Assembly (NCBI GenBank): GCA_025351345.1
Contig: JANXWB010000073.1
Coordinates: 1-64,000 of the forward strand
Source: Synechococcales cyanobacterium GL140_1_metabat_312
Lineage (GTDB): Bacteria > Cyanobacteriota > Cyanobacteriia > Leptolyngbyales > Leptolyngbyaceae
Reading direction: 5' to 3'
Length of the DNA: 64,000 bases
The position numbers and the translations under genes are program-made. The first letter of the stretch is position 1; each line of letters starts with the position of its first letter. This document shows, piece after piece, positions 1 to 64,000 of this stretch. The notes beneath the pieces are model-generated. The model was given only the letters and a program-made list of their open reading frames with translations, ran no database searches and was not told where the DNA came from.

Positions 1-104
1 GTCCAAGCCGGAGGTCTAGTTTGTTTTTTAGGGGGCAACACTTCTAACAGGAGTGGTTCTAGAATTTCCCATTCGTCGTCGGTTAAACTGCTGGAATAGG
101 TCAT
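1..104 (-). mobile_element. IS5-type transposase, N-terminal 34 codons (runs off window)
   Basis: Reading the minus strand from the ATG at 104 gives a start of the form MTYSSSLTDDEWEILEPLL followed by a Lys/Pro-rich stretch. This is the usual N-terminus of IS5-family (DDE) transposases common in cyanobacteria. The gene continues past the left edge, so the catalytic DDE residues are not visible. The element end should lie in the roughly 20 bases between 105 and 126; I could not define its terminal inverted repeat without the other end. It abuts the truncated ORF at 126-716 and probably caused that truncation. Confidence 0.7.
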
Positions 105-125
105 AGCGCTGGAGTTCGTGACTTT

Positions 126-716
126 TTGATATTTACTTTAGTATACTCTATGATGTCAAATGGGTTCTATAAAACAGGTGAACTCGTTCGTGACAACTCA
201 AAAGGATTTGATTTCTTGGAAGCAATAATTGCAGTTGCTTGCGCTCATCGTGAGTTGAACTATACTGTTCAAGCTAAAAGCAAAGTTAGCTTACTGTACG
301 AGGATATCGAAAAAGTTCCATACAAAGCTCTTTTTAACCCTAGCCTATCTAGTATTCGGTTATGGAAATTAGTTCAAATTCATCGCACCATTGAAAATTC
401 TCTTAAAGTCGATCGTAAACAACGGAAAGGAAGAGAGTCTACTTTGTCTGTTCATGGCAATAGATTTCTCGCCAGACAAGTCTTTCAGCATCTTGACTTG
501 AACAGCTTAGATGATCCATCTATCGACATTCAAACTCTATTGAATAAGGCTCAAGGTGAAACTATTAATGTTGTTGATCTTACAGCTCAGACAATAGCAG
601 AAAAGTATCCTGATTCATACTTGGCTAACCTATTTAAGAATGCAAGTAAATGTCAAGAAATTGAACAGTCTATCAATCTCAAGCTCTTATCCCCGATCGC
701 CCCTACGAAGGTATGA
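126..716 (+). pseudogene. C-terminal remnant of a probable AIPR (abortive infection) protein
   Basis: The frame is open for 196 codons, but its first usable codon is a TTG at 126, immediately beside the IS end, and an in-frame stop lies at 84-86 inside the element. The body (for example FDFLEAIIAVACAHRE, then KVPYKALFNPSLSSIRLW) resembles the C-terminal part of AIPR-type abortive phage-infection proteins. There a helical segment is followed by an Y-x-x-lF motif and a W-x-x-V-Q-I-H helix. Full AIPR proteins are usually around 550-700 residues, so about two thirds would be missing. Family assignment is by pattern recognition only. The 5' part may lie on the other side of the IS, outside this window. 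Confidence 0.5.
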
Positions 717-1064
717 ATATCACCGGGGTCAAAGGTTGAACTCTCGCTACGATCGCTACTCTTAAGGCAGTGGGTGCGGTGGAGGATGGAGAATGATGAA
801 GTTAGAATTGAGAATGGGAAGGAGGGGCGATCTTTCATGTTGACGAGTAATCTATTAAAATAGAATGTATTAGGAGAGTTTCAATATGACGGTATCGTGC
901 GATCGAAATAACATTCTAAATTTCATTCATCACATGCGATCGCCAACTGCTCAGGCCCGACGACTTTTTTAATCGTAAAATCTTAGTCTGGAATCGGGGA
1001 ACAATTCTACGATCGGCATCCCTTTTCGATATGCTGAAAATATCACTAGCATCGAGAGTTTCAC
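717..1064. other. Intergenic region, no clear gene
   Basis: About 350 bp between the AIPR remnant and trpF. It contains a HIP1 octamer at 936-943 and several CGATCG cores. A 28-codon ORF starts at the ATG at 885 behind a plausible AGGAG-like site, but it has no recognisable sequence and I do not call it. Confidence 0.5.
936..943. repeat. Example of HIP1 octamer GCGATCGC, abundant throughout
   Basis: GCGATCGC and its cores GCGATCG, CGATCGC and CGATCG recur in most genes and many spacers of the window, far above chance. HIP1 is a well-known cyanobacterial signature, tied to Dam-like methylation in some species. This entry marks one intergenic copy. Confidence 0.9.
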
Positions 1065-1694
1065 ATGTTGCGGGTAAAAATTTGCGGAATCATGACTCCA
1101 GCACAAGGTAAAGAAATCGCAAGGCTTGGGGCGAATGCGATCGGGTTTATTTGTGTAGAAAAATCACCGCGCTATGTGACACCCGAGCAAATCCGACAGA
1201 TTACGAGGGTACTGCCGCAGGAAACCGATCGGATTGGGGTATTTATGAACCACAAGCTTGAAACGATCGTTTCTACCGTCGAAACCTCGGGTCTAACCAG
1301 TGTCCAGCTTCACGGATCAGAGTCAGTCGAATTTTGCCAACAAGTCCGATCGGCCCTCCCCGCAACAGAACTTATTAAAGCCTTCCGAGTCGAAAGCGCT
1401 GAAACCCTAAAATCGACCCAAAACTATACATCGGTGGTGGATTGGTTATTACTGGATGCATACCATCCAAATTTAGGCGGCGGCACAGGCTTGATATTGG
1501 ACTGGGAAACGTTGAGCGCGTTTAAACCCGATCGACCTTGGTTTTTAGCGGGTGGCCTAACCCCCGCAAATCTCGCCGCTGCACTGAATGCCCTATCGCC
1601 CCATGGCATTGACCTGTCTAGTGGGGTGGAAATTAGCCCCGGTTATAAAGATCTGGCGAAAGTTGCAGCGTTATTTGAGGCGATCGTACATTAA
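1065..1694 (+). CDS. trpF: Phosphoribosylanthranilate isomerase
   Basis: TrpF isomerises phosphoribosylanthranilate to CdRP in cytoplasmic tryptophan synthesis. The 209 residues match the usual size of a single (beta/alpha)8 barrel. The N-terminal VKICGI motif places the general-base cysteine at residue 7. The second catalytic residue is the Asp of LLLDAYHP near residue 130. GGTGLILDW and the following AGGLTPANL form the phosphate-binding loops near the C-terminus. The ATG at 1065 gives the canonical N-terminus. trpB is also in this window but 12 kb away and in the opposite direction, so the trp genes are scattered, as is usual in cyanobacteria. Confidence 0.96.
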   Translation: MLRVKICGIMTPAQGKEIARLGANAIGFICVEKSPRYVTPEQIRQITRVLPQETDRIGVFMNHKLETIVSTVETSGLTSVQLHGSESVEFCQQVRSALPATELIKAFRVESAETLKSTQNYTSVVDWLLLDAYHPNLGGGTGLILDWETLSAFKPDRPWFLAGGLTPANLAAALNALSPHGIDLSSGVEISPGYKDLAKVAALFEAIVH

Positions 1695-1873
1695 ATTCTT
1701 GCTTGCATTGACTAAAGGCGATCGGGGAAATAACGCGGTATTTAACGCTATTTAAGTAAATGGGGGAGCTAGTATCGGCAACCCACACTCGGAGATAACG
1801 TTTCAGAGAGAACTGAATTTGATACACTGACGGAGATTGAACGATCGATTCATACAAAGGATCCCCACGACCC

Positions 1874-2992
1874 ATGCCAGCAGAATTTCGCCAACGAGCC
1901 GATTTCCTTGGAACTCAAGTCATCACCCGTGATACGGGCCGAAAGCTAGGGGTCGTGAGCCAACTATGGGTAGATGTCGATCGCCAGGAGGTTGTGGCCC
2001 TCAGTCTGCGACAAAATTTGTTTTACGGTACGCCTCAACCCATGATGCTGGATAGCATTCGTCAGATTGGGGATGTAATTTTGGTGGATGACGAAAATGT
2101 CATTGAAGACGTGGACGTGGAGCGCTACACCAGTTTGATCAATTGTGAAGTGATTACTGAAACGGGTGAATTGCTGGGCAAGGTTCGGGGATATAAATTT
2201 GATATTGACTCTGGCAAGCTCGAAACCTTGGTGGTTGCGTCTTTGGGCTTTCCATTAATCCCAGATCAAGTGGTCAGTACGTTTGAGTTGGCCATGAGCG
2301 AGGTCGTTAGTAGTGGACCCGATCGGTTGATTGTCTATGAAGGTGCAGAGGAGCGGTTAGTCCAAGTCACTGTGGGCTTTTTAGAGCGCGTTGGCCTAGG
2401 AAAAGCATCTTGGGAGCGCAAAAATGAATATGCACCCCCAGCCCCAATCCGCACAGAAAATCAACTTCCCTCGGGTCAACAAACGCCCTTGCAAACCCCA
2501 GCGATGCGTCAGCCTCAGCGGGCCACGGAACCGATCGAGGAGACTTGGGATGAGGACAATTGGGAGAGGGAGCCAGTGGAGGTTCGCCAAATCCAACCAC
2601 CGCAGCAAGCCCGCCTTTATGTGGAAGATGACGCGGAGGATAATTGGACCAGTGCCAGCACCAACTCGCCCCGATCGCCTTATGAGCAGCCAGAGGATGA
2701 TTATGAGGATGAAAATTACGATAATGTCGAACTAGCAGAGGTGGTGGATGCGATCAATTCCCAGGCCATCCAACGATCGGCTTCAGTGGTGAGCGCTATT
2801 GAGGTGACAGAAGTAAGCGAGGAATTATCAGCTTCTGATGCGGATCCGTGGGCAGAGCCGAACGTTGAACTAAGTCCTGAAGTTGCGATCGAAGCGCCTT
2901 TACCTGATAATGCAGCACCCAATGATGAAACATTGAATGACGATCGTCCAGTGCTGAATATCCCAGAAAAAATCAAAGATTTACAGGAATAG
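1874..2992 (+). CDS. PRC-barrel domain protein with acidic disordered tail
   Basis: 372 residues. Residues 5-85 and 85-165 look like two consecutive PRC-barrel beta domains (FLGTQVITRDTGRKLGVV; INCEVITETGELLGKV). PRC-barrels occur in RimM, in the photosynthetic reaction centre H subunit and in many cyanobacterial proteins of unknown role. From about residue 190 to the end the protein is low-complexity, rich in Asp, Glu, Pro and Trp, and predicted disordered. There is no signal peptide or membrane segment. A paralogue with the same architecture lies at 58014-59201. A hairpin terminator follows at 3008-3063. The specific function is unknown; a scaffold or RNA/protein-binding role would be a guess. 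Confidence 0.85.
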   Translation: MPAEFRQRADFLGTQVITRDTGRKLGVVSQLWVDVDRQEVVALSLRQNLFYGTPQPMMLDSIRQIGDVILVDDENVIEDVDVERYTSLINCEVITETGELLGKVRGYKFDIDSGKLETLVVASLGFPLIPDQVVSTFELAMSEVVSSGPDRLIVYEGAEERLVQVTVGFLERVGLGKASWERKNEYAPPAPIRTENQLPSGQQTPLQTPAMRQPQRATEPIEETWDEDNWEREPVEVRQIQPPQQARLYVEDDAEDNWTSASTNSPRSPYEQPEDDYEDENYDNVELAEVVDAINSQAIQRSASVVSAIEVTEVSEELSASDADPWAEPNVELSPEVAIEAPLPDNAAPNDETLNDDRPVLNIPEKIKDLQE

Positions 2993-3007
2993 TAGTTCTT
3001 TTGAAAG

Positions 3008-3063
3008 AAATAGGGGTGTGAGTTGATCGTAAATATCGATCGATTTACAGCCCTATTTTTATA
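3008..3063 (+). terminator. Hairpin terminator after PRC-barrel gene
   Basis: AAATAGGG at 3008-3015 pairs with CCCTATTT at 3051-3058, with further TGT/ACA pairing inside, followed by a short T-rich run. It sits 16 bp after the stop codon of the PRC-barrel gene and is well placed for intrinsic termination, although the loop is long. Confidence 0.6.
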
Positions 3064-3352
3064 GTAAAAATTTTGAGCTTTAATTTACGTCGCGTATCGT
3101 TAGCTAAAGAGTCCTACAAAATTGATTACACATTTAGTTCCTAGACTTTTTAATATGTTTGATATTCGATAAATTAATGAATTTCAGTCTTAATAGTTAG
3201 CAAGTACTAGGCAGTCATATTTAATGAATTTTCGCCGTCTACAAATATTTTAAATGAAGTGAATTTGCGTCTTTTATCTGATTATTTTGACAGTCCAACA
3301 TCGGAGTGAGCGACTACCATAGAACTTCGATCGCTTAACCTGATGTTGAATC
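3064..3352. other. AT-rich spacer, nothing recognised
   Basis: AT-rich spacer between two convergent genes. No ORF, RNA or convincing repeat was seen. Confidence 0.5.
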
Positions 3353-3862
3353 CTAAACATCAAAGTGATAGCGAATAGCTCCAGAGATGGGATCATTACC
3401 AATCTCAGCAAAGCCATGTCGCTCTGCTTCTTGAAGTAGCTGTTTAATCTCTTGAGGTTCCAACTCGGTATACATAGCGGCTTGAGCAATGGATAAAGTT
3501 CCGCCATTCTCTTTAGCGGCTCTGAGCAACCTCAGCATTGGACTACCTGAAGCTAAAACTGGTGACTGATTTGCCTGAGGCTGATTGCGGTGCGGAATAT
3601 CTCTAAGATTCAGGGTAACGGGATGATTGATACCATCTGCTGCATTTCCTCCTCCCAGTCTCCTCAAATATATATTTCGCCGATCAACCATATCCGGAAT
3701 AAGAATCAGATCGAGCAACTGACCAATCCCAAAAATACCAAATGTGAAAAAGTAAATTAGTCCAATAGTAATTTTTCCTGTGTAGAAGCGTTGAACACCG
3801 AAAATACCGAAAAAACATAGACACCAAGCAATGTATGCTGTGCCTGAATTTACCTGCTTCAT
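3353..3862 (-). CDS. TM2-domain membrane protein with C-terminal winged-helix-like domain
   Basis: 169 residues. The N-terminal half is a TM2 domain: two transmembrane helices (AYIAWCLCFFGIFGVQRFYT, then TIGLIYFFTFGIFGIGQLLD) joined by a short turn carrying the typical G-x-x-R-F-Y-x-G pattern. A linker follows, then a compact C-terminal region from about residue 110 (LRLLRAAKENGGTLSIAQAA and onward) that reads like a small winged helix. TM2 proteins of cyanobacteria often have this layout, but the role is unknown. The gene lies 79 bp downstream of kdpD on the same strand, so read-through from the kdp operon is possible. Confidence 0.8.
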   Translation of the reverse strand: MKQVNSGTAYIAWCLCFFGIFGVQRFYTGKITIGLIYFFTFGIFGIGQLLDLILIPDMVDRRNIYLRRLGGGNAADGINHPVTLNLRDIPHRNQPQANQSPVLASGSPMLRLLRAAKENGGTLSIAQAAMYTELEPQEIKQLLQEAERHGFAEIGNDPISGAIRYHFDV

Positions 3863-3941
3863 GGCTTTATCCTTTGATCTTTAGCTAACTATTCCAGCAC
3901 TACATAATTATAGTGTGAGAATTATAAGTAGTCATGCAAAA

Positions 3942-5114
3942 TTAATTCCATATTGATTTTCGTACTAATTTGGAAATTGATTTTGTACTTCCTTTTTCTG
4001 TTGCAATGATATGAAGATCAATATTCTTCTTTCTAATTCGCCGCATAATATCCTGCGTAAAGGAACCGCGAAGTAATTGTTTCCAACGGGATTGTTGACT
4101 TTCACCAATAACGATTTGCGTGATTCGCTGCTGGTCTGCAACGATCGCGATTGCTTCTACAATATTTGTGCTTTTGACCTGTAAGAACTCTCCTTCAAAT
4201 TCCTGACAAAGCCGTTGGCAAGTCTCAATATGTAAGCTTTCTTCTTTTGTAAGAAACCGATCGGGATGATTAATAAATAGCGCATAAAATCTTGCATTCA
4301 TATAACCTGCAATCCGCGCACCTCGTCGAATGAGTTGTACTGAATTAGGATAGGTTGAAACGCAAACTAAAACACGCTCATGAATATTACAAACCTGTTC
4401 GTGAGGATTTCGTTTTTTCTCGTCCTCTAAAGTGTCGGCGACTTCTCTTAATGCAAGTTCTCGGAGGGCAATTAAGTTACGCCTGTGGAAGAAATTACTT
4501 AAGGATTGTTCAATTTTTTCAGGCGCATAGATCTTTCCATCTCGTAAACGTTCCTGTAAAGTTTCTGGCGTAACATCCACCACGACAATTTGATCGGCAG
4601 CGTCCAAAATGCGATCGGGAACCCGTTCTCGAACAATTACGCTAGTAATACGCGCAACAATGTCATTTAAACTTTCGATATGTTGAATATTTAAAGTTGA
4701 ATAAACATTAATACCTGCATTTAAGACAAAGTCTACATCTTGATAGCGCTTTTCTCGATCGGATCCCGGAACATTAGTATGGGCGAGTTCATCAATTAAT
4801 ACCAATTGGGGCGATCGTTCAATGATCGCCGTCGTGTCCATTTCTAAGAGATTGTTGATCGACCGCAGAGGAACTTTTTCCAAGCCTAGAGACTTATCAA
4901 TTGTTTCCCTGCGTCCATGGGTTTCAACCAATCCAATAACGACATCAATCCCCTCCTCTTTCAGGGTATGAGCTTCCTCTAACATTTTGTAGGTTTTACC
5001 CACACCGGGAGACATCCCAATAAAGATTTTGTGTTTGCCTCGTCGAGGGGATTGATAGGCAGTAGTCGGAGATGGCATACTCAAATCTACTTCGATCGCA
5101 TTGGGGTCAAACAT
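3942..5114 (-). CDS. kdpD: KdpD N-terminal-type potassium sensor, no kinase module
   Basis: 390 residues against roughly 890 for E. coli KdpD. Present are the KdpD N-terminal domain with Walker A (GMSPGVGKTYKM, about residues 33-44) and the DELAHTN motif, and a universal-stress-protein-like domain from about residue 245 to 370. The four transmembrane helices, HisKA and HATPase domains of full KdpD are absent and the gene ends cleanly. This short form is the norm in cyanobacterial kdpABGCD operons, so I read it as intact rather than truncated by mutation. It cannot phosphorylate a regulator by itself; the divergent kinase/regulator pair upstream of kdpA may supply that function. Confidence 0.92.
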   Translation of the reverse strand: MFDPNAIEVDLSMPSPTTAYQSPRRGKHKIFIGMSPGVGKTYKMLEEAHTLKEEGIDVVIGLVETHGRRETIDKSLGLEKVPLRSINNLLEMDTTAIIERSPQLVLIDELAHTNVPGSDREKRYQDVDFVLNAGINVYSTLNIQHIESLNDIVARITSVIVRERVPDRILDAADQIVVVDVTPETLQERLRDGKIYAPEKIEQSLSNFFHRRNLIALRELALREVADTLEDEKKRNPHEQVCNIHERVLVCVSTYPNSVQLIRRGARIAGYMNARFYALFINHPDRFLTKEESLHIETCQRLCQEFEGEFLQVKSTNIVEAIAIVADQQRITQIVIGESQQSRWKQLLRGSFTQDIMRRIRKKNIDLHIIATEKGSTKSISKLVRKSIWN

Positions 5115-5146
5115 TGTTGATTGGTATGGTTAGTTGATATGGTTGA

Positions 5147-5725
5147 TTACTTCTGATCTAATGATAGATTCAACTTTAAAACATTCACACCAGGTTCACC
5201 TAAAATCCAAAGAATACGATCGTCAATGGCTTGATTAATCAGTTCTTGTAACCGACTTGGCTCCATCCCTCTAGCTTGGGATAGCCGTGGGATTTGAGCT
5301 TGGGCTGATTCTAAACTGATATGGGGATCGAGTCCAGACCCGGACGTATAGAGCATATCAGCCGTGGGCTTAATATTGGATTGTCTTAAGCGTTGGGCTT
5401 CAGGTTTAATCCGATCGAACAAAGCTAGATTGCTAGGAGCGAGATTACTAGCGCCCGACGCACCTGTTTTTGCGACTTCTGGTAATGTTGCATATTCGAT
5501 TGCACTTGGGCGACTCCAGAAATAACGATCGGTTTTGAAGGGTTGACCAATTAAGCTCGATCCAATGGGTTGACCTTGGGCATTGAGAACTAAACTTCCA
5601 TTAGCTTGGTTTGAGAATAAGGTTTGACCGATTCCCCAAGTTAGCAATGGATACAATACAGCGGTTAAAATCCACAGTGCTACTACAATCCGAATTGATT
5701 TAAATAAATCTTGTACAATGTTCAT
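5147..5725 (-). CDS. kdpC: Potassium-transporting ATPase subunit C
   Basis: KdpC is the single-span accessory subunit that stabilises the KdpFABC complex and raises its ATP affinity. One transmembrane helix lies near the N-terminus (IRIVVALWILTAVLYPLL). It is followed by the conserved YFWSRPSA and the C-terminal MLYTSGSGLDPHISLESA motif. The reading frame is open further upstream to 5758, but the ATG at 5725 gives the standard N-terminus (MNIVQDLFKSI) and starts one base after the kdpG stop codon. About 192 residues, as expected. Fourth gene of the operon. Confidence 0.95.
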   Translation of the reverse strand: MNIVQDLFKSIRIVVALWILTAVLYPLLTWGIGQTLFSNQANGSLVLNAQGQPIGSSLIGQPFKTDRYFWSRPSAIEYATLPEVAKTGASGASNLAPSNLALFDRIKPEAQRLRQSNIKPTADMLYTSGSGLDPHISLESAQAQIPRLSQARGMEPSRLQELINQAIDDRILWILGEPGVNVLKLNLSLDQK

Positions 5726-5726
5726 T

Positions 5727-5942
5727 TTAGAAGCGCTCCGGTTGGAAGATGACAACAAATAAATAGATACTCAAAGCAAGCGTTGTCATGCCTAGTAAAA
5801 CAATGGCAAAGGTTTGACCACGATCGAGGCTAATCCCCGTTGCTGCTTGGACTGTGGGGGCGATCGTTACCGCCATCAAGAGTGAAAGTAGTAATGCTTT
5901 TGGAAGTCGTTTTTGCCAAAAGCGTGAGAGTGTTTCTTGCAT
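5727..5942 (-). CDS. kdpG: KdpG/KdpF-like small membrane subunit
   Basis: 71 residues with two hydrophobic segments. The first, after a basic N-terminus, runs through KALLLSLLMAVTIAPTVQAA and could be a signal-like anchor. The second (AIVLLGMTTLALSIYLFVVI) ends in IFQPERF, which resembles the end of KdpF, the lipid-like subunit that stabilises KdpABC. In Anabaena kdpABGCD operons the gene in this position is called kdpG, and this ORF fits it in position and size. It starts 64 bp after kdpB and ends one base before kdpC. Confidence 0.8.
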   Translation of the reverse strand: MQETLSRFWQKRLPKALLLSLLMAVTIAPTVQAATGISLDRGQTFAIVLLGMTTLALSIYLFVVIFQPERF

Positions 5943-6006
5943 AGGATTGGGTTTGAGTAGGGAGTTAAATGTATTTAAACTAAACAGCTTTTAAGCAAAA
6001 CAGCTT

Positions 6007-8094
6007 TTAAGCTAATCCAACCGCAGTCACAGCGATATCAATGATCTTAATCGCAATAAACGGTGCAATTATGCCGCCTAATCCGTAGACCAGAATATTT
6101 CGGCTTAGCAATTGATTGGCTGTGAGTGGTCGAAATTTCACACCTTTTAAAGCTAACGGAATCAATGCTGGAATAATTAAGGCATTGTAAATGAGCGCAG
6201 ATAGTACCGCAGATTGCATACTCGCTAAGCCCATAACATTCAGTTGACCAATTCCCGCCCCGGCAAAGATTGCAGGAATAATCGCAAAGTATTTGGCAAT
6301 GTCATTCGCGATCGAAAATGTTGTCAAGGCACCCCGTGTAATTAGTAATTGTTTGCCGATCGTGACAATATCAATCAATTTTGTTGGATCAGAATCTAAA
6401 TCCACCATATTCGCAGCTTCCTTCGCCGCCTGAGTCCCCGAATTCATTGCAACTCCGACATTGGCTTGAGCTAGGGCTGGTGCGTCATTGGTGCCATCTC
6501 CGGTCATGGCGACAAGTTTACCTTTGGCCTGTTCGGCCCGAATGACTTCGATTTTGTCTTCGGGAGTTGCTTCTGCTACAAAATCATCTACGCCCGCTTC
6601 AGCCGCAATCACCGAGGCCGTAATCCGATTATCGCCCGTCAGCATGACCGTCCGAATTCCCATACGACGCAATTGACCGAAACGTTCTTTAATACCGGGT
6701 TTGATAATATCTTTAAGATAAATCACACCGTAAATATCATTATCCTGGCATACCGCGAGAGGCGTACCCCCAAGTCTGGAAACTGATTCATACTTGGCAT
6801 CGAGTTCATCTGGGATTTGACCCGATCGCGATCGAACAAATCCTTTCACCGCATCGACCGCTCCTTTGCGCACCTCAATGTTATTTGGCAAATCGGTTCC
6901 ACTCATTCGAGTCCTAGCCGAAAACTCAATCCCTGTCGCAGTCGATCGATCGACCGTCAGACTTGCCCCAAGTTTTTCCGCCAAAATGACAATAGACTTT
7001 CCTTCTGGAGTTTCATCAAAAATACTGGCATTCAAGGCAACTTGTGCGAGTTCTTTTAATGAATGGCCATTGACTGGAATGAATTCCTCAGCTAGTCGAT
7101 TTCCTAAGGTAATTGTGCCTGTTTTGTCGAGAATTAATGTACTAATATCTCCACAAGCTTCGACGGCACGGCCTGATGTGGCAATTACATTAAACTGCGC
7201 AACTCGGTCCATTCCGGCAATCCCGATCGCACTGAGCAATCCACCGATCGTTGTAGGAATGAGTGCCACTAGTAATGCAATTAAAACCGCAATACTAACG
7301 GGCGCTTTTGCATACTGTGCGATCGGCAACATAGTCGCAATCACAATCAAAAATACTTGAGTCAATACGGCTAGCAATACCGTTAAGGCAATTTCATTCG
7401 GTGTTTTGCTCCGTTCTGCACCTTCAACCAATGCAATCATCCGATCGATAAAGCCTTTCCCCGGATCAGCCGTTACCCGAATGACCAATTCATCGGACAG
7501 AATCCGCGTGCCCCCCGTTACAGAACTCGCAATATCGGTTCCGGGCTGCTTCAATACAGGAGCCGATTCGCCTGTAATCGCAGATTCATCCACTGAGGCA
7601 AGCCCTTGAGTTACTTCGCCATCTGCCGGAATGACATCCCCGGCAATCACCTTAATCAAATCCCCTTTCCGAAGCTCCGTTGAACTCACGTCCTGAATGC
7701 TGCCATCGGGGGAAAGTTTGCGGGCGATCGAATCTGATTTAGTCGCACGTAGAGAATCCGCTTGAGCTTTACCCCGGCCTTCTGCGACAGCTTCCGCAAA
7801 GTTTGCAAACAACAATGTAAATAGTAAAATCAAGGTAATTAAGCCATTGAATACCATTGGATTTTTGTCTGTAGCATTGCCGAATAAATTAGGATTAATA
7901 GTCACGAGTGCCGTAACAATTGTCCCAATCCAAACTAAAAACATGACCGGATTTCGCAATTGAACTCTAGGGTCAAGTTTGAGAAATGCCTGCTTAACCG
8001 CGCGTTGATAAAGACCTTTGGTCGAAACCTGTCGGCCTTTGCGATCGGGCGATCGGGGTGGTTTAGATTGTAAGTTTGTGAGTTGGGAATTCAT
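6007..8094 (-). CDS. kdpB: Potassium-transporting P-type ATPase subunit B
   Basis: KdpB hydrolyses ATP and receives K+ from KdpA through an intersubunit tunnel. At 695 residues it matches the family. Visible motifs are the actuator TGES ([13 protein letters not shown]), the phosphorylated Asp in [10 protein letters not shown], the nucleotide-binding KGAVDAVKG, and the hinge [20 protein letters not shown]. The Ser of TGES is the residue whose phosphorylation inhibits E. coli KdpB. Starts at an ATG 31 bp after kdpA. No anomalies. Confidence 0.98.
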
Positions 8095-8125
8095 AATTCA
8101 ATTGTAAAAGTGGATAGGAAATTGA

Positions 8126-9811
8126 TTAGAGACCAGAACTGAGTTGAAATGCTTCAGCGATCGGACCCAAGGCCAAAACAGGCAAGAAGGTTAATACGCC
8201 CAAAATCAAAATTACAACCCCAGTCACCCCGGTAAAGAGTCCTGTATCAGTTCTCAACGTGCCGTCCGTCATCGGTACAGGCTGCTTGCGTTGCATCCCA
8301 TCGGCTAATAGAATCAAGGCCACGATCGGCACATAGCGGCCCAGCAACATCGCAACACTAGTAGTCAAATTCCACCAAATTGTTCCGTTGCCTAATCCTT
8401 GAAATCCAGATCCATTATTGGCGGCGGCTGATGTGTATTCGTAGACAACTTGAGAAAGGCCGTGGAAGCCAGGATTACTAATACCTGTGAGGTTTTCGGG
8501 TAATAGTAATGTGATGGCCGTTGGAATCAAAATTGCGATCGGATGAATCAACAAAATTACACTCGCGAGGACCACTTCAGCTTTCTCAATCTTTCGTCCT
8601 AAGAATTCTGGAGTACGTCCTACCATCAATCCCGTTAAAAAAACAGCCAAAATCAAAAAGATAAACAAATAGGCCGTTCCTGTACCCTGACCACCCCAAA
8701 CAATCTGTAAAAACATATTGAGCAATGTGGAAAAGCCACCGATCGGCATCAATGAATCATGCATCGCATTCACGGCACCGCACATTGTTGCTGTTGTTGC
8801 GATCGCCCACAATGACGACAATGACCAGCCAAAGCGAATCTCTTTACCTTCTAAATTCGGAGCCATGCTTCCTAGTAAAGTATTCACCTGCCCATTCCCT
8901 TGAAATTCACCCCAAGCGGTCATAACCACTAATGGAATGAAAAATGCTAGCACAATGCCATACACAAGCCAAGCCTGCCGAAGGTTTCCCATGAATATCC
9001 CGTAGGTATAAATCAATGAAGACGGAATGGCGACCATTGCGACAGTTTCAATGAAATTAGTCAAACCATTAGAATTTTCAAATGGATGTGCTGAATTGAT
9101 TCCAAAAAACCCACCCCCATTTTCACCCAATTGCTTAATCATTTCAAAATGCGCCACCGGACCGCGTGCGATCGCCTGAGTTGCGCCCTCTAATGTGGTT
9201 ACTTGAGCTGTACCTGCCCAGGTTTCAGGAATGCCTGATGCAATAAGGAGAAGAGTACCTACAAATGAAATTGGCAATAAAATTCGGGTAATCGATTGCG
9301 TCAAATCTTGATAAAAATTACCAAGCGATCGTCCCGTTAATCCCCGAATAAATGCAATCCCGACGGCCAATCCCGTCGCCGCTGAGGTAAACATCAAAAA
9401 CCCTAATGCAAAAACCTGAGAACCATAGCTCAGGGTAGTTTCACCAGAGTAATGCTGCTGGTCGGTATTGGTTAAAAACGAAATTGTCGTATGCAATACT
9501 AAATCCCAAGTCAACCCGCCTACTTGATTTGGATTGAATGGCAGAATCGGCTGTAAGAACAGTATTGAAAAAACAGCAATTCCCATAACAATGTTGCTTA
9601 TGAGAACGGCTTGAACATATTGCCAACCGCTCATTCCCTCTGCTTCATGAATTCCGATCGTCCGCATGATCGCCCGATCGATCGGGCCAAAAATCGGATC
9701 TAAAAATGTTGTCTCATGTAAAAAAACACGAGCGATGTATTTGCCCAGAAGCGGCGTAAGAATAATCACCGTGACCAATATCAGCGCAATCTGAATCCAT
9801 CCCTGAAGCAT
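8126..9811 (-). CDS. kdpA: Potassium-transporting ATPase subunit A
   Basis: KdpA is the K+-selective channel-like subunit of the high-affinity Kdp pump. 561 residues with about ten transmembrane helices and four degenerate selectivity-filter loops, for example [29 protein letters not shown], and later [17 protein letters not shown] and [14 protein letters not shown]. First gene of the minus-strand kdpA-B-G-C-D operon. The 232-bp region upstream is shared with the divergent sensor kinase and holds a palindrome at 9961-9979. Confidence 0.98.
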
Positions 9812-9960
9812 AAAATCCTTAACCTGTGGAGACTTGGTTCTATCATTACGAGAATGGGCCGATCGGACAAGGTATAGGGAGATATAGATTTATGAGCTGT
9901 ACTGTAAAATCAATGAGAAGAAGGGCTGGAGGATTAAATTACATATTTATTTAGCTAAGT

Positions 9961-9979
9961 GTTTAGGTTAAATCTAAAC
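9961..9979. promoter_or_regulatory. Palindrome in the kdpA/sensor-kinase divergent promoter region
   Basis: GTTTAG at 9961-9966 and CTAAAC at 9974-9979 form an inverted repeat around a 7-bp centre. It lies 150 bp from the kdpA start and 65 bp from the kinase start. A dimeric LuxR/NarL-type regulator, such as the one encoded at 11139, could bind such a site. No experimental link is known to me. Confidence 0.35.
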
Positions 9980-10043
9980 GCTATAACCATCAATTTGTAT
10001 CAAAAATACTTACAATAAGACATAAAATCATGCTCTGAACTCC

Positions 10044-11117
10044 ATGCAACCCACATTCTCCTATCCTTGGCGACGACGAAATCTAGTTGCGATCGCTTTG
10101 AGTTTAGGAATTGTGGTTATCCTCGATTTTTCAACGCCTGTTGAGTATGTAATTGGCTACTTGTATCTTTGCCCGCTACTATTTTCAATAGGACGGCTTC
10201 CCAGAAAATTTATTTTAGGGTTAACACTAGCCATAATATTATTAACGCTGCTAAATTTAGAATTGCCAAATCAGGGATTAGTGACATTATCCACCATAGT
10301 TAATCGCATCTTAGCTTCTGTCGCACTGGCTGTAACCGCATTTTTGTGCGATCGGAATACAATTTATGCCCAAGCGATCGCGAGTCAGAAAGCCGAAATC
10401 CAGTCAAAAAATCAATTAGCAGATCTTCGTGAAGACTTTGCAGGGACACTAACCCACGATCTAAAAACCCCAGTTTTGGGTGGGATTTCGACATTACATG
10501 CATTTCTTCAAGGTGAATTTGGTGAGATTACGCATTCTCAAAAACAAGTTTTGATGACCATGGAGCGCAGTCATAAAACTAGTTTAAAATTACTCGATAC
10601 GTTATTAGATGTTTATCGCAATGATACAAAAGGACTAGAATTAAACCTTGAATCGATCGACCTCACCCAACTCGTCGAAGAAGCCGCAAATCAAGTCACA
10701 ATATTGGCCCTTCATCGTCAGATTCAAATTATAGTTCGCCATGGAAACTCTGAATTTCGCCGATCGTTGTGGGTCAAAGCCGACCCGTTTCAATTACAGC
10801 GAGTTCTAATGAATCTACTCATCAATGCGATTAATCATTCTCGACGGGGCGATCGGGTTGAAGTGGTTTTAGAGTCTAATGGATTTCAGCAAATTGTAAA
10901 AGTCCTAGATCAAGGCGCAGGGATGAACCCAGACGAACTTTCTCAACTTTTTCAGCGGTTTTATCAGAGCAAAAGCGATCGTCAAGCTCAAGGATCAGGT
11001 CTAGGACTCTATCTAGCGCGGCAAATTATCACGGCACATCAAGGTACAATTTGGGCAGAAAATCGATCGCCCAAAGGCGCAATTTTTGGAATTCAATTGC
11101 CTATTCATTCACCGTAA
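10044..11117 (+). CDS. Membrane-anchored sensor histidine kinase
   Basis: 357 residues. The first 110 hold about four hydrophobic segments (NLVAIALSLGIVVILDF; YVIGYLYLCPLLFSI; FILGLTLAIILLTLLN; and one near residue 95). HisKA follows with the phospho-acceptor His in TLTHDLKTPVL near residue 137. The HATPase domain has the N box LMNLLINAINHS, the G1 box DQGAGMNPDE and the G2 box GSGLGLYLARQI. All catalytic motifs are intact. It is transcribed divergently from kdpA and 21 bp ahead of the regulator at 11139, with which it must form a pair. K+ or turgor sensing is inferred only from the neighbourhood. Confidence 0.9.
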   Translation: MQPTFSYPWRRRNLVAIALSLGIVVILDFSTPVEYVIGYLYLCPLLFSIGRLPRKFILGLTLAIILLTLLNLELPNQGLVTLSTIVNRILASVALAVTAFLCDRNTIYAQAIASQKAEIQSKNQLADLREDFAGTLTHDLKTPVLGGISTLHAFLQGEFGEITHSQKQVLMTMERSHKTSLKLLDTLLDVYRNDTKGLELNLESIDLTQLVEEAANQVTILALHRQIQIIVRHGNSEFRRSLWVKADPFQLQRVLMNLLINAINHSRRGDRVEVVLESNGFQQIVKVLDQGAGMNPDELSQLFQRFYQSKSDRQAQGSGLGLYLARQIITAHQGTIWAENRSPKGAIFGIQLPIHSP

Positions 11118-11138
11118 CTTCAATTTAGACAGTTCACT

Positions 11139-11792
11139 ATGCCAATTTCCGCAATTCGACTTTTATTAGTAGAAGATGATGAGTTATTCAGATTAGGATT
11201 TCGGGTGCGATTACAACAAAATGCCGACATAGAGAGCATTACCGAAGCAGAAGATGGCGAAATAGCATTAGCATTAGCCCATCAAATGCCCTTTGATTTA
11301 GTATTACTCGACATCGGACTTCCTGGAATTGGCGGGATTGAAACCTGTCGACAACTCAAAGCATCCTACCCGACATTACCCATTCTAATTTTAACCTCGC
11401 GAGAAGATCCTGAATTACTCAAACGTTTAATTGACTTAGGCATTCAAGGCTACTGTTTAAAAGGAATTGCCACTGAGAATTTAATTCTGGCCGTACGATC
11501 GGTTGCAGCAGGCGCATCTTGGTGGGATGCAACAGCCACCCAAACCATTCGTCAAATCCTAGCAAAAACGACAGCTACTGAACCTGATCATAATCCACTA
11601 ACCCAACGCGAACGCGAAGTTTTAGAACTCCTGACTGAAAGCAAAACTAATCCAGAAATTGCCCAAACTCTTTATATTTCTGCCGGAACAGTTCGGGTCC
11701 ATGTTCATTCAATTTTGCACAAGCTAAATGCTCGCGATCGGATTCAAGCCGTTCTGATTGCAAAGCAGCAAGGTTGGTTATCGACTCCCTAA
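11139..11792 (+). CDS. NarL/FixJ-type response regulator
   Basis: 217 residues. The N-terminal receiver domain has acidic pocket residues in LLVEDDELF and the phospho-acceptor Asp in LVLLDIGLPG near residue 59. Switch residues LTSRED and a conserved K (YCLKG) follow. The C-terminal LuxR-type HTH begins LTQREREVLELL and continues with the recognition helix AGTVRVHVHSILHKL. Partner of the kinase 21 bp upstream. It is a DNA-binding regulator; targets are not shown by the sequence, but the divergent kdp operon with its palindrome is the nearest candidate. Convergent with radC, 4 bp apart. Confidence 0.93.
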   Translation: MPISAIRLLLVEDDELFRLGFRVRLQQNADIESITEAEDGEIALALAHQMPFDLVLLDIGLPGIGGIETCRQLKASYPTLPILILTSREDPELLKRLIDLGIQGYCLKGIATENLILAVRSVAAGASWWDATATQTIRQILAKTTATEPDHNPLTQREREVLELLTESKTNPEIAQTLYISAGTVRVHVHSILHKLNARDRIQAVLIAKQQGWLSTP

Positions 11793-11796
11793 TTGC

Positions 11797-12516
11797 CTAA
11801 ATCCCTTTCCACAAACTCGTCGTCTCACGTAAACTAACAAACTCGCCATTTCCCAAAATTAAATGATCCAAAACCGGAATTGACAATACATCTGACGCTT
11901 TGAGCAATTGCCGGGTCAATTCAATATCTTCATTACTCGGTTCTAAATTCCCAGATGGATGATTGTGGGCCACGATCGCACTCACCGCACCCTGCTTAAT
12001 TAACGATCGAAAAATCTCGCGAGGATGGGCCAAGGTCTCCGTTGCCGTCCCGATCGTTACCACTTGTTTACCCATAATGGCATTCTTCACATCCAACATC
12101 ACCACCGCAAACCGTTCCTGCGATTGCCACATCAGGTCATAGCTCAAGGCTGAAGCTGCAATAGACGGATCGCTCACCACCGTTTTTTCGGGTGGCCCGA
12201 TTTGATAAACTCGTTTGCCAAGCTCGATCGCCGCCAAAATAGTAGTCGCCTTTGCCAGACCCACACCGTGAATTTCAGTCAATTCCTTGAGGTTCACCGA
12301 TCGTAATGCCACCAGAGGATCCCGGTTACATTGGCCAATTTCCTTCAGCAACAATTGCCCAAGTCCAAGAGCCGAAAGCTTCCCAGCACCTTGTCCCGTT
12401 GCCAACAAAATTGCAATCAGTTCCGCCGTCGAAAGTACCTGAGAACCCTGAGCCGCTAAGCGTTCACGAGGTCGTTCGCTGGGCGACATATCTGCAATTC
12501 GTAACTGGTAAATCAT
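11797..12516 (-). CDS. radC: RadC family JAB1/MPN-domain protein
   Basis: 239 residues. A helix-hairpin-helix region ([19 protein letters not shown], about residues 75-95) is followed by a JAB1/MPN metalloprotease-like domain with [14 protein letters not shown], matching the H-x-H-x7-S-x2-D zinc signature. The once-assumed DNA-repair role of RadC is doubtful; the biochemical role is unsettled. Full length, normal start at the ATG at 12516. Confidence 0.95.
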
Positions 12517-12584
12517 AACTAAGTCTCGGTGAATCCTCAGCTTAGTTATCCCAACTTAGTTATCCCAAAACCGACAATTTTTGA

Positions 12585-13550
12585 TTATTTTCCCTGTAAA
12601 TCCTTCATCTCATAGTCCACCATCAATTCCACCAACTGCTTGAATGAATACTCAGGCTCCCAATTGAGGCATTTCTTCGCCTTGTCGATCGCCCCAACCA
12701 ATTGCACCGCCTCGTCCGGTCGATAAAATTCTGGATCAACCGAAACATAGGCTTCCCAATCCAAATTCACCGCATCAAAGGCATAAGTGACCAATTCTTT
12801 CACAGAATGACTTTTTCCACTGGCGATAACATAGTCATCTGGCACATTTTGCTGCAACATCAACCACATCGCCTTCACCACATCTTTTGCATAGCACCAG
12901 TCTCTCACCGCATCAATATTTCCCAACTTTAACTCCGTCGCCAATCCCAGCTTAATCATCGCCGCTGTTCGAGTAATCTTGCGAAACACAAACTCCGCCC
13001 CACGACGGGGAGACTCGTGAGTGTAAGTAATCCCGCAGCAAGCATAGAGATTGTACTGAGTGCGATAGTTGATGGTCATCCAATGGGCATAGGCTTTGGC
13101 CACACCGTATGGATTTCGCGGACGGAAAGCGGTGCGCTCGTTTTGGGGCGATTCGTCGGGTTGACCGAAAACCTCGCTGCTGGAGGCTTGATAAAACCGC
13201 GCATCAGGTTTACAGCGCCGAATTGATTCGAGGAGCCGCGAAACACCAAGAGCGGTATATTCTGCCGTCAGTGCGGGCTGAGTCCAGGAAAGAGGGACGT
13301 AGCTCTGAGAGGCGAGGTTATAGATTTCATCAGGCTGAGACTCGGTGATCACGTCCATGAGTGAGGATTGATCGAGTAAATCCCCTGACATAATATGAAG
13401 TTTTTTCCCTAAGTGGGAAACTCGTTGGAGATTACTTGAACTCGATCGGCGAACTAACCCAAATACTTCATAACCTTTTTCAACGAGGAGTTCAGCCAAA
13501 TACGATCCGTCTTGTCCGGTCAAGCCCGTGATGAGTGCGCGTTTTGTCAT
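12585..13550 (-). CDS. gmd: GDP-mannose 4,6-dehydratase
   Basis: Extended SDR enzyme that converts GDP-mannose to GDP-4-keto-6-deoxymannose, precursor of GDP-fucose, GDP-rhamnose or GDP-perosamine for surface polysaccharides. The NADP-binding GLTGQDGSYLAELL is at residues 9-22. Catalytic residues are the Ser/Thr of YQASSSEVFG and the YGVAK Tyr/Lys pair. HESPRRGAEFV near residue 185 is a Gmd hallmark. At 321 residues it is slightly shorter than E. coli Gmd (373) but similar to other cyanobacterial copies. No partner sugar-nucleotide gene is adjacent. Confidence 0.95.
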   Translation of the reverse strand: MTKRALITGLTGQDGSYLAELLVEKGYEVFGLVRRSSSSNLQRVSHLGKKLHIMSGDLLDQSSLMDVITESQPDEIYNLASQSYVPLSWTQPALTAEYTALGVSRLLESIRRCKPDARFYQASSSEVFGQPDESPQNERTAFRPRNPYGVAKAYAHWMTINYRTQYNLYACCGITYTHESPRRGAEFVFRKITRTAAMIKLGLATELKLGNIDAVRDWCYAKDVVKAMWLMLQQNVPDDYVIASGKSHSVKELVTYAFDAVNLDWEAYVSVDPEFYRPDEAVQLVGAIDKAKKCLNWEPEYSFKQLVELMVDYEMKDLQGK

Positions 13551-13660
13551 AATAAAAATAATAGATCAATCTAGTTAATTAACTCTAGGCTAGTCTAAAG
13601 CACGCCGCCACGATCGGTACGAGACTTTAACTTAGCCTTATAAATTTAAGCTAGACACAT

Positions 13661-13697
13661 AAAATGCTAGTTCCAGAATTAAGGAATCCAGCATTTT
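13661..13697 (-). terminator. Hairpin terminator downstream of trpB
   Basis: On the minus strand AAAATGCT(GGATTCC) pairs with (GGAAC)TAGCATTTT, arms at 13690-13697 and 13661-13668. The T-rich right arm follows the stem. It lies about 50 bp after the trpB stop and upstream of gmd. Confidence 0.6.
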
Positions 13698-13749
13698 ACT
13701 TGCAGAATGTATTTTCAGAACTTAAACAAAGATGGGGAGTCGGCGTAAT

Positions 13750-15003
13750 TTAATTGCCACTCACATCCAAGACCTTAGCCACACTCAAAACATCCTTATC
13801 GCCACGCCCAGAGCAATTTAACACCACCGTGGGGCTGCCTTCGAGTTGAGGACAGAGGGTTTCGAGGTAAGCGATCGCATGGGATGTTTCTAGGGCTGGA
13901 ATAATGCCCTCAATCCGAGAGAGTCGCTGGAATGCGTCTAGTGCCTGCTTATCGGTCACAGCATAATATTCAGCGCGTCCGACTTCCATCAGGTAACTGT
14001 GTTCAGGTCCAACACCGGGATAATCTAGGCCCGCACTAATGGAATGGGGTTCAATCACCTGGCCGTCGTCATCCTGAAGCAAATAACTCATGGCTCCATG
14101 CAAGACTCCCACCCGGCCTTTCGTTAGAGTTGCTGCATGTTTATCGGTATCAACTCCAAAACCAGCGGCTTCGACCCCAATAATACGAACGGATTTTTCA
14201 TTGATAAACTCGTTGAATAATCCCATGGCATTAGATCCACCCCCCACGCAGGCCATGATGATGTCGGGTAAACCGCCCCACTTTTCGAGACATTGCCCAC
14301 GGGTTTCTTTGCCAATGATTGAGTGAAAATCACGCACCATCATCGGATAAGGGTGCGGCCCAGCAACAGAACCCAGAATGTAATGTGTGGTTTCGACGTT
14401 TGTTACCCAGTCGCGAATCGCTTCAGAAGTCGCATCCTTCAGGGTGGCCGTGCCGGACGAAACAGGGGTAACGATCGCTCCCATGAGGCGCATTCGGAAG
14501 ACATTCAATGACTGGCGTTCCATATCGTTAACGCCCATATAGATGATGCACTCAAGGCCAAAACGAGCGCAAACGGTGGCAGTGGCGACTCCATGCTGTC
14601 CTGCTCCGGTTTCAGCGATGATCCGCTTTTTGCCCATGCGTTTGGCGAGGAGGGCTTGGGCGAGGGCGTTATTGATTTTGTGCGCGCCTGTGTGGTTGAG
14701 GTCTTCGCGTTTTAGATAAATTTGGGGTCCAGTGCCGTCGGGGCGAGCGTAGTGTTCAGTAAGGCGTTCGGCGAAGTAGAGGGGATTTGGGCGACCCACG
14801 TAGTCTTTGAGCAGGCCGTTGAGTTCGGTTTGGAAGTCTGGATCTTTGGCGTAGTGGTGATAGGCTTCTTCGAGTTCAAACAGGGCGGGCATCAAGGTTT
14901 CGGGGACATATTTGCCACCGAATTGGCCGAAACGACCGAAGGCATCGGGACGATTTTCAATGGCCGTTGGATTCGGGTTTACGGGAAGCGGTGTGATGGT
15001 CAC
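13750..15003 (-). CDS. trpB: Tryptophan synthase beta subunit
   Basis: PLP enzyme that condenses indole with serine. At 417 residues it is the TrpB1 type. The PLP-binding Lys lies in the [15 protein letters not shown] segment. The [13 protein letters not shown] loop and the phosphate-binding [10 protein letters not shown] are intact, and the C-terminal [10 protein letters not shown] is conserved. It diverges from sui1 across about 100 bp. trpA is not in the window. Confidence 0.98.
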
Positions 15004-15103
15004 GGCACGGAACCTGAATATTTTAGTAGGTGGGTATTAATTTTCATTATAAGATTGCCAGAGTCACATGTTCAAAGTCCTTTTCTCCCCAAGATCTTCG
15101 GCT

Positions 15104-15442
15104 ATGTCCAAGTCTAAAGCGACCGATCGTACTGTTTACCGTGAGTTTGGGCAATCGACCGATGCGGCGTTTGAAAAGGCTGTGCCCGATCTGTCGCCCG
15201 GTCAACAAAATTTACGTATTCAAATGTCAAAGAAGGGCCGAGGCGGGAAGACGGTGACAGTGATTTCGGGGTTTCAGCACAATGAAGAGAGTTTGGCGGC
15301 CTTAGCAAAGAAGCTGAAGGCGCAATGTGGAACGGGCGGGGCGGTTAAGGACGATACGATCGAAATTCAGGGCGATCATAAGGTGAAGCTTTTAGAATTG
15401 GTGACGAAGTTGGGCTACAACGCGAAGCTGAGTGGGGGATAG
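15104..15442 (+). CDS. SUI1/eIF1-like translation factor
   Basis: 112 residues from the ATG at 15104. The frame is open further upstream to 15068, but those residues look non-conserved. The C-terminal half carries the SUI1/eIF1 fold signature: SKKGRGGKTVTVISGF, then KKLKAQCGTGGAVKDDTIE and IQGDHKVKLLELV. Bacterial YciH-type SUI1 proteins act in start-site fidelity or stress translation; the cyanobacterial role is not established. The last 18 bases and downstream sequence are duplicated at 16677-16706. Confidence 0.9.
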   Translation: MSKSKATDRTVYREFGQSTDAAFEKAVPDLSPGQQNLRIQMSKKGRGGKTVTVISGFQHNEESLAALAKKLKAQCGTGGAVKDDTIEIQGDHKVKLLELVTKLGYNAKLSGG

Positions 15443-15454
15443 TTGGTGCGATCG
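15425..15454 (+). repeat. Direct repeat copy 1 (3' end of sui1)
   Basis: 30 bp beginning AAGCTGAGTGGGGGATAG and ending in a CGATCG core. It covers the last codons and stop of the SUI1 gene. The same sequence with one mismatch recurs at 16677-16706, on the far side of the toxin-antitoxin genes. Confidence 0.85.
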
Positions 15455-15508
15455 GCAGGAAATTTTAGGCGAGTATTGTTTAGAATGGTAAAAGATGAGG
15501 AATTCAAC

Positions 15509-15724
15509 ATGCATCATTCTGAAATTGTGACGGTTTCCCAAAATATAATGAGCGGGATCCCTGTGTTTTGTGGAACGCGGGTGCCTGTAAAAACATTAGT
15601 CGATTATTTGAAAGCGGGAGAGTCTATTGATGATTTTCTCGATGGATTTCCCACGGTCAGGCGGGAACAGGTCATTGCATTTTTAGATGCTGCGAATGAA
15701 CAGATGATTGAGCTGGTTGCGTAA
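15509..15724 (+). CDS. DUF433 antitoxin-like protein
   Basis: 71 residues from the ATG at 15509, which has a GAGGA site 8 bp upstream; an alternative ATG lies at 15485. DUF433 signature: GIPVFCGTRVPVKTLVDYL, followed by the acidic FLDGFPTVRREQV helix. DUF433 proteins are small HTH-like antitoxins commonly paired with DUF5615 PIN-like toxins. Exactly that pair is seen here: the next gene starts directly after this stop codon (TAA ATG). Confidence 0.88.
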   Translation: MHHSEIVTVSQNIMSGIPVFCGTRVPVKTLVDYLKAGESIDDFLDGFPTVRREQVIAFLDAANEQMIELVA

Positions 15725-16048
15725 ATGCGGGTTTTGTTGGATGAATGCATTGATCGTCGATTAGGGCGGGATCTTGTGGGTTACGAAGTTTGTACCGTTC
15801 CCCAAATGGGTTGGGCTGGAACTTCGGATGGAGATTTATTGCCATTGGTCGTATCTGAGTTTGATGTATTTATTACGGTCGATCGTAATTTGCCATATCA
15901 GCAAAATTTAGCAGTTTTGGATTTAGCGGTTTTGATTTTGGTCGCACGATCAAACCGTTTGGCGGATCTTCAGCCTTTGGTATCCAGGATTTTAGAAGCA
16001 ATTCCGATCGCGCTGAAAGGTGAGGCAATGACGATCGTATTGTCGTAA
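15725..16048 (+). CDS. DUF5615 PIN-like toxin
   Basis: 107 residues. N-terminal LLDECIDRRLGRDL carries the first acidic pair of the PIN-like (Mut7-C-like) fold, and DVFITVDRNLPYQQNL the second. The length is normal for DUF5615 and the gene appears intact. It is translationally coupled to the DUF433 gene. Predicted ribonuclease toxin neutralised by the upstream protein; activity has not been shown for most of the family. Confidence 0.88.
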   Translation: MRVLLDECIDRRLGRDLVGYEVCTVPQMGWAGTSDGDLLPLVVSEFDVFITVDRNLPYQQNLAVLDLAVLILVARSNRLADLQPLVSRILEAIPIALKGEAMTIVLS

Positions 16049-16122
16049 TCGATCGCTATGCTGAGGGGTGATTTTGCTATAGTACGATGCATAACTCTAG
16101 ATGAATCGGAGAAGTAAGTTTT

Positions 16123-16371
16123 ATGACGATCGTAGTAACCTTGAGTCCAGAGTTAGAGGCACGATTACGAGCGAAGGCGACTCAGCGCGGTGAGGATTTG
16201 GAGCAAGTAGCATCGGCGCTATTGGGGGATATTTTAGATTGGGAAGCGCAGGATTCGGAAGAGGCGATCGTGGGGATTCAGAGGGGTTTGGATGATTTTG
16301 AGGCAGGACGATTTCGACCTTTTGAGGAATTTGTGGCTGAGCAACGTCTCAAGTATGATTTGCCATCATGA
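16123..16371 (+). CDS. Ribbon-helix-helix type antitoxin
   Basis: 82 residues. It begins MTIVVTLSPELEARLRAKA, typical of short RHH or related antitoxin N-termini, and ends in an acidic region with FEEFVAEQRLKYDL, the sort of segment that wraps the toxin. The stop overlaps the ATG of the next frame (ATGA at 16368-16371), the usual antitoxin-toxin coupling. The partner toxin is broken, so this may be an orphan. Confidence 0.75.
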   Translation: MTIVVTLSPELEARLRAKATQRGEDLEQVASALLGDILDWEAQDSEEAIVGIQRGLDDFEAGRFRPFEEFVAEQRLKYDLPS

Positions 16372-16665
16372 CCTATCAGATTGAACCTATTGATTGAATT
16401 GTCGAGTGTCGCTGAAGCTGAGGCCGATCGTGCCTTTTTACGTTTGTCTCAGTTGATGTCGATTGAACAAGTAAAGGTTTGGTATGATGGATTATTTGTG
16501 GCGATCGGTTCTTTATCTCAAATGCCTAGACGATGTGCCATGGCGAATTGTCATCGGATTATTTTTGTAATTATTGAGACTGAGGATAGGGCGATCGTTC
16601 GGATTCTTCATGTCCGTCATGCCTCGCAACAAACGGTGGGTGATGAGTTAGAAGGACAAAATTAG
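16368..16665 (+). pseudogene. RelE/ParE-type toxin, disrupted
   Basis: The coupled ATG at 16368 gives MTYQIEPID and then a stop. Removing 13 bases (CCTATTGATTGAA, which follow a first GATTGAA) restores MTYQIELSSVAEAEADRAF, a standard RelE/ParE start, so a 13-bp insertion with a partly duplicated motif has frameshifted it. There is also a probable internal deletion: MPRRCAMA runs straight into NCHRIIFVI, whereas the family has about 20 residues between (including the usual RxLLYGK segment). The C-terminal VRILHVRHASQ is intact. A shorter TTG-started frame at 16381 exists but would lack the N-terminus. Confidence 0.75.
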
Positions 16666-16676
16666 GATAAGCCGTA

Positions 16677-16718
16677 AAGCTGAGTGGTGGATAGTTGGTG
16701 CGATCGTACTGTTTACCG
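16677..16718 (+). repeat. Direct repeat copy 2 (sui1 tail fused to sui1 head sequence)
   Basis: 16677-16706 repeats 15425-15454 with one mismatch. It continues through GATCG into a 17-bp stretch (16702-16718) identical to 15125-15141 near the start of sui1. It is therefore a small mosaic of sui1 end and sui1 beginning, joined at a GATCG core. It lies between the broken toxin and gvpG. Confidence 0.75.
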
Positions 16719-16809
16719 ATCGATTGAAAAAATGCCATGGCCATCCGACAACCCCGTTACACGAAAGCAGAAGATTGAACTTTGAAGTAAACTGAGGCTC
16801 AGCGTATGT

Positions 16810-17043
16810 TTATTCATCACTGTCGCCCTCTTCTTCGATCGCCTGCAAAGCCAACAAAATCTCTTCTTCCTTCGCATCAAACGTATCTTCGTCCATGGCC
16901 CCCAAATCAAATGCCATCTGTAACTGAAGCAATTGCTTACTCAACACCGTTTTAGGATCAAACTCATCCATAACCCGATCGTGAATTTGGTCTGCGATCC
17001 AAGTCAGACCCGTAATAGGCGAAGCTAGAAGATCAAAAATCAT
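16810..17043 (-). CDS. gvpG: Gas vesicle protein GvpG
   Basis: 77 residues. It begins with the characteristic FDLLASPITGLTWIADQI and ends in an acidic helical tail (KEEEILLALQAIEEEG). GvpG is a minor protein needed for vesicle assembly. Last gene of the minus-strand gvp operon, 12 bp after gvpF. gvpV and gvpW, which often follow in other cyanobacteria, are not seen; the toxin-antitoxin island comes next. Confidence 0.93.
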   Translation of the reverse strand: MIFDLLASPITGLTWIADQIHDRVMDEFDPKTVLSKQLLQLQMAFDLGAMDEDTFDAKEEEILLALQAIEEEGDSDE

Positions 17044-17055
17044 TAGTGAACATTC

Positions 17056-17802
17056 CTAATTAAGTTGAGCGAAATTATAAGGTGCAGTGAAATTGTTATA
17101 CCGGATTTTGAACCGATCGGGGAATTGCGCATCTAAATCCTCAACATACTGCGAAAATAGCTCTTCAGCATCCCAAGAAATCAAAAACGCCGCATTGTAG
17201 ATCATCGTCTCATCTAACCCATCATTCTCAATTTGTTCAATAGACAAAGGGGATAATTTTTGACGAAACTCATTAACGATCGCATTTCGCCGTTCTACCA
17301 TTGCGCGTTCGATCGCCTGCCCAAGTTTAATTACCGTATCCATCCCCATAACTTGACCTTGATACTGATCTCGCTCATTCGCCAATTCCTTATTTTCCAA
17401 CATCATTTGCTGAAGTTCAGATTCAGGTTCCCAAAAGATTTTTACACTCACTTCGCGGTAGCCATCCAACTTACTCAAAAGCGATCGCATTACCTCTTGA
17501 TAGGGCACAAAAAGTTCCGCCTCAACCGTTTCCCAATCTGCAACCGTCAACCCAAAACGCAATGGCAACAGATTCCGATACCCCGCTGTCATTGCGCTTT
17601 CCAAGACTCGTTCGTGACCTAGAAGATTGCGACGACTAGCAAGATATTTAGATTGTTTAGCGGCTGAATACAATAGGGTCAAGCCATCAAATTCTTTAGT
17701 TTCGATCGGTTGTTGATCGAGTCCTTGCAATGTATCGAGAACAGTGCGATCGCCATTCAAAGCTTCAGGAAGAATGCCGTAGAGATAAAGTCCGTGGGTC
17801 AT
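17056..17802 (-). CDS. gvpF: Gas vesicle protein GvpF/GvpL family
   Basis: 248 residues. N-terminal GLYLYGILPE and the LLPLRFGLTVADWETVEAEL segment are hallmarks of the GvpF/L family. A central helical region follows (LVIKL-type coiled segment with EnkELANERDQY) and the C-terminal YNNFTAPYNFAQL. GvpF sits at the gas-facing surface or acts in early assembly. In cyanobacterial operons the gene between gvpK and gvpG is gvpF, hence the symbol. 42 bp after gvpK. Confidence 0.93.
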   Translation of the reverse strand: MTHGLYLYGILPEALNGDRTVLDTLQGLDQQPIETKEFDGLTLLYSAAKQSKYLASRRNLLGHERVLESAMTAGYRNLLPLRFGLTVADWETVEAELFVPYQEVMRSLLSKLDGYREVSVKIFWEPESELQQMMLENKELANERDQYQGQVMGMDTVIKLGQAIERAMVERRNAIVNEFRQKLSPLSIEQIENDGLDETMIYNAAFLISWDAEELFSQYVEDLDAQFPDRFKIRYNNFTAPYNFAQLN

Positions 17803-17844
17803 GATAGGTGTTGAATTTAGAGTTTTAAAGAGAGGAAATCGGTA

Positions 17845-18330
17845 CTAAGTTAACGGCTGAGACGTCAAAACAAGTTGTAATTTGGCATGAATTAAATCGA
17901 TGTTGGCAAGACCAAGCTCGACTTCACCTTGAACAACGATTCCTGTGTTCAATAATCGATCTAACAATTCTAACAATGTAGGTTTTGCTGAAGGTTGGCC
18001 AGGGTAATAGCCGCCTTCCCTTGGCAGCAGGCTTCCAGCTTCACCTAAATCAAGATTCAAACTTGCGGGTTCAATATCAAAAATTTTACAAATTTCAACA
18101 ACTTGTTCCGCCAGCTTTTTCAGACTATCGGACGCATTGTCGAGTTGTTCATCACTCAAATCACCGCGCTCCATACTCCGAATCACCTGTGCTTCCATAA
18201 GTTGCCGAATTAATTCAGTCACGGTCAACAATAAGGGCGCTAATCCAGCATTTGGCTTTTCGGGTTTAATCTTAGACTTGATCGGAATTATAGGTTGCTG
18301 AGTGGGGGTGAAAACAGCGTCGATACTCAT
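17845..18330 (-). CDS. gvpK: Gas vesicle protein GvpK
   Basis: 161 residues. The GvpK core is present: GLAPLLLTVTELIRQLMEAQ, VIRSMERGDLSDEQLDNAS, then SLNLDLGEAGSLLP and the C-terminal LLELLDRLLNTGIVVQGEV, which echoes the GvpA/J fold. It has a short N-terminal extension with repeated Pro/Lys. It overlaps gvpJ by an ATGA junction, indicating translational coupling. Confidence 0.95.
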   Translation of the reverse strand: MSIDAVFTPTQQPIIPIKSKIKPEKPNAGLAPLLLTVTELIRQLMEAQVIRSMERGDLSDEQLDNASDSLKKLAEQVVEICKIFDIEPASLNLDLGEAGSLLPREGGYYPGQPSAKPTLLELLDRLLNTGIVVQGEVELGLANIDLIHAKLQLVLTSQPLT

Positions 18331-18689
18331 TGGGCTTGGGGAGTGGGGAGAAGGGGTTTGCGAAGTTCTAATTCGAGAGCAGCGATACGATCGGTAAGCG
18401 CTTGGTTTTGGGCAAGGAGCATTTGGGTTTGTTCTTGAAGCTGTGAATTCTGAGAACTCCAGTGAGGATTATTTTCCCACCAATTAATGCCGATTTCACG
18501 CGCTTTATCCACCGATGAAATCAGGAGCCGAATCCGAATATTTAGCAATTCCGTTTGAGCAACGGAGACGGAAATATCGCCAGCAATCACAATGCCTTTA
18601 TCGAGGACGCGCTCAAGCACATCAGCGAGGCTGGATCCCCCGGTGGCCGTAGCGATCGGGCTGCGTTGAGGACTATTGAGTGAGTTCAT
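18327..18689 (-). CDS. gvpJ: Gas vesicle protein GvpJ
   Basis: 120 residues. A GvpA-like core (SLADVLERVLDKGIVIAGDI, VSVAQTELLNIRIRLLISSV) is followed by a coiled-coil tail (LQEQTQMLLAQNQALTDRI) and a Pro-rich end, as in other GvpJ proteins. A minor shell protein needed for vesicle nucleation. The stop overlaps the gvpK start. Confidence 0.95.
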   Translation of the reverse strand: MNSLNSPQRSPIATATGGSSLADVLERVLDKGIVIAGDISVSVAQTELLNIRIRLLISSVDKAREIGINWWENNPHWSSQNSQLQEQTQMLLAQNQALTDRIAALELELRKPLLPTPQAQ

Positions 18690-18755
18690 GGTGAAAATTG
18701 GGGGCTGGGAGCTGAGAGTTCAAACACTAATTTAGAAAGGTTCGATCGCATTAAG

Positions 18756-20228
18756 CTAACCGATTGCAAAGAAATGTCGATCGCGTTGAGCTAACCGATC
18801 GGATTTAGCAAGATTCCGAATGGACTCGACAACTTTGCTACGGGGTAAACTGAGATCGCTTTCGATTTGGGAAAGTCTTGCACCATTTTCACAACTTTTT
18901 AAGTATAGATGAAGCTGATCTTCAAGAGTAAATTCTAGAAGTTCATCAGATTCTTCAAGAGTGACGACTGTGGCGATCGTATCTTCAACTTCATCCAAAG
19001 ATACAAGAGGTGCAGCCTCAAAGAAATCGAATTCTAGACTCGATGCAAGCTCTGCAAAGTCTCCCGATTCTTGGGCTTCATCAAGAACAGCCTGCATAGT
19101 TTCATTATCTAGACGGGCGATTGTTTCTTCGATCGGTGGCTCAAAGGCTACATCAATAAAGCTTTCGAGTGTTTCAGCGATAGAAGCTTGAGCTAATCCT
19201 TCAAACGCTTCAGCGATCGGAGATTCAATATATTCTTCAATCCCATGAATGATCGGCTCTTCAATCCCATCAACAATAGACATCGAGACCACAGGAACCA
19301 ATTCACGCAGAACCGATGACTCATTAATAATGTTCGATTCAGGACGAAGAATATCCCAAAGTAATGTCGTAGATTCAGCCACCGTAAGAGGCGACCTGGA
19401 TCTCAAAATATCAATACATAAATCTCGAAATTCGGAATTATCTAACGAAACTTCGAGTTCGTGATCTTTACAAATTTTGGCAATCATCAAACAGGATCGT
19501 AATCCAGACGCTCCAATTCCAGATGTTGAACTAGATTGAGTTCCTTCGCGGAATGCCCGGACAATGTTGACAATCGTGATGGCTGTTGCCCGATCGAGTT
19601 CAGTTTTTTGAATAACGATTTCTTGTTGAGTCAGTTCGTCAGGTTCTGGCACATCTATTGTAATCAAACGATCCATTAAGGCATCTTGAGTCGAATGCAC
19701 GCCGCAATATTCTTCAGGATTAGAGGTGAAAATAGCTCGGAAGTTTGGACTGACTTTGACATACTCGACCCCATTGCTCTCGGGCGGCAAAATGAGAATC
19801 TTTTCTTCTAAAACCGACAGAAGAATGTTATTGACTTCGGGGCGCGATCGGTTGAATTCATCATAAATCAGCGTATATCCTTCACGGCAAGCCAACGTCA
19901 GACGAGAATCAACCCAGTTTTGACGAACGCTATCTTCGACTTTTAGAACGCTATGAATATAATTGTCAACCAGTTTTTTATGGGTATAACCAGATTGTTT
20001 ACCAATCATGTCCGATGACTTAGCTTCATCATCCCCAAACATCAGCATCATGGGCCGTTGAAGCAAATCAGCCAAATGTAATGACAGTGTAGTTTTCCCG
20101 GTTCCGGCAGGTCCACGCAGATGCACCGGGAAACCAGACTGAAGGTATCGCAATGCCCGCGCCGTCAAGCGTTCTATAGCGGGGGTACTGACAAATCGAC
20201 GGGGGCTAGTACGAAGAATGGTCGCCAC
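18756..20228 (-). CDS. gvpN: Gas vesicle ATPase GvpN with long C-terminal extension
   Basis: AAA+ MoxR-type ATPase required for vesicle enlargement. Residues 1-300 are typical: Walker [19 protein letters not shown] near 39-56, Walker [16 protein letters not shown], sensor 1 [14 protein letters not shown], and the Arg-finger region [15 protein letters not shown]. Known GvpN proteins are about 300-350 residues. This one has 490, with an acidic low-complexity linker (about 325-437) and a final winged-helix-like module (438-490, DNA 18756-18917). That module matches the end of GvpC in the same operon. The GTG start at 20228 gives the expected N-terminus. Confidence 0.95.
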
Positions 20229-20343
20229 GGTTAAAAATCCTAGAATTCAAGGGGGATTCGGTCTGGAAAGAGGGTTTAGTTTTTTAGGCTCGATCGGATC
20301 GGGTTACACAATCAAAGGCTGATTGATTTCAGTCTTGACATGG

Positions 20344-21249
20344 TTAGGCCCGATAGTAAGCCCGATCGCGTTGAACAATGTCGCCCGATCGGATCAGATG
20401 CTGTAGGGTATGCACCAATTCACTACGACTTACTCCTAGAGTGGCCTCCAGATCAGATAAACGAACACCGGAGCGAGAATTTACGGTTGCCAATAGTTTT
20501 TCGGACAGTGTAACGCCAACGATCGGCTCGTCAATCGGCTCGTCAATCGGCTCAACCTTGGGTTCTATGGGCGTTTTGACGATCGGCGCTTTAAGGACAA
20601 CTGGAGAGTTAGTCGAAGCTGTAGTAACAGATTTTGCAACGGATTTCGCTGGTGAGGGCGGAGACTCTTGAATTACAAATTTAAGAAAGTCTTCAATAGC
20701 TTGGGAGCCGATCGCTTGAATTGGAGCCGTTTGGCTTCCGATCGTCATCGGCAATGATCCATCATTCCCCCAAACATAATCTCGAATCGATTGAACTGAA
20801 ACTTTACGAGCAACGGTGTCTAAGGCAAACTGTGCGAACAATGCTTCAACATCTGCCGATCGTTGACGACGCGTTTCTTGCAACATGGCGGAAATTTCGG
20901 CGGACTGAGCCTTACGATCGCAGCGGAATTCTTCTAGTAATAATCGTAAATCTGCGGCAGCAATCAATCGGCAATCGTGTAATTCATGGAGAAATTTTTG
21001 GACGTCCCGACGACGCGTACTGGCTTCGATTTCACGTCCCGCTTGATCACATTGGGCTTCGAGTTGACGATCGAGTTCATCGGCTCGGAGTTTTGGTAAG
21101 ACTTGGCTCAGTTCATCACGGAGTTGTGTCGCCATTTCTGCATGTTCGGCTTGATGCTGCGATCGGAGTTCTGCAACCGTTCGCGATCGTTCCACGACCT
21201 CCGCTTGACGAGTTTGTCTGTCCTGTTGCCAAATATCTTTAAGTGCCAT
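20344..21249 (-). CDS. gvpC: Gas vesicle shell-strengthening protein GvpC, extended
   Basis: 301 residues. It opens MALKDIWQQDRQTRQ, the signature GvpC start, and continues as a long amphipathic helix region to about residue 163, ending near IRDYVWGND. GvpC binds the outside of the GvpA ribs. The usual 33-residue repeats are only weakly visible (LRLLLEEFRCDRKAQ, VEALFAQFALD). From about 190 to 245 there is a Pro/Ser/Thr/Val linker with a tandem PIDEPIDEPI. The last 50 residues (DNA 20344-20502) form a winged-helix-like module homologous to the end of GvpN. Position after gvpA and before gvpN is standard. Confidence 0.9.
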   Translation of the reverse strand: MALKDIWQQDRQTRQAEVVERSRTVAELRSQHQAEHAEMATQLRDELSQVLPKLRADELDRQLEAQCDQAGREIEASTRRRDVQKFLHELHDCRLIAAADLRLLLEEFRCDRKAQSAEISAMLQETRRQRSADVEALFAQFALDTVARKVSVQSIRDYVWGNDGSLPMTIGSQTAPIQAIGSQAIEDFLKFVIQESPPSPAKSVAKSVTTASTNSPVVLKAPIVKTPIEPKVEPIDEPIDEPIVGVTLSEKLLATVNSRSGVRLSDLEATLGVSRSELVHTLQHLIRSGDIVQRDRAYYRA

Positions 21250-21323
21250 AATAAGTTTGCCTTACGTGAAGGGTGGGCCGGAGTCGTTGGACGATTATTT
21301 GAACGAGCTAATGCTTGTAGATA

Positions 21324-21360
21324 TAAAAAATGGTCAGAAAGCGACTTGCCTCTGACCATC
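21324..21360 (-). terminator. Intrinsic terminator/attenuator between gvpA and gvpC
   Basis: On the minus strand ATGGTCAG (21352-21359) pairs with CTGACCAT (21330-21337) across a 14-nt loop, followed by TTTTTTATA. It lies about 50 bp after the gvpA stop and 75 bp before gvpC. It would end most transcripts after gvpA and let a fraction read through into gvpC-N-J-K-F-G, matching the need for a large excess of GvpA. Confidence 0.75.
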
Positions 21361-21411
21361 TTCAATGGCACGTCTTTTAGAACGATGTCCTGTAAAACAT
21401 GTCCTGTAAAA

Positions 21412-21630
21412 TTAAGCCGCAGGAATTGCTGCTTGGGAAGTAAGGCCCACTGCTTCTGCATACTTAAGATAGGTTTCAACCGACGCGATGACCACGCGGG
21501 CTTCAATGGTTAACAATTCGATTCCGACTAACGAAACCCGAACCCAAGCATCAATCACAATGCCTTTGTCCAAGATCCGATCGACCACTTCTGCCAAACT
21601 CGAAGAAGAGTTCACTTTTTCAACAGCCAT
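21412..21630 (-). CDS. gvpA: Gas vesicle structural protein GvpA
   Basis: 72 residues, the main rib-forming protein. It begins [20 protein letters not shown] and continues with [20 protein letters not shown] and [20 protein letters not shown], nearly invariant across cyanobacteria. A GAGGAA ribosome-binding site lies 7 bases before the ATG. First gene of the operon. Only one gvpA copy is in the window. Its own terminator follows. Confidence 0.98.
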
Positions 21631-21964
21631 GATGATTCCTCGTAGGTTTAATTAAATACAATTTGTAGCAAGACACAGCATGAAGCGCTTTCAATGATGC
21701 ACAAGGCACTGTTTAAGACGGCTATGACATCCTTATCCACAAGATGCACTTAGGTGAATGAAAATCTACTAAGTGATATTACTTAACTTTGATGTTGGGT
21801 CTTACTTTCTGGACAATTTTATTTTATTTCGGCTTTATTCTAGCATTGTGGCGATCGCCTATCAGATCACTATTCTGTCTAAAGCCTTTAAGAACGGTTG
21901 TATTTCAAGAACACCTGTATAATCAGTGCAATATTTTTATAAGTAGTTGGGTTTGAGATTCGGG
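21631..21964. promoter_or_regulatory. Divergent gvpA / DUF4912 promoter region with inverted repeat
   Basis: About 330 bp without a gene. It must contain the gvpA promoter (minus) and that of the 1,000-residue protein (plus). CACTTAG at 21747-21753 and CTAAGTG at 21769-21775 form a 7-bp inverted repeat with a 15-bp centre, 117 bp upstream of gvpA; a dimeric regulator could bind it. A GCGATCGC octamer lies near 21850. I could not fix -10/-35 boxes with confidence. Confidence 0.4.
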
Positions 21965-24961
21965 ATGGCACATAAAAAATCGTTCGGATTGGGTCAAAGC
22001 AAGAGAATACGTTCCTTACGTGCTTCACAAGCTCTCACTCAGAGGGTGTGGACGGTTTTATTAAGTTCGGTGACTTGTGCCACGGTTTTGGGTTTGCCTT
22101 CGATATTAAGTTCAGTGAATGTGCGTGATATTGCCATAGCCCAAACTGCAACACCGCCTGTTTTACCCTCAGCATTGCCCCAGAGATCAAGTCTAACGAT
22201 CGAAGGATCTGGAAGTTTGACAGCAGTCAATCAGGTATTAAAAGAGAAATTTGAAGGGAAGTATCAGAAAACGCCCGTCACCTTTGGCACGAATGGGACG
22301 GCGGCGGGCTTACAGGCATTGGCTAATGGGAAAGCTGACTTAGCCGCGATCGGACGATTGTTAACACCTGAGGAAAAAGCGCAGGGATTCATTGCAATTC
22401 CCATTAAGCGTGAAAAGATCACCCTATTGGTCAGCGAGGAGAATCCCTTTCGCGGCAGTTTGACCATTGAACAGTTTGCTAAGATTTTTCGAGGGGAAAT
22501 TACAAATTGGTCTGAAGTCGGCGGGCCAGATAAAACCATTCGAGTTGTAGACCAGCCGGAGGTTAGCGACACGCGCCAGGTGTTCCCGGATTACCCAATT
22601 TTTAAAACAGCGCCGTTTCAAGTTGCTGCGAGTGCCGTGCAAGTTGGGTCTGAAGCGCTCGATGCGATCGCGGCACAGCTTGGGGTTGACGGCTTGGGTT
22701 ATATCACCGCAGATGGGGTAAAAAATCTCAAGGGAGTCCGTTCATTAGATATGCACAAAACCCAACCAAGCGATCGTCTTTATCCGTTCTCCCAGCCGAT
22801 CGCCTATGTCTACAAAAAAGGCAGTTTGTCCACCGCCGCTCAAGCCTTTCTTAGATATGTCGGGACAGACGAGGGAAAACTTGCAATTAAGTCTGTTAGT
22901 TCCCCAGGTGCGGTGATTGGAAATTCAGCGGCTTCGATTGCAATGGCGATCGCGACAACAGCCTCTGCCGCCGTTCCAACAGCAACTTCTACGGTAACTC
23001 TCGCCGCCACCGTTCCAACTAATGTTAGTCCAGCTCCAGCGTTATCTAGTCCAGCTCTAGCCATGGCTAATAACGCTCCAGATAAAAGCCTAGCTTGGTT
23101 GCCGTGGATTCTGGGATTAGGGCTAATAGGTTTAGCGTGGTGGTTATTGAAAAACAAGGGAGACAATGGGGCTGATTCGCCAGTGGAACCAACGATCGAC
23201 TCTACCGCATCTGTGCCTGAAACTTTAGACCCAATTGTGCCCGTTACAGATTCAACAACAGTCACACCACCGATCGCCTCTGTTAATCCAGTTGATGCAA
23301 ATGGTGCGATCGCCGTGGGTGCAGCAACCGGAACATTCCTATTGGATAAAGATTCCCGTTCATGCGAGTCGTCTGAAAATCCGGTGAATGATGACTCAGT
23401 GAATGATGACTCAATTGTTGCCGTTGACCACGATGTTGATACCTATGGCGCGGGAACAGTGCAGATCAACCCTCGCGATAGTGGCGGTAATTCGGGTGGA
23501 TTGAAATTCCCACCGATCGATTCCGCTATCCCTCCACAAGCTGTGGCGATCGCAGGTGTCGCAGGGCTGGTCGGTGTTGCAGTCGCAGGACTGGCGGATG
23601 AAGCAAACGCCTCTGACAAATCTGCGGCCAATGTGACCGTAACACCTTCCTTAGTTCCGGCGCTCATACTTCCCCATGAACCAATTACTCAATTACCCCC
23701 AGACATTCATGCGCCTCTAAATTCTGCGTCCCCCACAACGAACCCGAGCATACCCGATCCAACGATCGCCGAATCTAAAACGCTCCCACTAGAGCAATCG
23801 GATCCTGGTGAATTACCCAACTCTGCCGGAATCGCCGCTAGAGTTGCAGCCGGAATTATTGTCGGAGCGAGCGCGGTTGTACTCGGTAATACGGGACCTA
23901 GGAATAATAGGGATAGTTTGACGTCCGACCAGTTGGCTACTGTGGATCACGACCTTCCTGATTTGGTTAGCGGATACGGCGAAAGTCGTATTGTCCTGAT
24001 GCCTCGCGATCCTCAATGGGCTTATACCTACTGGGATATTCCCGAAGAACATCGGCAATCGGTGCGTTATCTCGGTGGCGAGCAGCTTGCCCTTCGGCTC
24101 TATGACGCAACAGACCTAGACCTGAATAATAGCAAGCCCCACAGCGTTCAACAGTATGCTTGCGATGAATTAGCAAGAGATTGGTACCTGCCAATTCCAG
24201 TCAGCGATCGGGACTACATCACAGAAATTGGGTATTTAACGGGTTCAGGAGAATGGCTACTCTTAGCCCGATCGAACCGAATCGGCATTCCCCCGGTCTA
24301 CCCGACCGATTGGATGGACGATCAATCTATCACCGTGGACTGGGAAGAACCGTTACAAGGCAAGACCTTCCTCCAAATTGTCCCTCCCGGAAGAGCTAAA
24401 CCTCAGACGGATGAGGCATTTCATGACCAAATCTTTCACCTCGCCTACGGAATGCACCAAGAATCGAGCCTCGTGGGATCGTTCTTTGGATCCATGCACC
24501 AAGTTCCGTCAGAGTCGTTAAGTTCCTTTGTTTTCCCAGCAGGCGCTGGCCTTTGGGCTAATGAATTCCCCGTTAGATTAGCCGCATCCAGGATTGGCAT
24601 GTCGGACATGAGAATGTCAGGAATTGGAATGTCAGGAATTGGAATGTCGGGCATTGGACTTGGCGCGTCAATACCGACCGATCGGTCTCGCAAATTCTGG
24701 CTAGTAGCGGATGCTGAACTCATCGTCTATGGCGCAACTGAACCCGACGCCCAACTAACGATAGGCGGAGTTCCGGTACAACTCACACCAGAAGGAACCT
24801 TTAGAATCCAACTCTCGTTCCAGGATGGCAATCTAGATTTTCCCATTATGGCGATCGCAAAAGATGGTGAACAAATGCGACAAGTTCGGATGACCTTCGA
24901 TCGCAATACACCATTACGTAAAACAAATAGCAAAGAGGACGCTACGGACGAACGATATTAA
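21965..24961 (+). CDS. Phosphate-binding-like domain / DUF4912 fusion protein
   Basis: 998 residues from the ATG at 21965; an in-frame TTG at 21947 adds six. A signal-anchor near residues 33-55 precedes a PBP-like domain of the PstS family (LTIEGSGSLTAVNQVL, FGTNGTAAGLQALANGKADL, FRGEITNWSEVGGPD), about residues 80-320. A Ser/Thr/Ala-rich linker and one transmembrane helix (LAWLPWILGLGLIGLAWWLL, near 380) follow. After an acidic region with two more hydrophobic patches comes a DUF4912 domain (VLMPRDPQWAYTYWDIPEEH, about 675-815), a Met-Ser-Gly-Ile repeat, and a beta-rich C-terminus (YGATEPDAQLTIGGVPVQL). Function unknown. Divergent from gvpA. Confidence 0.85.
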   Translation: MAHKKSFGLGQSKRIRSLRASQALTQRVWTVLLSSVTCATVLGLPSILSSVNVRDIAIAQTATPPVLPSALPQRSSLTIEGSGSLTAVNQVLKEKFEGKYQKTPVTFGTNGTAAGLQALANGKADLAAIGRLLTPEEKAQGFIAIPIKREKITLLVSEENPFRGSLTIEQFAKIFRGEITNWSEVGGPDKTIRVVDQPEVSDTRQVFPDYPIFKTAPFQVAASAVQVGSEALDAIAAQLGVDGLGYITADGVKNLKGVRSLDMHKTQPSDRLYPFSQPIAYVYKKGSLSTAAQAFLRYVGTDEGKLAIKSVSSPGAVIGNSAASIAMAIATTASAAVPTATSTVTLAATVPTNVSPAPALSSPALAMANNAPDKSLAWLPWILGLGLIGLAWWLLKNKGDNGADSPVEPTIDSTASVPETLDPIVPVTDSTTVTPPIASVNPVDANGAIAVGAATGTFLLDKDSRSCESSENPVNDDSVNDDSIVAVDHDVDTYGAGTVQINPRDSGGNSGGLKFPPIDSAIPPQAVAIAGVAGLVGVAVAGLADEANASDKSAANVTVTPSLVPALILPHEPITQLPPDIHAPLNSASPTTNPSIPDPTIAESKTLPLEQSDPGELPNSAGIAARVAAGIIVGASAVVLGNTGPRNNRDSLTSDQLATVDHDLPDLVSGYGESRIVLMPRDPQWAYTYWDIPEEHRQSVRYLGGEQLALRLYDATDLDLNNSKPHSVQQYACDELARDWYLPIPVSDRDYITEIGYLTGSGEWLLLARSNRIGIPPVYPTDWMDDQSITVDWEEPLQGKTFLQIVPPGRAKPQTDEAFHDQIFHLAYGMHQESSLVGSFFGSMHQVPSESLSSFVFPAGAGLWANEFPVRLAASRIGMSDMRMSGIGMSGIGMSGIGLGASIPTDRSRKFWLVADAELIVYGATEPDAQLTIGGVPVQLTPEGTFRIQLSFQDGNLDFPIMAIAKDGEQMRQVRMTFDRNTPLRKTNSKEDATDERY
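24595..24665 (+). repeat. In-gene tandem repeat coding MSGIG units
   Basis: Tandem 15-bp units (about ATGTCAGGAATTGGA) encode MSGIG three times, preceded by diverged MSDM and RMSGIG copies. Located between the DUF4912 domain and the C-terminal beta domain of the large fusion protein. Likely a slippage-prone linker. Confidence 0.8.
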
Positions 24962-25127
24962 TCAAATCGATACTAATCAAATCGATTTGAACAATTTATG
25001 GCTTTGGATAGTTGACGAATTCAAGCTAAATTTAAACTGATGGATTTAGTTTGTAAAATGAGTGAATCCAAAGCCAAAACTTAGGACAAAATAAAAGAGC
25101 CTTATCTCTGTACCCTCCCATAATTTT

Positions 25128-25478
25128 ATGAGTCTTCCTCCCACCAATGATGTATTTTCCAAGGGGTTTAGCGCTGGAATTCAAGTTTGGCTAGTTTTTC
25201 TAATCGCGTTTTATGTGTTGAGGTATCCTGCACCCTTGAGCATTATGTTGGGAGCTATAGCTGGGGTTTCGGCTGGGTTTATTGTGGGTTGGTGGGGAGC
25301 TAAACCCTATGCTGAACCTGAAGAAATCGTTGAAGAAGATAGCCTACAGGAAGTGGCCCAAATCCGATTTCGTAAACGGCGGACCTATGCGCGGATGCGT
25401 AATTCTCGTAACAAGCCTGAGGTTAAATGGGATTGGAATATGGTGAAAGATAATCTGAGTTTTTGGAGACGATCGTAG
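25128..25478 (+). CDS. Small two-helix membrane protein, unknown
   Basis: 116 residues. Two hydrophobic segments (GIQVWLVFLIAFYVL and LSIMLGAIAGVSAGFIVGWW) are followed by an acidic stretch and a strongly basic cytoplasmic tail (IRFRKRRTYARMRNSRNK). I recognise no named domain; similar small proteins are common in cyanobacteria. It ends in a strong bidirectional terminator shared with convergent recA. Confidence 0.7.
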   Translation: MSLPPTNDVFSKGFSAGIQVWLVFLIAFYVLRYPAPLSIMLGAIAGVSAGFIVGWWGAKPYAEPEEIVEEDSLQEVAQIRFRKRRTYARMRNSRNKPEVKWDWNMVKDNLSFWRRS

Positions 25479-25517
25479 TTGCTTGGCTTTAGTTCATTCG
25501 TATAATCAACTCATATT

Positions 25518-25562
25518 AAAAAACGGGAGAGCTAATTCATCAACTAACTCTCCCGTTTTATT
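25518..25562. terminator. Bidirectional terminator between small membrane gene and recA
   Basis: AAAACGGGAGAG (25520-25531) and CTCTCCCGTTTT (25548-25559) form a 12-bp stem with A/T runs on both sides, so it can end transcription from either strand. It lies between convergent stop codons. Confidence 0.9.
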
Positions 25563-25590
25563 ACATAATCATTTTCCGTGACTCAGCGCG

Positions 25591-26823
25591 TCATAGCGTT
25601 GTCGGATCAAAATCATCCCCATCTTCGTCTTCATCACCCAGATCGGGTTGGACCACAGAGTTTGCAGAAACAACAGCGCCCATTTCTAGCTTTTGACGAA
25701 CTAGAACTTCGAGTTCCTTAGCAAACTCAGGCTTCTCTTCAACATACTTGATCGCATTGTCACGACCTTGACTAATGTTGTCGCCATTGTAGCTATACCA
25801 AGCACCCTTACGAGTAATTACGCCCGTTTCTTCAGCTAGGTCAACCAAACAACCCAACGTCGAAATTCCTTTACCAAAAATCACATCAAATTCTGCAATT
25901 CGGAATGGAGGGGCAATTTTATTTTTGACCACCTTCACTTTGGCACGAATTCCGTACTCTTCATTCCCTCGCTTTAGGGTCTGAATCCGACGAATATCCA
26001 AGCGCACAGATGCATAAAATTTCAGCGCCTGCCCGCCCGTCGTCGTTTCAGGACTTCCGTAGGTGACACCAATTTTTTGACGCAATTGATTCAAAAACAC
26101 CACCGTACAACCAGATTTACCAATGCTCCCGGTAATTTTCCGCAGCGCTTGGCTCATTAGACGGGCTTGCAAGCCAACGTGATGATCGCCCATTTCGCCT
26201 TCAATTTCTGCCCGAGGCACCAGTGCCGCCACCGAGTCAATCACCACAATGTCCACCGCTGCCGATCGAACCAACTGATCCACAATTTCCAGAGCAGATT
26301 CTCCAGTATCCGGTTGCGAGACTAGAAGATTATTAATATCCACCCCAAGCGCGGCGGCATAAGTTGGGTCAAGGGCATGTTCCGCATCGACAAAGGCAGC
26401 AACTCCACCATTACGCTGCATTTCAGCGATCGCATGAAGCGCGACAGTTGTTTTGCCGGAACTTTCGGGACCATAAATTTCGACCACACGACCACGAGGC
26501 AACCCTCCACCCAGCGCCAAATCTAGGGTCAATGCACCACTAGGAATGGTCTCGACTTTCATCCGAGTGGCATCACCAAGGCGCATAATACTGCCCTTGC
26601 CGAAGTTGCGTTCAATTTGTCCGAGGACAAGACTGAGCGCCTTTTGTTTTTCTGCACTGGCTTTACTGGCGGCATTATCCGCAGGGGTTGCTTTTGGTGG
26701 CATTCTGGAACTGTCCTTAGAACGTGTGGAATTCTTTGAACTTGGCAAATTTTCTGCCACTGATAGATCGACCTCCGCAACGTCGGTCACGAATGTTTCT
26801 AATTCTAGCGATTCTTTAGCCAA
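25591..26823 (-). CDS. recA: RecA recombinase with N-terminal extension
   Basis: DNA strand-exchange ATPase and SOS co-protease. Core motifs are Walker [16 protein letters not shown], Walker [13 protein letters not shown], loop L1 [20 protein letters not shown], and [22 protein letters not shown]. The frame opens with a TTG at 26823 (GAGG upstream) and gives 410 residues, about 55 more than usual. The Ser/Lys/Asp-rich lead contains an internal ATG at 26703, which would give a 370-residue protein close to the family norm and has AAGGA upstream. I cannot decide between the starts. A 17-bp palindrome lies upstream. Confidence 0.96.
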
Positions 26824-26908
26824 GGTTCTTACCTCACTTTTATATCACAGTTGCTCTTCAATAGAACAAACATATCATAGACTCTTGAGACTAGAACAAA
26901 TATACTTA

Positions 26909-26925
26909 TATGCTTCACAAGCATA
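26909..26925. promoter_or_regulatory. 17-bp palindrome in recA/xseA divergent region
   Basis: TATGCTT CAC AAGCATA is a perfect inverted repeat 86 bp upstream of the recA TTG and 100 bp before xseA. It does not match the cyanobacterial LexA box form (RGTAC-N3-DGTWC), so any regulator is unknown. Confidence 0.35.
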
Positions 26926-26984
26926 ATTCACAAGCCAGTCTATAAAATAGCTCGCAAAATAACTGACACCACGCTTTACAGCGG

Positions 26985-27010
26985 ACTCATCACATAATGG
27001 TCTGATGAGT
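26985..27010 (+). promoter_or_regulatory. Hairpin in xseA leader
   Basis: ACTCATCA (26985-26992) and TGATGAGT (27003-27010) form an 8-bp stem ending 14 bp before the xseA start, close to the ribosome-binding region (GAGAGG). It could be an operator or influence translation. Confidence 0.35.
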
Positions 27011-27024
27011 TTGAGAGGTATGAA

Positions 27025-28491
27025 ATGAAAGACTCAAGGGCAAAAAGTGGTCAAAAATCAGCACAGGCCGCCAGTAAGATCAAATCTGGTGCTTATAAGC
27101 CTGGATTTGATGCGGCGTTGAGGCTCGATGGGCTTGATTTGGATGGGCTTGATTTGAGTGAATTCGGCGGGGCCAGTGGGTTGACTGTTCCGAGTTCGGC
27201 ACGATCGGCTACCCAGGCTCAAGGCAGTTTTCAGGGCGCATCCAACATTCCCCAAGGCACGCTGACCGTTGAGAGCGTCGCACTGTACATCAAGGTCTGT
27301 TTAGAAGACGATTTAAATCTTCAGAAAATTTGGGTATTGGGGGAGATTTCTAGCGTCAACCGAAGCGGGAAAGGCACCTATTTCACCCTGCAAGACCCAG
27401 CCTCAAATCAAGCGATCGCCTGCGTGGTTTGGAATAGCTACGATCAACGGCTTGAAGTGAAACCCCAACAAGGCGAACAGGTTATTGTTCTCGCCAGCGT
27501 TAAAACCTACGCGCAACAAAGCCGCTACCAACTAAACGTCGTCCAAATTCGATCGGCGGGCGAAGGGTTGCAGGCGTTGAGATATCAGCAATTGCGCGAT
27601 CGGCTCTATGAAGAAGGTCTTTTTGATCCCGATATAAAATTACCTTTGCCTAAACATCCCCAGACGATCGCTGTCGTCACTTCTCCGAATGCAGCGGCTT
27701 GGGGCGATATTCAAACCACCCTCCGCAATCGATATCCGGGTTTGACAGTGTTGCTATCTCCAGCCACGGTTCAGGGAGAGACGGCCCCAGATTCCATTGC
27801 CAAAGCGATCGATCGAGTGATGGCGGATGGACGGGCGGAAGTGATAATTTTGGCGCGGGGCGGTGGAGCAACGGAGGATTTGGCTTGTTTCAATGATGAG
27901 CGGGTAGTGCGGGCGATTGCAACTTGCACTATTCCCATTATTTCGGGAATTGGCCACGATCGCGATGAGTCTCTCGCGGATCTGGCAGCAGACTATGCGG
28001 CTCACACTCCCACGGCAGCGGCTGAAATCGTGGTGCCAGATCTTCAAGCATTGACGGACCAGCATTTGCAGCGGGTGATGTCGGTACAAGACTCAGTGAA
28101 TTATACGATTTCCCATCATCAAGACAAACTTCAGCAATTCCAACGACGGCTGCGGCTGGTGCGGCCCGATCGGCAACTAGACCAAGCCCAACAGCGACTT
28201 CACTGGCTGAAGCAACAAATTATCCAATCGATGCGATCGCAGCTTATCCAACATCAATCGACCCAGACCCGCCTGGAAACTAAACTAACGGCCCTTGATC
28301 CCCATGCGGTTTTGGCCCGAGGCTACGCGGTGGTGCGATCGGAATTGGCACACTCGCAGACGGTGATGCAATCGATAACGGACTTGACGATCGGGCAAAT
28401 TGTGGAACTGCAATTGGGCGAAGGACTGGCGACGGCGAAAATCATTACGATTGAAGGTAGAGCGATCGATAAGCAGCCGATCGATACCTAG
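27025..28491 (+). CDS. xseA: Exodeoxyribonuclease VII large subunit
   Basis: XseA with XseB degrades single-stranded DNA to oligonucleotides. 488 residues. The N-terminal OB fold starts near residue 80 (LTVESVALYIKVCLEDDLNL, IWVLGEISSVNRSGKGTYF). The catalytic core follows with VVTSPNAAAWGDI, ILARGGGATEDLACFNDE and SGIGHDRDESLADLAADY, then a long coiled-coil. The first 75 residues are an extension, basic then with a tandem LDGLDLDGLDL, absent from E. coli XseA (456). The ATG at 27025 is the only good start. xseB follows 53 bp later. Confidence 0.97.
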   Translation: MKDSRAKSGQKSAQAASKIKSGAYKPGFDAALRLDGLDLDGLDLSEFGGASGLTVPSSARSATQAQGSFQGASNIPQGTLTVESVALYIKVCLEDDLNLQKIWVLGEISSVNRSGKGTYFTLQDPASNQAIACVVWNSYDQRLEVKPQQGEQVIVLASVKTYAQQSRYQLNVVQIRSAGEGLQALRYQQLRDRLYEEGLFDPDIKLPLPKHPQTIAVVTSPNAAAWGDIQTTLRNRYPGLTVLLSPATVQGETAPDSIAKAIDRVMADGRAEVIILARGGGATEDLACFNDERVVRAIATCTIPIISGIGHDRDESLADLAADYAAHTPTAAAEIVVPDLQALTDQHLQRVMSVQDSVNYTISHHQDKLQQFQRRLRLVRPDRQLDQAQQRLHWLKQQIIQSMRSQLIQHQSTQTRLETKLTALDPHAVLARGYAVVRSELAHSQTVMQSITDLTIGQIVELQLGEGLATAKIITIEGRAIDKQPIDT

Positions 28492-28544
28492 AACTCGATT
28501 CAATTCAAAGATTCAGGAAACAATAATTTGAGGAGAATTTTAAA

Positions 28545-28778
28545 ATGGCCGTCTCACGCAAAACCAAAACCGCCGAACTCTGGAATTACGAAAGCACCGT
28601 CGAAAAAATTGAGGACATTCTGGGACTTATGGAATCTGGGGATATGAGCTTGAACGATGTGTTTGAACAGTTTGGAGTGGCAGCAGCCTACTTAAAGGAG
28701 TGCGATCGATTTTTGGGAGAACGACGATCGCAAGTGGAGCTACTCATTGAGCAGTTGACGGATGAACCGGACTTCTAA
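28545..28778 (+). CDS. xseB: Exodeoxyribonuclease VII small subunit
   Basis: 77 residues, standard for XseB. The core helical pair includes WNYESTVEKIEDILGLMESG and SLNDVFEQFGVAAAYLKECD. A GAGGAGA ribosome-binding site precedes the ATG. Partner of xseA just upstream. Confidence 0.93.
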   Translation: MAVSRKTKTAELWNYESTVEKIEDILGLMESGDMSLNDVFEQFGVAAAYLKECDRFLGERRSQVELLIEQLTDEPDF

Positions 28779-28825
28779 GAGGATGAATGTGAACCCTGTT
28801 TGATAACACTGAGTAACAAAAAATT

Positions 28826-29881
28826 ATGGCAGCAAAAATTCCCGTTACGATTATCACCGGATTTCTGGGTAGCGGTAAGACCAGCCTAATTCGCAATCTC
28901 TTACAAAATAATCAAGGTCGTCGGATTGCGGTCTTGGTGAATGAATTTGGAGAGCTAGGAATTGATGGTGAATTGCTAAAAGCCTGTCAAGTTTGTGATG
29001 AGGAAGATGGCCCGATCGTGGCGAGCAACATCGTAGAACTCACCAATGGTTGTCTTTGTTGCACCGTTCAAGAAGAGTTCTATCCCGTTATGCAACAACT
29101 TCTAGAGCGTCGGGATCAAATCGATTGTATTTTGATCGAAACCTCTGGACTCGCATTACCAAAACCCCTAATTAAAGCGTTCAAATGGCAAGACATTCGC
29201 CATGCTTTGACGGTCGATGGTGTGGTGACAGTGGTGGACTGTGAAGCGGTCTCAACCGGAACATTAGCGAAGGATTTGGCAGCACTCGAAGCCCAACGCA
29301 AAGCTGATCCTAACCTAGATCACGAGACTCCACTTCAAGAACTATTTGAGGACCAATTGGCCTGTGCGGATTTAGTTGTACTGAACAAATCTGATTTGGT
29401 GACAGCGACACAACTAGAAGAAGTTCAAGCCTTAGTTCAAGCTGAATTACCTAGAGCCGTGAAAATGGTCGTTCATGGTCGCGATGACGCAGATTTACCG
29501 AATGATTTACTGTTGGGATTTAATGCCGCAGTAGAAGATCATTTAGCCGATCGTCCAAGTCATCATGACCAAGAAGAAGACCATGATCACGACGAAGAAA
29601 TTGATTCAACTCATATCGTCCTTAACGCTAGCTTTGATCCCGTTCTATTACGTGAAGGACTAGAGCAAATTGTATTAGAGCAGGAAGTCTATCGAGTCAA
29701 AGGCTTCGTGTCGGTTCCCGATAAGGCCATGCGTCTGGTGGTTCAGGGCGTGGGATCGCGGTTTGAAGACTTTTACGATCGTTCTTGGAAACCTGAAGAG
29801 CCTCGATTGACTAAGCTTGTCTTCATTGGAAAACAGCTTAATCGATCGCAAATTGAAAATACGTTACTGAAAATAAGCTAA
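28826..29881 (+). CDS. cobW: CobW/COG0523 family metal-chaperone GTPase
   Basis: 351 residues. The G3E GTPase core has Walker A GFLGSGKTSLIRNLL, the metal-binding GCLCC motif (ELTNGCLCCTVQEEF) and NKSD for guanine recognition (LVVLNKSDLV). A His/Asp-rich insertion (SHHDQEEDHDHDEE, about residues 245-260) is a probable metal-sensing loop before the CobW C-terminal domain. COG0523 proteins deliver Zn or Co to client enzymes. In cyanobacteria this form is usually annotated CobW for cobalamin synthesis. The client is not shown by neighbours. Confidence 0.9.
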   Translation: MAAKIPVTIITGFLGSGKTSLIRNLLQNNQGRRIAVLVNEFGELGIDGELLKACQVCDEEDGPIVASNIVELTNGCLCCTVQEEFYPVMQQLLERRDQIDCILIETSGLALPKPLIKAFKWQDIRHALTVDGVVTVVDCEAVSTGTLAKDLAALEAQRKADPNLDHETPLQELFEDQLACADLVVLNKSDLVTATQLEEVQALVQAELPRAVKMVVHGRDDADLPNDLLLGFNAAVEDHLADRPSHHDQEEDHDHDEEIDSTHIVLNASFDPVLLREGLEQIVLEQEVYRVKGFVSVPDKAMRLVVQGVGSRFEDFYDRSWKPEEPRLTKLVFIGKQLNRSQIENTLLKIS

Positions 29882-29940
29882 AGGTTTGACTAGAGCCTTT
29901 CAGCAAACCTATATATGACTTTAGCGGGGAGACACCTAAT

Positions 29941-30240
29941 CTATAGGTTTTCACCGCATACATCAACTAAATAACAAAGCGATCGGAATCGTAGTCCCAC
30001 AAACTGGTCATAGAGTGGATTGATTTTACACATTGGTGGAATGTGCGCCACTTTGTGACCTAAAACGATGACATCACGTTCAAATGGACATTGGGCAGGG
30101 ATCAGCTTACAGAATAAGTGAGCGCGGTCACGATCGGTGATTTCCACATTATCAATCCAGTTCCGAATTGGTTTCAGCAATGTATCTAAAAAATTTGGTG
30201 TTGGAGCATTAAACGAAGAAGCTAAATTGAATTCAGACAT
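29941..30240 (-). CDS. Mo-dependent nitrogenase C-terminal family protein
   Basis: 99 residues. The PF06967-type pattern is clear: KLIPAQCPFERDV, HKVAHIPPMCKINPLYDQFV and GLRFRSLCYLVDVCG, with several conserved Cys. Despite the family name these small cyanobacterial proteins occur in non-diazotrophs too, and no nif gene is in the window, so nitrogen fixation should not be inferred. The ATG at 30240 overlaps the end of a broken upstream ORF. Confidence 0.85.
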   Translation of the reverse strand: MSEFNLASSFNAPTPNFLDTLLKPIRNWIDNVEITDRDRAHLFCKLIPAQCPFERDVIVLGHKVAHIPPMCKINPLYDQFVGLRFRSLCYLVDVCGENL

Positions 30241-30409
30241 AGAAAAGATTACCTGAATAGTTCATATCCGGGATATATTGCTTACCCGGCTTTCCATACT
30301 CAAGATACCCATATAATTCTTCAAATTCCGTAAAGTTAGCAGCGAATACGAAGTCTTTTAATGAAGAGAGAATGTAAGTATCTCAGATCGTATATCTGCC
30401 TAAGCGCAT
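30233..30409 (-). pseudogene. Small ORF with one in-frame TGA upstream of the PF06967-type gene
   Basis: The ATG at 30409 gives MRLGRYTI, then a TGA at codon 9 (30383-30385). The same frame then stays open: DTYILSSLKDFVFAANF, FEELYGYLEYGKPGKQY, ending YSGNLFYV at a TGA that overlaps the ATGTCTGA start of the next gene. Composition looks coding (aromatic- and charge-patterned), and no other start serves the downstream part. Probably a recently broken gene; I do not recognise the family. Confidence 0.4.
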
Positions 30410-30668
30410 GTTATCCATAGATATTTTAAAATAAGGTAAAATTGTGTATTAGTTGCTACTTTTAATGAATTAAACAGAATTGGATTTTTCTGTTTAGTGC
30501 TGCTTTAGTATGCTTCAAGGGTAACGCGTCAAATTAAGTCCGTTTCAAGTCTGTGGAAATCGCCTTGGAAAGTTGGGTTAGAAACTTGGACAGGACACAG
30601 TATGATAATCTCGGTTTGTACTCAATACCAGCGATCGCCCTCTAAAATAGATTATTTGAAAGAATTTT
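30410..30668. other. Spacer upstream of upp, nothing recognised
   Basis: AT-rich at first, then a mixed region with one GCGATCGC octamer near 30631. It must hold the upp promoter; no gene or clear structure was seen. Confidence 0.4.
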
Positions 30669-31319
30669 ATGACCCTTCAACTCCGCGTCTACGTTCCACC
30701 TCACCCCCTGATTAAGCATTGGCTAGGGGTTGCTCGTGATGCGGGAACGCCGTCGGCTTTGTTTAGAAGTGCGATGACCGAGTTAGGGCGTTGGTTGACC
30801 TATGAGGCGGTCCGTGACTGGTTGCCAACGATGGATACGACGGTCCAAACTCCTCTTGCGCCTTGTCCTGCAACCTTCATTGATACCCAGATTCCGGTTG
30901 TTGTTGTGCCTATTCTGCGGGCGGGGTTGAGTCTTTTGGATGGGGCACAGTCGTTGTTGCCACTGTCGTCAATTTATCATTTAGGAATTGTTCGCGATGA
31001 GACCACGCTTCAGCCTAAGTGTTATTTAAATAAATTTCCAGAAAAGTTCAATCCGCAAACCCGTGTTGTAATTACGGATCCAATGTTGGCTACGGGCGGA
31101 ACGATGACGATCGCAATGGATGAACTGACGGCTCGCGGTATTGATCCCGGTAATGTGCGGGTTGTGTCGGTGGTCGCGGCCCATGCGGCGTTGCAAAAGT
31201 TAAGTGTGACGTATCCAAGCTTGACGATTTTTACAGCCGCGATCGATGAGACACTAAATGAGCGAGGATACATCGTTCCAGGATTGGGCGATGCGGGCGA
31301 TCGGACCTTTGGCACTTAG
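30669..31319 (+). CDS. upp: Uracil phosphoribosyltransferase
   Basis: Makes UMP from uracil and PRPP (pyrimidine salvage). 216 residues. The PRPP-binding loop is VVITDPMLATGGTMTIAMDE. The flexible loop VVPILRAGLSLLDGAQSLLP and the C-terminal uracil-binding GYIVPGLGDAGDRTFGT are intact. Full length, ATG at 30669. Confidence 0.97.
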   Translation: MTLQLRVYVPPHPLIKHWLGVARDAGTPSALFRSAMTELGRWLTYEAVRDWLPTMDTTVQTPLAPCPATFIDTQIPVVVVPILRAGLSLLDGAQSLLPLSSIYHLGIVRDETTLQPKCYLNKFPEKFNPQTRVVITDPMLATGGTMTIAMDELTARGIDPGNVRVVSVVAAHAALQKLSVTYPSLTIFTAAIDETLNERGYIVPGLGDAGDRTFGT

Positions 31320-31362
31320 GCGTTAGACTTTTCAGGACTAATACTTATCAGATGGATGAATT

Positions 31363-31755
31363 ATGAGTCAGCAAGATAATTTTTCTACTGGATTTCTTCT
31401 CGGTGCCGTAGTTGGGGGCATTGTGGGTGGAGTGTTGGGATCTGTTTTGGTGAAACGGTTGCCGGATGAAGAGATGACTGTAGATAAGAACGATCGGTTG
31501 CCGGAGGTAAAACCACCTGCAAAGCGGCCTCTACGATCGGCTCCAGTAACCCAGCAAGAACAAGAATCGGCTAGTTCTGAGACCGCTCGTCGGAGTCTAG
31601 AAGATAAGATCGCGCAGTTAAATGATGCAATAGATGATGTGCGGGACCAACTGAAGCGAGTCAGTGGTGGGGCCAGTTCGCCTAAAGAAGGACTACCGTT
31701 GACTGAATCGGGCAACGATGCGATCGGTTTGGAGTTGAAGGCGGATGAATCCTAA
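31363..31755 (+). CDS. Small membrane-anchored coiled-coil protein, unknown
   Basis: 130 residues. A glycine-rich N-terminal helix (GFLLGAVVGGIVGGVLGSVL, YtxH-like in style) is followed by a Pro/Arg linker and a short coiled-coil (LEDKIAQLNDAIDDVRDQL). No named family recognised. The GGAT-x-ATG spacing is ordinary. Confidence 0.65.
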   Translation: MSQQDNFSTGFLLGAVVGGIVGGVLGSVLVKRLPDEEMTVDKNDRLPEVKPPAKRPLRSAPVTQQEQESASSETARRSLEDKIAQLNDAIDDVRDQLKRVSGGASSPKEGLPLTESGNDAIGLELKADES

Positions 31756-31867
31756 GGTGGGTAATCCTTAATCATCGGGCGGGTCCAGATTTCTCCGAAG
31801 TGTGGGAAACTCGTTAAAATAGAGACTGTATAGCTTGGAACAATAGGTTTCATTTGAGGAGCGCACC

Positions 31868-32143
31868 ATGACATCAAGTTTGAATCCTGCAACTGTTATT
31901 TCTTCCTTTTTGGGCATCTACAGCACAATCTTGTTGATTCGTGTTCTGTTAACCTGGTTTCCCAGTATCAATTGGTTTGATCAGCCGTTTGCAACCTTGG
32001 CTGAGTTGACTGATCCATACTTGAATATATTTCGATCGATTATTCCACCATTGGGCGGGTTTGATATCTCGGCAATGTTGGCAATATTTGCATTACAATT
32101 TGCTCAAAATATTGTTTCGAGTCAGTTAACTAGTGTGTTCTAG
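31868..32143 (+). CDS. YggT family membrane protein
   Basis: 91 residues with two transmembrane helices and the YggT pattern LIRVLLTWFPSINWF, TDPYLNIFRSIIPPLGGFDI. GAGGAG lies 9 bases upstream of the ATG. YggT-family proteins are linked to cell division or plastid nucleoid organisation (YCF19 in algae) and osmotic protection; the precise role is unproven. Confidence 0.93.
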   Translation: MTSSLNPATVISSFLGIYSTILLIRVLLTWFPSINWFDQPFATLAELTDPYLNIFRSIIPPLGGFDISAMLAIFALQFAQNIVSSQLTSVF

Positions 32144-32256
32144 TGACTTGGCTATAGGTGTGATTTAGCTATGGTTTAGAGTAAGGGCGATCGTATCAGA
32201 TGGGTGCGATCGCTTTTTAAGTTGATATTTCAAGTATTGGTAGCACGGAAATTTTC

Positions 32257-33795
32257 ATGGCTGAGAAACGAATTATTCTTTGGTACCGTAATGATTTGCG
32301 GATTCATGACCACGAACCGCTATGCAAGGCGGCAAAATCGGGAGCAAAAATTATTCCGGTGTATTGTTTTGACGATCGGCAATTTGGGAAAACACCGTTT
32401 GGATTTCCGAAGACTGGAGCATTTCGGGCACAGTTTTTATTAGAATCTGTAGCAGATTTACGGGCTTCGTTGCGATCGCTCGGCAGTGACTTGGTGGTGC
32501 TACTAGGAAAGCCTGAAGTCGAAGTTGTTAAGTTAGGTCAGGAACTCGAAGTATCGTCAGTTTTTTTCTATGAAGAAGTAACAGCGGAAGAATTATTCGT
32601 GGAATCGGCATTAACGAATGCATTGGAGTTAGCGAAAATTCCAATTAAAAAATTCTGGGGACACACATTGTATCATCGAGACGATTTACCCTTTGCCGTT
32701 AGCGAATTGCCCGAATTATTTACTAATTTTCGCAAACAGGTCGAAAAAGAATCGACAGTAAATGCCCTACTGCCATCCCCTCAACGATTGGCCCCGCTGC
32801 CGGATACAGTTGATACGGGCGAAATTCCGACCTTAGAACGCTTTGGCCTAACCAATCCCGAAAAAGATTCTCGTCAACAAATCGAGTTTCGGGGCGGGGA
32901 AACGGCAGGAATCGATCGGGTAAATGAGTATATTTGGAAGCGCGATCGGTTAAAGGTTTATAAAGAAACGCGAAATGGAATGTTGAATCCAGATGATTCA
33001 TCGAAATTTTCGCCGTGGTTAGCATTGGGTTGTTTGTCGCCTCGCTATTTATATTGGCAGGTGGATGACTATGAAGAAAAGCGGGTGAAAAATGATTCGA
33101 CCTATTGGTTGATTTTTGAATTGTTGTGGCGTGATTATTTCCGCTGGGTGAGCAGGAAACATGGGGCAAAAATTTTCAAAGTCCAGGGTTTACAAGGTGT
33201 TTCTGTTCCGTGGAAGCAAGACTGGGAACGCTTTGAATTGTGGCGCGATGGGCTAACGGGATTTCCATTAGTGGACGCAAATATGCGCGAGTTGGCGACG
33301 ACGGGCTATATGTCTAATCGGGGGCGACAGAATGTTGGGAGTTTTTTGACTAAGAATTTGGGGATTGATTGGCGAATGGGTGCGGAGTATTTTGAGTCGG
33401 TATTAATTGATTATGATCCCTGTAGTAATTGGGGAAATTGGAACTATACGGCGGGTGTGGGAAATGATGCGCGGGGATTCCGATTTTTTAATATTACAAA
33501 ACAGTCGCGAGATTACGATCCCCAAGGTGATTATGCGCGACATTGGCTGCCGGAATTGGCACAGGTACCGGGCGCGAAAATTCATGATGTGGCGAAGTTG
33601 AATGCGACGGAGCAAACTGGATTTGGGGTGCGGCTGGGGGTGGACTATCCAAATCCGATCGTAGACTTATTCCAGTCAGCGGCGGCGAATGAGAAAATTT
33701 ACAATACAGCGTTTGGGATTGTAAAGCAGGATGGAGGTCGTCAAGGTGAGGCACGATCGTCCCAAAAATCTCCGCCTCGAAGACGATCATTATAA
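32257..33795 (+). CDS. cry: Cryptochrome DASH
   Basis: 512 residues, photolyase/cryptochrome superfamily with FAD and an antenna pterin. N-terminal ILWYRNDLRIHDHEPL and the C-terminal FAD-binding region (LLWRDYFRWVSRKHG, GTGFPLVDANMRELATTGYM-like segment, GRQNVGSFLTKNLGIDWRMG, DYDPCSNWGNWNYTAGVGND) are diagnostic of DASH members. DASH proteins repair CPDs in single-stranded DNA and may act as light-responsive regulators. A short Lys/Arg/Ser tail follows the core. A hairpin terminator lies about 95 bp downstream. Confidence 0.95.
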   Translation: MAEKRIILWYRNDLRIHDHEPLCKAAKSGAKIIPVYCFDDRQFGKTPFGFPKTGAFRAQFLLESVADLRASLRSLGSDLVVLLGKPEVEVVKLGQELEVSSVFFYEEVTAEELFVESALTNALELAKIPIKKFWGHTLYHRDDLPFAVSELPELFTNFRKQVEKESTVNALLPSPQRLAPLPDTVDTGEIPTLERFGLTNPEKDSRQQIEFRGGETAGIDRVNEYIWKRDRLKVYKETRNGMLNPDDSSKFSPWLALGCLSPRYLYWQVDDYEEKRVKNDSTYWLIFELLWRDYFRWVSRKHGAKIFKVQGLQGVSVPWKQDWERFELWRDGLTGFPLVDANMRELATTGYMSNRGRQNVGSFLTKNLGIDWRMGAEYFESVLIDYDPCSNWGNWNYTAGVGNDARGFRFFNITKQSRDYDPQGDYARHWLPELAQVPGAKIHDVAKLNATEQTGFGVRLGVDYPNPIVDLFQSAAANEKIYNTAFGIVKQDGGRQGEARSSQKSPPRRRSL

Positions 33796-33889
33796 TCCAC
33801 CGTTGAGTCTAGATGTGAGAAAATCTCGTTTTGTCCGGATGGAGCCTGTCCCTTGGGGTATAGAGGAATGGTAGATGCACCCTGATGAT

Positions 33890-33916
33890 AACCTCGACTT
33901 CGGTTGAGGTTTTTTA
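33890..33916 (+). terminator. Intrinsic terminator downstream of cry
   Basis: AACCTC (33890-33895), a loop GACTTCGGTT, and GAGGTT (33906-33911) are followed by TTTT. Classic rho-independent layout with a CTTCGG-containing loop. Confidence 0.8.
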
Positions 33917-34015
33917 TTGAGTGGGTTTGATGCATAGACGATCTGAGGGTCCTGAGTGACAAATTATTGTTGTTATTTCGCAAGTGTTGGTTAGTATTCA
34001 GTTGAGTGTCGATCG

Positions 34016-34093
34016 ATCGCATTTCATTCATTTCTTAGCTGTGGAGCCGATTTTTTATTAGTCAGCAATTCATTTGAGAAGTAGATTTGGGAT
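34016..34093. repeat. 78-bp duplicated segment, copy A
   Basis: Aligns without gaps to 34309-34386 (begins ATCGCATTTCAT, then CTTAGCT, GGAGC, TATTAGTC, ATTCATT); roughly four fifths of positions are identical by eye. It truncates the hicA-like relic at its 3' end. Confidence 0.75.
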
Positions 34094-34177
34094 GAAAATA
34101 AATTGGCTTCCTTTTCCTGGAACTTGCTGAAATCCCATCTTTTGCAATTGTTTCAGTTGACGAATTTTCTGAGGCAT
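34070..34177 (-). pseudogene. HicA-like toxin relic
   Basis: From the ATG at 34177 the 35 codons read MPQKIRQLKQLQKMGFQQVP then GKGSQFIFIPNLLLK. This matches the start of cyanobacterial HicA toxins (MPKKIRQLK..LxxxGF..xPxKGSH), but the catalytic His of KGSH is replaced by Gln, and the protein ends where duplicated segment A begins. The remaining half of HicA is missing. The frame is open upstream to 34273 without recognisable sequence. Confidence 0.6.
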
Positions 34178-34308
34178 TGGCACTGGTTCGATCGGTATGT
34201 AACATTTTACTATATTCAGATCTATGATTACAATCCCTTCAAATTCAATCAATCGCCCCTCCAGAATCACCAATTCAAATTCGATCGTTTATCCCCAATC
34301 TTTGAACC

Positions 34309-34386
34309 ATCGCATTTCATCCATCTCTTAGCTACGGAGCTGCTTTCGCTATTAGTCTGCGATTCATTCGCGAGGTGGATTGTAGG
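34309..34386. repeat. 78-bp duplicated segment, copy B
   Basis: Gap-free partner of 34016-34093, 293 bp downstream. The two copies flank the hicA relic, and copy B lies just before the intact hicB gene. No IS-like inverted ends seen. Confidence 0.75.
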
Positions 34387-34445
34387 CGAAGATTGTTATA
34401 CAACTGCTATAGTCAACATGATTAATAGTTTTAAGAGTTTTCAGT

Positions 34446-34673
34446 ATGAAACAACTCAAACAATTTACAGCATTAATTGAACGAGAAGATGATGGTTATG
34501 TTTCCCTGTGTCCTGAACTGGATATTGCTAGCCAAGGTGATACCGTCGAAGAAGCTAGAATTAATTTAATCGAAGCGATCGAACTGTTCTTTGAGGTTGC
34601 AGATCCTAAGGAGATAGCTAGTAGACTGCAATCGGAAGTCTTCATCACCCGGTTAGAGGTTTGTGTTGGCTAA
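34446..34673 (+). CDS. hicB: HicB-type antitoxin
   Basis: 75 residues with the HicB partial RNase-H fold: FTALIEREDDGYVSLCPELD, IASQGDTVEEARINLIEAIE, LFFE. The C-terminal DNA-binding HTH/RHH of longer HicB proteins is absent, as in many cyanobacterial copies. It overlaps the toxin gene by 11 bp, indicating coupling. Confidence 0.88.
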   Translation: MKQLKQFTALIEREDDGYVSLCPELDIASQGDTVEEARINLIEAIELFFEVADPKEIASRLQSEVFITRLEVCVG

Positions 34674-34890
34674 ATTACAGACATTTTTTGGAAAGGAGAT
34701 CTGTGAACTTCTCAGCCAGTATGGTTTTGTCAAGGTTCGACAGAAAGGTAGTCATGTAATGATGCAGAAGAGGACTGATGAAACAACGATTACGATTCCA
34801 GTCCCAAATCATAAACAATTAAAATCTGGTACGCTCTCATCGATCGTTAGACAGTCGCAATTAGAACGATTGATTTTTAAGGTTGAATGA
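34663..34890 (+). CDS. hicA: HicA-type mRNA-interferase toxin
   Basis: 75 residues from a GTG at 34663. The dsRBD-like HicA fold is visible: ICELLSQYGFVKVRQKGSHV with the catalytic His in KGSHVMMQKR, then ITIPVPNHKQLKSGTLSSIV. It appears intact, in contrast to the minus-strand relic 500 bp away. Antitoxin-first order, as is usual in cyanobacteria. Confidence 0.9.
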   Translation: MLAKLQTFFGKEICELLSQYGFVKVRQKGSHVMMQKRTDETTITIPVPNHKQLKSGTLSSIVRQSQLERLIFKVE

Positions 34891-35106
34891 TAATTTTGTA
34901 GATCGATCGCCCTTCCAAAATCACACATCAAACCACTCTTCCGTTCTCAATTTTTAAACCCGCACATCTTTCGATCGTCTTTTAATTCTGGACTTTGCAA
35001 GAGAATAACCTATCTGCTCAAGGTTGTAACCCGATCGCGTTGGAGGCTGTTCACGGATAATGAGCAAATCCCGTTAAAAATCATTAGAAATAATTCAGAG
35101 AATTAG

Positions 35107-35132
35107 TACTCAGATTTTGCCCCATCTGAGTA
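35107..35132 (-). terminator. Perfect 9-bp hairpin between hicA and nadE
   Basis: TACTCAGAT (35107-35115) and ATCTGAGTA (35124-35132) around an 8-nt loop, 44 bp after the nadE stop. No U-run follows on either strand, so it is either a weak terminator or an mRNA 3' stabiliser. The rest of 34891-35106 holds nothing I recognise. Confidence 0.45.
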
Positions 35133-35175
35133 ATCGATCGCCCTAGAATGTACCCCCATCATCTCATCCACCCCA

Positions 35176-36831
35176 TTATCCCCAACGTTGTGCGATCGGC
35201 ATTCTCCAGCCTGTCCCGAAGGCTCGATCGGTGACTTTCAGACCGGGTGCAGATTGACGGCGTTTGAATTCTGCAATCTTAACTAGTCGTGAAATCTTTT
35301 CGACAATTGTACGATCGTGACCTGCGGCAACAATTTGGTCCAGGGATTCATGGTTTTGAACAATCCGATCGAGAATATCATCAAGGATTTCATAGTCTGG
35401 AAGCGAGTCTTGGTCGAGTTGTCCAGGTTTCAATTCAGCACTAGGGGGTTTGGTGATAATATTTGTCGGAATGATTTCAGTAGTCCGGTTCAACCATTCA
35501 CACAGAGCATATACTTTCGTTTTGGGGACATCTGCGATCGCCGCTAATCCACCATTCATATCGCCGTACAATGTACAGTATCCGACTGCAATCTCAGATT
35601 TATTTCCTGTTGTAATCAACAAGTAATTAAATTTATTTGAGATTCCCATCAGCAATGTTCCCCGAATCCGGGATTGGAGATTTTCTTCAGCTATGCCAAA
35701 CTCTGTCCCAGAGAAGATTTCAGCCAGTGATTCGTCATAGCTTTTCATCACAGGTTCGATCGGTACGGTTTGCGTTTTAATGCCTAAATTTTCTGCGAGT
35801 TGTTTAGCATCACTAATAGAATGATCTGAACTATAGGGCGAGGGCATCAAGATTCCCAATATATTCTCTGCCCCCAATGCCTCTGCTGCGATCGCTGCCA
35901 CCAATGCCGAATCAATCCCGCCGCTCAATCCCAGCAATGCCTGTTTAAATCCACATTTACGGGCGTAGTCTTGTACCCCTAAAACCAAAGCTGCATAGAG
36001 TTCGGCAGATTGATTTAAGATCGGGGCGATCGGTTCTGTCGATAGAAATTTCTGATTTTCCCAACGAATTGTATGATTGCACGGTTTCATCTGGGGAACT
36101 CGATCGCACAGTATGCCATCGCGATTCACAACAAAACTGCCACCATCAAAGATTAGATCATCATTTGCACCCACTTGATTAACATAAATAATAGGTTGAT
36201 CAAATCGAATTGCTGTATGAGTTAGCATCCGTTCACGGGTTTGCTGTTTACCAATTGTATAAGGCGATGCCGACAGGTTGACAGTAAAATCTACATTTAG
36301 GGCGGCGAGATTCGCGATCGGATTCAGGCTATAGGCGCGTTTTCCCCAGAATTCTTCATCATTCCAAAGATCTTCGCAAATGGTCACCCCAATATGAATA
36401 TCGTCTAATTTAAAATGATTTGGTAATTCACCAGATTGAAAATATCTTGCTTCATCAAATACACTATAAGTCGGTAGTAAGTGCTTATGGAATACTTGTT
36501 TGATTTGGTTGTTTTGAATTAATGCAATGCTATTGTAAAGGGGTTTTTCACCTTTTTCTTCTGCATTTTGATTACGCTCTGCAAACCCGATTAATCCAGA
36601 CAAGTTTTTTGGAAAATCTGCGGCTAATTGTTCAAGTTGCGATCGCATTGCATCAATGAATTCTGGCTTTAGCAATAGATCGCGGGGAGGATAGCCACAA
36701 AGGGACAACTCGGGCGTTAGGAGAAGATTTGTGCCATGGTTGGCGGCTTCGATTGCGATCGCTAAAATAGTTTCAGCATTGTTATGGAGGTCGCCGATGG
36801 TGGGGTTCAATTGAGCGATCGTGATTTTCAT
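35176..36831 (-). CDS. nadE: Glutamine-dependent NAD+ synthetase
   Basis: 551 residues, two domains. The N-terminal nitrilase-like glutaminase has Glu in LLTPELSLCGYPPRDLL, Lys in VFHKHLLPTYSVFDEARYF and Cys in GVTICEDLWNDEEF. The C-terminal NAD synthetase has the PP-loop LLGLSGGIDSALVAAIAAEA and GTLLMGISNKFNYLLITTGN. It amidates NaAD to NAD. Last gene of the pncB-nadD-nrtR-nadE set. Confidence 0.97.
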   Translation of the reverse strand: MKITIAQLNPTIGDLHNNAETILAIAIEAANHGTNLLLTPELSLCGYPPRDLLLKPEFIDAMRSQLEQLAADFPKNLSGLIGFAERNQNAEEKGEKPLYNSIALIQNNQIKQVFHKHLLPTYSVFDEARYFQSGELPNHFKLDDIHIGVTICEDLWNDEEFWGKRAYSLNPIANLAALNVDFTVNLSASPYTIGKQQTRERMLTHTAIRFDQPIIYVNQVGANDDLIFDGGSFVVNRDGILCDRVPQMKPCNHTIRWENQKFLSTEPIAPILNQSAELYAALVLGVQDYARKCGFKQALLGLSGGIDSALVAAIAAEALGAENILGILMPSPYSSDHSISDAKQLAENLGIKTQTVPIEPVMKSYDESLAEIFSGTEFGIAEENLQSRIRGTLLMGISNKFNYLLITTGNKSEIAVGYCTLYGDMNGGLAAIADVPKTKVYALCEWLNRTTEIIPTNIITKPPSAELKPGQLDQDSLPDYEILDDILDRIVQNHESLDQIVAAGHDRTIVEKISRLVKIAEFKRRQSAPGLKVTDRAFGTGWRMPIAQRWG

Positions 36832-36899
36832 GATGAATGTAGGTTGTGTAGTGTGGATAGGCGAGAACTCTTAATAAGGGGAGGAAGAGAATCAAATCC

Positions 36900-37673
36900 T
36901 TAAATAAAAACTAGTGCCTTATCTTTTAAGGGTTCAAATGCTTCAGCATCAAATTTGTACAAACTAGCGGGACGACCTGCACCACGGGAAGCTTTTACGC
37001 CAGAATCCTGTAAGAATTTTAGTTTTAATAAGCGCGATCGGAAATTGGAATAATCAGAAAAATGTTCACCCAATACGGTGGTATAAAGTTGGTAGAGATC
37101 GCTTAATGTAAATAAATCTGGTAACACTTCAAAGGCGACAGGACTATATTCTAATTTATTTCGCAATCGACAATGGCCATATTGAATGATTTTTGAATGA
37201 TCAAAGGCTAATTCTGGGAGCTGACTCATCGGATACCAAGCAATACCACTAACGCCATCTGCGATCAATTCAGCTTCAGAATATCGGACTAAAGCAAAAT
37301 AGCTTACAGACAAATATCGCACGCCATAACTTGCTTCGGCTTCTCGGGGATCACGCATGGGTCCACCAAAGGTATAAAGCTGTTCAAGGTAGAGATTTTG
37401 GACCCGAATTTTTTCCGCTAAAATACGATCGGCAGCAGCTTCTAAGGCTTCCCCATTTCGCACTAATGTTCCGGGCAAAGACCACTGCCCCAAAAATGGT
37501 TCCTCTTGCCGCATTACCAGCAAGACCAGCAATCGCTTTAAATCAGTATCTACTGAAAAGATTACGTTATCAACCCCGACTCTAAAATCAGCTAACTTCA
37601 ATTCATCACAGCAATCATCCGATCGATTCATTTTCCGTTGACGATTGGGTTCAGAACTCAAACGATTTGGCAT
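36900..37673 (-). CDS. nrtR: NrtR-type Nudix-domain transcriptional regulator of NAD metabolism
   Basis: 257 residues. The N-terminal Nudix-like domain (FRVGVDNVIFSVDTDLKRLL, SLPGTLVRNGEALEAAADRI) has a degenerate Nudix box: the REUXEE catalytic glutamates are replaced by DRILAEKI, so it should bind ADP-ribose without hydrolysing it. The C-terminal winged helix (FSDYSNFRSRLLKLKFLQDS, GAGRPASLYKFDAEAFEPL) is the NrtR DNA-binding domain. NrtR repressors sit next to, and control, NAD salvage genes. The start overlaps the nadD end by 16 bp. Confidence 0.93.
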   Translation of the reverse strand: MPNRLSSEPNRQRKMNRSDDCCDELKLADFRVGVDNVIFSVDTDLKRLLVLLVMRQEEPFLGQWSLPGTLVRNGEALEAAADRILAEKIRVQNLYLEQLYTFGGPMRDPREAEASYGVRYLSVSYFALVRYSEAELIADGVSGIAWYPMSQLPELAFDHSKIIQYGHCRLRNKLEYSPVAFEVLPDLFTLSDLYQLYTTVLGEHFSDYSNFRSRLLKLKFLQDSGVKASRGAGRPASLYKFDAEAFEPLKDKALVFI

Positions 37674-38239
37674 GAGTATAGGTTCTCCTGTTGGATATAA
37701 TATTGTACGGAAGGTGGAACAGCGTTAGGTTTAGCGTAATTTCGGTAGGCGCTGGATGAGACATCGGGAGTTGTTAAATCCGCGATCGTCATAGTGCCGC
37801 CTAAGCGATCGATACAAGCTATTGATTCAGGAAGAATGGCATAGCCTGACCTTGGAATGACTAACAAATCAACTTCAGCTAGTAATTCTCTAGCCTGATA
37901 CCAGGTTGTCAATTGCGGTAATAAATCAGCACCCAAAACAAATGTAAACTTCGCTTGCGGCCAAATTTCACGGGCACGATGAACAGTGGTAATTGTACGT
38001 GGATAGCTTAATTCTGGGTGAACTTGAAGATTTGGAGTTTTGTCTTCTAGGGTTGCTATGAGTAGTCTCAGCATTTGATTACGCTGAGAAAGAGGGGTTT
38101 GATCTAGTTTAAATGGATTGTCTGAAGCCCATACTCCAACCCGATCGTAGCGATATGCTAACCATTTTAAAATAGCCAAATGACCATACGTTGGCGGATC
38201 GGCACTAGTTCCAAAGAGCGCAATTTTTAGATGAGTCAT
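37658..38239 (-). CDS. nadD: Nicotinate mononucleotide adenylyltransferase
   Basis: 193 residues, nucleotidyltransferase fold. N-terminal ALFGTSADPPTYGHLAILKW is the cyanobacterial variant of GTFDPxHxGH, keeping the second His. FVLGADLLPQLTTWYQAREL and PDVSSSAYRNYAK stand for the usual LGxD and SSTxIR motifs. It converts NaMN to NaAD for nadE. Between pncB (45 bp) and nrtR (overlap). Confidence 0.92.
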   Translation of the reverse strand: MTHLKIALFGTSADPPTYGHLAILKWLAYRYDRVGVWASDNPFKLDQTPLSQRNQMLRLLIATLEDKTPNLQVHPELSYPRTITTVHRAREIWPQAKFTFVLGADLLPQLTTWYQARELLAEVDLLVIPRSGYAILPESIACIDRLGGTMTIADLTTPDVSSSAYRNYAKPNAVPPSVQYYIQQENLYSCQIV

Positions 38240-38284
38240 AGTTAATGAGTAGAGATTCTTCTAAATGCTCGAAGAGTGTAGAGA

Positions 38285-39625
38285 CTAGCGGGATTTCCGA
38301 GTTTCCTCCACCAACGCATCCAAACTCGGGGAAATCTCTGCAAGGACGATCGTTGGATTTCTCATTTGTCTCATTGCGTTTGGTAATACAGTTACAGACG
38401 ATCGAGTCCTCCTAGCAATTGTTTCTAATGATTCTACAGGATTCACTCTTTGACCATTCTCCATCACCTTCTCAAGTAATGCCACTTCACCCCCTTGAAT
38501 CTCGTCGCCCATCAACCCAATCCGATCGGATAATTGCTGATCATCAATTCGTCGAAATATTTGCTTACGTCCCGGATAACTAATTTTATTCACCGCTTCT
38601 TTCATGACTGGAATACCATCAATCTCTACTAATTTGTAGACACCATTCACCGGACTTCCCGTCACCAATTGCGTCCCAATCCCATAACCATCCAAACAAG
38701 CCCCGTCATTCTTCAATTCTTCAATTCTAAATTCATCTAAATCACCACTGGCTACAATCTCTACTCCCGGTAACAAATCCCGAATCTCTTTTGACAATGC
38801 CACCAAATCGCCTGAATCAATTCGTACACCCGTTAAGTGCTTCGATGGATTTGCCTTCAAGGCTTTTGCCGCCGCGATCGAATCATAGGTATCAATCAAC
38901 AATGGAGCCGTCGGAAAATAGCGACCAAATGCCTCAAATGCTTTTGCCTCACTGCCTTCAGTCGCCGTCAATGCCATCACCAATGAATGCGCCATAGTGC
39001 CCACCGGGACTCGCCCTAATTGTAATGCGGCCAATACATTAGATGTCCCATCAAATCCTGCCGCCAATGCCGATCGCGCTGCCATCAATGCCGCCTGTGG
39101 ACCAAAGGCACGCCGGGTTCCAAACTCATAGAGTTTTGCTGCATCACCTGCGACATCCCGCATTCGGGCCGATCGGGTTGCAACAAGCGTTTGATAATTA
39201 ATTATATTTAATAAATAGGTCTCAACCCATTGGGCCTGCCAAAGCGGGGCTTCAACTCGCAGAATGGGTTCATTGGCTAACACAATGGTGCCTTCAGAAA
39301 CCGCCCACACCGTGCCTGTGAATCCACCAGTCCTTAAAATTTCCCAAAATCGATCGGGTGCATTTTCAAACAGCGGTAATTCCTGAAGAGCCGCAATTTG
39401 AAGGGTACTAAATTTCAAGGTTTCTAAATATCGCAATACCTCAGTCAATCCCATCGCCACTAAATAGCCAAAATCATCGGGCATCCTTCGGGTAAACAAT
39501 TCAAAACTCGCCGATCGTGCCTCAAGTCCTTCACCCACATAACAAGCCGCCATCGTGACCTGATAGAGGTCGGTCAATAGACTCAAATCTTCTACAGTAA
39601 ATTCAGGAGTAACGGTAGCGCTCAT
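38285..39625 (-). CDS. pncB: Nicotinate phosphoribosyltransferase
   Basis: About 446 residues from the ATG at 39625; a TTG at 39646 is in frame but unlikely. It converts nicotinate to NaMN, entry step of salvage. Motifs are LLTDLYQVTMAACYVGEGLE, YEFGTRRAFGPQAAL, GRVPVGTMAHSLVMA (active-site His) and VRIDSGDLVALSKEIRDLL. First gene of the NAD operon; its upstream region contains a palindrome. Confidence 0.95.
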   Translation of the reverse strand: MSATVTPEFTVEDLSLLTDLYQVTMAACYVGEGLEARSASFELFTRRMPDDFGYLVAMGLTEVLRYLETLKFSTLQIAALQELPLFENAPDRFWEILRTGGFTGTVWAVSEGTIVLANEPILRVEAPLWQAQWVETYLLNIINYQTLVATRSARMRDVAGDAAKLYEFGTRRAFGPQAALMAARSALAAGFDGTSNVLAALQLGRVPVGTMAHSLVMALTATEGSEAKAFEAFGRYFPTAPLLIDTYDSIAAAKALKANPSKHLTGVRIDSGDLVALSKEIRDLLPGVEIVASGDLDEFRIEELKNDGACLDGYGIGTQLVTGSPVNGVYKLVEIDGIPVMKEAVNKISYPGRKQIFRRIDDQQLSDRIGLMGDEIQGGEVALLEKVMENGQRVNPVESLETIARRTRSSVTVLPNAMRQMRNPTIVLAEISPSLDALVEETRKSR

Positions 39626-39772
39626 CGCAATGGAGTTGAACAACAATGCTTTATTATTATGGTAGTTTTAACCAAAAGTCAAGGCTTTTCTTAAGGCTTT
39701 TTCTGCTTGAAGTGCGATCGGAGTCTTAAAATCAGGTCTTAATTATAGTTTTTTACAATAAAATTAACCTGT

Positions 39773-39803
39773 GTATAGTGAGGCTATACGAAGAATCGTA
39801 TAC
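39773..39803. promoter_or_regulatory. Inverted repeat upstream of pncB, candidate operator
   Basis: GTATAG (39773-39778) and CTATAC (39784-39789) form a palindrome with a 5-bp centre; a further GTATAC follows at 39798-39803. It is 148 bp upstream of the pncB ATG and also upstream of the small plus-strand gene. NrtR is the obvious candidate ligand, but I cannot confirm its site sequence here. Confidence 0.35.
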
Positions 39804-39943
39804 AAAATAATGGGATGACGATCGTTCGATCTATAGTTGAAGTAGATCAAATCTCAACAATATTTGGTCTACCCTCAAGCCTGTTGATGTCGGTTTCTCT
39901 TCATTCCTGTTCATCAATAAAACTATATTTACGAGGTTGTTCT

Positions 39944-40090
39944 ATGAAAATGCCAGGTTTTTTTGCTAATGCCATATCTTACGTGTCAGAAGCCATGAGT
40001 CGCATTTTTGGGCTAAATGATGATAACTATCCAGCAACGGGAGTTCAACCGTTTACTGGTGATAAAAATAGGCAGGAGAAAACTAATTAA
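39944..40090 (+). CDS. 48-residue protein ending in YPATGVQPFTGD motif
   Basis: The ATG at 39944 has GAGG 7 bases upstream. Upstream in-frame sequence (to 39815) looks non-coding. The protein is a short amphipathic helix (FFANAISYVSEAMSRIFGL) followed by NDDNYPATGVQPFTGD and a basic tail. I believe similar short proteins with a Y-P-x-T-G-V-Q-P-F end occur in other cyanobacteria, function unknown. Strong terminator follows. Confidence 0.65.
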   Translation: MKMPGFFANAISYVSEAMSRIFGLNDDNYPATGVQPFTGDKNRQEKTN

Positions 40091-40140
40091 GACACTACAA
40101 GTTAATTGAATTTTACCCTCGAGTTCTTCACTCTTTAAAA

Positions 40141-40185
40141 CAAGAACCCTATTTCTACTACATACAGTAAAAATAGGGTTCTTTC
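40141..40185. terminator. Bidirectional terminator between 48-aa gene and iscA
   Basis: AAGAACCCTATTT (40142-40154) and AAATAGGGTTCTT (40171-40183) form a 13-bp stem with a 16-nt loop. It serves the convergent genes on both sides. Confidence 0.9.
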
Positions 40186-40214
40186 CTAAATTGAACTAAA
40201 TTCAATCGATCGTC

Positions 40215-40574
40215 TTATGAAGAGAACGACTTGCCACAGCCACAGGTTTGATTTGCATTAGGATTCGTAAATTGGAAACCACCACCAATGAGCGCATTGC
40301 TGTAGTCGAGCATCATGCCATAGATGTACAGCAGGCTTTTTGGGTCGCAAATCACCTTAAACCCATCATAGTCATAGACTTCATCATCGGGTCGAATATT
40401 GGCAATCTCTTCAAAATCCATCGTGTAGGACATGCCTGAACAACCACCACCCCGAACACCCACGCGCAAACAAAGGTCTTTCCCTTGCTGATCGCGCAGC
40501 GTCCGAACTTGGGTTAATGCAGTTTCCGACATTAAAATGCCCTGTTGGGGGGGTGTTGCGACTGCCTGAGTCAT
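40215..40574 (-). CDS. iscA: A-type iron-sulfur carrier (IscA/SufA)
   Basis: 119 residues. The three ligand cysteines lie in [17 protein letters not shown] and in [10 protein letters not shown] at the C-terminus. It binds Fe-S clusters or iron and transfers them to client proteins. No suf or isc partner is adjacent. Monocistronic, bounded by a terminator. Confidence 0.93.
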
Positions 40575-40764
40575 GGTTTCTCCTGTTAAGCTTGAATGAA
40601 AAAATCTGAACGATTGAACTCGTCATACTTTATATTCTAAAGGCTGTGGTGAAGATCTAACACGCTTGTCATAAATCCCATTAATCTCTCACCAGTTGCC
40701 CTTTAGTTTCTAGTGAAGCTCGGATTTGCGGTAAGGTAAAAAGTATCGAATATAAGCCGAACCC

Positions 40765-41970
40765 ATGACCCTCGCTTCGACGAACGACAAGCCTCACCAA
40801 AAATCCAAAGCCCTCAAACCCGGCAGCCGTCGTCCGGCCAAAGAACTATGTAGCGAATGTGGACTCTGTGACACCTCCTACATTCACTATGTAAAAGAGG
40901 CTTGTGCATTTATCAATCAGCAATTTGACAAGTTGGAAACCCTAGTCCATGGCCGAAGTCGAAACCTCGACTCTCCCGAAGAACTCTACTTCGGCGTACA
41001 TCAATCGATGATGCAGGCCCGAAAAAAAGAACCCATTCCCGGCGCACAATGGACCGGAATTGTCAGCACTCTTGCCATTGAAATGCTGGAACGGGGCTTA
41101 GTCGAAGGCGTTGTTTGTGTCCAAAGCGCGGCGGACGATCGGTTCACCCCTGTGCCGGTAATTGCAAAAAACCGTGAAGATATCCTCGCGGCTAAAGTCA
41201 ATAAACCTACTCTTTCACCAAATTTAAATATTCTTGATCTCGTTGAACAATCTGGCCTCAAGCGTCTACTAGTCATCGGGGTTGGCTGTCAAATCCAAGC
41301 GCTGAGAGCAGTTCAAGACAAAATCGGCTTAGAAAAGCTTTACGTTTTAGGTACGCCTTGTACTGATAATGTCAGCCGTGCTGGACTTCAGAAATTTTTG
41401 GATACTACTAGCCGATCGCCCGAAACGGTGGTGTATTACGAGTTCATGCAGGATTTCAATGTTCATTTCAAATACGAAGACGGCTCGACTGAACTGGTGC
41501 CATTTTTCGGACTGAATACCAAAGAACTTAAAGATGTTTTTGCACCGTCTTGTTTGAGTTGTTTTGACTATACGAATGCGCTGGCCGATATTGTTGTGGG
41601 CTATATGGGTGCGGAATTTGGTTCTCAATGGATTGTGGTGCGCAATGAAACGGGTGCGGAAATGCTGGATTTAGTTCAAGATGCGATTACCACTAAACCT
41701 GTAACCAGCCAAGGCGATCGTAAAGCTGCCGTCCAACAAGGGATTGCGGCCTATGACAAGGCTATGACGTTACCGATGTGGGTGGCAAAAGCGATGGGCG
41801 TTGTGATTAAACGCATTGGTCCAAAAGGTTTGGAATATGCGCGATTTTCCATTGATTCTCACTTCACCCGCAACTATCTATTTGTAAAACGGAATTATTC
41901 ACAAAAACTAGAACACCATGTTCCTGAGTTTGCAAAACGGATTGTGGCGCAATATAAATTACCAGAGTAA
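40765..41970 (+). CDS. bciB: Ferredoxin-dependent divinyl (proto)chlorophyllide 8-vinyl reductase
   Basis: 401 residues, FrhB/F420-dehydrogenase beta-subunit fold. The 4Fe-4S region begins with LCSECGLCDTSYIHYVKEAC, and further Cys lie in GVGCQIQALRAV, LGTPCTDNVSRAGL and CLSCFDYTNALADIVVGYMG. This is the BciB type (Synechocystis slr1923), which reduces the 8-vinyl group in chlorophyll synthesis with reduced ferredoxin. The canonical F420-binding use is not expected in cyanobacteria. Confidence 0.92.
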   Translation: MTLASTNDKPHQKSKALKPGSRRPAKELCSECGLCDTSYIHYVKEACAFINQQFDKLETLVHGRSRNLDSPEELYFGVHQSMMQARKKEPIPGAQWTGIVSTLAIEMLERGLVEGVVCVQSAADDRFTPVPVIAKNREDILAAKVNKPTLSPNLNILDLVEQSGLKRLLVIGVGCQIQALRAVQDKIGLEKLYVLGTPCTDNVSRAGLQKFLDTTSRSPETVVYYEFMQDFNVHFKYEDGSTELVPFFGLNTKELKDVFAPSCLSCFDYTNALADIVVGYMGAEFGSQWIVVRNETGAEMLDLVQDAITTKPVTSQGDRKAAVQQGIAAYDKAMTLPMWVAKAMGVVIKRIGPKGLEYARFSIDSHFTRNYLFVKRNYSQKLEHHVPEFAKRIVAQYKLPE

Positions 41971-41993
41971 ATACGATCTACCGTGGTCAAACT

Positions 41994-42254
41994 TTAGGAC
42001 GATCCCTTTTGGCTTTGCGATCGGAATCGACCTGCAATAAAATCTCGTTGCTCGGCATGTTTCGTCGCCCGTCCTGTCACCCGTTTGCGCCACATCCGAA
42101 AGCTGGATTCTTTCATTTCACGGCGCATTACCGCAATCACCTGCGGCTCACTTAAACCAAATTGAAGTTCGATCGCTTCAAAGGGAGTTCGATCTTCCCA
42201 GGCCATTTCCAGAACACGATCGATAGTTTCGGAATCTAATTCAGGTAATTTCAT
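41994..42254 (-). CDS. TIGR03643 family protein
   Basis: 86 residues, small and basic. IDRVLEMAWEDRTPFEAIEL followed by QFGLSEPQVIAVMRREMK and SSFRMWRKRVTGRATKH is the TIGR03643 pattern. It resembles a compact HTH; function unknown. 15 bp downstream of the GT-C gene. Confidence 0.85.
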   Translation of the reverse strand: MKLPELDSETIDRVLEMAWEDRTPFEAIELQFGLSEPQVIAVMRREMKESSFRMWRKRVTGRATKHAEQRDFIAGRFRSQSQKGSS

Positions 42255-42269
42255 ATAAGCTACGGTGAG

Positions 42270-43565
42270 TTACGGATTTTGTAATGGATGTAAGTGATAA
42301 ACCAAACCATAAGGCCAATTTGAATTGCCACCATGAACGTGAATGAAAGTTAAAAAGCAAATACTCAAGAAGAGCTGAGCCACACAAATTAGAATCAACG
42401 ATCGCATTCGTCCGCGTTCTAACCAAGCTGCCCAAATCTGAATAAATGGGTACAACACAATTAAATAATGCCCCGGAACTCGCACCCGTGCAACTAGAAG
42501 CAATAGCGGCATAATCACTCCACCCGCCCAAAAGTAATCTGTTATTACAAATTCAGATTTAATCTCACCAGAACTTCGGGCCTTCCACCACCGCACCAAC
42601 GATGCGATCGCACTAATAGCCAAGAACAAAAGTGCAAGGGCAACCCCAAAGCTCGGATAGCCGAATATTCGTGGTTCTTGAATGAAGGTTCGCCAGAATT
42701 CTGGTCCCAAATCATATTCTAAATTCAAACCCCAGCCCGACAATAACCAATGCAACGGAAAATTAGGCGTAAGAATTTCGGCCCAACTTGGACGGGCAAT
42801 AGTAGCGGCGATCGTCCCCATTTGGGAAATCCAAGGCAGCATAGGGATTGCACCGATCGTCGTTCCCAATAAACACCAGCCCCACTTTACCTTGGCCTGA
42901 AGCTCCTTCCGATTTTTCCAGGCACTCACCAGAACTAAACCCGCTTGCCAAAAGAAACCACTCATATGGATTTGGCCAATCAACGTGCCCACTAATCCCC
43001 AAGTAAATGCACCCGATCGCCTTTGACGAAACCAATGGCCAGCAAATACAAAAAAGCCAACAAATGGCAAAATATCCGTCGCCCAAATCGCTCGGGAAAA
43101 ATGAATTGCTAAAGGATTCACACTCAGTAATGCTAATCCCCAAAACCAAACCAATTGTTCAGATTTATCCACATAGCGACGAATAAATTCAGCAAAAAGA
43201 ACGATCGTAACAATATTCGACACCATCACCCAGCGCACCATTGCCACCGGATTCTCTGATACCCAAGCTAACGCAATAAAACACCAAACACTTAAACCAG
43301 GATTAAGAAACCCAACACCATTGCCCATTCCCAGCCAAGGCCAAGGCATCCGACCCTCCACCACCGACCGCGCTGTTCGATACATCCAAATCTCGTCTTC
43401 CTTCCATTTCATATCCTCCGCCCAGATCAATCGTAACAAACACCCAAAAACAATAAACAATATAATCCAACACGTTTCGGGATTCTGAATGGATTGACGA
43501 ATAGATTTAAATCCCCGATCGCGTAAACTTACTATTTGATTAGTACCTGTCTCAAGACTCGACAT
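42270..43565 (-). CDS. GT-C fold integral membrane glycosyltransferase-like protein
   Basis: 431 residues with about ten transmembrane helices. WKEDEIWMYRTARSVVEGRM in the first loop carries the acidic pair expected of GT39/ArnT-like lipid-phosphate-sugar transferases (DE near residue 57). No C-terminal soluble domain. Begins one base after the glcE stop, so the two are co-transcribed. Substrate unknown; moderate confidence in the enzyme class. Confidence 0.7.
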   Translation of the reverse strand: MSSLETGTNQIVSLRDRGFKSIRQSIQNPETCWIILFIVFGCLLRLIWAEDMKWKEDEIWMYRTARSVVEGRMPWPWLGMGNGVGFLNPGLSVWCFIALAWVSENPVAMVRWVMVSNIVTIVLFAEFIRRYVDKSEQLVWFWGLALLSVNPLAIHFSRAIWATDILPFVGFFVFAGHWFRQRRSGAFTWGLVGTLIGQIHMSGFFWQAGLVLVSAWKNRKELQAKVKWGWCLLGTTIGAIPMLPWISQMGTIAATIARPSWAEILTPNFPLHWLLSGWGLNLEYDLGPEFWRTFIQEPRIFGYPSFGVALALLFLAISAIASLVRWWKARSSGEIKSEFVITDYFWAGGVIMPLLLLVARVRVPGHYLIVLYPFIQIWAAWLERGRMRSLILICVAQLFLSICFLTFIHVHGGNSNWPYGLVYHLHPLQNP

Positions 43566-43566
43566 A

Positions 43567-44844
43567 TCAACTCTCCATTCGTCCCGGACTCAAAACATTC
43601 AACGGATCAAACTGCTGCCGAATCGATCGCATCCAAGATTCGCCATTGCCTCGAAATCCCCAAATATCAAGCTGAGATTTGAGAGTGCTGGGGGCGATTA
43701 GAATACTTAAAAAACCACCATTCAATTCACAAATCGATCGGATTTTTTGCACTATATCACTCGCTACATCAGCCTTAAGCTGCAATTGCCCTAGCCCACC
43801 ACTGACATGAAAACGAGCGATCGCATCTGGGACCATCGCCTGAACTTGAAGTAATGTCGAAACGGTTTGATTCGATCGGACCGCCCACTTACAAACTACA
43901 TTCCCCTTCACTCCAGACTGACTAAAGGAATGAGAAACCTGATTCCAAAGTAATTGATCAATGGCTTGAATATCAGTATGAAGAAACAATGATTTGCCTA
44001 GTTCCAAGACCCGATCGCATTGCTCTTGAACACTTTCCGTTAATCCTTGAAATTGAATCAACAATCCCATATTTGAACCTAACTCCAACACTTTCATTGT
44101 GCCAAGAGATAGTAAATCCATGGCCGACGGTGTAAGCCCCGAATTCAAAATTCCCTGAATGGCCCGTTGCAATATCTCCGGATCACCCGCCAATAAAATA
44201 GTTTGGGACGCTTCTTGATTTGGGTAGAGCCGCACCGTGATTTGAGTCAGAATTCCGAGGGTTCCATAGGATCCGGTCAACAGCTTCATCAGGTCATAGC
44301 CCGCGACATTTTTTACAACCCGCCCGCCCGCCTTGACAACTTTTCCATCCGATCGGACAAACTCAACCCCTAACACCATATCCCGAACGCTATTGTACCG
44401 ATGCCGCAGCGCACCCGAGTCCCCCGTTGCCACAATGCCCCCTAGGGTTCCAGACGGACAACTCGGATCGATCGCCCAAAATTGACCTGATTGTTGCAAG
44501 ATAGACTGTAATGTCTCGAATTTAATCCCCGCTTGGGCCGTCACCGTCAGGTCTCCGATCGCATGATCAACGATTTTATTTAGATGTTCAGTGGAGATAA
44601 ACACCGCAGGCTGAGTCACAGGAGCACCCCAAGCGAGTTTGCTACCGCTCCCCATCGGGACCATTGCAATTCGATCGTGATGAAGCTTGGTCACAACCGC
44701 ACTAAGCTGCTCTACCGTATGAGGGGTCACGATTCCAACGGGCAACAGATTAGGCTGTAATGCTTGTTGTAAGAGATCGGCCATCGCGGGCGGCAGGGCA
44801 TCCCAGGGCGTCACGGGCACCATTTCTGATAACGCCTGAATCAT
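43567..44844 (-). CDS. glcE: Glycolate oxidase FAD-binding subunit
   Basis: 425 residues. FAD_binding_4 core: VTKLHHDRIAMVPMGSGSKL, then IDPSCPSGTLGGIVATGDSG and VVKNVAGYDLMKLLTGSYGT. GlcE is the subunit of glycolate dehydrogenase GlcDEF that oxidises photorespiratory glycolate. GlcD and GlcF are not in the window; in cyanobacteria they are often dispersed. C-terminal FDPLNVLSPGRM is intact. Confidence 0.92.
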   Translation of the reverse strand: MIQALSEMVPVTPWDALPPAMADLLQQALQPNLLPVGIVTPHTVEQLSAVVTKLHHDRIAMVPMGSGSKLAWGAPVTQPAVFISTEHLNKIVDHAIGDLTVTAQAGIKFETLQSILQQSGQFWAIDPSCPSGTLGGIVATGDSGALRHRYNSVRDMVLGVEFVRSDGKVVKAGGRVVKNVAGYDLMKLLTGSYGTLGILTQITVRLYPNQEASQTILLAGDPEILQRAIQGILNSGLTPSAMDLLSLGTMKVLELGSNMGLLIQFQGLTESVQEQCDRVLELGKSLFLHTDIQAIDQLLWNQVSHSFSQSGVKGNVVCKWAVRSNQTVSTLLQVQAMVPDAIARFHVSGGLGQLQLKADVASDIVQKIRSICELNGGFLSILIAPSTLKSQLDIWGFRGNGESWMRSIRQQFDPLNVLSPGRMES

Positions 44845-44881
44845 TGGGCCTCACACTCTAAATCTAATTTAAACGCACTGA

Positions 44882-45190
44882 CTTAATTACTTTACAGGGT
44901 GCCTGCTGTCTAATGTACTAAAACATGCGTTTCCAGACAGAGAAAGCATTGTAGAAGTAAATATTTTTTCAACTAAAGAAAATTATTATGTACCCAACGT
45001 CCAAGATAATGGAATTGGTCTTGCAACACCTGTAAATAGTCAATCCGCATTCACCCTTGGGACTTCAGTTAGTCTGCCCCACAACAGATGCTGGGAGAGA
45101 TGCCGGGAGAAATTGTTTGCACCACATTCGTCTGGGGTTGGACCTCGGTTCAGCCTGATATTTTCCGATCGTTCGTTAACCAACTTTTCA
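44882..45190 (+). pseudogene. Relic of a histidine-kinase ATPase domain
   Basis: The frame between the stop at 44879 and the next gene reads LLSNVLKHAFPDRESIVEVN, then YYVPNVQDNGIGLATPV. These are recognisable N-box and G1-box motifs of an HATPase domain of the HisKA_2/PAS-kinase type. The remainder (SAFTLGTSVSL, and further GVGPRFSLIFS) is a scrambled G2/C-terminal region. There is no start codon or dimerisation domain. It is in frame with, and upstream of, the receiver-kinase gene. Confidence 0.55.
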
Positions 45191-45208
45191 TCATTAATCA
45201 ATGGAACC

Positions 45209-46360
45209 ATGACGAACTCGACTAAAATACCTTCTAAAATTTTAATTGTTGAAGATGAAAACGTTGTTGCTCTATATATCAAAGCAAGTTTGCTGGAAGC
45301 GGGTTACGGGTTTGTGGCGATCGTGGGATCGGGCGAGGAGGCCATAGAATCTACTGCAATCTACCAACCCGATTTAGTTTTGATGGACATTCGGCTGGGG
45401 GGATCGATCGATGGCATTGAGACCGCGCGTCAAATTGGAGAGCAGTCTAATGTGCCGATTATATTTTTAACAGCCCATATCGATCGAGATACGTTAAATC
45501 GAGCCAAAGCGACTGATCCGTTTGGCTATTTAGTTAAGCCTTTTGATAATCAAAATTTAATTATTACAATCGAGATTGCCTTAGCCCGGTTTAATGCAGA
45601 AGAGGCGATTCGAGAATCATTGCGTCAACAGAAGATTTTTAATGAACTCCGATCGCGCTTTGTGGCGGTGATCTCCCATGAATTACGTAATCCCTTAAGC
45701 TCTATTTTGTTCTCCAGCGAATTGCTTCAGCGCTGTGGGGACAGTGTATCGCCCGATCGGCGAGATCTCTATTTCCAACGAATCCATGGTGCAGTCCAGC
45801 GGATGAATCAACTTTTGAATGATGTATTAATTATTGGAGAAACAGAGGCGGGTAAGTTGGAATGCAATCCAATGCCGCTGAATTTAGAATTATTTTGTCA
45901 AGAATTGATATTTGAGATTCAACCAGAGAAAAAGCCCAATTGTGTGATTAATTTTATCTATGATCTGACCGCAGGTTTGCCAGTAGATTTCGAGATACGG
46001 CTCGATCGTAAGCTGTTAACCCATATTTTAGGCAATATCCTATCCAATGCGGTGAAGTATTCGCTCAACAGTAGAAATGTTCGATTTACGGTTCAGGTGA
46101 TGGCACAGGAGATCTACTTTGAAGTTGAAGATCACGGCATTGGGATTCCTGAAGCGGACCTACCGTCATTGTTTAATGATTTCTATCGAGCGTCTAATGT
46201 AAAAGCAATCTCCGGGACAGGGCTAGGATTGTCTATTGTTAAGCAGTATGTGGAGCTACACGGCGGCACGATCGTAGTTCAAAGCATTGAAAACTACGGG
46301 AGTACATTTAAAGTGGTGCTGCCCATTACGGTTGAGAATATAAGTTCTCATACCAGTTAA
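45209..46360 (+). CDS. Response-regulator/histidine-kinase hybrid
   Basis: 383 residues from the ATG at 45209; the frame is open from 45113 (TTG) but that part belongs to the kinase relic. N-terminal receiver: ILIVEDENVVALYI, phospho-acceptor Asp in LVLMDIRLGGSIDG, switch FLTAHIDRDTL, KPFDNQNL. Then HisKA with AVISHELRNPLSSILFSSEL, N box NILSNAVKYS, G1 DHGIGIPEADL, G2 GTGLGLSIVKQYVELHGG. Cytosolic with no input domain other than the receiver, so it should respond to an upstream phosphodonor. Confidence 0.92.
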   Translation: MTNSTKIPSKILIVEDENVVALYIKASLLEAGYGFVAIVGSGEEAIESTAIYQPDLVLMDIRLGGSIDGIETARQIGEQSNVPIIFLTAHIDRDTLNRAKATDPFGYLVKPFDNQNLIITIEIALARFNAEEAIRESLRQQKIFNELRSRFVAVISHELRNPLSSILFSSELLQRCGDSVSPDRRDLYFQRIHGAVQRMNQLLNDVLIIGETEAGKLECNPMPLNLELFCQELIFEIQPEKKPNCVINFIYDLTAGLPVDFEIRLDRKLLTHILGNILSNAVKYSLNSRNVRFTVQVMAQEIYFEVEDHGIGIPEADLPSLFNDFYRASNVKAISGTGLGLSIVKQYVELHGGTIVVQSIENYGSTFKVVLPITVENISSHTS

Positions 46361-46368
46361 CTATCCCG

Positions 46369-46680
46369 TTGATTAGTCCACTGGTTTGTACTTCCACAAC
46401 AAAACCGCCAACGATCGCAGCTCATGATGGTCTACTAAACTATTTTTATCAAGAATTACGCAATCCACTTTCGACCTTGAATCTAATTTCATACTGGTTA
46501 CAACAAGGAAGTCCAGAAGCGATGACAGAACTTTCCAGCCAACAAGAGTATGCCCGTAAAGTCTCTGTGGTTCAGCACTTTTACAAAATGCGGGGTCAGA
46601 TTAGCCCTGAAGTGATCAAATTATTGCAGGCTTGCCAACTCGATCGGCTAGCATCAGTGAGCGAAAGCATTGCTCGTTAA
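46369..46680 (+). CDS. Mini HisKA-like protein without phospho-acceptor His
   Basis: 103 codons from a TTG at 46369, 8 bp after the hybrid kinase. GLLNYFYQELRNPLSTLNLI matches a HisKA helix, but the His of HELRNPL is Gln here. The rest (SYWLQQGSPEAMTELSSQQE, HFYKMRGQISPEVIKLL) is helical with no ATPase domain. Either a decayed kinase N-part or a small dimerisation partner of the neighbouring kinase. Start codon uncertain. Confidence 0.5.
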   Translation: MISPLVCTSTTKPPTIAAHDGLLNYFYQELRNPLSTLNLISYWLQQGSPEAMTELSSQQEYARKVSVVQHFYKMRGQISPEVIKLLQACQLDRLASVSESIAR

Positions 46681-46876
46681 GATAGATCACACTAAAATTT
46701 GTTAAACCCAAGCATCCAATTAACTAAACCCCGCGTCTCCTGAGAATCGCCGTTACGATCGTCATCCTCCAAAGCTATGTAGGGTCGCGTAAACGGTCAA
46801 CCTCCAGAGATCAGGCGATAGAGTGGATCCGGTCAAGTGGTGCTAATCAACCTTAAAAAAGCCCACTCAGGAAAAG

Positions 46877-47371
46877 CTAATCTCCGTAGCGGCTTCGATG
46901 AATGAGCTGGGATGGGCTAATGTCGGAAACCAAGTCTCGGAAAGCTCGACGTTCAGCTTCATCGGCATCCCGATCGACTGGAATCGAGGCATCGGCAACC
47001 ACTTCTTCCATGACCCAAATAGGGCAATTCGATCGCAATGCTAGGGCAATAGCATCACTGGGTCTAGCATCAATTTCTCGAATTTGGTCGCCTTGACGCA
47101 CAATTAAGAGCGCATAAAAAGTATTGTCTTTAAGGGAATGGATAATCACTTTTTCTAGCACCATGCTCCATGCGTCAAGCATGTTAACCAATAGGTCATG
47201 GGTATTAGGTCGGGGCGAAACAAGCTGTTGTAGGACGCTCCCGATCGCTTTTGCTTGGTCTTCGCCAATATAAATCGGTAGGGCACGCCGCCCGGTGGAG
47301 TCTTTAAGCAGAACGATCGGACTGCGAGTCGCCGAGTCCATTGCAATTCCCGTAACACGCATCTCAATCAT
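46877..47371 (-). CDS. Bifunctional nuclease family protein (DUF151)
   Basis: About 164 residues from the ATG at 47371 (MIEMRVTGIAMDS, the usual start); upstream ATG 47395 and TTG 47401 are in frame. VLLKDSTGRRALPIYIGEDQ, LVNMLDAWSMVLEKVIIHSL and REIDARPSDAIALALRSNCP are DUF151 signatures, with an acidic UVR-like C-terminus (DADEAERRAFRDLVSD). Plant and bacterial relatives show DNase and RNase activity; the role in cyanobacteria is unclear. Confidence 0.9.
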   Translation of the reverse strand: MIEMRVTGIAMDSATRSPIVLLKDSTGRRALPIYIGEDQAKAIGSVLQQLVSPRPNTHDLLVNMLDAWSMVLEKVIIHSLKDNTFYALLIVRQGDQIREIDARPSDAIALALRSNCPIWVMEEVVADASIPVDRDADEAERRAFRDLVSDISPSQLIHRSRYGD

Positions 47372-47411
47372 GGAGGTTGCCTGAAGAATACTCATTGCCA
47401 ACTAAGGGCAT

Positions 47412-47432
47412 CTAACAAAGAGAATTTGTTAG
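47412..47432. promoter_or_regulatory. Hairpin/palindrome upstream of DUF151 gene
   Basis: CTAACAAA (47412-47419) and TTTGTTAG (47425-47432) form an 8-bp inverted repeat with a 5-nt centre, 41 bp before the ATG at 47371. Possible operator. Confidence 0.35.
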
Positions 47433-47678
47433 AAGAACATATCGAATGACCTGTATCTGTATTGTCAGGGAGCTATTTGAAATATGCAACCGACCTCAGT
47501 AAGATTGCTGACTAGTTTCAGCGATTCAGTGTGAATAGAATGACAAGAATAAGAATACTCCCTGATGTCAATTCTGAGGGGAGTTTAGTGGGGCCAACTT
47601 CAGAACCGCGAGGACGCGATAGAGTAATGGGATTGTCGGATGATTGATCGCATAATTACGATTTTGGGAGAAGGCGGG

Positions 47679-48344
47679 ATGTTTACGGGATTAGTGGAGG
47701 CGATCGGGACGTTGCAGGTATTGGATTCGGAGCATGTGGAAATTGGCGGACTGCCTAGCCATAGTCCTGTGCTGAAGGGGTTGGAAATTGGGGATAGTGT
47801 GGCGGTGGATGGGGTGTGTTTGACGGTGGAGAAGATTTACTCGATGGGGTTTGTGGCGGGCATTTCACCGGAGACCTTGAATCTGACGACGTTGGGATAT
47901 GCGCGAGGCGGCATGGTGAATTTGGAAACGTCGCTGCGGGTGGGAGGTAAGTTAGGCGGGCATTTTGTCACCGGGCATGTGGACGGATGGGGGGAGCTGG
48001 AGTCGGCGGTCGAGTCAGCAACGTCTTGGGAGATGACCTTTCGGACGGAGGATCCAAATGTGTCAAACTATGTTCTGCGTAAGGGAAGCGTGGCGATTAA
48101 TGGGATTAGTTTGACGATCGCGGACTGTAATGGGGCGGGGAGTTGGTTTAAGGTTGCGGTGATTCCCCATACCTATGAAATGACGAATTTGAGCCACCTT
48201 CAGCCCGGTTCTAGGGTCAATTTAGAGGGTGATATTTTAGGGAAGTACGTGGAGAAGTTTTTACTTTCACCGAAGTCGTCAGGGTCTCCAGGGATTGCTT
48301 CAGGGATTACGAGCGATTTTTTGATGGAGCATGGTTATGGTTAG
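47679..48344 (+). CDS. ribE: Riboflavin synthase
   Basis: 221 residues from the ATG at 47679 (MFTGLVEAIGTL), with AGAAGG upstream; the frame opens earlier at 47640 but the added part is not conserved. Two lumazine-binding barrels: DSVAVDGVCLTVEKI, LGGHFVTGHVDGWGEL and again GSVAINGISLTIADC, NLEGDILGKYVEKF. Dismutates two dimethylribityllumazines to riboflavin. I looked for an FMN riboswitch upstream and saw none. The stop overlaps the convergent menH end by 4 bp. Confidence 0.95.
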   Translation: MFTGLVEAIGTLQVLDSEHVEIGGLPSHSPVLKGLEIGDSVAVDGVCLTVEKIYSMGFVAGISPETLNLTTLGYARGGMVNLETSLRVGGKLGGHFVTGHVDGWGELESAVESATSWEMTFRTEDPNVSNYVLRKGSVAINGISLTIADCNGAGSWFKVAVIPHTYEMTNLSHLQPGSRVNLEGDILGKYVEKFLLSPKSSGSPGIASGITSDFLMEHGYG

Positions 48345-49153
48345 GGGCTAGATGGATTATTCAGGATGATTTTGACGATCGCATTCGGGGCTTCAACGTG
48401 GAGATTGTGGCCGATGTTAGGGATTTGGTGAAGTTGGGCTGTTGGACAGAGCTGCTGAATTTTTTGGTTGATGGCGCAAAATTTTGGATCTGCGGTGCCA
48501 ACGATGAGATGAAGGGGAATCTTAGCCTGCGGAAGTTCGGGCCACAATGAGGGTTGGAATCCGGTACCCATGTTCAGGAGCGATCGGGCCAGTTCCTTGG
48601 GATCGTTTTGATGGCGACGATCGAGAAGGTTAGGGAAAATCGGATGAGTTTGAAGGCTTTTGAACAGGTCAGCTTCGTACCATGTATTGAGAAATTTCGG
48701 GAAGTCAGCTTGGATCGATTGCGCGAGTCTTTTATCCTGCTCACGACGATCGGATTGTTCGGTAGCTGTGGCGAGTCCGGGAGACGTGGACTCAAGGAAG
48801 GCAGAGGAAAAACGATCGGGCCAACGGAGTGCTAAATACAAGGCCAATCGTCCGCCCATGGAATACCCGTAAAGAATTGGGCGATCGATGTTGCAAAGAT
48901 CGAGCGTATGCAGCATTGCTTCGGCGGCTCCCTGCAAAGTATAGGCGCGATCGGGAAGCCCTAAGCTTTTGCCATGGCCGGGAAGATCCAGTAAAAGACA
49001 GTTATGGGGTTTGAGTTTGGATTGGTTGAGTTCGGTCGCAAGATGAATAAAATCGCAGTGACTGCCAAGAAATCCATGCAAAAAAACTAGGGTTGGGCGA
49101 TCGTTTCCCAACCCCATCGCGATCGTTTTACTGAATAGCGCACCCGATAACAC
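48341..49153 (-). CDS. menH: Alpha/beta hydrolase, probable SHCHC synthase MenH
   Basis: 270 residues, GTG start at 49153. LVFLHGFLGSHCDFIHLATE, nucleophile elbow YGYSMGGRLALYLALRWPDR and C-terminal NIGHNLHVEAPNAI give a full Ser-Asp-His triad. The sequence style matches MenH, which forms 2-succinyl-6-hydroxy-cyclohexadiene-carboxylate for phylloquinone synthesis. Other men genes are absent here, so a related hydrolase cannot be excluded. Begins immediately after the GH57 stop. Confidence 0.8.
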   Translation of the reverse strand: MLSGALFSKTIAMGLGNDRPTLVFLHGFLGSHCDFIHLATELNQSKLKPHNCLLLDLPGHGKSLGLPDRAYTLQGAAEAMLHTLDLCNIDRPILYGYSMGGRLALYLALRWPDRFSSAFLESTSPGLATATEQSDRREQDKRLAQSIQADFPKFLNTWYEADLFKSLQTHPIFPNLLDRRHQNDPKELARSLLNMGTGFQPSLWPELPQAKIPLHLIVGTADPKFCAINQKIQQLCPTAQLHQIPNIGHNLHVEAPNAIVKIILNNPSSP

Positions 49154-49154
49154 C

Positions 49155-51365
49155 TTATGGAATCGTCACCGGAATCAACGCATTTTCAGGGAAATACTGT
49201 CGATAACGGCCACCATCAGACAAAACGGCCACCACTCGAAGCTGGGAATCCGGTTCCATCTGTAAATCTGCCCAAGGAATGCTCACCTCCAAGCAAGTGT
49301 CTAATGCGACAGACGATCGGCTTGCCCGAGAATGCCAACGCCAATGTTCTCCGGCTTCTTGGAACCAGACCGTTTTAGTTAGCAAATTAATGCCGAGGTG
49401 ATGACGGAAGTGGTAGTTCAACGGTGCTTCGTCCGGTAGATCTACCAACGGCAATGGACTGTTAAAGGTCGAGTGATTTTCGTAATACCAAAGCAAATTA
49501 AGCTCTGGCGGACAATCTACACCGGGTTTAATTCCGGTTTGGAAGTCTAGACGAAGGTAGAGATTTTGGTGATCATAGCCATACCAAAGCCGTTGTACTG
49601 CGCTACTTTGATGCATAGTGCCGCGTGCGCCACCCACTTCAAAACGTCCGGCCCGATCCCAGTCTTGTTCATCGCCGCGCCCGTCAATTATTGGGTGAAT
49701 AAAGCCTTCGGGAGCGCGATCGCCCTTAGCTGCATGGATTTCGACCGGACGGCGAATTTCATCGGGAACAGGTTCGTCCAGTAACTGGTACACAGCAATT
49801 AAATGTTCACGGAAAAGTTGGTCAAAAATTGCATCATGATTACAGGAATGGCCTTCACCAAACCACCAGAACCAATCAGACCCTTCTGCTGCATCCATCG
49901 CCTCCCAGACTTCAGGATTGGATTCTTCTGTGGCTTCGGGGTGACGAGCTAAGGTATCACGGGCAGCAGTCAGCATGTCCCAAGCGCGATTTTTTGCAGG
50001 GTCGCCGATCCAAGTGGTGAAACTGCCATCGACCCAAGATCCGCTGTGGAGTTTCTCACAGGGAATTTCTGCCGTAACAGGGAATTCATCTAGATATTCG
50101 GAAACGGTGACAAGTTTGATGTGGGGTGCATCGTTAAGAATTCCATAGAGGGTCGTCAGGAATGGGATTCCGTCTTGGGGATAGAATTCCCAGCAGTTTT
50201 CGCCATCTAGGGCGATCGTAACCAAATGTGGCTCGTCGGAGTTTTGGAGTTTGCGGGCGATCGCTTCTAAGTGACCAACTAGATCCGTCGCTGCTTTTTG
50301 GGCATCCATACCGCTGTAGGTGAATCCGATTAGGTCAGACAGACGGTGATCTCGGAATACGATCGCCAGGTCGCCGTTTTCGGTCGCAAGACGGTAGGGA
50401 CGATAGAGCATGTCGGGATCTTGGACGGTACCGCGTTCGTCCCTGTGAAAGAAGTGCTTGAGGGTCCAACCGAGAACAGCTTCATCGGAACAAATCCAGC
50501 GAATTCCTTCCTTAGCAATGTAGGGCAGGACTTCCGGGCTAACGGATTGCTCCGAGGGCCAGAGTCCGCGTAAGGGCGTGCCAAAGCGATCTTCATACAT
50601 TTCGCGGGCTTTACGGAGGTGACGGCTAATGTCGTCTGGGTACCGGAAACGTTGGTTAGGGAGGCCCATTTGAGGGACTGCAACGCGACCAGAATCGGTA
50701 TCCGCCAAGAGTGGCATGATCGGGTGCGTGTAGGGCGTAGTGGTGACTTCGAGTTGCCCACTTTCCTGCATAGCCCGGTGTTTCGGGATGATTTGGCTGA
50801 GAATTTCCCGGTGTTTGGCGATAATACGTTGCCGATCGCTTAGGGTAAAATCTTCCCCTTTATCAAGCCAAGCGCGAATTTCGGGGTCATCCCAGAACAG
50901 TGGGTCAATCCAAGCGAGGTTGTGCCAAGTGAGCAAATCACCGTAATCGCGATCGACCCAATTTTCAAAACACCAGCGACGACCATTGGTTTGGCGTTGG
51001 TTGTAGAGTTCGCTGTAGCGGGGATGAGGGTCAATCATCGTGCGGTGATGGGCATCAAAGAAATACTCGATGATGAACTCTTTGGTTTCAGGAAGCAGTT
51101 GATCGATCGGCGTAACCGTTGCTTTGAGATAGGGATCTAGGGCTTTACCGTCCGCGTAATCCTCGATTTGCATCATCAGCGATGGCACGAGGTTTACGGT
51201 TTGGTGAAGATTTGGATATTTTTCGAGAAGAAGAATTAGATCCAAATAATCTTTTGTGCCATGCAATCTGACCCACGGCAAGCGATATTCACCGTCAGCC
51301 ACACGACTTTTGTAGAGGGGTTGGTGTTGGTGCCAGATGAATGCAACGTGGAGGGGATGAGTCAT
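49155..51365 (-). CDS. Glycoside hydrolase family 57 protein
   Basis: 736 residues. The N-terminal GH57 barrel starts HVAFIWHQHQPLYKSRVADG, with LHGTKDYLDLILLLEKYPNL, GLWPSEQSVSPEVLPYIAKE and VTIALDGENCWEFYPQDGIP. The C-terminal third (GRFEVGGARGTMHQ, LWYGYDHQNLYLRLDFQTGI) is a beta-sandwich of the DOMON/CBM9-like kind found in amylopullulanase-type members. Predicted alpha-glucan (glycogen) acting, with no signal peptide. Upstream of menH with no gap. Confidence 0.9.
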   Translation of the reverse strand: MTHPLHVAFIWHQHQPLYKSRVADGEYRLPWVRLHGTKDYLDLILLLEKYPNLHQTVNLVPSLMMQIEDYADGKALDPYLKATVTPIDQLLPETKEFIIEYFFDAHHRTMIDPHPRYSELYNQRQTNGRRWCFENWVDRDYGDLLTWHNLAWIDPLFWDDPEIRAWLDKGEDFTLSDRQRIIAKHREILSQIIPKHRAMQESGQLEVTTTPYTHPIMPLLADTDSGRVAVPQMGLPNQRFRYPDDISRHLRKAREMYEDRFGTPLRGLWPSEQSVSPEVLPYIAKEGIRWICSDEAVLGWTLKHFFHRDERGTVQDPDMLYRPYRLATENGDLAIVFRDHRLSDLIGFTYSGMDAQKAATDLVGHLEAIARKLQNSDEPHLVTIALDGENCWEFYPQDGIPFLTTLYGILNDAPHIKLVTVSEYLDEFPVTAEIPCEKLHSGSWVDGSFTTWIGDPAKNRAWDMLTAARDTLARHPEATEESNPEVWEAMDAAEGSDWFWWFGEGHSCNHDAIFDQLFREHLIAVYQLLDEPVPDEIRRPVEIHAAKGDRAPEGFIHPIIDGRGDEQDWDRAGRFEVGGARGTMHQSSAVQRLWYGYDHQNLYLRLDFQTGIKPGVDCPPELNLLWYYENHSTFNSPLPLVDLPDEAPLNYHFRHHLGINLLTKTVWFQEAGEHWRWHSRASRSSVALDTCLEVSIPWADLQMEPDSQLRVVAVLSDGGRYRQYFPENALIPVTIP

Positions 51366-51560
51366 GGATTAAAAATAATGAGTGGATAATTGGAGTTGTG
51401 CTTTTGAGTATTATGGGAAATTTTAAGGCCCGAGTGGTGAATTCTTAAGGGTGAATTTGGGATTGAAGAGGCGATCGCTCGGGGATCGCACAGAAAATTT
51501 AAAGAAGTCAGATAATCCAGAGGTTTAGCCTGATCGTTGAACTGATCGGATTTAATCGGA

Positions 51561-52235
51561 TTACACTCGAAACAGCCGCCGACCACTCTGAACCACCAAC
51601 GGCACCGCAATAACTATCATCAAACCTGCGATCGCCAACCCCACCGCACAATCTGCCCAAATCCAATGCATCACCGCCACCGCGATCGCCGCCACCACAA
51701 CCCCCAACGAACCCAAAAAATCTCCAACAACGTGTAAAAAAGCGCCCTTGAGATTCAGATCTTGCTGCGAACCCGAATGTAAAATTGAAATATTAATGCC
51801 ATTGACAAATAAACCAACGATCGCGGTCAACAGCATTGGCAGCGCCTCCACCGAATCTTCTGGATCATGCCAATGCAACACCGCCTCTAACGCAACCCAA
51901 GTCGCCGTGCCAATCAATCCCAGACTATTAATAAATGCCGCCCAAGTCTGAGAATCTGGCTGATCATCCGCTAGAGATAGATTATGAGTTCCAATCCATC
52001 CAGACTTCAACGCCGGACGCGCCTTGACTGTCGCCCATAACGCTAACGCCAACGCCGCACTATCCGCAACCAAGTGCCCAGCCTCTGCAACCAACGCCAC
52101 ACTATGGCTCTGCCAACCAATCAACGCCTCTATCGTAGCAAACCCTAAAACTAGTGCGATCGCCCACCTAAGCTGACGTTGTTTTTGTTGAGGTTGAAAG
52201 TTGAGGAGGCCAAGCTGTGAGGAAAAATGTTGCAT
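51561..52235 (-). CDS. Cation diffusion facilitator-like transporter, short form
   Basis: 224 residues with six hydrophobic segments. Metal-site helices are recognisable: LVAEAGHLVADSAALALALW (second helix, H-x3-D) and LKGAFLHVVGDFLGSLGVVV (fifth helix, H-x3-D). The cytosolic C-terminal domain of typical CDF proteins is missing; the ORF ends straight after the sixth helix. Zn2+ or Co2+ efflux is the family role. No neighbouring metal regulator seen. Confidence 0.85.
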   Translation of the reverse strand: MQHFSSQLGLLNFQPQQKQRQLRWAIALVLGFATIEALIGWQSHSVALVAEAGHLVADSAALALALWATVKARPALKSGWIGTHNLSLADDQPDSQTWAAFINSLGLIGTATWVALEAVLHWHDPEDSVEALPMLLTAIVGLFVNGINISILHSGSQQDLNLKGAFLHVVGDFLGSLGVVVAAIAVAVMHWIWADCAVGLAIAGLMIVIAVPLVVQSGRRLFRV

Positions 52236-52325
52236 CGTAAATCAGGAAAGCGCTAAAAGTCTTTTTCTACTAAACCTAGATTTAAACTTAAAAGTTCCCC
52301 AACAACGCACCAATTGTTCCAAAAG

Positions 52326-52772
52326 CTACCATTTCTTATACGGGAGAAATTTGCCGTTCATCGTGACCTTCACCCGATCGCCCTTGGGATCTTCGACCTT
52401 TTCAATATCCAAGGTGAAATCGATCGCACTCATAATTCCGTCCCCAAATTTTTCTTGGACTATATCCTTCATTGGGAAGCCATACACCTGCATAATCTCG
52501 TAAAAGCGATAAATGAAAGGATCTGTCGGCACCACTGGCCCTAAGCCCTTCACCGGATAAGCCACCAACTCAGACTTGATTTCAGGCGGTAAACCCAAGG
52601 CTTCCAATAATTTATCGGCCTGCTCAAAGGAAGCACTCGCCTGCTGATAAAATAACGCCGCCACCCAGACTTCGTTTTGACCTAGTAGTGTCCCTAATTG
52701 ATCAAAACTCAATCCCTTTTCTTTTTTAGCAGATAATAAGACTTCAGTTAATTCAGACAAAATCACGCCCAT
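52326..52772 (-). CDS. cynS: Cyanate hydratase (cyanase)
   Basis: 148 residues from the ATG at 52772; a TTG lies two codons upstream. Decomposes cyanate with bicarbonate to CO2 and ammonia (via carbamate). Catalytic Arg and Glu in [13 protein letters not shown] and Ser in [15 protein letters not shown] are present. The N-terminal HTH-like [20 protein letters not shown] is typical. The cynABD transporter is not adjacent. Confidence 0.97.
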
Positions 52773-52877
52773 CTCCAATCACTAGAATTTTATCTAGTTG
52801 TAGAACAATAGGCGCGATCGGACCGTTACAACGGCTACAGAAAATTAAGATGAACCCACAGGTCTCTAAACAGAAAT

Positions 52878-53621
52878 CTAGACTGCCGTTACATCATTTT
52901 TAGTCTCTTCAGACGGTACTTCCACAGGTACTACTTGAACAGGTGCTGCCGCCGCCGCCGCTTTAGCCACCTTCTCTTGTTCACGTTGATCGCGTTTCTT
53001 ACGATCGGCTGCCAAAATATCCGCCATCACAATTTGCGCTGCCGCCATCTTCTCCAGATTGCTGCGATACAGTTCCAAATCCTTCTGAACCTTATCCACC
53101 GACACATTCAACGACTCAGCAACAGTCTTCAGAGCCGTATTAAGAAGCTCTTTATCCTTTAATTTTTCCGCATCTAGCTTCTCTAAAAGCGTATAGACTC
53201 CGATCGCAAACACGCGACTGTACTTAAACTTCGGATTCCCAGAAACCTGAGCCATCGCGGCCGCCAGCGTTCCCGTCGCATCGCCGCTCATCAACCCGTC
53301 CCAAGTCAATCCGTCTATAGCGCTCAGCAGCTCAGTTGCATCCTTGCGAAACGACGCGGGTTCACATTCAACAGACTTACAAAGCGCATTAAAAATCGAT
53401 TCCCGGTCGGCATCCGGACGATAACCCGTCATCAATCGATCGTAGGCCGAGACCAACCCCAACGCATAAATCGGACTATAGGCGTAATCCGTATTTACCA
53501 TCAGCAAATGCATCTCCGACATCAATTCATCCACCACACGGCGATAAATCGAATTAATGGGACGCGTATGAAGCGTATAAAAGGTGCGCTTTGAGTCGGA
53601 AACGGTGCGAGTATTGGTCAC
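52878..53621 (-). CDS. thf1: Thylakoid formation protein / Psb29
   Basis: 247 residues, GTG start. VSDSKRTFYTLHTRPINSIY and VVDELMSEMHLLMVNTDYAY are Thf1 signatures; a C-terminal coiled-coil ends with an Ala/Val-rich tail. Thf1 interacts with FtsH proteases in PSII repair and high-light acclimation. Confidence 0.97.
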   Translation of the reverse strand: MTNTRTVSDSKRTFYTLHTRPINSIYRRVVDELMSEMHLLMVNTDYAYSPIYALGLVSAYDRLMTGYRPDADRESIFNALCKSVECEPASFRKDATELLSAIDGLTWDGLMSGDATGTLAAAMAQVSGNPKFKYSRVFAIGVYTLLEKLDAEKLKDKELLNTALKTVAESLNVSVDKVQKDLELYRSNLEKMAAAQIVMADILAADRKKRDQREQEKVAKAAAAAAPVQVVPVEVPSEETKNDVTAV

Positions 53622-53778
53622 GGGTGAGGCTCTTGATGAGTTTGCTACATTTTTCTTAATAGTACCTCATTTGTCGAACCCCACTCATGCCCATGATCCC
53701 GACTTGACACTTCGCCCCCTATATTAAAACGTGTTTAAAACCTGAATCTGAACGGTCAACTTGATTGACTAACATGGC

Positions 53779-54249
53779 CTAACTCAGATGGGCAGCACAT
53801 TCCAAAATCATGCGCTGGTTTTCCACGGAATAGGGTTGAATTTCCAAAGCCTGACGAAAAATTTGACTGGCTTGACGATATTCAGACAGTTTAAGATGAC
53901 ATAATCCCATGCCATGGAGCGCCCCAAAATGGAATGGATTAAGCACTAACGCGCGTTGACAGTCTACGATCGCTTTTCGGTGACTATCCTGAATAAAATA
54001 AAGTACCGCTCGACGATTCCAAGCTTCAGCAAAATCTGGCATCGATCGAATTACCTGAGACAGTACCGATTCGGCATCATCCAATTGGCCCATGTTTTGT
54101 AAACGCTGCGATCGTTGCAAAAGCTGCAATCCCATCGTCCCCTTTTGGCCAAACCATCGTCGCCACAGCTCTTGAGTTGCCCTATCTCTAGTCAACAAGT
54201 CATCACTCTTCAGATTTTGCAATAATAGATTGAGAGGAAGGGTATCCAT
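53779..54249 (-). CDS. TPR-repeat protein
   Basis: 156 residues. About three TPR units: LQNMGQLDDAESVLSQVIRS, AWNRRAVLYFIQDSHRKAIV, and HGMGLCHLKLSEYRQASQIF with QALEIQPYS. Cytosolic, no signal. Role unknown, probably protein-protein interaction. Confidence 0.8.
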   Translation of the reverse strand: MDTLPLNLLLQNLKSDDLLTRDRATQELWRRWFGQKGTMGLQLLQRSQRLQNMGQLDDAESVLSQVIRSMPDFAEAWNRRAVLYFIQDSHRKAIVDCQRALVLNPFHFGALHGMGLCHLKLSEYRQASQIFRQALEIQPYSVENQRMILECAAHLS

Positions 54250-54703
54250 AAGGCGGAACTGGAAAGATTTTCACCATATTGTAGAAAACTTATGATGACT
54301 TGTGGATAGGACTAATGGAGCAATTTGGAAGCTTGTCGCCATTTTTAAAGAAAGTCTATGAAAAAAGTTATGAAGCCCGGAGAATAGACAAGCAATTCCT
54401 GGAAGTCATAAAATCAAGTCGCATAGTCTCGATCGTTTTTATGAGAGTAATTACACAAATTTCCTCCATATTTAGATAGCTTTTAGCACTCATATCCTCC
54501 GATCGGATAAACTGACTGCCTCTCAACTAAGTGATAATGTATGACAAATAATTTGGGATAAATGAAAGGATTTTTCGGAATTTGCCTCTGTGCCGAGGTA
54601 GGTACCAACATCAAGCTGACCTGTTACTCTTTTACTAAATTCTTAGTCCAAAAGATCTGGGATTTGTTAAGTTAACTTTGCTGGGTGTCAGTTAATTTAA
54701 TTA
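54250..54703. other. Long spacer, nothing recognised
   Basis: 450 bp between divergent genes, AT-rich with one CCGATCGG. Only very short ORFs (for example 37 codons from 54562). Must contain promoters on both sides. Confidence 0.45.
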
Positions 54704-55423
54704 ATGAGAATGAAGGATAAATTCATGGGTGCGGTTAATTCATTAGGACAACACTACACAGAACAGGAAGCGTACAACTCAAAGGAATTACTAGGTCCAA
54801 CTTGCGTAGGTCAACACACCATGGAACTGAACTCAGAACAAGCCAAAAAAGATTTATTGAATCTGCTGCTGCCACCGGACCAAGTTAACTTGGAATTCGA
54901 TGTGAGGGACGATGGGAGCACTGAGGACTGGAAAGTGGCTGCAATTGACGTGGCTAAAGCAAAAATTCCCTACCCACTCTCTCCCGCAGATGCAGAGCAA
55001 TGGTTCTCAGAAGGGTCTATAAATACATTGCTGGATGATTTTACGGACGTTGAATTAACGGACCGATCGGAGCATTTCTTTGGCGCCATGGAACAGCTCT
55101 GGGGAGATGACTTAGCCACGGTGCTGATGCGCAAATTTGTAACTGTCCCGCAGGCCGTCATTGCAGCGATCGCCGCTCAAGCCGAAAAAATGTCAGCCGC
55201 ATCAGGAGAACTAGCAGACAAGCTGATTTCTTGTGTTCAAGAGACTCTGCCGATGTGGGCTGAAGACGATTTGCGGGTGTTTGCCCGTCCGTTGGCTTAT
55301 GCCATGCGAGGAGAAATCGCGAGTGAGCCATCTAGTAAAGATTGGGCAGAGTTGTCTGAAATAGAACAGGCTAAGTTGACGCTAGCGATCGCAAAATATG
55401 CCATGGAGCATGTTCAGGCTTAG
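54704..55423 (+). CDS. Hypothetical protein, 239 residues
   Basis: No domain recognised. Soluble, acidic, mostly helical. Contains MELNSEQAKKDLLNLLLPP, a conserved-looking YPLSPADAEQWFSEGSINTL, and SEHFFGAMEQLWGDDLATVL. Codon use and HIP1 content match the surroundings, so it is a real gene. ATG at 54704; a second at 54710 is possible. Confidence 0.7.
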   Translation: MRMKDKFMGAVNSLGQHYTEQEAYNSKELLGPTCVGQHTMELNSEQAKKDLLNLLLPPDQVNLEFDVRDDGSTEDWKVAAIDVAKAKIPYPLSPADAEQWFSEGSINTLLDDFTDVELTDRSEHFFGAMEQLWGDDLATVLMRKFVTVPQAVIAAIAAQAEKMSAASGELADKLISCVQETLPMWAEDDLRVFARPLAYAMRGEIASEPSSKDWAELSEIEQAKLTLAIAKYAMEHVQA

Positions 55424-55534
55424 TGTAGATTTTGTGAGGTGAGGAGCTGTGACGTCCGTTGATGTTAGCAAGAGCCAAAATGTGGGAAAATATTGAGCGA
55501 TCTTCAGTCCTTCCCCACGATGGAATTCTTACCT

Positions 55535-56158
55535 ATGAAATTTCAGTTCAATCTCAGAGCATTCAATCTCGGTGCAGAAGGCTTGAAATTAACAGGTTTG
55601 AAATTAAGAACTCTTCTAGTTGGGCTTTTTGCCGTGGTGAGTTTAACGCTTCAAGGTTGTTCAGCGGGAGTATTAGGCGGGTTGAATGGGTACACCGATA
55701 GTCTAGATGGCTATAAGTTTTTGTATCCCACGGGCTGGACTCAAGTGAAAAATCTGAGTGAGAACAGCGGATTAGACATTCTGTTTCACGACATTATTGA
55801 GCAAACTGAAAATATTAGCGTGGTGATCAATCCGACTCCCGGAAAGCGCACTCTGACTGAACTCGGAACACCCACTGAAGTCGGTTATCAGTTAGGGAAA
55901 AGTGCGATCGCTCCAGAAGGATCTGGACGGGTGGCTGAATTGGTGAATGCAGAAGCGGGACAAGTGGGCGATCGGGTTTATTACTTATTGGAATATTTGG
56001 TAAAGCTAAGCAATGGCGTAGAACGTCACAATATTTCGAGCGCAGTAGTTTACCGTGGCAATCTTTATACTCTAAATGCCTCTACGCCTGAAGTTCGCTG
56101 GGAAAAAATGAAGGATATTCTAGTGCAATCCGTCAAATCATTCACGGTTGATGGTTAG
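55535..56158 (+). CDS. psbP: CyanoP, PsbP-like photosystem II lipoprotein
   Basis: From the ATG at 55535 about 207 residues; frames open upstream to 55493. Signal peptide with lipobox LTLQGCSAG, so the mature protein is lipid-anchored in the thylakoid lumen. PsbP fold: NGYTDSLDGYKFLYPTGWTQ, DILFHDIIEQTENISVVINP, VYRGNLYTLNASTPE. CyanoP assists PSII assembly. maf follows after 3 bp. Confidence 0.95.
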   Translation: MKFQFNLRAFNLGAEGLKLTGLKLRTLLVGLFAVVSLTLQGCSAGVLGGLNGYTDSLDGYKFLYPTGWTQVKNLSENSGLDILFHDIIEQTENISVVINPTPGKRTLTELGTPTEVGYQLGKSAIAPEGSGRVAELVNAEAGQVGDRVYYLLEYLVKLSNGVERHNISSAVVYRGNLYTLNASTPEVRWEKMKDILVQSVKSFTVDG

Positions 56159-56161
56159 TTC

Positions 56162-56818
56162 ATGCCGAAATCATTTGTGTTAGCGTCCGCATCCCCGGCG
56201 CGGAGACGATTGTTGCAGTTGGCGGGGATTGAGCCATTTGTGTTCCCCAGCGCCTTTGATGAGGATTCAGTGGTGGCGCCCAATCCGGCGGAATTGGTTG
56301 AAAAGCTAGCGGCCAGTAAACTTCAAGCAAGTTTGGATAAGTTGTGGCAGCAGAAGGGCAGTGCGCCGGGTGGCTTTTTTTCAACCTCACCAGGATTAAT
56401 TCTGGGATGCGATTCAGTATTGTCGATGAATGGCGAGATTTATGGGAAACCAGACTCGTCACAAGATGCGATCGATCGTTGGAAAACCATGCGCGGTCAA
56501 GTGGGTGAATTGTTCACGGGCCATGCGCTTTCGGATGGATTTACTGAAGATGGCAAACTATCACCTCAGCAATTAATTGTGCGTCATCGAGTGACACGGG
56601 TGTTTTTTGCCCAAGTCAGCGATCGGGAGATTGTCGATTATGTAGCAACGGGCGAACCGATGAACTGTGCGGGATGTTTTGCTATTGAAGGGCGTGGCAG
56701 TGTTTTTGTTGATCGGATTGAAGGCTGTCATACTAACGTGATCGGGTTATGTATGCCGTTATTACGAGAAATGATTAGCGAGGTTGGATATTCGGTGACG
56801 GAGTTTTGGCGTAAATAA
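56162..56818 (+). CDS. maf: Maf-family nucleotide pyrophosphatase
   Basis: 218 residues. N-terminal FVLASASPARRRLLQLAGIE and the central LILGCDSVLSMNGEIYGKPD are diagnostic; C-terminal FAIEGRGSVFVDRIEGCHTN. Hydrolyses non-canonical nucleoside triphosphates. Likely co-transcribed with cyanoP. Confidence 0.95.
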   Translation: MPKSFVLASASPARRRLLQLAGIEPFVFPSAFDEDSVVAPNPAELVEKLAASKLQASLDKLWQQKGSAPGGFFSTSPGLILGCDSVLSMNGEIYGKPDSSQDAIDRWKTMRGQVGELFTGHALSDGFTEDGKLSPQQLIVRHRVTRVFFAQVSDREIVDYVATGEPMNCAGCFAIEGRGSVFVDRIEGCHTNVIGLCMPLLREMISEVGYSVTEFWRK

Positions 56819-56913
56819 CTGGCACAAATAACTGTAAGTAACCAGTGTCCAGTGGCGAATACAGAAAAATACCATAAGGGCTGATGAGTTGTTAACGAAC
56901 TTACGGTAAAAGT

Positions 56914-57930
56914 TTATCCAAATAATGCACCAATAGCTCGTCCCATATTGCTCGGGTTAAGCGCATCGATCGCTGCCGTGGGTTCGTAGCCGCAGTGCAT
57001 CATGCAATCCTGGCAATTCGGGTTACTACTTTTATGGCCATACTGCGACCAATCTGTGGTTTCAGCGAGTTCCTTAAAGGATGTGACGTAACCATCATTC
57101 AGCAAATAGCAGGGTTTTTGCCAGCCTAGAACGCTATAACTCGGGCTACCCCAAGGCGTACATTCATAGTCTTTTTCGCCCACCAAGAAATCTAGAAACA
57201 GTGGATTGTGATTAAATTGCCATTTTTTTGCGTTTCCCTTGAAATAGGGCGATAGGATTTGGCGGAAGAGCGATCGAGTTTCTTCCCGTTTTAGAAAATG
57301 GTCTTGGTCGGGTGCCCAGTTGTAGCCATACCCCGGAGAAAGCTGCATTCCATCCACCCCAAGTTCGGTGAGAAAATCGAAAAAATGCTGAAGTTCGGCT
57401 GGGTCTGCGCCTTCAAATACAGTGGTGTTGGTATTAACCTGAAATCCTCGTGCTTTGGCGGCCTTAATTGCGCTAACAGCTTTGTCAAACACTCCAGTCC
57501 GATCGACACATTTGTCATGCCAATCCCGCAACCCATCGAGGTGGATCATGAAGGTAAAATAGGGCGACGGCTTGAATTTATCGAGGCTTTTCTCCAACAA
57601 CAAACCATTGGTGCAGAGATAAATATACTTTTTACGATCGACTAGCCCCTGAACAATTTCGCCAATCTGGGGATGGAGCAGCGGTTCGCCTCCGGGAATT
57701 GAAACGACAGGCGCCCCGCATTCATCAACAGCAGCAAAACATTGAGCCGGAGTCAAATTTTGTTTTAGGATTTCGGGGGGATGCTGAATTTTTCCACAGC
57801 CCGTACAGGCCAAATTACAGCGAAATAACGGCTCTAACATTAAAACAAGAGGAAATCGCTTGCGTCCCGTGAGGCGTTGTTTGACGAGATAGCTACCGAT
57901 CGATAGAGCTTGTTGAAGTTGGATAGCCAT
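56914..57930 (-). CDS. hpnH: HpnH, radical-SAM adenosyl-hopene transferase
   Basis: 338 residues. CxxxCxxC in [23 protein letters not shown]-binding [15 protein letters not shown], and C-terminal Cys cluster [15 protein letters not shown]. HpnH attaches adenosine to diploptene to make extended hopanoids. No other hpn gene in the window. Confidence 0.95.
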
Positions 57931-58013
57931 GATGGGAGGGGATTTCTTTTATGATACTAGTGTAGTCCATTACTTTTTATTAGAGGCATATGCCTTAAGG
58001 GGTATTAAGTCCT

Positions 58014-59201
58014 ATGTCTGAAGAATTTGTTCGTCAAAGTCAACTCATTGACAAGATTGTTTTGGATCGCGCCACCATGGATGAGTGCGGGCGAATTGAG
58101 GTGATGTGGTGTTATCCGAAGGTGCATCGAGTGCTGGGATTTATTTGTAAATCGGGTGCATTCGATCGCACGAAAATGGCCTTTAACTTAGACCAATTAG
58201 ACAAGATTGGGGAGAATGGCGTGCTGGTGATGTCTGCGCCCGTGGAGACCGATCGCGATCGGGTGCAGCAGTTAGAGTCATTGATTGGCTGCGAAGTATG
58301 GACAGATGAGGGAAAGCGAGTGGGACGAATTAATGACTATGTATTCCAATTGAAGTCGGGCAATATTCGTCACTATTTGTTGGCATCCAGTGGATTACAG
58401 GGATTGACGGGAAAGTTGTACTCGCTATATCCGAACCAAATTTTGGGCTATGGTCGCGGGAGAGTGATGGTTTCAGGTGGGATTGTGCCGGGATTGGAAC
58501 TCTATCAAGTGGGAATGGATCAAAAGCTGGAGCAAAAATTCTCAGGCTTAGAGGAACGCATTGAACGCAAGTTAAAAAAGGTAACCGATCGAATTAATGA
58601 ACGCTTAGACAATCGTGAGGATGGCGGCGAGAATGATCAGTTTGGCGATCGGCTCAATGATCGGCTCAGTAGTGATGCATCACAGATCGGACAAGAGTTA
58701 CAGGCGGGATTTCAAACATTATTTAATCGTGCTCGATCCATTGGAACGGAAGTTACTTCAAAAGTGAAGGAGCGTGCCCAAGATTTTCTCGATGAAGGAC
58801 GCGTCCAAGATTCACAATGGCAGCGCGATCGCGACCCTTGGCCTAACGATCGGATTGACGATCGACTTGATAATAATGATGAGTTTGATTTTGATGATTG
58901 GGACGAGCAAGATCGAATCCAAAGTCACCTAAAGCAATCCCCCGAGCAGCCGATCGCACAACGTTACAGTAAACGATCGATAGTTGAGAATGGCGATCGC
59001 AGCTCTTCAGATGGGCAATCAAATCGGCATGAACCGCAAACCGATAGACCTTTGCTCAATCTATCGATTCCACAATCGTCTATATATAATAATGATGAGA
59101 AGTCGGATGAGGATACACCGCGATCGTTCACCGCGAAGCCGATGCCACAGACTCCCGATCTTAGAAAAAATGATCCTTGGGATGATGATGATTGGAAATA
59201 A
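58014..59201 (+). CDS. PRC-barrel protein with acidic/Arg disordered tail
   Basis: 395 residues. Two PRC-barrel-like domains: FVRQSQLIDKIVLDRATMDE with the VLGFICKSG strand, and GCEVWTDEGKRVGRINDYVF (about 90-160). Then a predicted coiled region (LEERIERKLKKVTDRINERL) and a long tail rich in Asp, Arg, Asn, Ser. Same architecture as the protein at 1874-2992, so the two are paralogues. Ends in DPWDDDDWK. Function unknown. Confidence 0.85.
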   Translation: MSEEFVRQSQLIDKIVLDRATMDECGRIEVMWCYPKVHRVLGFICKSGAFDRTKMAFNLDQLDKIGENGVLVMSAPVETDRDRVQQLESLIGCEVWTDEGKRVGRINDYVFQLKSGNIRHYLLASSGLQGLTGKLYSLYPNQILGYGRGRVMVSGGIVPGLELYQVGMDQKLEQKFSGLEERIERKLKKVTDRINERLDNREDGGENDQFGDRLNDRLSSDASQIGQELQAGFQTLFNRARSIGTEVTSKVKERAQDFLDEGRVQDSQWQRDRDPWPNDRIDDRLDNNDEFDFDDWDEQDRIQSHLKQSPEQPIAQRYSKRSIVENGDRSSSDGQSNRHEPQTDRPLLNLSIPQSSIYNNDEKSDEDTPRSFTAKPMPQTPDLRKNDPWDDDDWK

Positions 59202-59283
59202 AATCGTAGGCGATGTTCCAAGCCACACCAATCTCTAACCTATTCTCTAACTGAACGAAATCTACAAGCTAATCCCAGGCAAT

Positions 59284-61347
59284 ATGCAGCTTTTTCCGGA
59301 ATCGGGCACACTACATCAGAACAACGTGATGTATTCCCCTTTCTCGGACTTCCTACCCGTGGCCCTCTCCCCCGCCCTTAAAACAGTCCTTCACCGCACT
59401 GCCCTCTGGGGAACCGCCCCCACCATTACGATCGCCATCATTGCCCTCCGGCTACTGGGTTGGTTGCAACCGATCGAATGGATGGCCCTCGACCAATTCT
59501 TTCGGATACGGCCCCGCGAAGCCTTAGACGAACGCGTCGTCATCGTTGGAATCAGTGAATCAGACCTACAATCCCTAGAACGCTACCCCATAGACGACAA
59601 AGCCCTAGCTGACTTAATCAATACCATCAAAAAACAACAACCAAGAGCGATCGGACTCGATTTATTTCGCGACTTCCCCGTCGAACCCGGCAACAAAGAA
59701 CTCAACCAAGTCTTCAAAACCACACCTAATCTGATCGGCATCGAAAAACGGAGCGGCAACCGCGATCGGTCCAGTGTCAACCCATCCCACGTCCTCCAAG
59801 CACTCGGTCAAACCAGCTCCAACAACATTTTAATAGACGGCGATGGCAAACTGCGCCGCGCCATAATGTACTGGACTACTCCCGACGGCAGCGAATCGTT
59901 AGCAAGTTTGGGACTACGCCTCGCTCTAATCTACCTAGAAAAAGACGGCATTACCCCGATCCCAGCCGACGCAACCAATCCCGCATTAAAACTAAATCGC
60001 AGCATTTTTCCCATCTTTGAAGCCTACGATGGCAGCTACATCAACGCTGATGCTGGAGGTTACCAAATATTACTGAACTACCGAGGAGCCAGCCGTTCCT
60101 TCCGCACCTACTCGATGCAAGATCTAAAAACCTTGCCCTCTAATGCCCTAAAAGACAAAATTGTCCTCATCGGAACCACCGCCGAAAGCCTGAAGGACTT
60201 CTTCTACACTCCCTACAGTGACAACACACTTACCAGCCCCGAAAAAACCAACGGAGTCGAAATTCAAGCCAACCTAACCAGCCAAATCCTCAGCGCAGCG
60301 CTTAACGATCGTCCCCAGCTACAAGTTTGGAGCGACCCACCCAAAATAGTCTACGGGATTCCTTTAGTGGATTGGCGCGAACACCTCTGGATTTTTGGGT
60401 GGGCCTGTATTGGCAGCACGATCGCCTGGTTCATTCGATCGCCCCGACTTGCCATCTTGGCCATTAGCCTATCCGAAGGCACATTATTGTTATTAACTTA
60501 CTACGCCTTTTTACAAGGTTGGTGGATTCCATTAGTGCCGCCTGCTGTGGCCATAAGCATGGCTGCGATCGCTCTAACCGGATATGTCGCCAGTCAAGAA
60601 CGCACCGATCGCAAAGTGATGATGAACCTATTCGGGCGATATGTTAGTCCGAAAGTAGCCGAGACCATTTGGGCCGATCGAGATCAACTGATTACCAACG
60701 GTCATGTCAAAGGTCGCAAAATGCCCGTGACCGTAATTTTTACTGACATTAAAGACTTCAGCACCATTTCCGAAAAAACCGATCCAGAAGACCTAATGGA
60801 ATGGCTGAATGAATACATGAGTGCCATGACACAGATCACTATTGAACATGGTGCCGTGATTGATAAATTCATTGGCGATGCGATTATGGCATTATTCGGC
60901 GTGCCCTTGGCCAGAGAAACACAAGCCCAAATTAATCAAGATGCGGAAAGCGCCATTCGCTGTGCAATAGATATGGGGAGAGCACTAGAAAAACTCAATC
61001 AAGGTTGGCGGATTGCTGGGAAACCCATGATTCAAATGCGCGTCGGTATAGCCACCGGAACCGCCGTCACTGGAAGTCTTGGCGGGCATCAGCGGATGGA
61101 CTTTACCGCCATCGGCGACACCGTAAATATTGCCGCACGTTTAGAAAGTTACGACAAATCCATTGAGGGCGGAATCTGTCGAATTTTAATTAGTGACACA
61201 ACACAAAAATGTACGGACGGATTATTTCCCTCGAAATCTATTGGAGCGGTTCAACTCAAAGGTCGTGAACAATCTACCGACATTTACCAAATTTTGTCGC
61301 TTCTGTACCCTGTCACAGAACACCCCACTACAGAAACAACAACTTGA
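59284..61347 (+). CDS. CHASE2-domain class III adenylate cyclase
   Basis: 687 residues. One N-terminal membrane helix (near 43-60), CHASE2 extracytoplasmic sensor domain (ALDQFFRIRPREALDERVVI, to about 350), three transmembrane helices (about 375-440), and a cyclase domain. Metal-binding Asp in VIFTDIKDFSTISEKTDPED and IDKFIGDAIMALFGVP, and transition-state Asn/Arg in IGDTVNIAARLES. Lys of DKF and Thr in DFTAIGD favour ATP as substrate. The DUF928 gene that follows is a common companion of CHASE2 genes. Confidence 0.93.
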   Translation: MQLFPESGTLHQNNVMYSPFSDFLPVALSPALKTVLHRTALWGTAPTITIAIIALRLLGWLQPIEWMALDQFFRIRPREALDERVVIVGISESDLQSLERYPIDDKALADLINTIKKQQPRAIGLDLFRDFPVEPGNKELNQVFKTTPNLIGIEKRSGNRDRSSVNPSHVLQALGQTSSNNILIDGDGKLRRAIMYWTTPDGSESLASLGLRLALIYLEKDGITPIPADATNPALKLNRSIFPIFEAYDGSYINADAGGYQILLNYRGASRSFRTYSMQDLKTLPSNALKDKIVLIGTTAESLKDFFYTPYSDNTLTSPEKTNGVEIQANLTSQILSAALNDRPQLQVWSDPPKIVYGIPLVDWREHLWIFGWACIGSTIAWFIRSPRLAILAISLSEGTLLLLTYYAFLQGWWIPLVPPAVAISMAAIALTGYVASQERTDRKVMMNLFGRYVSPKVAETIWADRDQLITNGHVKGRKMPVTVIFTDIKDFSTISEKTDPEDLMEWLNEYMSAMTQITIEHGAVIDKFIGDAIMALFGVPLARETQAQINQDAESAIRCAIDMGRALEKLNQGWRIAGKPMIQMRVGIATGTAVTGSLGGHQRMDFTAIGDTVNIAARLESYDKSIEGGICRILISDTTQKCTDGLFPSKSIGAVQLKGREQSTDIYQILSLLYPVTEHPTTETTT

Positions 61348-61564
61348 TTAACACAGAAACGGGAACTAACTCTCTCCATTCACCGTCACTGCCAACTGAA
61401 CATATTAGATAGAGAATATACGAGATCATAAGCAAATACATCTCTAATTACTGATTTGAACGAAGTAATCGTCTAAAAATGCATATAAATACGGAACCTG
61501 TTTATATCAGCAAGAAGATAAGAAAAAACGCACACTGAGAACGCACACTGAGGAGCTAAATGAT

Positions 61565-62422
61565 ATGCCATCAAAATTCACGACATTACTCACCAGCATT
61601 CTGGCTCTTCTAAGCCTTCAGACCTTCCTTGCCACCAACCCAAATCAATCTGCATTTGCTGAAAATACGATTAAATATCAACCCCCAGGACGTATTTCCC
61701 CCAGTCGGACAGAAGGCTCAGGAACGAGAAGTATGGGAGATGCAAGCTGTCCAGGGTCACAAAAATTGCTGTTTCTCGCAACCCTCTCCCCAGCCGACCA
61801 TATCGGCCAAACCAGCTTGGCTCGCCCGACCCTGTACGCCTACTTCACCGGGGATCAAGCTCTTGAAATCCGTCTCCGTCAAGTCGGAAAATTAGGAGTA
61901 GTGTGGAAGCAAATCATCCAACCGAAAACCCCAGGATTTCAAGCTATTCCCTATCCAAAAAATGCTTCAGAATTAATCACTGGGAAAGATTATGATTGGT
62001 CCGCCAGTATAATTTGCAATCCTGCGGAACCCTATAAAACTGCTAAAATCATCTCCGCCAGCATTACCCGTGTCGAAGAGCCTCCCGCCCTACAAGACTT
62101 ACTGAAAGCTAGCAAGACCTTGAACGATCGTGCCCAAAGTTACGCCGATAATTCTCTTTGGTATGAGGCGATCGATACCTTGGCGACTGCAAAATTGAAC
62201 AATCCCGAGGACACTGCAATTCAGATTGAATTGATTAATCTTTTGGAACAAGTAGGTCTTAATAAAGCCGCTAAACAAGAACAGGAATCTGTCCTCAAAA
62301 AAAGCCCAGCCCAAAGTTTAATCGATTTGAATGTCATCAAAAATAGATGTAAAGATAACCCTCAACTTTCAACAGATGAACATCCATCTACTAAGAATCT
62401 GATCCGCTGCCTTGAAAAGTAG
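61565..62422 (+). CDS. DUF928 secreted protein
   Basis: 285 residues. Signal peptide (LLTSILALLSLQTFLA, cleavage near AFAENTI). DUF928 pattern: PPGRISPSRTEGSGTR, then a beta-rich domain (TLYAYFTGDQALEIRL) and a C-terminal helical part with an odd TPR-like unit (LWYEAIDTLATAKLNNPED). DUF928 genes cluster with CHASE2 or CHAT genes in cyanobacteria and are presumed extracytoplasmic. 217 bp after the cyclase. Confidence 0.87.
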   Translation: MPSKFTTLLTSILALLSLQTFLATNPNQSAFAENTIKYQPPGRISPSRTEGSGTRSMGDASCPGSQKLLFLATLSPADHIGQTSLARPTLYAYFTGDQALEIRLRQVGKLGVVWKQIIQPKTPGFQAIPYPKNASELITGKDYDWSASIICNPAEPYKTAKIISASITRVEEPPALQDLLKASKTLNDRAQSYADNSLWYEAIDTLATAKLNNPEDTAIQIELINLLEQVGLNKAAKQEQESVLKKSPAQSLIDLNVIKNRCKDNPQLSTDEHPSTKNLIRCLEK

Positions 62423-62449
62423 GAATATGGCGTTTGGGGTTAATCGCTA

Positions 62450-62617
62450 TTGGTAGGACATAACAGACGTTGGCAAAACCAACTTAGTCCCAAACAAAAT
62501 ATGGAGTTGCTTCAATACTATCTATCGCTACAATTAGCGGCAAGTGGTAGTGTAGGTACCCTAGAAGTTTTAGACGTCCTAGCAATACTATTTGGACATA
62601 ACACAGAGGTGAAGTGA
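62450..62617 (+). CDS. Possible 55-residue ORF after DUF928
   Basis: From a TTG at 62450 (in-frame ATG at 62501): LVGHNRRWQNQLSPKQNMEL, then QYYLSLQLAASGSVGTLEVL and DVLAILFGHN. The residue pattern looks protein-like (helical, amphipathic), but there is no clear ribosome-binding site and no family known to me. Could be a remnant of a longer gene. Confidence 0.3.
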   Translation: MVGHNRRWQNQLSPKQNMELLQYYLSLQLAASGSVGTLEVLDVLAILFGHNTEVK

Positions 62618-62908
62618 AGATCGCTCTACAAATTTCATCTCCTAAAGGATTAAATGATAATCGTTCCTAGTTTTTATTAGTTTACAAGAATTTCCAGATT
62701 TTACGATCACTAAAATTATAAACCAGCTCAGTAATTCATCGGATTTTTACTGTTTTTAGACTGCAAATGGTCTAAAGTTTCGTAATATGTGCTGACTAAC
62801 GATTTTCTATATCTACCTAAAATAGCCAATAACCGATCGGTTTATGAAAAGCCATTGCGAGTAAAAGAGTTACGCTTGAGCTAGACAATCATCTCATCCC
62901 CAAGATTT
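62618..62908. other. Spacer upstream of coaX, nothing recognised
   Basis: AT-rich, with one CCGATCGG. It must hold the coaX promoter; no structure seen. Confidence 0.4.
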
Positions 62909-63820
62909 ATGCGCCTTTCCTCTACAGACATCAACTTTTCGTCCGTTCCAAGTCGATCTCGTAAAACGTTCCGAAAATTTGGATTAGGCAATAGTTTTGT
63001 TAAATTTAATGATTGGTTGGGCTTGTCTATTGGTAACTCAAGATTGCATTGGGCTTGGTTTTCTGAGGATGTATTGCAGGCAAGTTGGGATACACCGCAT
63101 TTAGATGCATTTAAGATTCAACGTTTGATTATTAATCAGTTTAATTTTCACCGCTGTCAATTAATTGATCCGAGCATTAAACTTCCACAGTGGGAAAGTA
63201 TGCCGGATCTGTGGATAATTTCTGTAGTTCCCCATCAAACACAGTTTTGGCAACAATATCTGCGATCGAATTTGCTGACCTTGAACGATATTCCACTGGG
63301 TGATGCTTACCCAACTTTAGGGGGAGATAGAGCAATTTCCGCTTGGGGAGCAGTTCAGTTGGCAGGGGGAGCCGCTTTAGTAATTGATTGTGGAACCGCA
63401 ATGACTTTAACGGGTGCAGATGCGGCAGGTTGCTTAGTAGGTGGTGCAATTTTTCCCGGTTTGCGACTTCAACTCCAGTCACTTGGACAATCGACTGCTG
63501 CACTACCAACGCTGATACCGGAAAATATTAAGCTCCCAACTCGATGGGCGATGAACACAGCAGAATCGATTTCAAGTGGAGTGTTACATAGCATTGCATC
63601 TAGCATGAATAGTTTTATTCAAGACTGGCTAACACGCTTTCCGAGTAGCCCAATCTACATTACAGGTGGTGATACGGTGTTTATTACCAATCTAATCCGG
63701 CAATACTTACCTCATTTAGCATCACAATTGCGCCCTGAGAAAGATCTGGCTTTCTTAGGTATTAGTACTCTTCGTCAGTATCAAATACAGCACCGATCGC
63801 CCAGTTGCGTTCAGCTATGA
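62909..63820 (+). CDS. coaX: Type III pantothenate kinase
   Basis: 303 residues; first step of CoA synthesis. ASKHA-fold motifs: WLGLSIGNSRLHWAWF (phosphate 1), PTLGGDRAISAWGAVQL, LVIDCGTAMTLTGADAAGCL (phosphate 2 with catalytic Asp) and GAIFPGLRLQLQSLGQSTAA. The N-terminus is about 30 residues longer than usual; an ATG later is not obvious, so the start at 62909 stands. Confidence 0.92.
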   Translation: MRLSSTDINFSSVPSRSRKTFRKFGLGNSFVKFNDWLGLSIGNSRLHWAWFSEDVLQASWDTPHLDAFKIQRLIINQFNFHRCQLIDPSIKLPQWESMPDLWIISVVPHQTQFWQQYLRSNLLTLNDIPLGDAYPTLGGDRAISAWGAVQLAGGAALVIDCGTAMTLTGADAAGCLVGGAIFPGLRLQLQSLGQSTAALPTLIPENIKLPTRWAMNTAESISSGVLHSIASSMNSFIQDWLTRFPSSPIYITGGDTVFITNLIRQYLPHLASQLRPEKDLAFLGISTLRQYQIQHRSPSCVQL

Positions 63821-63863
63821 GCTTCTTAAATTTAGGCTCAACCTAAACTAAATCTAGACCCAA

Positions 63864-64000
63864 TTACGAACCCGATAGCTCTAGAGCAATCCGTTCGACA
63901 TCACCACGCTGATACATAATGGTTGAATTTCGGCGAGAGTTGCGACATAAAATACTTGCGTCGGACAGGATTTCGATCGCTTTGTAGGTTTGGAAATTGA
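63864..64000 (-). CDS. Partial gene at right edge, C-terminal 44 residues
   Basis: On the minus strand the frame ending at the TAA 63864-63866 reads FQTYKAIEILSDASILCRN then STIMYQRGDVERIALELSGS. The composition is protein-like and the frame is open to the window edge. I do not recognise the family from this fragment. Confidence 0.5.
   Translation of the reverse strand, partial: NFQTYKAIEILSDASILCRNSRRNSTIMYQRGDVERIALELSGS

Follow-up and report, generated by a model that had tools for sequence, protein, structure and literature searches.

Gas vesicles have been studied in several organisms, and in that literature GvpC lies on the outside of the shell, along its ribs, and GvpN is a scarce ATPase needed for vesicle elongation or enlargement. 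Two published accounts bear on the C-termini of these proteins, namely PMC5259702 (Pancrace et al. 2017) and PMC9372576 (Jost and Pfeifer 2022). In Halobacterium salinarum, GvpC has a globular C-terminal domain that binds GvpN, GvpO, accessory proteins and itself, and it is proposed there that self-association of GvpC may meet competition from GvpN and GvpO (PMC9372576). In Planktothrix, identity to GvpN of that genus is 64% over 28 residues of the long GvpC C-terminus, and this conserved C-terminus of about 60 residues also resembles that of Geitlerinema GvpC; the account gives no domain, fold, wide family distribution or function for it (PMC5259702).

A preliminary description of the DNA analyzed here held that its GvpN and GvpC end in a common module that is not known from the described forms of either protein. 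This was nearly right, the exception being the 28-residue Planktothrix similarity noted in 2017 (PMC5259702). A literature search, which lay mostly outside subscription papers, returned nothing relevant that linked gas-vesicle proteins to a winged helix or a helix-turn-helix. Hence, beyond those 28 residues, the tail appears undescribed in the searchable literature.

The gvp cluster and the architecture of GvpN and GvpC

The minus strand of the window, by which we mean the whole 64,000-nt stretch of DNA analyzed, carries a cyanobacterial gvp cluster comprising gvpA, gvpC, gvpN, a GvpA-like gene, gvpK, gvpF and gvpG (Table 1). Fusion of GvpK to a GvpJ/M/S-like part, comparable to the gvpK product listed here, is mentioned in a 2024 gas-vesicle review. 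An Rfam scan recovered no RNA feature. On the plus strand, positions 15443-16665 hold four small ORFs in two pairs whose translations look toxin-antitoxin-like by eye, and positions 21947-24961, adjoining gvpA, encode a 1004-residue protein that, judged by eye, is PstS-like in its N-terminal part and has a long stretch of low complexity.

Table 1. Features of the gvp cluster and domains of its GvpN and GvpC proteins (window coordinates)
Feature	Position	Strand	Evidence and remarks
gvpA, shell monomer	21412..21630	-	PRK09371, 137.7 bits; context
gvpC, outer-surface shell protein (by likeness to other GvpC), 301 aa	20344..21249	-	between gvpA and gvpN; rod profile by hhalign
GvpC rod, residues 1-163	20761..21249	-	AlphaFold2: one helix (2-159)
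GvpC linker, rich in Pro and mostly disordered, residues 164-243	20521..20760	-	contains EPIDEPIDEPI; AlphaFold2 pLDDT about 44-60
GvpC C-terminal predicted winged-helix tail, residues 244-301	20347..20520	-	AlphaFold2 pLDDT about 95; elements as in GvpN tail
gvpN, AAA+ ATPase, 490 aa, GTG start	18756..20228	-	TIGR02640, 383.8 bits (cut-off 266.8), residues 12-278
GvpN AAA+ core, residues 1-300	19329..20228	-	family-model match; dN/dS 0.06 vs nearest relative
GvpN acidic low-complexity linker, residues 301-433	18930..19328	-	35 D/E, 2 K/R; dN/dS 0.41
GvpN C-terminal predicted winged-helix tail, residues 434-490	18759..18929	-	AlphaFold2 pLDDT 93.7, helix-helix-helix-strand-strand; dN/dS 0.07
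GvpA-like minor shell protein (gvpJ position)	18327..18689	-	PF00741, 62.4 bits; context
gvpK with C-terminal GvpA-type domain	17845..18330	-	PF05121 residues 21-102, PF00741 residues 118-156; context
gvpF	17056..17802	-	PF06386, 200 bits; context
gvpG	16810..17043	-	PF05120, 70.4 bits; context

The window GvpN scores above the curated cut-off of TIGR02640, and its GTG start and N-terminus have similar counterparts in many relatives. The 262 positions of the model match only the first part of the protein, up to residue 278, and four GvpN proteins from outside the cyanobacteria, those of Halobacterium, Octadecabacter, Methylocella and Spartinivicinus, are 327-347 residues long, with no tail found in any of them; the preliminary description was thus correct that the protein exceeds the family norm. 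The AAA+ core is followed by a linker of 133 residues and the tail. The rod of the window GvpC, a protein that is likewise long for its family, is related to canonical cyanobacterial GvpC (hhalign 98.4%, E 5.6e-15), and its position on the outer surface of the vesicle is taken from its likeness to other GvpC proteins. Pfam scans found no match to the PF01304 repeat in this protein, and 4 of 47 tailed GvpC proteins match it (best 1.9e-4). Here too a low-complexity linker leads into a tail; the GvpN linker is acidic and the GvpC linker Pro-rich with the PIDEPIDEPI motif, as in the preliminary description, whose span took in all of gvpN and, of gvpC, the tail alone, with the rest of that gene outside it.

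Homology of the C-terminal domains

Several comparisons support the claim that the same module ends both proteins: 1) The two tails, of about 58 residues, align by BLASTP with 19 of 55 residues identical (35%), 36 of 55 positive and an E-value of 6e-11. 2) From an (A/V)RLS motif to QRDR the two tails align free of gaps, with 15 residues, then 16 and then QRDR in both, so that the matching spacing described earlier is borne out. 3) A search of the GvpC tail against its own genome returns itself and GvpN only (GvpN at E 2e-5). 4) A tail profile likewise finds the GvpN/GvpC pair in this genome at 3.7e-17 and 6.1e-17, the next match being at 0.017. 5) Separately built profiles of 51 GvpN tails and 47 GvpC tails match each other with 99.8% probability and an E-value of 2e-30. 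Judged by these sequence comparisons, the C-terminal domains of GvpN and GvpC are homologous. Mean identity is 56% among GvpC tails, 36% among GvpN tails and 38% between the GvpN and GvpC tails of the same genome, and five positions are invariant across the 47 GvpC tails.

Predicted fold

AlphaFold2, supplied with GvpN sequences only, models the GvpN tail as H7-16, H24-31, H35-47, E51-54 and E57-60. Supplied with GvpC sequences only, it returns H244-258, H264-271, H275-288, E291-294 and E297-300 for the GvpC tail. Each model thus consists of three helices and then a wing of two strands, and both tails are confidently predicted to be winged helices, in line with the "winged-helix-like" pattern noticed in the preliminary description. 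Foldseek with the GvpN tail agrees, and together with VIA-align it gives as neighbors MarR, MntR and Z-DNA binders, alongside RPA32C and ScpB. The last two winged helices bind proteins, and that at the C-terminus of RPA32 recruits other proteins. RPA32C matches the GvpN tail with a VIA Z of about 10, the matched entries including its UNG2 and SMARCAL1 complexes, and this likeness to the tail is a fold match only. At the sequence level the best matches are DNA-binding winged helices such as TrmB, for 38 of the 47 GvpC tails (TrmB at E 7e-8 at best) and 36 of the 51 GvpN tails. The isolated tails of the window fall below the gathering scores of known winged-helix families (at best AbiEi_4, 20.4 versus 25 bits; TrmB, PF01978, 14.7 versus 25.6 bits), and the GvpC-tail profile, searched against PDB sequences, had no match below E 0.05. 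The winged-helix fold alone does not specify a ligand.

Distribution of the tails across cyanobacteria

Within the same order, 33 of the 42 genomes carry the tail, often as a GvpC-GvpN pair, and a GvpC-tail profile finds it in 95 of 291 genomes of the class, spread over 57 genera and at no more than two places per genome. All 30 other tail-positive cyanobacterial genomes that were checked have GvpN, and all 42 tail matches lie in or beside gvpN; no tail was seen outside gvp loci in these 30 genomes. The preliminary description had considered that the tails might be standard in this clade with a known role. They are indeed standard in many gvp clusters, both in this family and in further cyanobacterial ones, but no role was found for them in the literature searched.

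For counts per locus we used a set of 80, consisting of 79 named loci and the window. Both tails are encoded in 41 of these, the GvpC tail only in 10, the GvpN tail only in 11 and neither in 18. A first count over 80 named loci, before correction, had given 39, 10, 13 and 18, respectively; one locus (L138), whose gvpC possibly lies outside the retrieved region, was then set aside, and another (L098) was recounted as having both, its GvpC tail (L098:5064-5207) being out of frame with the upstream GvpC ORF, which points to a frameshift or sequencing error. In raw counts that ignore kinship, the GvpN tail accompanies 41 of the 51 GvpC tails and is found in 11 of the 29 loci without a GvpC tail; a tree-based test of this co-occurrence had no power. 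In four Nostocales (L179-L182) the tailed gvpC is located downstream of gvpN, at a distance of about 6 kb, rather than in its usual upstream position. An additional tail match in some Nostocales, considered as a third tail-bearing gvp protein, proved to be this relocated GvpC, and that candidate was rejected.

Loci with neither tail are of Nostocales types (for example Dolichospermum, Aphanizomenon, Anabaena, Calothrix and Nodularia) and include bloom formers of the Anabaena/Dolichospermum type. In six of them, five of the Dolichospermum/Anabaena type and one from Calothrix, a decayed GvpN tail directly follows a shortened gvpN. Decayed tails were recorded in L104, L111, L112, L113, L117 and L097, and also in L007 and L008, with in-frame stops in all except L117. 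Such a decayed tail after a shortened GvpN is a fossil of tail loss. In seven loci of one genus (L022-L028) GvpN ends in ...NQSLKAIQSLLRGNLPQRKD or similar, resembling the last third of the tail with no profile match; these ends are possibly deletion remnants of the tail.

Evolution and selection

Relative to the nearest relative, dN/dS is 0.07 in the GvpN tail and 0.17 in the GvpC tail, as against 0.41 and 0.38 in the respective linkers. By these values purifying selection acts on both tails, and constraint on the linkers is loose. A tree of 102 tails requires 2 changes between GvpN and GvpC labels versus 34 expected by shuffling; given this almost perfect split, the duplication or sharing of the tail looks old, rather than a product of recent copying. 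The three GvpC tails of the window genus are placed weakly, on a long branch, among GvpN tails. Gene conversion of these from GvpN was considered, but a tree in which the GvpC tails all form a single clade is not rejected (p-AU 0.42) and we therefore make no such claim. On a tree of GvpN cores, presence of the GvpC tail changes twice and presence of the GvpN tail 12 times.

Functional implications

The occurrence of the same domain on a motor and on an outer shell protein, and in the genomes checked only in gas-vesicle genes, suggests a docking module. A winged helix on flexible C-termini also fits the role of the Halobacterium GvpC C-terminal domain. Hence we favor, at about even confidence, the proposal that the tail is a gas-vesicle-specific winged-helix protein-docking module tying the GvpN motor to the GvpC-coated shell. 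Homology, predicted fold, confinement to gvp loci and selection are documented above; the binding of a protein by the tails, and the identity of that protein, we infer. Under this docking proposal, the helical GvpC rod would lie along the GvpA ribs and its disordered linker would expose the GvpC tail at the vesicle surface. The scarce GvpN might then use its paralogous tail to reach the GvpC-coated shell, where it would contact GvpC tails, in competition with GvpC tail self-association, or bind their same partner, and the AAA+ motor would thereby be kept near the growing shell. A more specific and rather doubtful version is that GvpC tails cross-link their neighbors, and that the mimic tail of the GvpN motor opens or occupies these contacts as the shell elongates. 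If true, the gas-vesicle AAA+ ATPase would be recruited by a mechanism lost from the Anabaena/Dolichospermum model lineage.

The preliminary description had offered a common binding partner or direct contact between the ATPase and the shell. Both are reasonable by the Halobacterium analogy, but an obligate pairing of the two tails is unlikely: 10 loci have the GvpC tail only and 11 the GvpN tail only, and once phylogeny is accounted for the GvpN and GvpC tails do not covary (partial r about 0, p 0.52). Direct coevolution between them was accordingly rejected. The same observations agree with the idea that the tails do not touch, each of them binding a common third partner such as GvpA, GvpF or a cell structure, with one docking site used separately by the two proteins. 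The C-terminus of Halobacterium GvpC does also bind GvpF, H, I and L, but in that organism GvpN itself binds the GvpC C-terminal domain, and we consider the third-partner explanation possible, though on the unlikely side.

As the nearest sequence families and several fold neighbors, MarR, MntR and Z-DNA binders among them, are DNA-binding, one may also ask whether the tails bind nucleic acid, either as a tether between vesicle and nucleoid for positioning or partition, or through an action of unassembled GvpC or GvpN on gvp expression. However, the tails have a mean net charge close to zero (-0.4 in GvpC and -0.2 in GvpN), in 37 of 47 GvpC tails the conserved Arg with which the third helix starts is followed by Phe, and no such role for GvpC or GvpN was found in the literature examined; these points are weak ones, and we regard nucleic-acid binding as improbable. 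That the tail is a relic, for the most part dispensable, which serves benthic or filamentous lineages and is disappearing at little cost to vesicle making, would accommodate the bloom formers without either tail, the several decayed GvpN tails, the frequent changes in GvpN-tail presence, and the shorter GvpC of planktic Planktothrix as against the long form of non-planktic strains with its GvpN-like C-terminus (PMC5259702), but it is very improbable given the low dN/dS of both tails, the invariant positions in the GvpC tails and the rarity of changes in GvpC-tail presence.

Comparison with known systems

An open question in gas-vesicle research is how GvpN works on the shell, and the shared tail offers an experimental handle on it, one that is absent from the Anabaena/Dolichospermum-type strains, the kind used as models. 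The GvpC tail could also act as a natural addressable tag for vesicle engineering. By their description, GvpC40 of non-planktic Planktothrix and the GvpC of Geitlerinema sp. PCC 7407 carry the same tail as the window protein. Anabaena-type GvpC, with its 33-residue repeats, has a homologous rod and occupies the same gene position, but nothing comes after its repeats, so that it lacks both the linker and the winged helix. The C-terminal domain of Halobacterium GvpC, likewise compact and placed after helical repeats, would be an analogue of the cyanobacterial tail in the way it works; it has a zinc-finger motif, however, and the 347-residue Halobacterium GvpN is tailless. The tail profile gave no significant match in the Halobacterium gvp locus, where a remote relation could still exist, and in view of this and the zinc finger we treat the likeness as analogy only. 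TrmB/MarR-type winged helices, the nearest matches of the tails in sequence and fold, are DNA binders, whereas the tail is a domain appended to gas-vesicle proteins. Thus, the tail is a real, conserved and little-noticed domain that makes a new architectural variant of known proteins, and by a mechanism that we infer it may join their motor to their shell.

Follow-up and report, generated by a model that had tools for sequence, protein, structure and literature searches.

A PstS-fold domain joined to DUF4912 in a cyanobacterial protein: possible anchoring of a docking module to the cytoplasmic side of the membrane

The window, a stretch of 64,000 nucleotides from a Synechococcales cyanobacterium (contig JANXWB010000073.1), encodes a protein that combines a PstS-fold periplasmic-binding-protein (PBP) domain with DUF4912 in one chain, and the explanation to which we incline, with close to an even chance of being right, is that it ties a docking module on the cytoplasmic side to the membrane and carries a modular outer domain. 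A signal peptide would send the PstS-fold domain to the periplasm, a single W-rich helix would hold the chain in the membrane, and a long flexible cytoplasmic linker would bear DUF4912, with an FnIII-like fold, and after it an Ig-like domain. This inner pair, which closely matches the C-terminal module found in a separate Rho_N-DUF4912 protein of the same genome, would most likely bind a partner and hold it at the membrane, while the outer domain would be a modular accessory.

Because full-length homologues are present in many genomes, we regard the frame as a real gene and not as a chance frame (Table 1). It runs on the + strand from an ATG at 21965 to a stop codon at 24959–24961; an alternative TTG start at 21947 is possible. 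Over the final ~95 bp 5′ of the ATG, the window and the congeners G249 and G250 agree well, the congener G248 less so, and the TATAAT is kept in all four.

Table 1. Features of the gene and its surroundings (window positions).
Feature	Positions	Strand	Basis or remark
Whole gene, 998 aa	21965..24961	+	Open frame; homologues
Probable −10 box (TATAAT) of this gene's own promoter	21918..21923	+	Alignment of four congeners
Signal peptide, residues 1–59	21965..22141	+	Hydrophobic stretch; Q60 invariant in A1 alignment
Periplasmic-binding-protein (PstS-fold) domain, residues 72–309	22178..22891	+	PF12849; TIGR02136 below cut-off; PDB 9l8j
Altered anion loop D-Q-P-E-V-S-D-T-R, residues 196–204	22550..22576	+	Sequence comparison
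Predicted transmembrane helix, residues 376–394	23090..23146	+	Hydropathy; conservation
Low-complexity linker, residues 395–655	23147..23929	+	Fast-evolving; Ala/Gly-rich hydrophobic stretches 527–545 and 627–645
DUF4912, residues 671–786	23975..24322	+	PF16258; FnIII-like beta sandwich in AlphaFold2 model
Three tandem MSGIG repeats, residues 884–898	24614..24658	+	Sequence; TRF
Putative C-terminal Ig-like domain, ~residues 908–980	24686..24904	+	AlphaFold2 model; VIA; weak Glucodextran_B in relatives
Divergently oriented neighbor gvpA, not counted with the system	21412..21630	−	Adjacency in genus only

Architecture and distribution of the fusion

Along its 998 residues the protein consists of a signal peptide, presumably cleaved between AIA and Q, the PstS-like domain, the W-rich helix, a linker of ~260 residues, DUF4912, the MSGIG repeats and a beta-rich C-terminus. 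An earlier note on this DNA had described a PstS-like domain and DUF4912 in one polypeptide, and the single frame together with two Pfam matches bears this out: PBP_like_2 (PF12849) covers residues 72–302 (E 7.6e-32, 111.6 bits, cut-off 27), a fold assignment also backed by PDB relatives, and DUF4912 (PF16258) covers residues 671–786 (E 1.4e-40, 138.7 bits, gathering cut-off 29.4). Past the W-rich helix DUF4912 is the sole Pfam match, and neither a kinase or cyclase nor another known output domain was found there. In the AlphaFold2 model the C-terminal domain consists almost wholly of beta structure, in line with the beta-rich domain proposed earlier. The MSGIG repeats are indeed present in three tandem copies (TRF reports a 15-bp period across 24589–24658, and some relatives carry many more copies); they sit after DUF4912 and ahead of the C-terminal domain, and not in the stretch that joins the binding domain to DUF4912.

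This design is common and has received little attention. DUF4912 lies in the same frame in 71 of the best 80 relatives of the binding domain, and a phylum-wide sample of 244 cyanobacterial genomes gave DUF4912 matches in 129; among the papers searched, the name DUF4912 occurred in one, a cotton gene table, and a search for the PBP/DUF4912 fusion, judged by titles and abstract openings, returned no paper naming it. Within the family, the binding domain was not found in 4 of 37 genomes (G249, G250, G256 and G270), whose frames retain the signal peptide, a helix, DUF4912 and the C-terminus, with similar break points in G249 and G250. Its absence in several lineages would most simply have arisen by loss. 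Such genomes argue that the inner half is able to function in the absence of that domain. Where it is kept, the domain is conserved (75% identity between the window and G248, with pN 0.159 and saturated synonymous change; 34 invariant columns over 20 aligned rows), so it would seem to do something in most species.

Two related architectures occur in the same genome. The Rho_N-DUF4912 protein (429 aa) shares DUF4912, linker and C-terminal domain with the window protein and is 56% identical to its residues 656–996, but carries, in place of signal peptide, binding domain and helix, an N-terminal Rho_N and, by eye, no evident signal peptide. The other, a second version of the fusion coexisting with the first, is a type-2 fusion (736 aa), a kind present in many other cyanobacteria: it has the PBP domain, a hydrophobic helix, an Ala/Gly-rich linker and DUF4912, but no C-terminal Ig-like domain was detected in it. 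A DUF937-like gene is found in 20 of 34 type-2 loci versus none of 76 type-1 loci, the window's own kind, a set in which some genomes are counted twice and two genomes come from outside the family. Because one module occurs here both free and anchored, and in the anchored state with or without a binding domain, these proteins form a natural series for partner finding, and the role of the outer part can be tested directly through genomes in which it is missing.

The outer domain and its altered pocket

The outer domain resembles PstS proteins (TIGR02136, PDB 4gd5 and 4q8r, and the genome's own PstS) in fold and overall sequence, but differs in being anchored and fused, in its pocket and in its family scores, which stay below the cut-offs (TIGR02136, 105.4 bits against 206.6; TIGR00975, 20.4 against 205). 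For the pocket we compared T10, S38, D56, R135, D137, S139, G140 and T141 in E. coli numbering, which we take to be the PstS pocket residues, D137 presumably being the partner of R135; F11, where the genome's own PstS has Ala, was omitted. The window protein has L, T, G, Q, E, S, D and T at these positions, with Q197 at the place of the canonical arginine and D202 at the glycine of S-G-T, whereas the PstS encoded elsewhere in the genome keeps all eight. The comparison comprised 105 rows including the reference, leaving out eight loci without a complete binding domain, one LysR-like locus (L206), rows with X near the start and exact duplicates. Among the 104 fused-type domains T10 is kept in 1, D56 in 0, R135 in 94, S139 in 98, G140 in 0 and T141 in 92: Gly140 is replaced by Asp or Glu in every one, and the window has additionally lost the arginine. 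Since T10 and D56 are, by alignment, likewise unconserved in 4gd5, G140 is the stronger difference.

The earlier note had raised phosphate sensing, together with a comparison of the pocket with PstS; with a pocket altered family-wide and further in the window, and with the TIGR02136 cut-off missed, phosphate sensing is unsupported, and we rejected the phosphate sensor on these two grounds. The ligand is probably not phosphate bound in the PstS manner. The fused family has a motif of its own, R-P-x-x-S-D-T-R. The best solved relative of the outer domain is the Sll0540-type binding protein from Synechocystis (PDB 9l8j; E 6.4e-40 for the window protein, 5.6e-72 for the family profile), in which S-G-T and S-R stand at the places occupied by S-D-T and G-R in the fused family, and whose solved chain of 242 residues is a binding domain alone. 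In a published report a Nodularia homologue figures as a potential phosphate-binding protein (PMC3610870).

Topology and inner domains

From the charge trend in relatives and from the standalone Rho_N copy we infer that the binding domain lies outside and DUF4912 inside, in agreement with the earlier note. Of 102 relatives, 87 have a higher net charge after the W-rich helix than before it; the 102 are the proteins with a W-containing helix among the 108 that remained after rows with X and duplicate C-termini had been removed, the helix pick being crude and wrong for at least one (L086). The claim of a single helix stands in part: the W-rich helix is predicted, but a second helix is possible. 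Scored as Kyte–Doolittle means over 19-mers, the signal peptide (30–48) reaches 1.78 and the W-rich helix (376–394) 1.73, while the Ala/Gly-rich stretches reach 2.04 (527–545) and 1.51 (627–645). Because the charge of the window protein does not rise over the W-rich helix (0 before, −1 after) and stretch 527–545 out-scores that helix, this protein could have one or two further helices.

A further helix opens the reading that the whole tail lies outside, with DUF4912 and the Ig-like domain exposed as surface modules, their folds being of kinds common in surface proteins. By a crude count, however, extra hydrophobic stretches (mean ≥1.6) number 0 in 60 of the 102 relatives, 1 in 19, 2 in 14, 3 in 8 and 4 in 1, hence even in 75 and odd in 27; with so variable a number a fixed outside tail is unlikely, and the standalone copy, with its Rho_N and no evident signal peptide, also speaks against it. 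We consider this reading very improbable.

As regards the inner pair of the anchor that we favor, models suggest an FnIII-like fold for DUF4912: Foldseek returned four matches at E ≤ 0.001 for the predicted model, all FnIII, and VIA a best Z of 9.3 (rmsd 3.1, 88 aligned), a middling value. An Ig-like fold is suggested for the C-terminal domain, for which the best VIA row is 1ug9 (Z 7.2, rmsd 2.1, 63 aligned), sulfite oxidase rows tying at 6.8, and for which Foldseek gave no match at E ≤ 0.001; absence from either VIA list excludes no family. Weak matches to Glucodextran_B (PF09136) occur in 26 of 29 aligned C-terminal domains, the window's own having none, and a PDB profile search with the alignment of DUF4912 and C-terminus gave nothing significant (best E 0.21). 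Such modelled folds, at middling Z values, are no proof of docking. Selection, measured within one genus, falls on both domains: between the window and G249, DUF4912 shows dN 0.040 and dS 0.797 and is strongly constrained though G249 lacks the binding domain, the C-terminal domain shows dN 0.052 and dS 0.671, and the linker (residues 401–655, 188 codons) shows dN 0.237 and dS 0.501. Being long and loosely conserved, the linker fits a tether better than it would a rigid relay.

Neighborhood and competing explanations

The gene diverges, as the earlier note had said, from gas-vesicle genes, with gvpA on the minus strand and gvpN, gvpK/gvpA-like and gvpF/L genes behind it. Across 40 fetched regions and 80 named loci this arrangement is confined to the genus: gvp genes adjoin the gene in 2 of 37 other family genomes, both congeners (G248 and G249), and in none of the 34 family genomes outside the genus within the stretches fetched (upstream sequence is shorter than 3 kb in 5 of the 37 loci: L105, L106, L111, L114 and L119), although gvpN is present in 27 of the 34. 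The one clear exception beyond the genus is a gvpF/L homologue ~2.8 kb upstream of the type-2 gene of L125 (56% identity, E 2e-89); weak gvpN-like matches in L143, L165 and L167 (E 1e-5 to 3e-5) are assumed to be general AAA ATPases. We read the arrangement as genus-level synteny. The buoyancy link proposed earlier, for which conservation across genomes had been named as a check, is unsupported because gvpA adjacency is seen in one genus only, and we rejected it. The earlier note had named both missing pocket residues and a lack of neighborhood conservation as refuting.

The idea that a phosphate sensor regulates gas-vesicle genes through its output could appeal to the PstS-like fold, to the divergent gene order in the window, G248 and G249, to the homologue near L125 and to physiology: a published study (PMC9846622) describes gvp genes of Nodularia spumigena rising after 14 days of phosphate limitation, so a phosphate–gvp link exists in a cyanobacterium. 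The altered pocket, the genome's own PstS, intact at the positions compared, and the lack of adjoining gvp genes outside the genus nevertheless make it extremely improbable; moreover, G250 keeps gene and promoter core, yet no gvpA was found in its 1.15 kb upstream. A feeder role, in which a tethered solute-binding protein supplies an ABC importer and the tail anchors or positions it, would fit a domain from a family of transporter-linked binding proteins. It is improbable, as no transporter domain and no Pst component was found in the six neighboring proteins scanned (the gvp products, a 116-aa protein and one of 301 aa encoded between gvpA and gvpN), no recurrent transporter appears among the neighbor clusters listed, a Kdp-type subunit excepted, and the conserved inner half would be left unexplained. 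Beyond the six lies, by eye, a recA-like gene.

Receptors with a binding-protein ectodomain exist, for instance histidine kinases with such sensors, and by predicted topology the window protein would resemble them in having an outer PBP-fold domain, a helix and an inner module; unlike them, it has no known output domain by Pfam. Accordingly built, a ligand receptor would bind a small solute other than phosphate outside and thereby alter how DUF4912 and the Ig-like domain cluster or are exposed inside. The conservation of the binding domain where present, the family's own motif, which suggests a shared but different ligand, and the coexistence of two fusion versions in the genome favor it; against it, a loosely conserved linker parts helix from DUF4912, and the inner half is still constrained in G249, one of the four genomes without the binding domain. 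We rate this receptor as rather unlikely.

Type-1 proteins might tie the carbon-concentrating machinery to the membrane as tethers whose outer domain would read an anion related to inorganic carbon and whose inner pair would dock carboxysome or carbonic-anhydrase components, a reading to which we give little credence. Of the 37 family genomes, 8, from two genera (7 and 1), have a beta-carbonic anhydrase gene on the same strand that overlaps the gene end or starts within ~40 bp of it, and a BMC-domain shell-type protein lies 58–244 bp downstream on the same strand in 7 others of one genus, hence 15 of 37 genomes in three genera with such genes 3′ of the gene, an association that was noticed post hoc. 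Neither neighbor was found in the 34 type-2 loci, and both are absent from the window and its congeners as well as from the other type-1 loci. In G008, G011, G024 and G036 carbonic-anhydrase and DUF4912 genes lie, by eye, ~1–12 kb apart; the genes in between form no common operon, and we give this no weight. A conserved partner gene across type-1 loci was not found among the neighbor clusters listed, the largest of which (47 loci) resembles, by eye, mixed signalling proteins; also by eye, the Kdp-type potassium ATPase subunit lies upstream on the opposite strand in 11 loci.

Architecture and spread of the fusion

A PstS-like domain was earlier proposed to be joined to DUF4912 through a helix in a single polypeptide, and this is right: PF12849 and PF16258 lie in one frame. 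The MSGIG repeat noted at that time is likewise present, albeit after DUF4912 rather than between the binding domain and DUF4912; in some relatives the array is very long, its position unchanged.

Features of the fused protein, its surroundings and related loci (L, locus handles; residues refer to the fused protein)
Feature	Position	Strand	Remark
Fused gene	21965-24961	+	998 residues
Signal peptide	N-terminus
PstS-like periplasmic-binding domain	residues 72-302		PF12849
W-rich helix	residues 376-394
Low-complexity linker	between W-rich helix and DUF4912
DUF4912	residues 671-786		PF16258
MSGIG units, three	after DUF4912
Beta-rich C-terminal domain	end of protein, after MSGIG units
Probable -10 box	21918-21923
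116-aa protein	25128-25478	+
GvpK/Gas_vesicle protein	17845-18330	-	PF05121, then PF00741
GvpN, tail	18759-18908	-
301-aa protein, tail	20347-20496	-
NsiR1	33869-33917	+	RF02399; 46.3 bits, gathering score 39
Beta-carbonic anhydrase (Pro_CA)	directly downstream of type-1 gene	same	L088, L089, L093, L103, L107, L111, L116, L117
BMC-domain protein	58-244 bp downstream	same	L096, L097, L098, L101, L102, L105, L108 (7/7 genomes examined, one genus)
MerR-type regulator, example	L146:8295-9434	+
Gene with WD40-like blades	L087:9111-12296	-
Gene with Ala/Gly-rich stretches	L152:9860-12193	+	also L138, L141, L196

DUF4912 proteins form a large cyanobacterial family: in a phylum-wide sample of 244 genomes, 129 encode the domain, and within the window's family it is found in 41 of 42. 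The window's own genome holds three copies: a 429-aa Rho_N protein, the gene under study and a 736-aa second fusion. We call genes with a window-like DUF4912 and C-terminus type-1, and the other fusion class, which includes the 736-aa protein, type-2. Forty regions with long DUF4912 frames comprise 37 type-1 genes from 37 family genomes, L120, by its sequence a Rho_N-type protein, and two from other families. The binding domain is present in 31 of the 37 type-1 genes (one of these cut by a contig end) and absent from four; in two, a contig end falls at its expected place, and the frame of L106 is also broken there. A public-genome scan with the binding-domain alignment yielded 454 relatives; we analysed the best 80, in which some genomes are counted more than once and which stem from Phormidesmis, Leptolyngbyaceae, Nostoc, Fischerella, Pleurocapsa and others. 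DUF4912 follows in the same frame in 71 of these best 80 (37 type-1, 34 type-2) and was not detected in the frame of nine. The fused architecture is real and widespread in cyanobacteria; our literature search found no study of a PBP-helix-DUF4912 architecture. In L087, WD40-like blades sit between binding domain and helix, and four further genes (L152 and those listed with it) combine binding domain and W-rich helix, as in the fusions, with repeated Ala/Gly-rich hydrophobic stretches, DUF4912 not being detected in them.

Outer domain, inner pair and membrane

Phosphate sensing, implicit in the link that the earlier note thought worth testing, is not supported for the outer domain by a comparison of eight pocket positions, which we take from E. 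coli PstS (T10, S38, D56, R135, D137, S139, G140, T141). The own-genome PstS (L203) retains all eight, where the window reads L, T, G, Q, E, S, D and T. Among 104 fused-type domains, Gly140 is replaced by Asp or Glu in every one, Thr10 by a hydrophobic residue in 103 and Asp56 by Gly in 101, and Arg135 is retained in 94. Because Thr10 and Asp56 are not conserved in the 4gd5 PstS either (printed alignment), the change from S-G-T to S-D-T and the window's loss of the arginine weigh most. Sll0540 (9l8j), the nearest solved protein, keeps S-G-T, whereas the fused family has S-D-T. The PstS family model scores the window at 105.4 bits, far below its cut-off of 206.6.

The proposed topology, with the output part inside, holds up as probable: of 102 relatives, 87 have a more positive net charge after the helix than before it, seven show no difference and eight, the window among them, are less positive there; and the standalone inner-module copy of the same genome carries a Rho_N domain with no evident signal peptide. 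Extra hydrophobic stretches number zero in 60 relatives, one in 19, two in 14, three in eight and four in one (n = 102); because the number can be odd or even, it is unlikely that all of them cross the membrane. Even so, one such stretch in the window, residues 527-545, exceeds the W-rich helix in hydrophobicity (2.04 vs 1.73).

In an AlphaFold2 model of residues 651-998 both domains are confident and the region between them is not (pLDDT of at least 90 in 103 of 348 residues). DUF4912 is modelled as a beta sandwich whose Foldseek and VIA matches are mostly fibronectin type III domains (best VIA match: Z 9.3, rmsd 3.1, 88 aligned). When modelled by itself (mean pLDDT 87.1), the C-terminal domain appears Ig-like; its top VIA row is a glucodextranase (Z 7.2, rmsd 2.1, 63 aligned), with sulfite oxidase rows tied at 6.8. 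A sequence profile meets the same glucodextranase part at a non-significant E of 0.75, and Pfam Glucodextran_B matches weakly in 26 of 29 aligned C-terminal domains, the window's own giving no such match. These middling similarities fit a binding or docking domain, as a predicted function.

The best-supported reading is a membrane tether, in which the FnIII-like and Ig-like inner pair, borne on a long flexible linker, would dock a partner, and the outer domain would be an optional module whose ligand is unlikely to be phosphate. Its main rival is a receptor for a ligand other than phosphate. The outer domain is not decaying in the window, as it is conserved where present (75% identity to the congener G248, pN 0.159). 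In the congeners G249 and G250 it is absent, with break points that resemble each other, and signal peptide, helix, DUF4912 and C-terminus all remain; it is missing too from G256 and G270, which belong to two other genera. Loss is the simpler reading of these absences, given that the domain is present in G248 and across most of the family. Strong purifying selection acts on the inner pair in the window's genus, though G249 is without the outer domain: between window and G249, dN is low against dS in DUF4912 (0.040 vs 0.797) and the C-terminal domain (0.052 vs 0.671); the linker gives 0.237 and 0.501.

Gas-vesicle and other neighbours

The phosphate-buoyancy story, built on divergence from gvpA, is not supported. 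Only two of the 40 regions contain gvp genes (those of the window's congeners G248 and G249), and among the 80 named loci gvpA lies near only L123, the G248 contig, despite gvpN exceeding the cut-off in 33 of 42 family genomes and being present in 27 of 34 non-genus genomes carrying a type-1 gene. Near the type-1 gene, none of these 34 has a gvp gene (flanks mostly 7-9 kb; upstream below 3 kb in five of 37 loci). G250, the fourth congener (69% complete), retains the gene and promoter-proximal sequence, with no gvp gene in the 1.15 kb of sequence available upstream. The probable -10 box is conserved in all four congeners, which suggests that the gene is read from a core promoter of its own. Downstream, the 116-aa gene is found in 4/4 and a recA-like gene in 3/4 (G249 reaches its contig end); adjacency to gvpA is best read as local synteny. 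A gvpF/L homologue lies about 2.8 kb from L125, a type-2 relative. The small membrane-like 116-aa protein, which adjoins the gene in each congener, has no Pfam match.

Beta-carbonic anhydrase directly follows the type-1 gene in 8/37 family genomes (seven of one genus, one of another); its C-terminal end resembles carboxysomal CcaA. A BMC shell-type protein gene is next downstream on the same strand in 7/37. By locus, with duplicates included, the counts are 10/76 and 8/76 for type-1; neither neighbour occurs in the 34 type-2 loci. This association, spanning three genera and seen after the fact, is a lead rather than a result. A DUF937-like gene (Pfam match below cut-off in the one member examined) accompanies 20/34 type-2 vs 0/76 type-1 loci. 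A MerR-type regulator, fused to a CbiC domain in one member examined, lies upstream on the same strand in 13 fusion-gene loci, whose genera are, going by their names, presumably heterocyst-forming.

Within the gas-vesicle cluster, the last 40 or so residues of GvpN and of the 301-aa protein, whose gene lies between gvpA and gvpN, form related tails (15/40 identical, E 6e-11), one of which gives weak HTH-type matches; such tails seem unusual among gas-vesicle proteins. Another frame joins a GvpK domain to a GvpA/J-like domain. The only Rfam match at gathering threshold within the 64-kb window is NsiR1, a nitrogen-stress small RNA.
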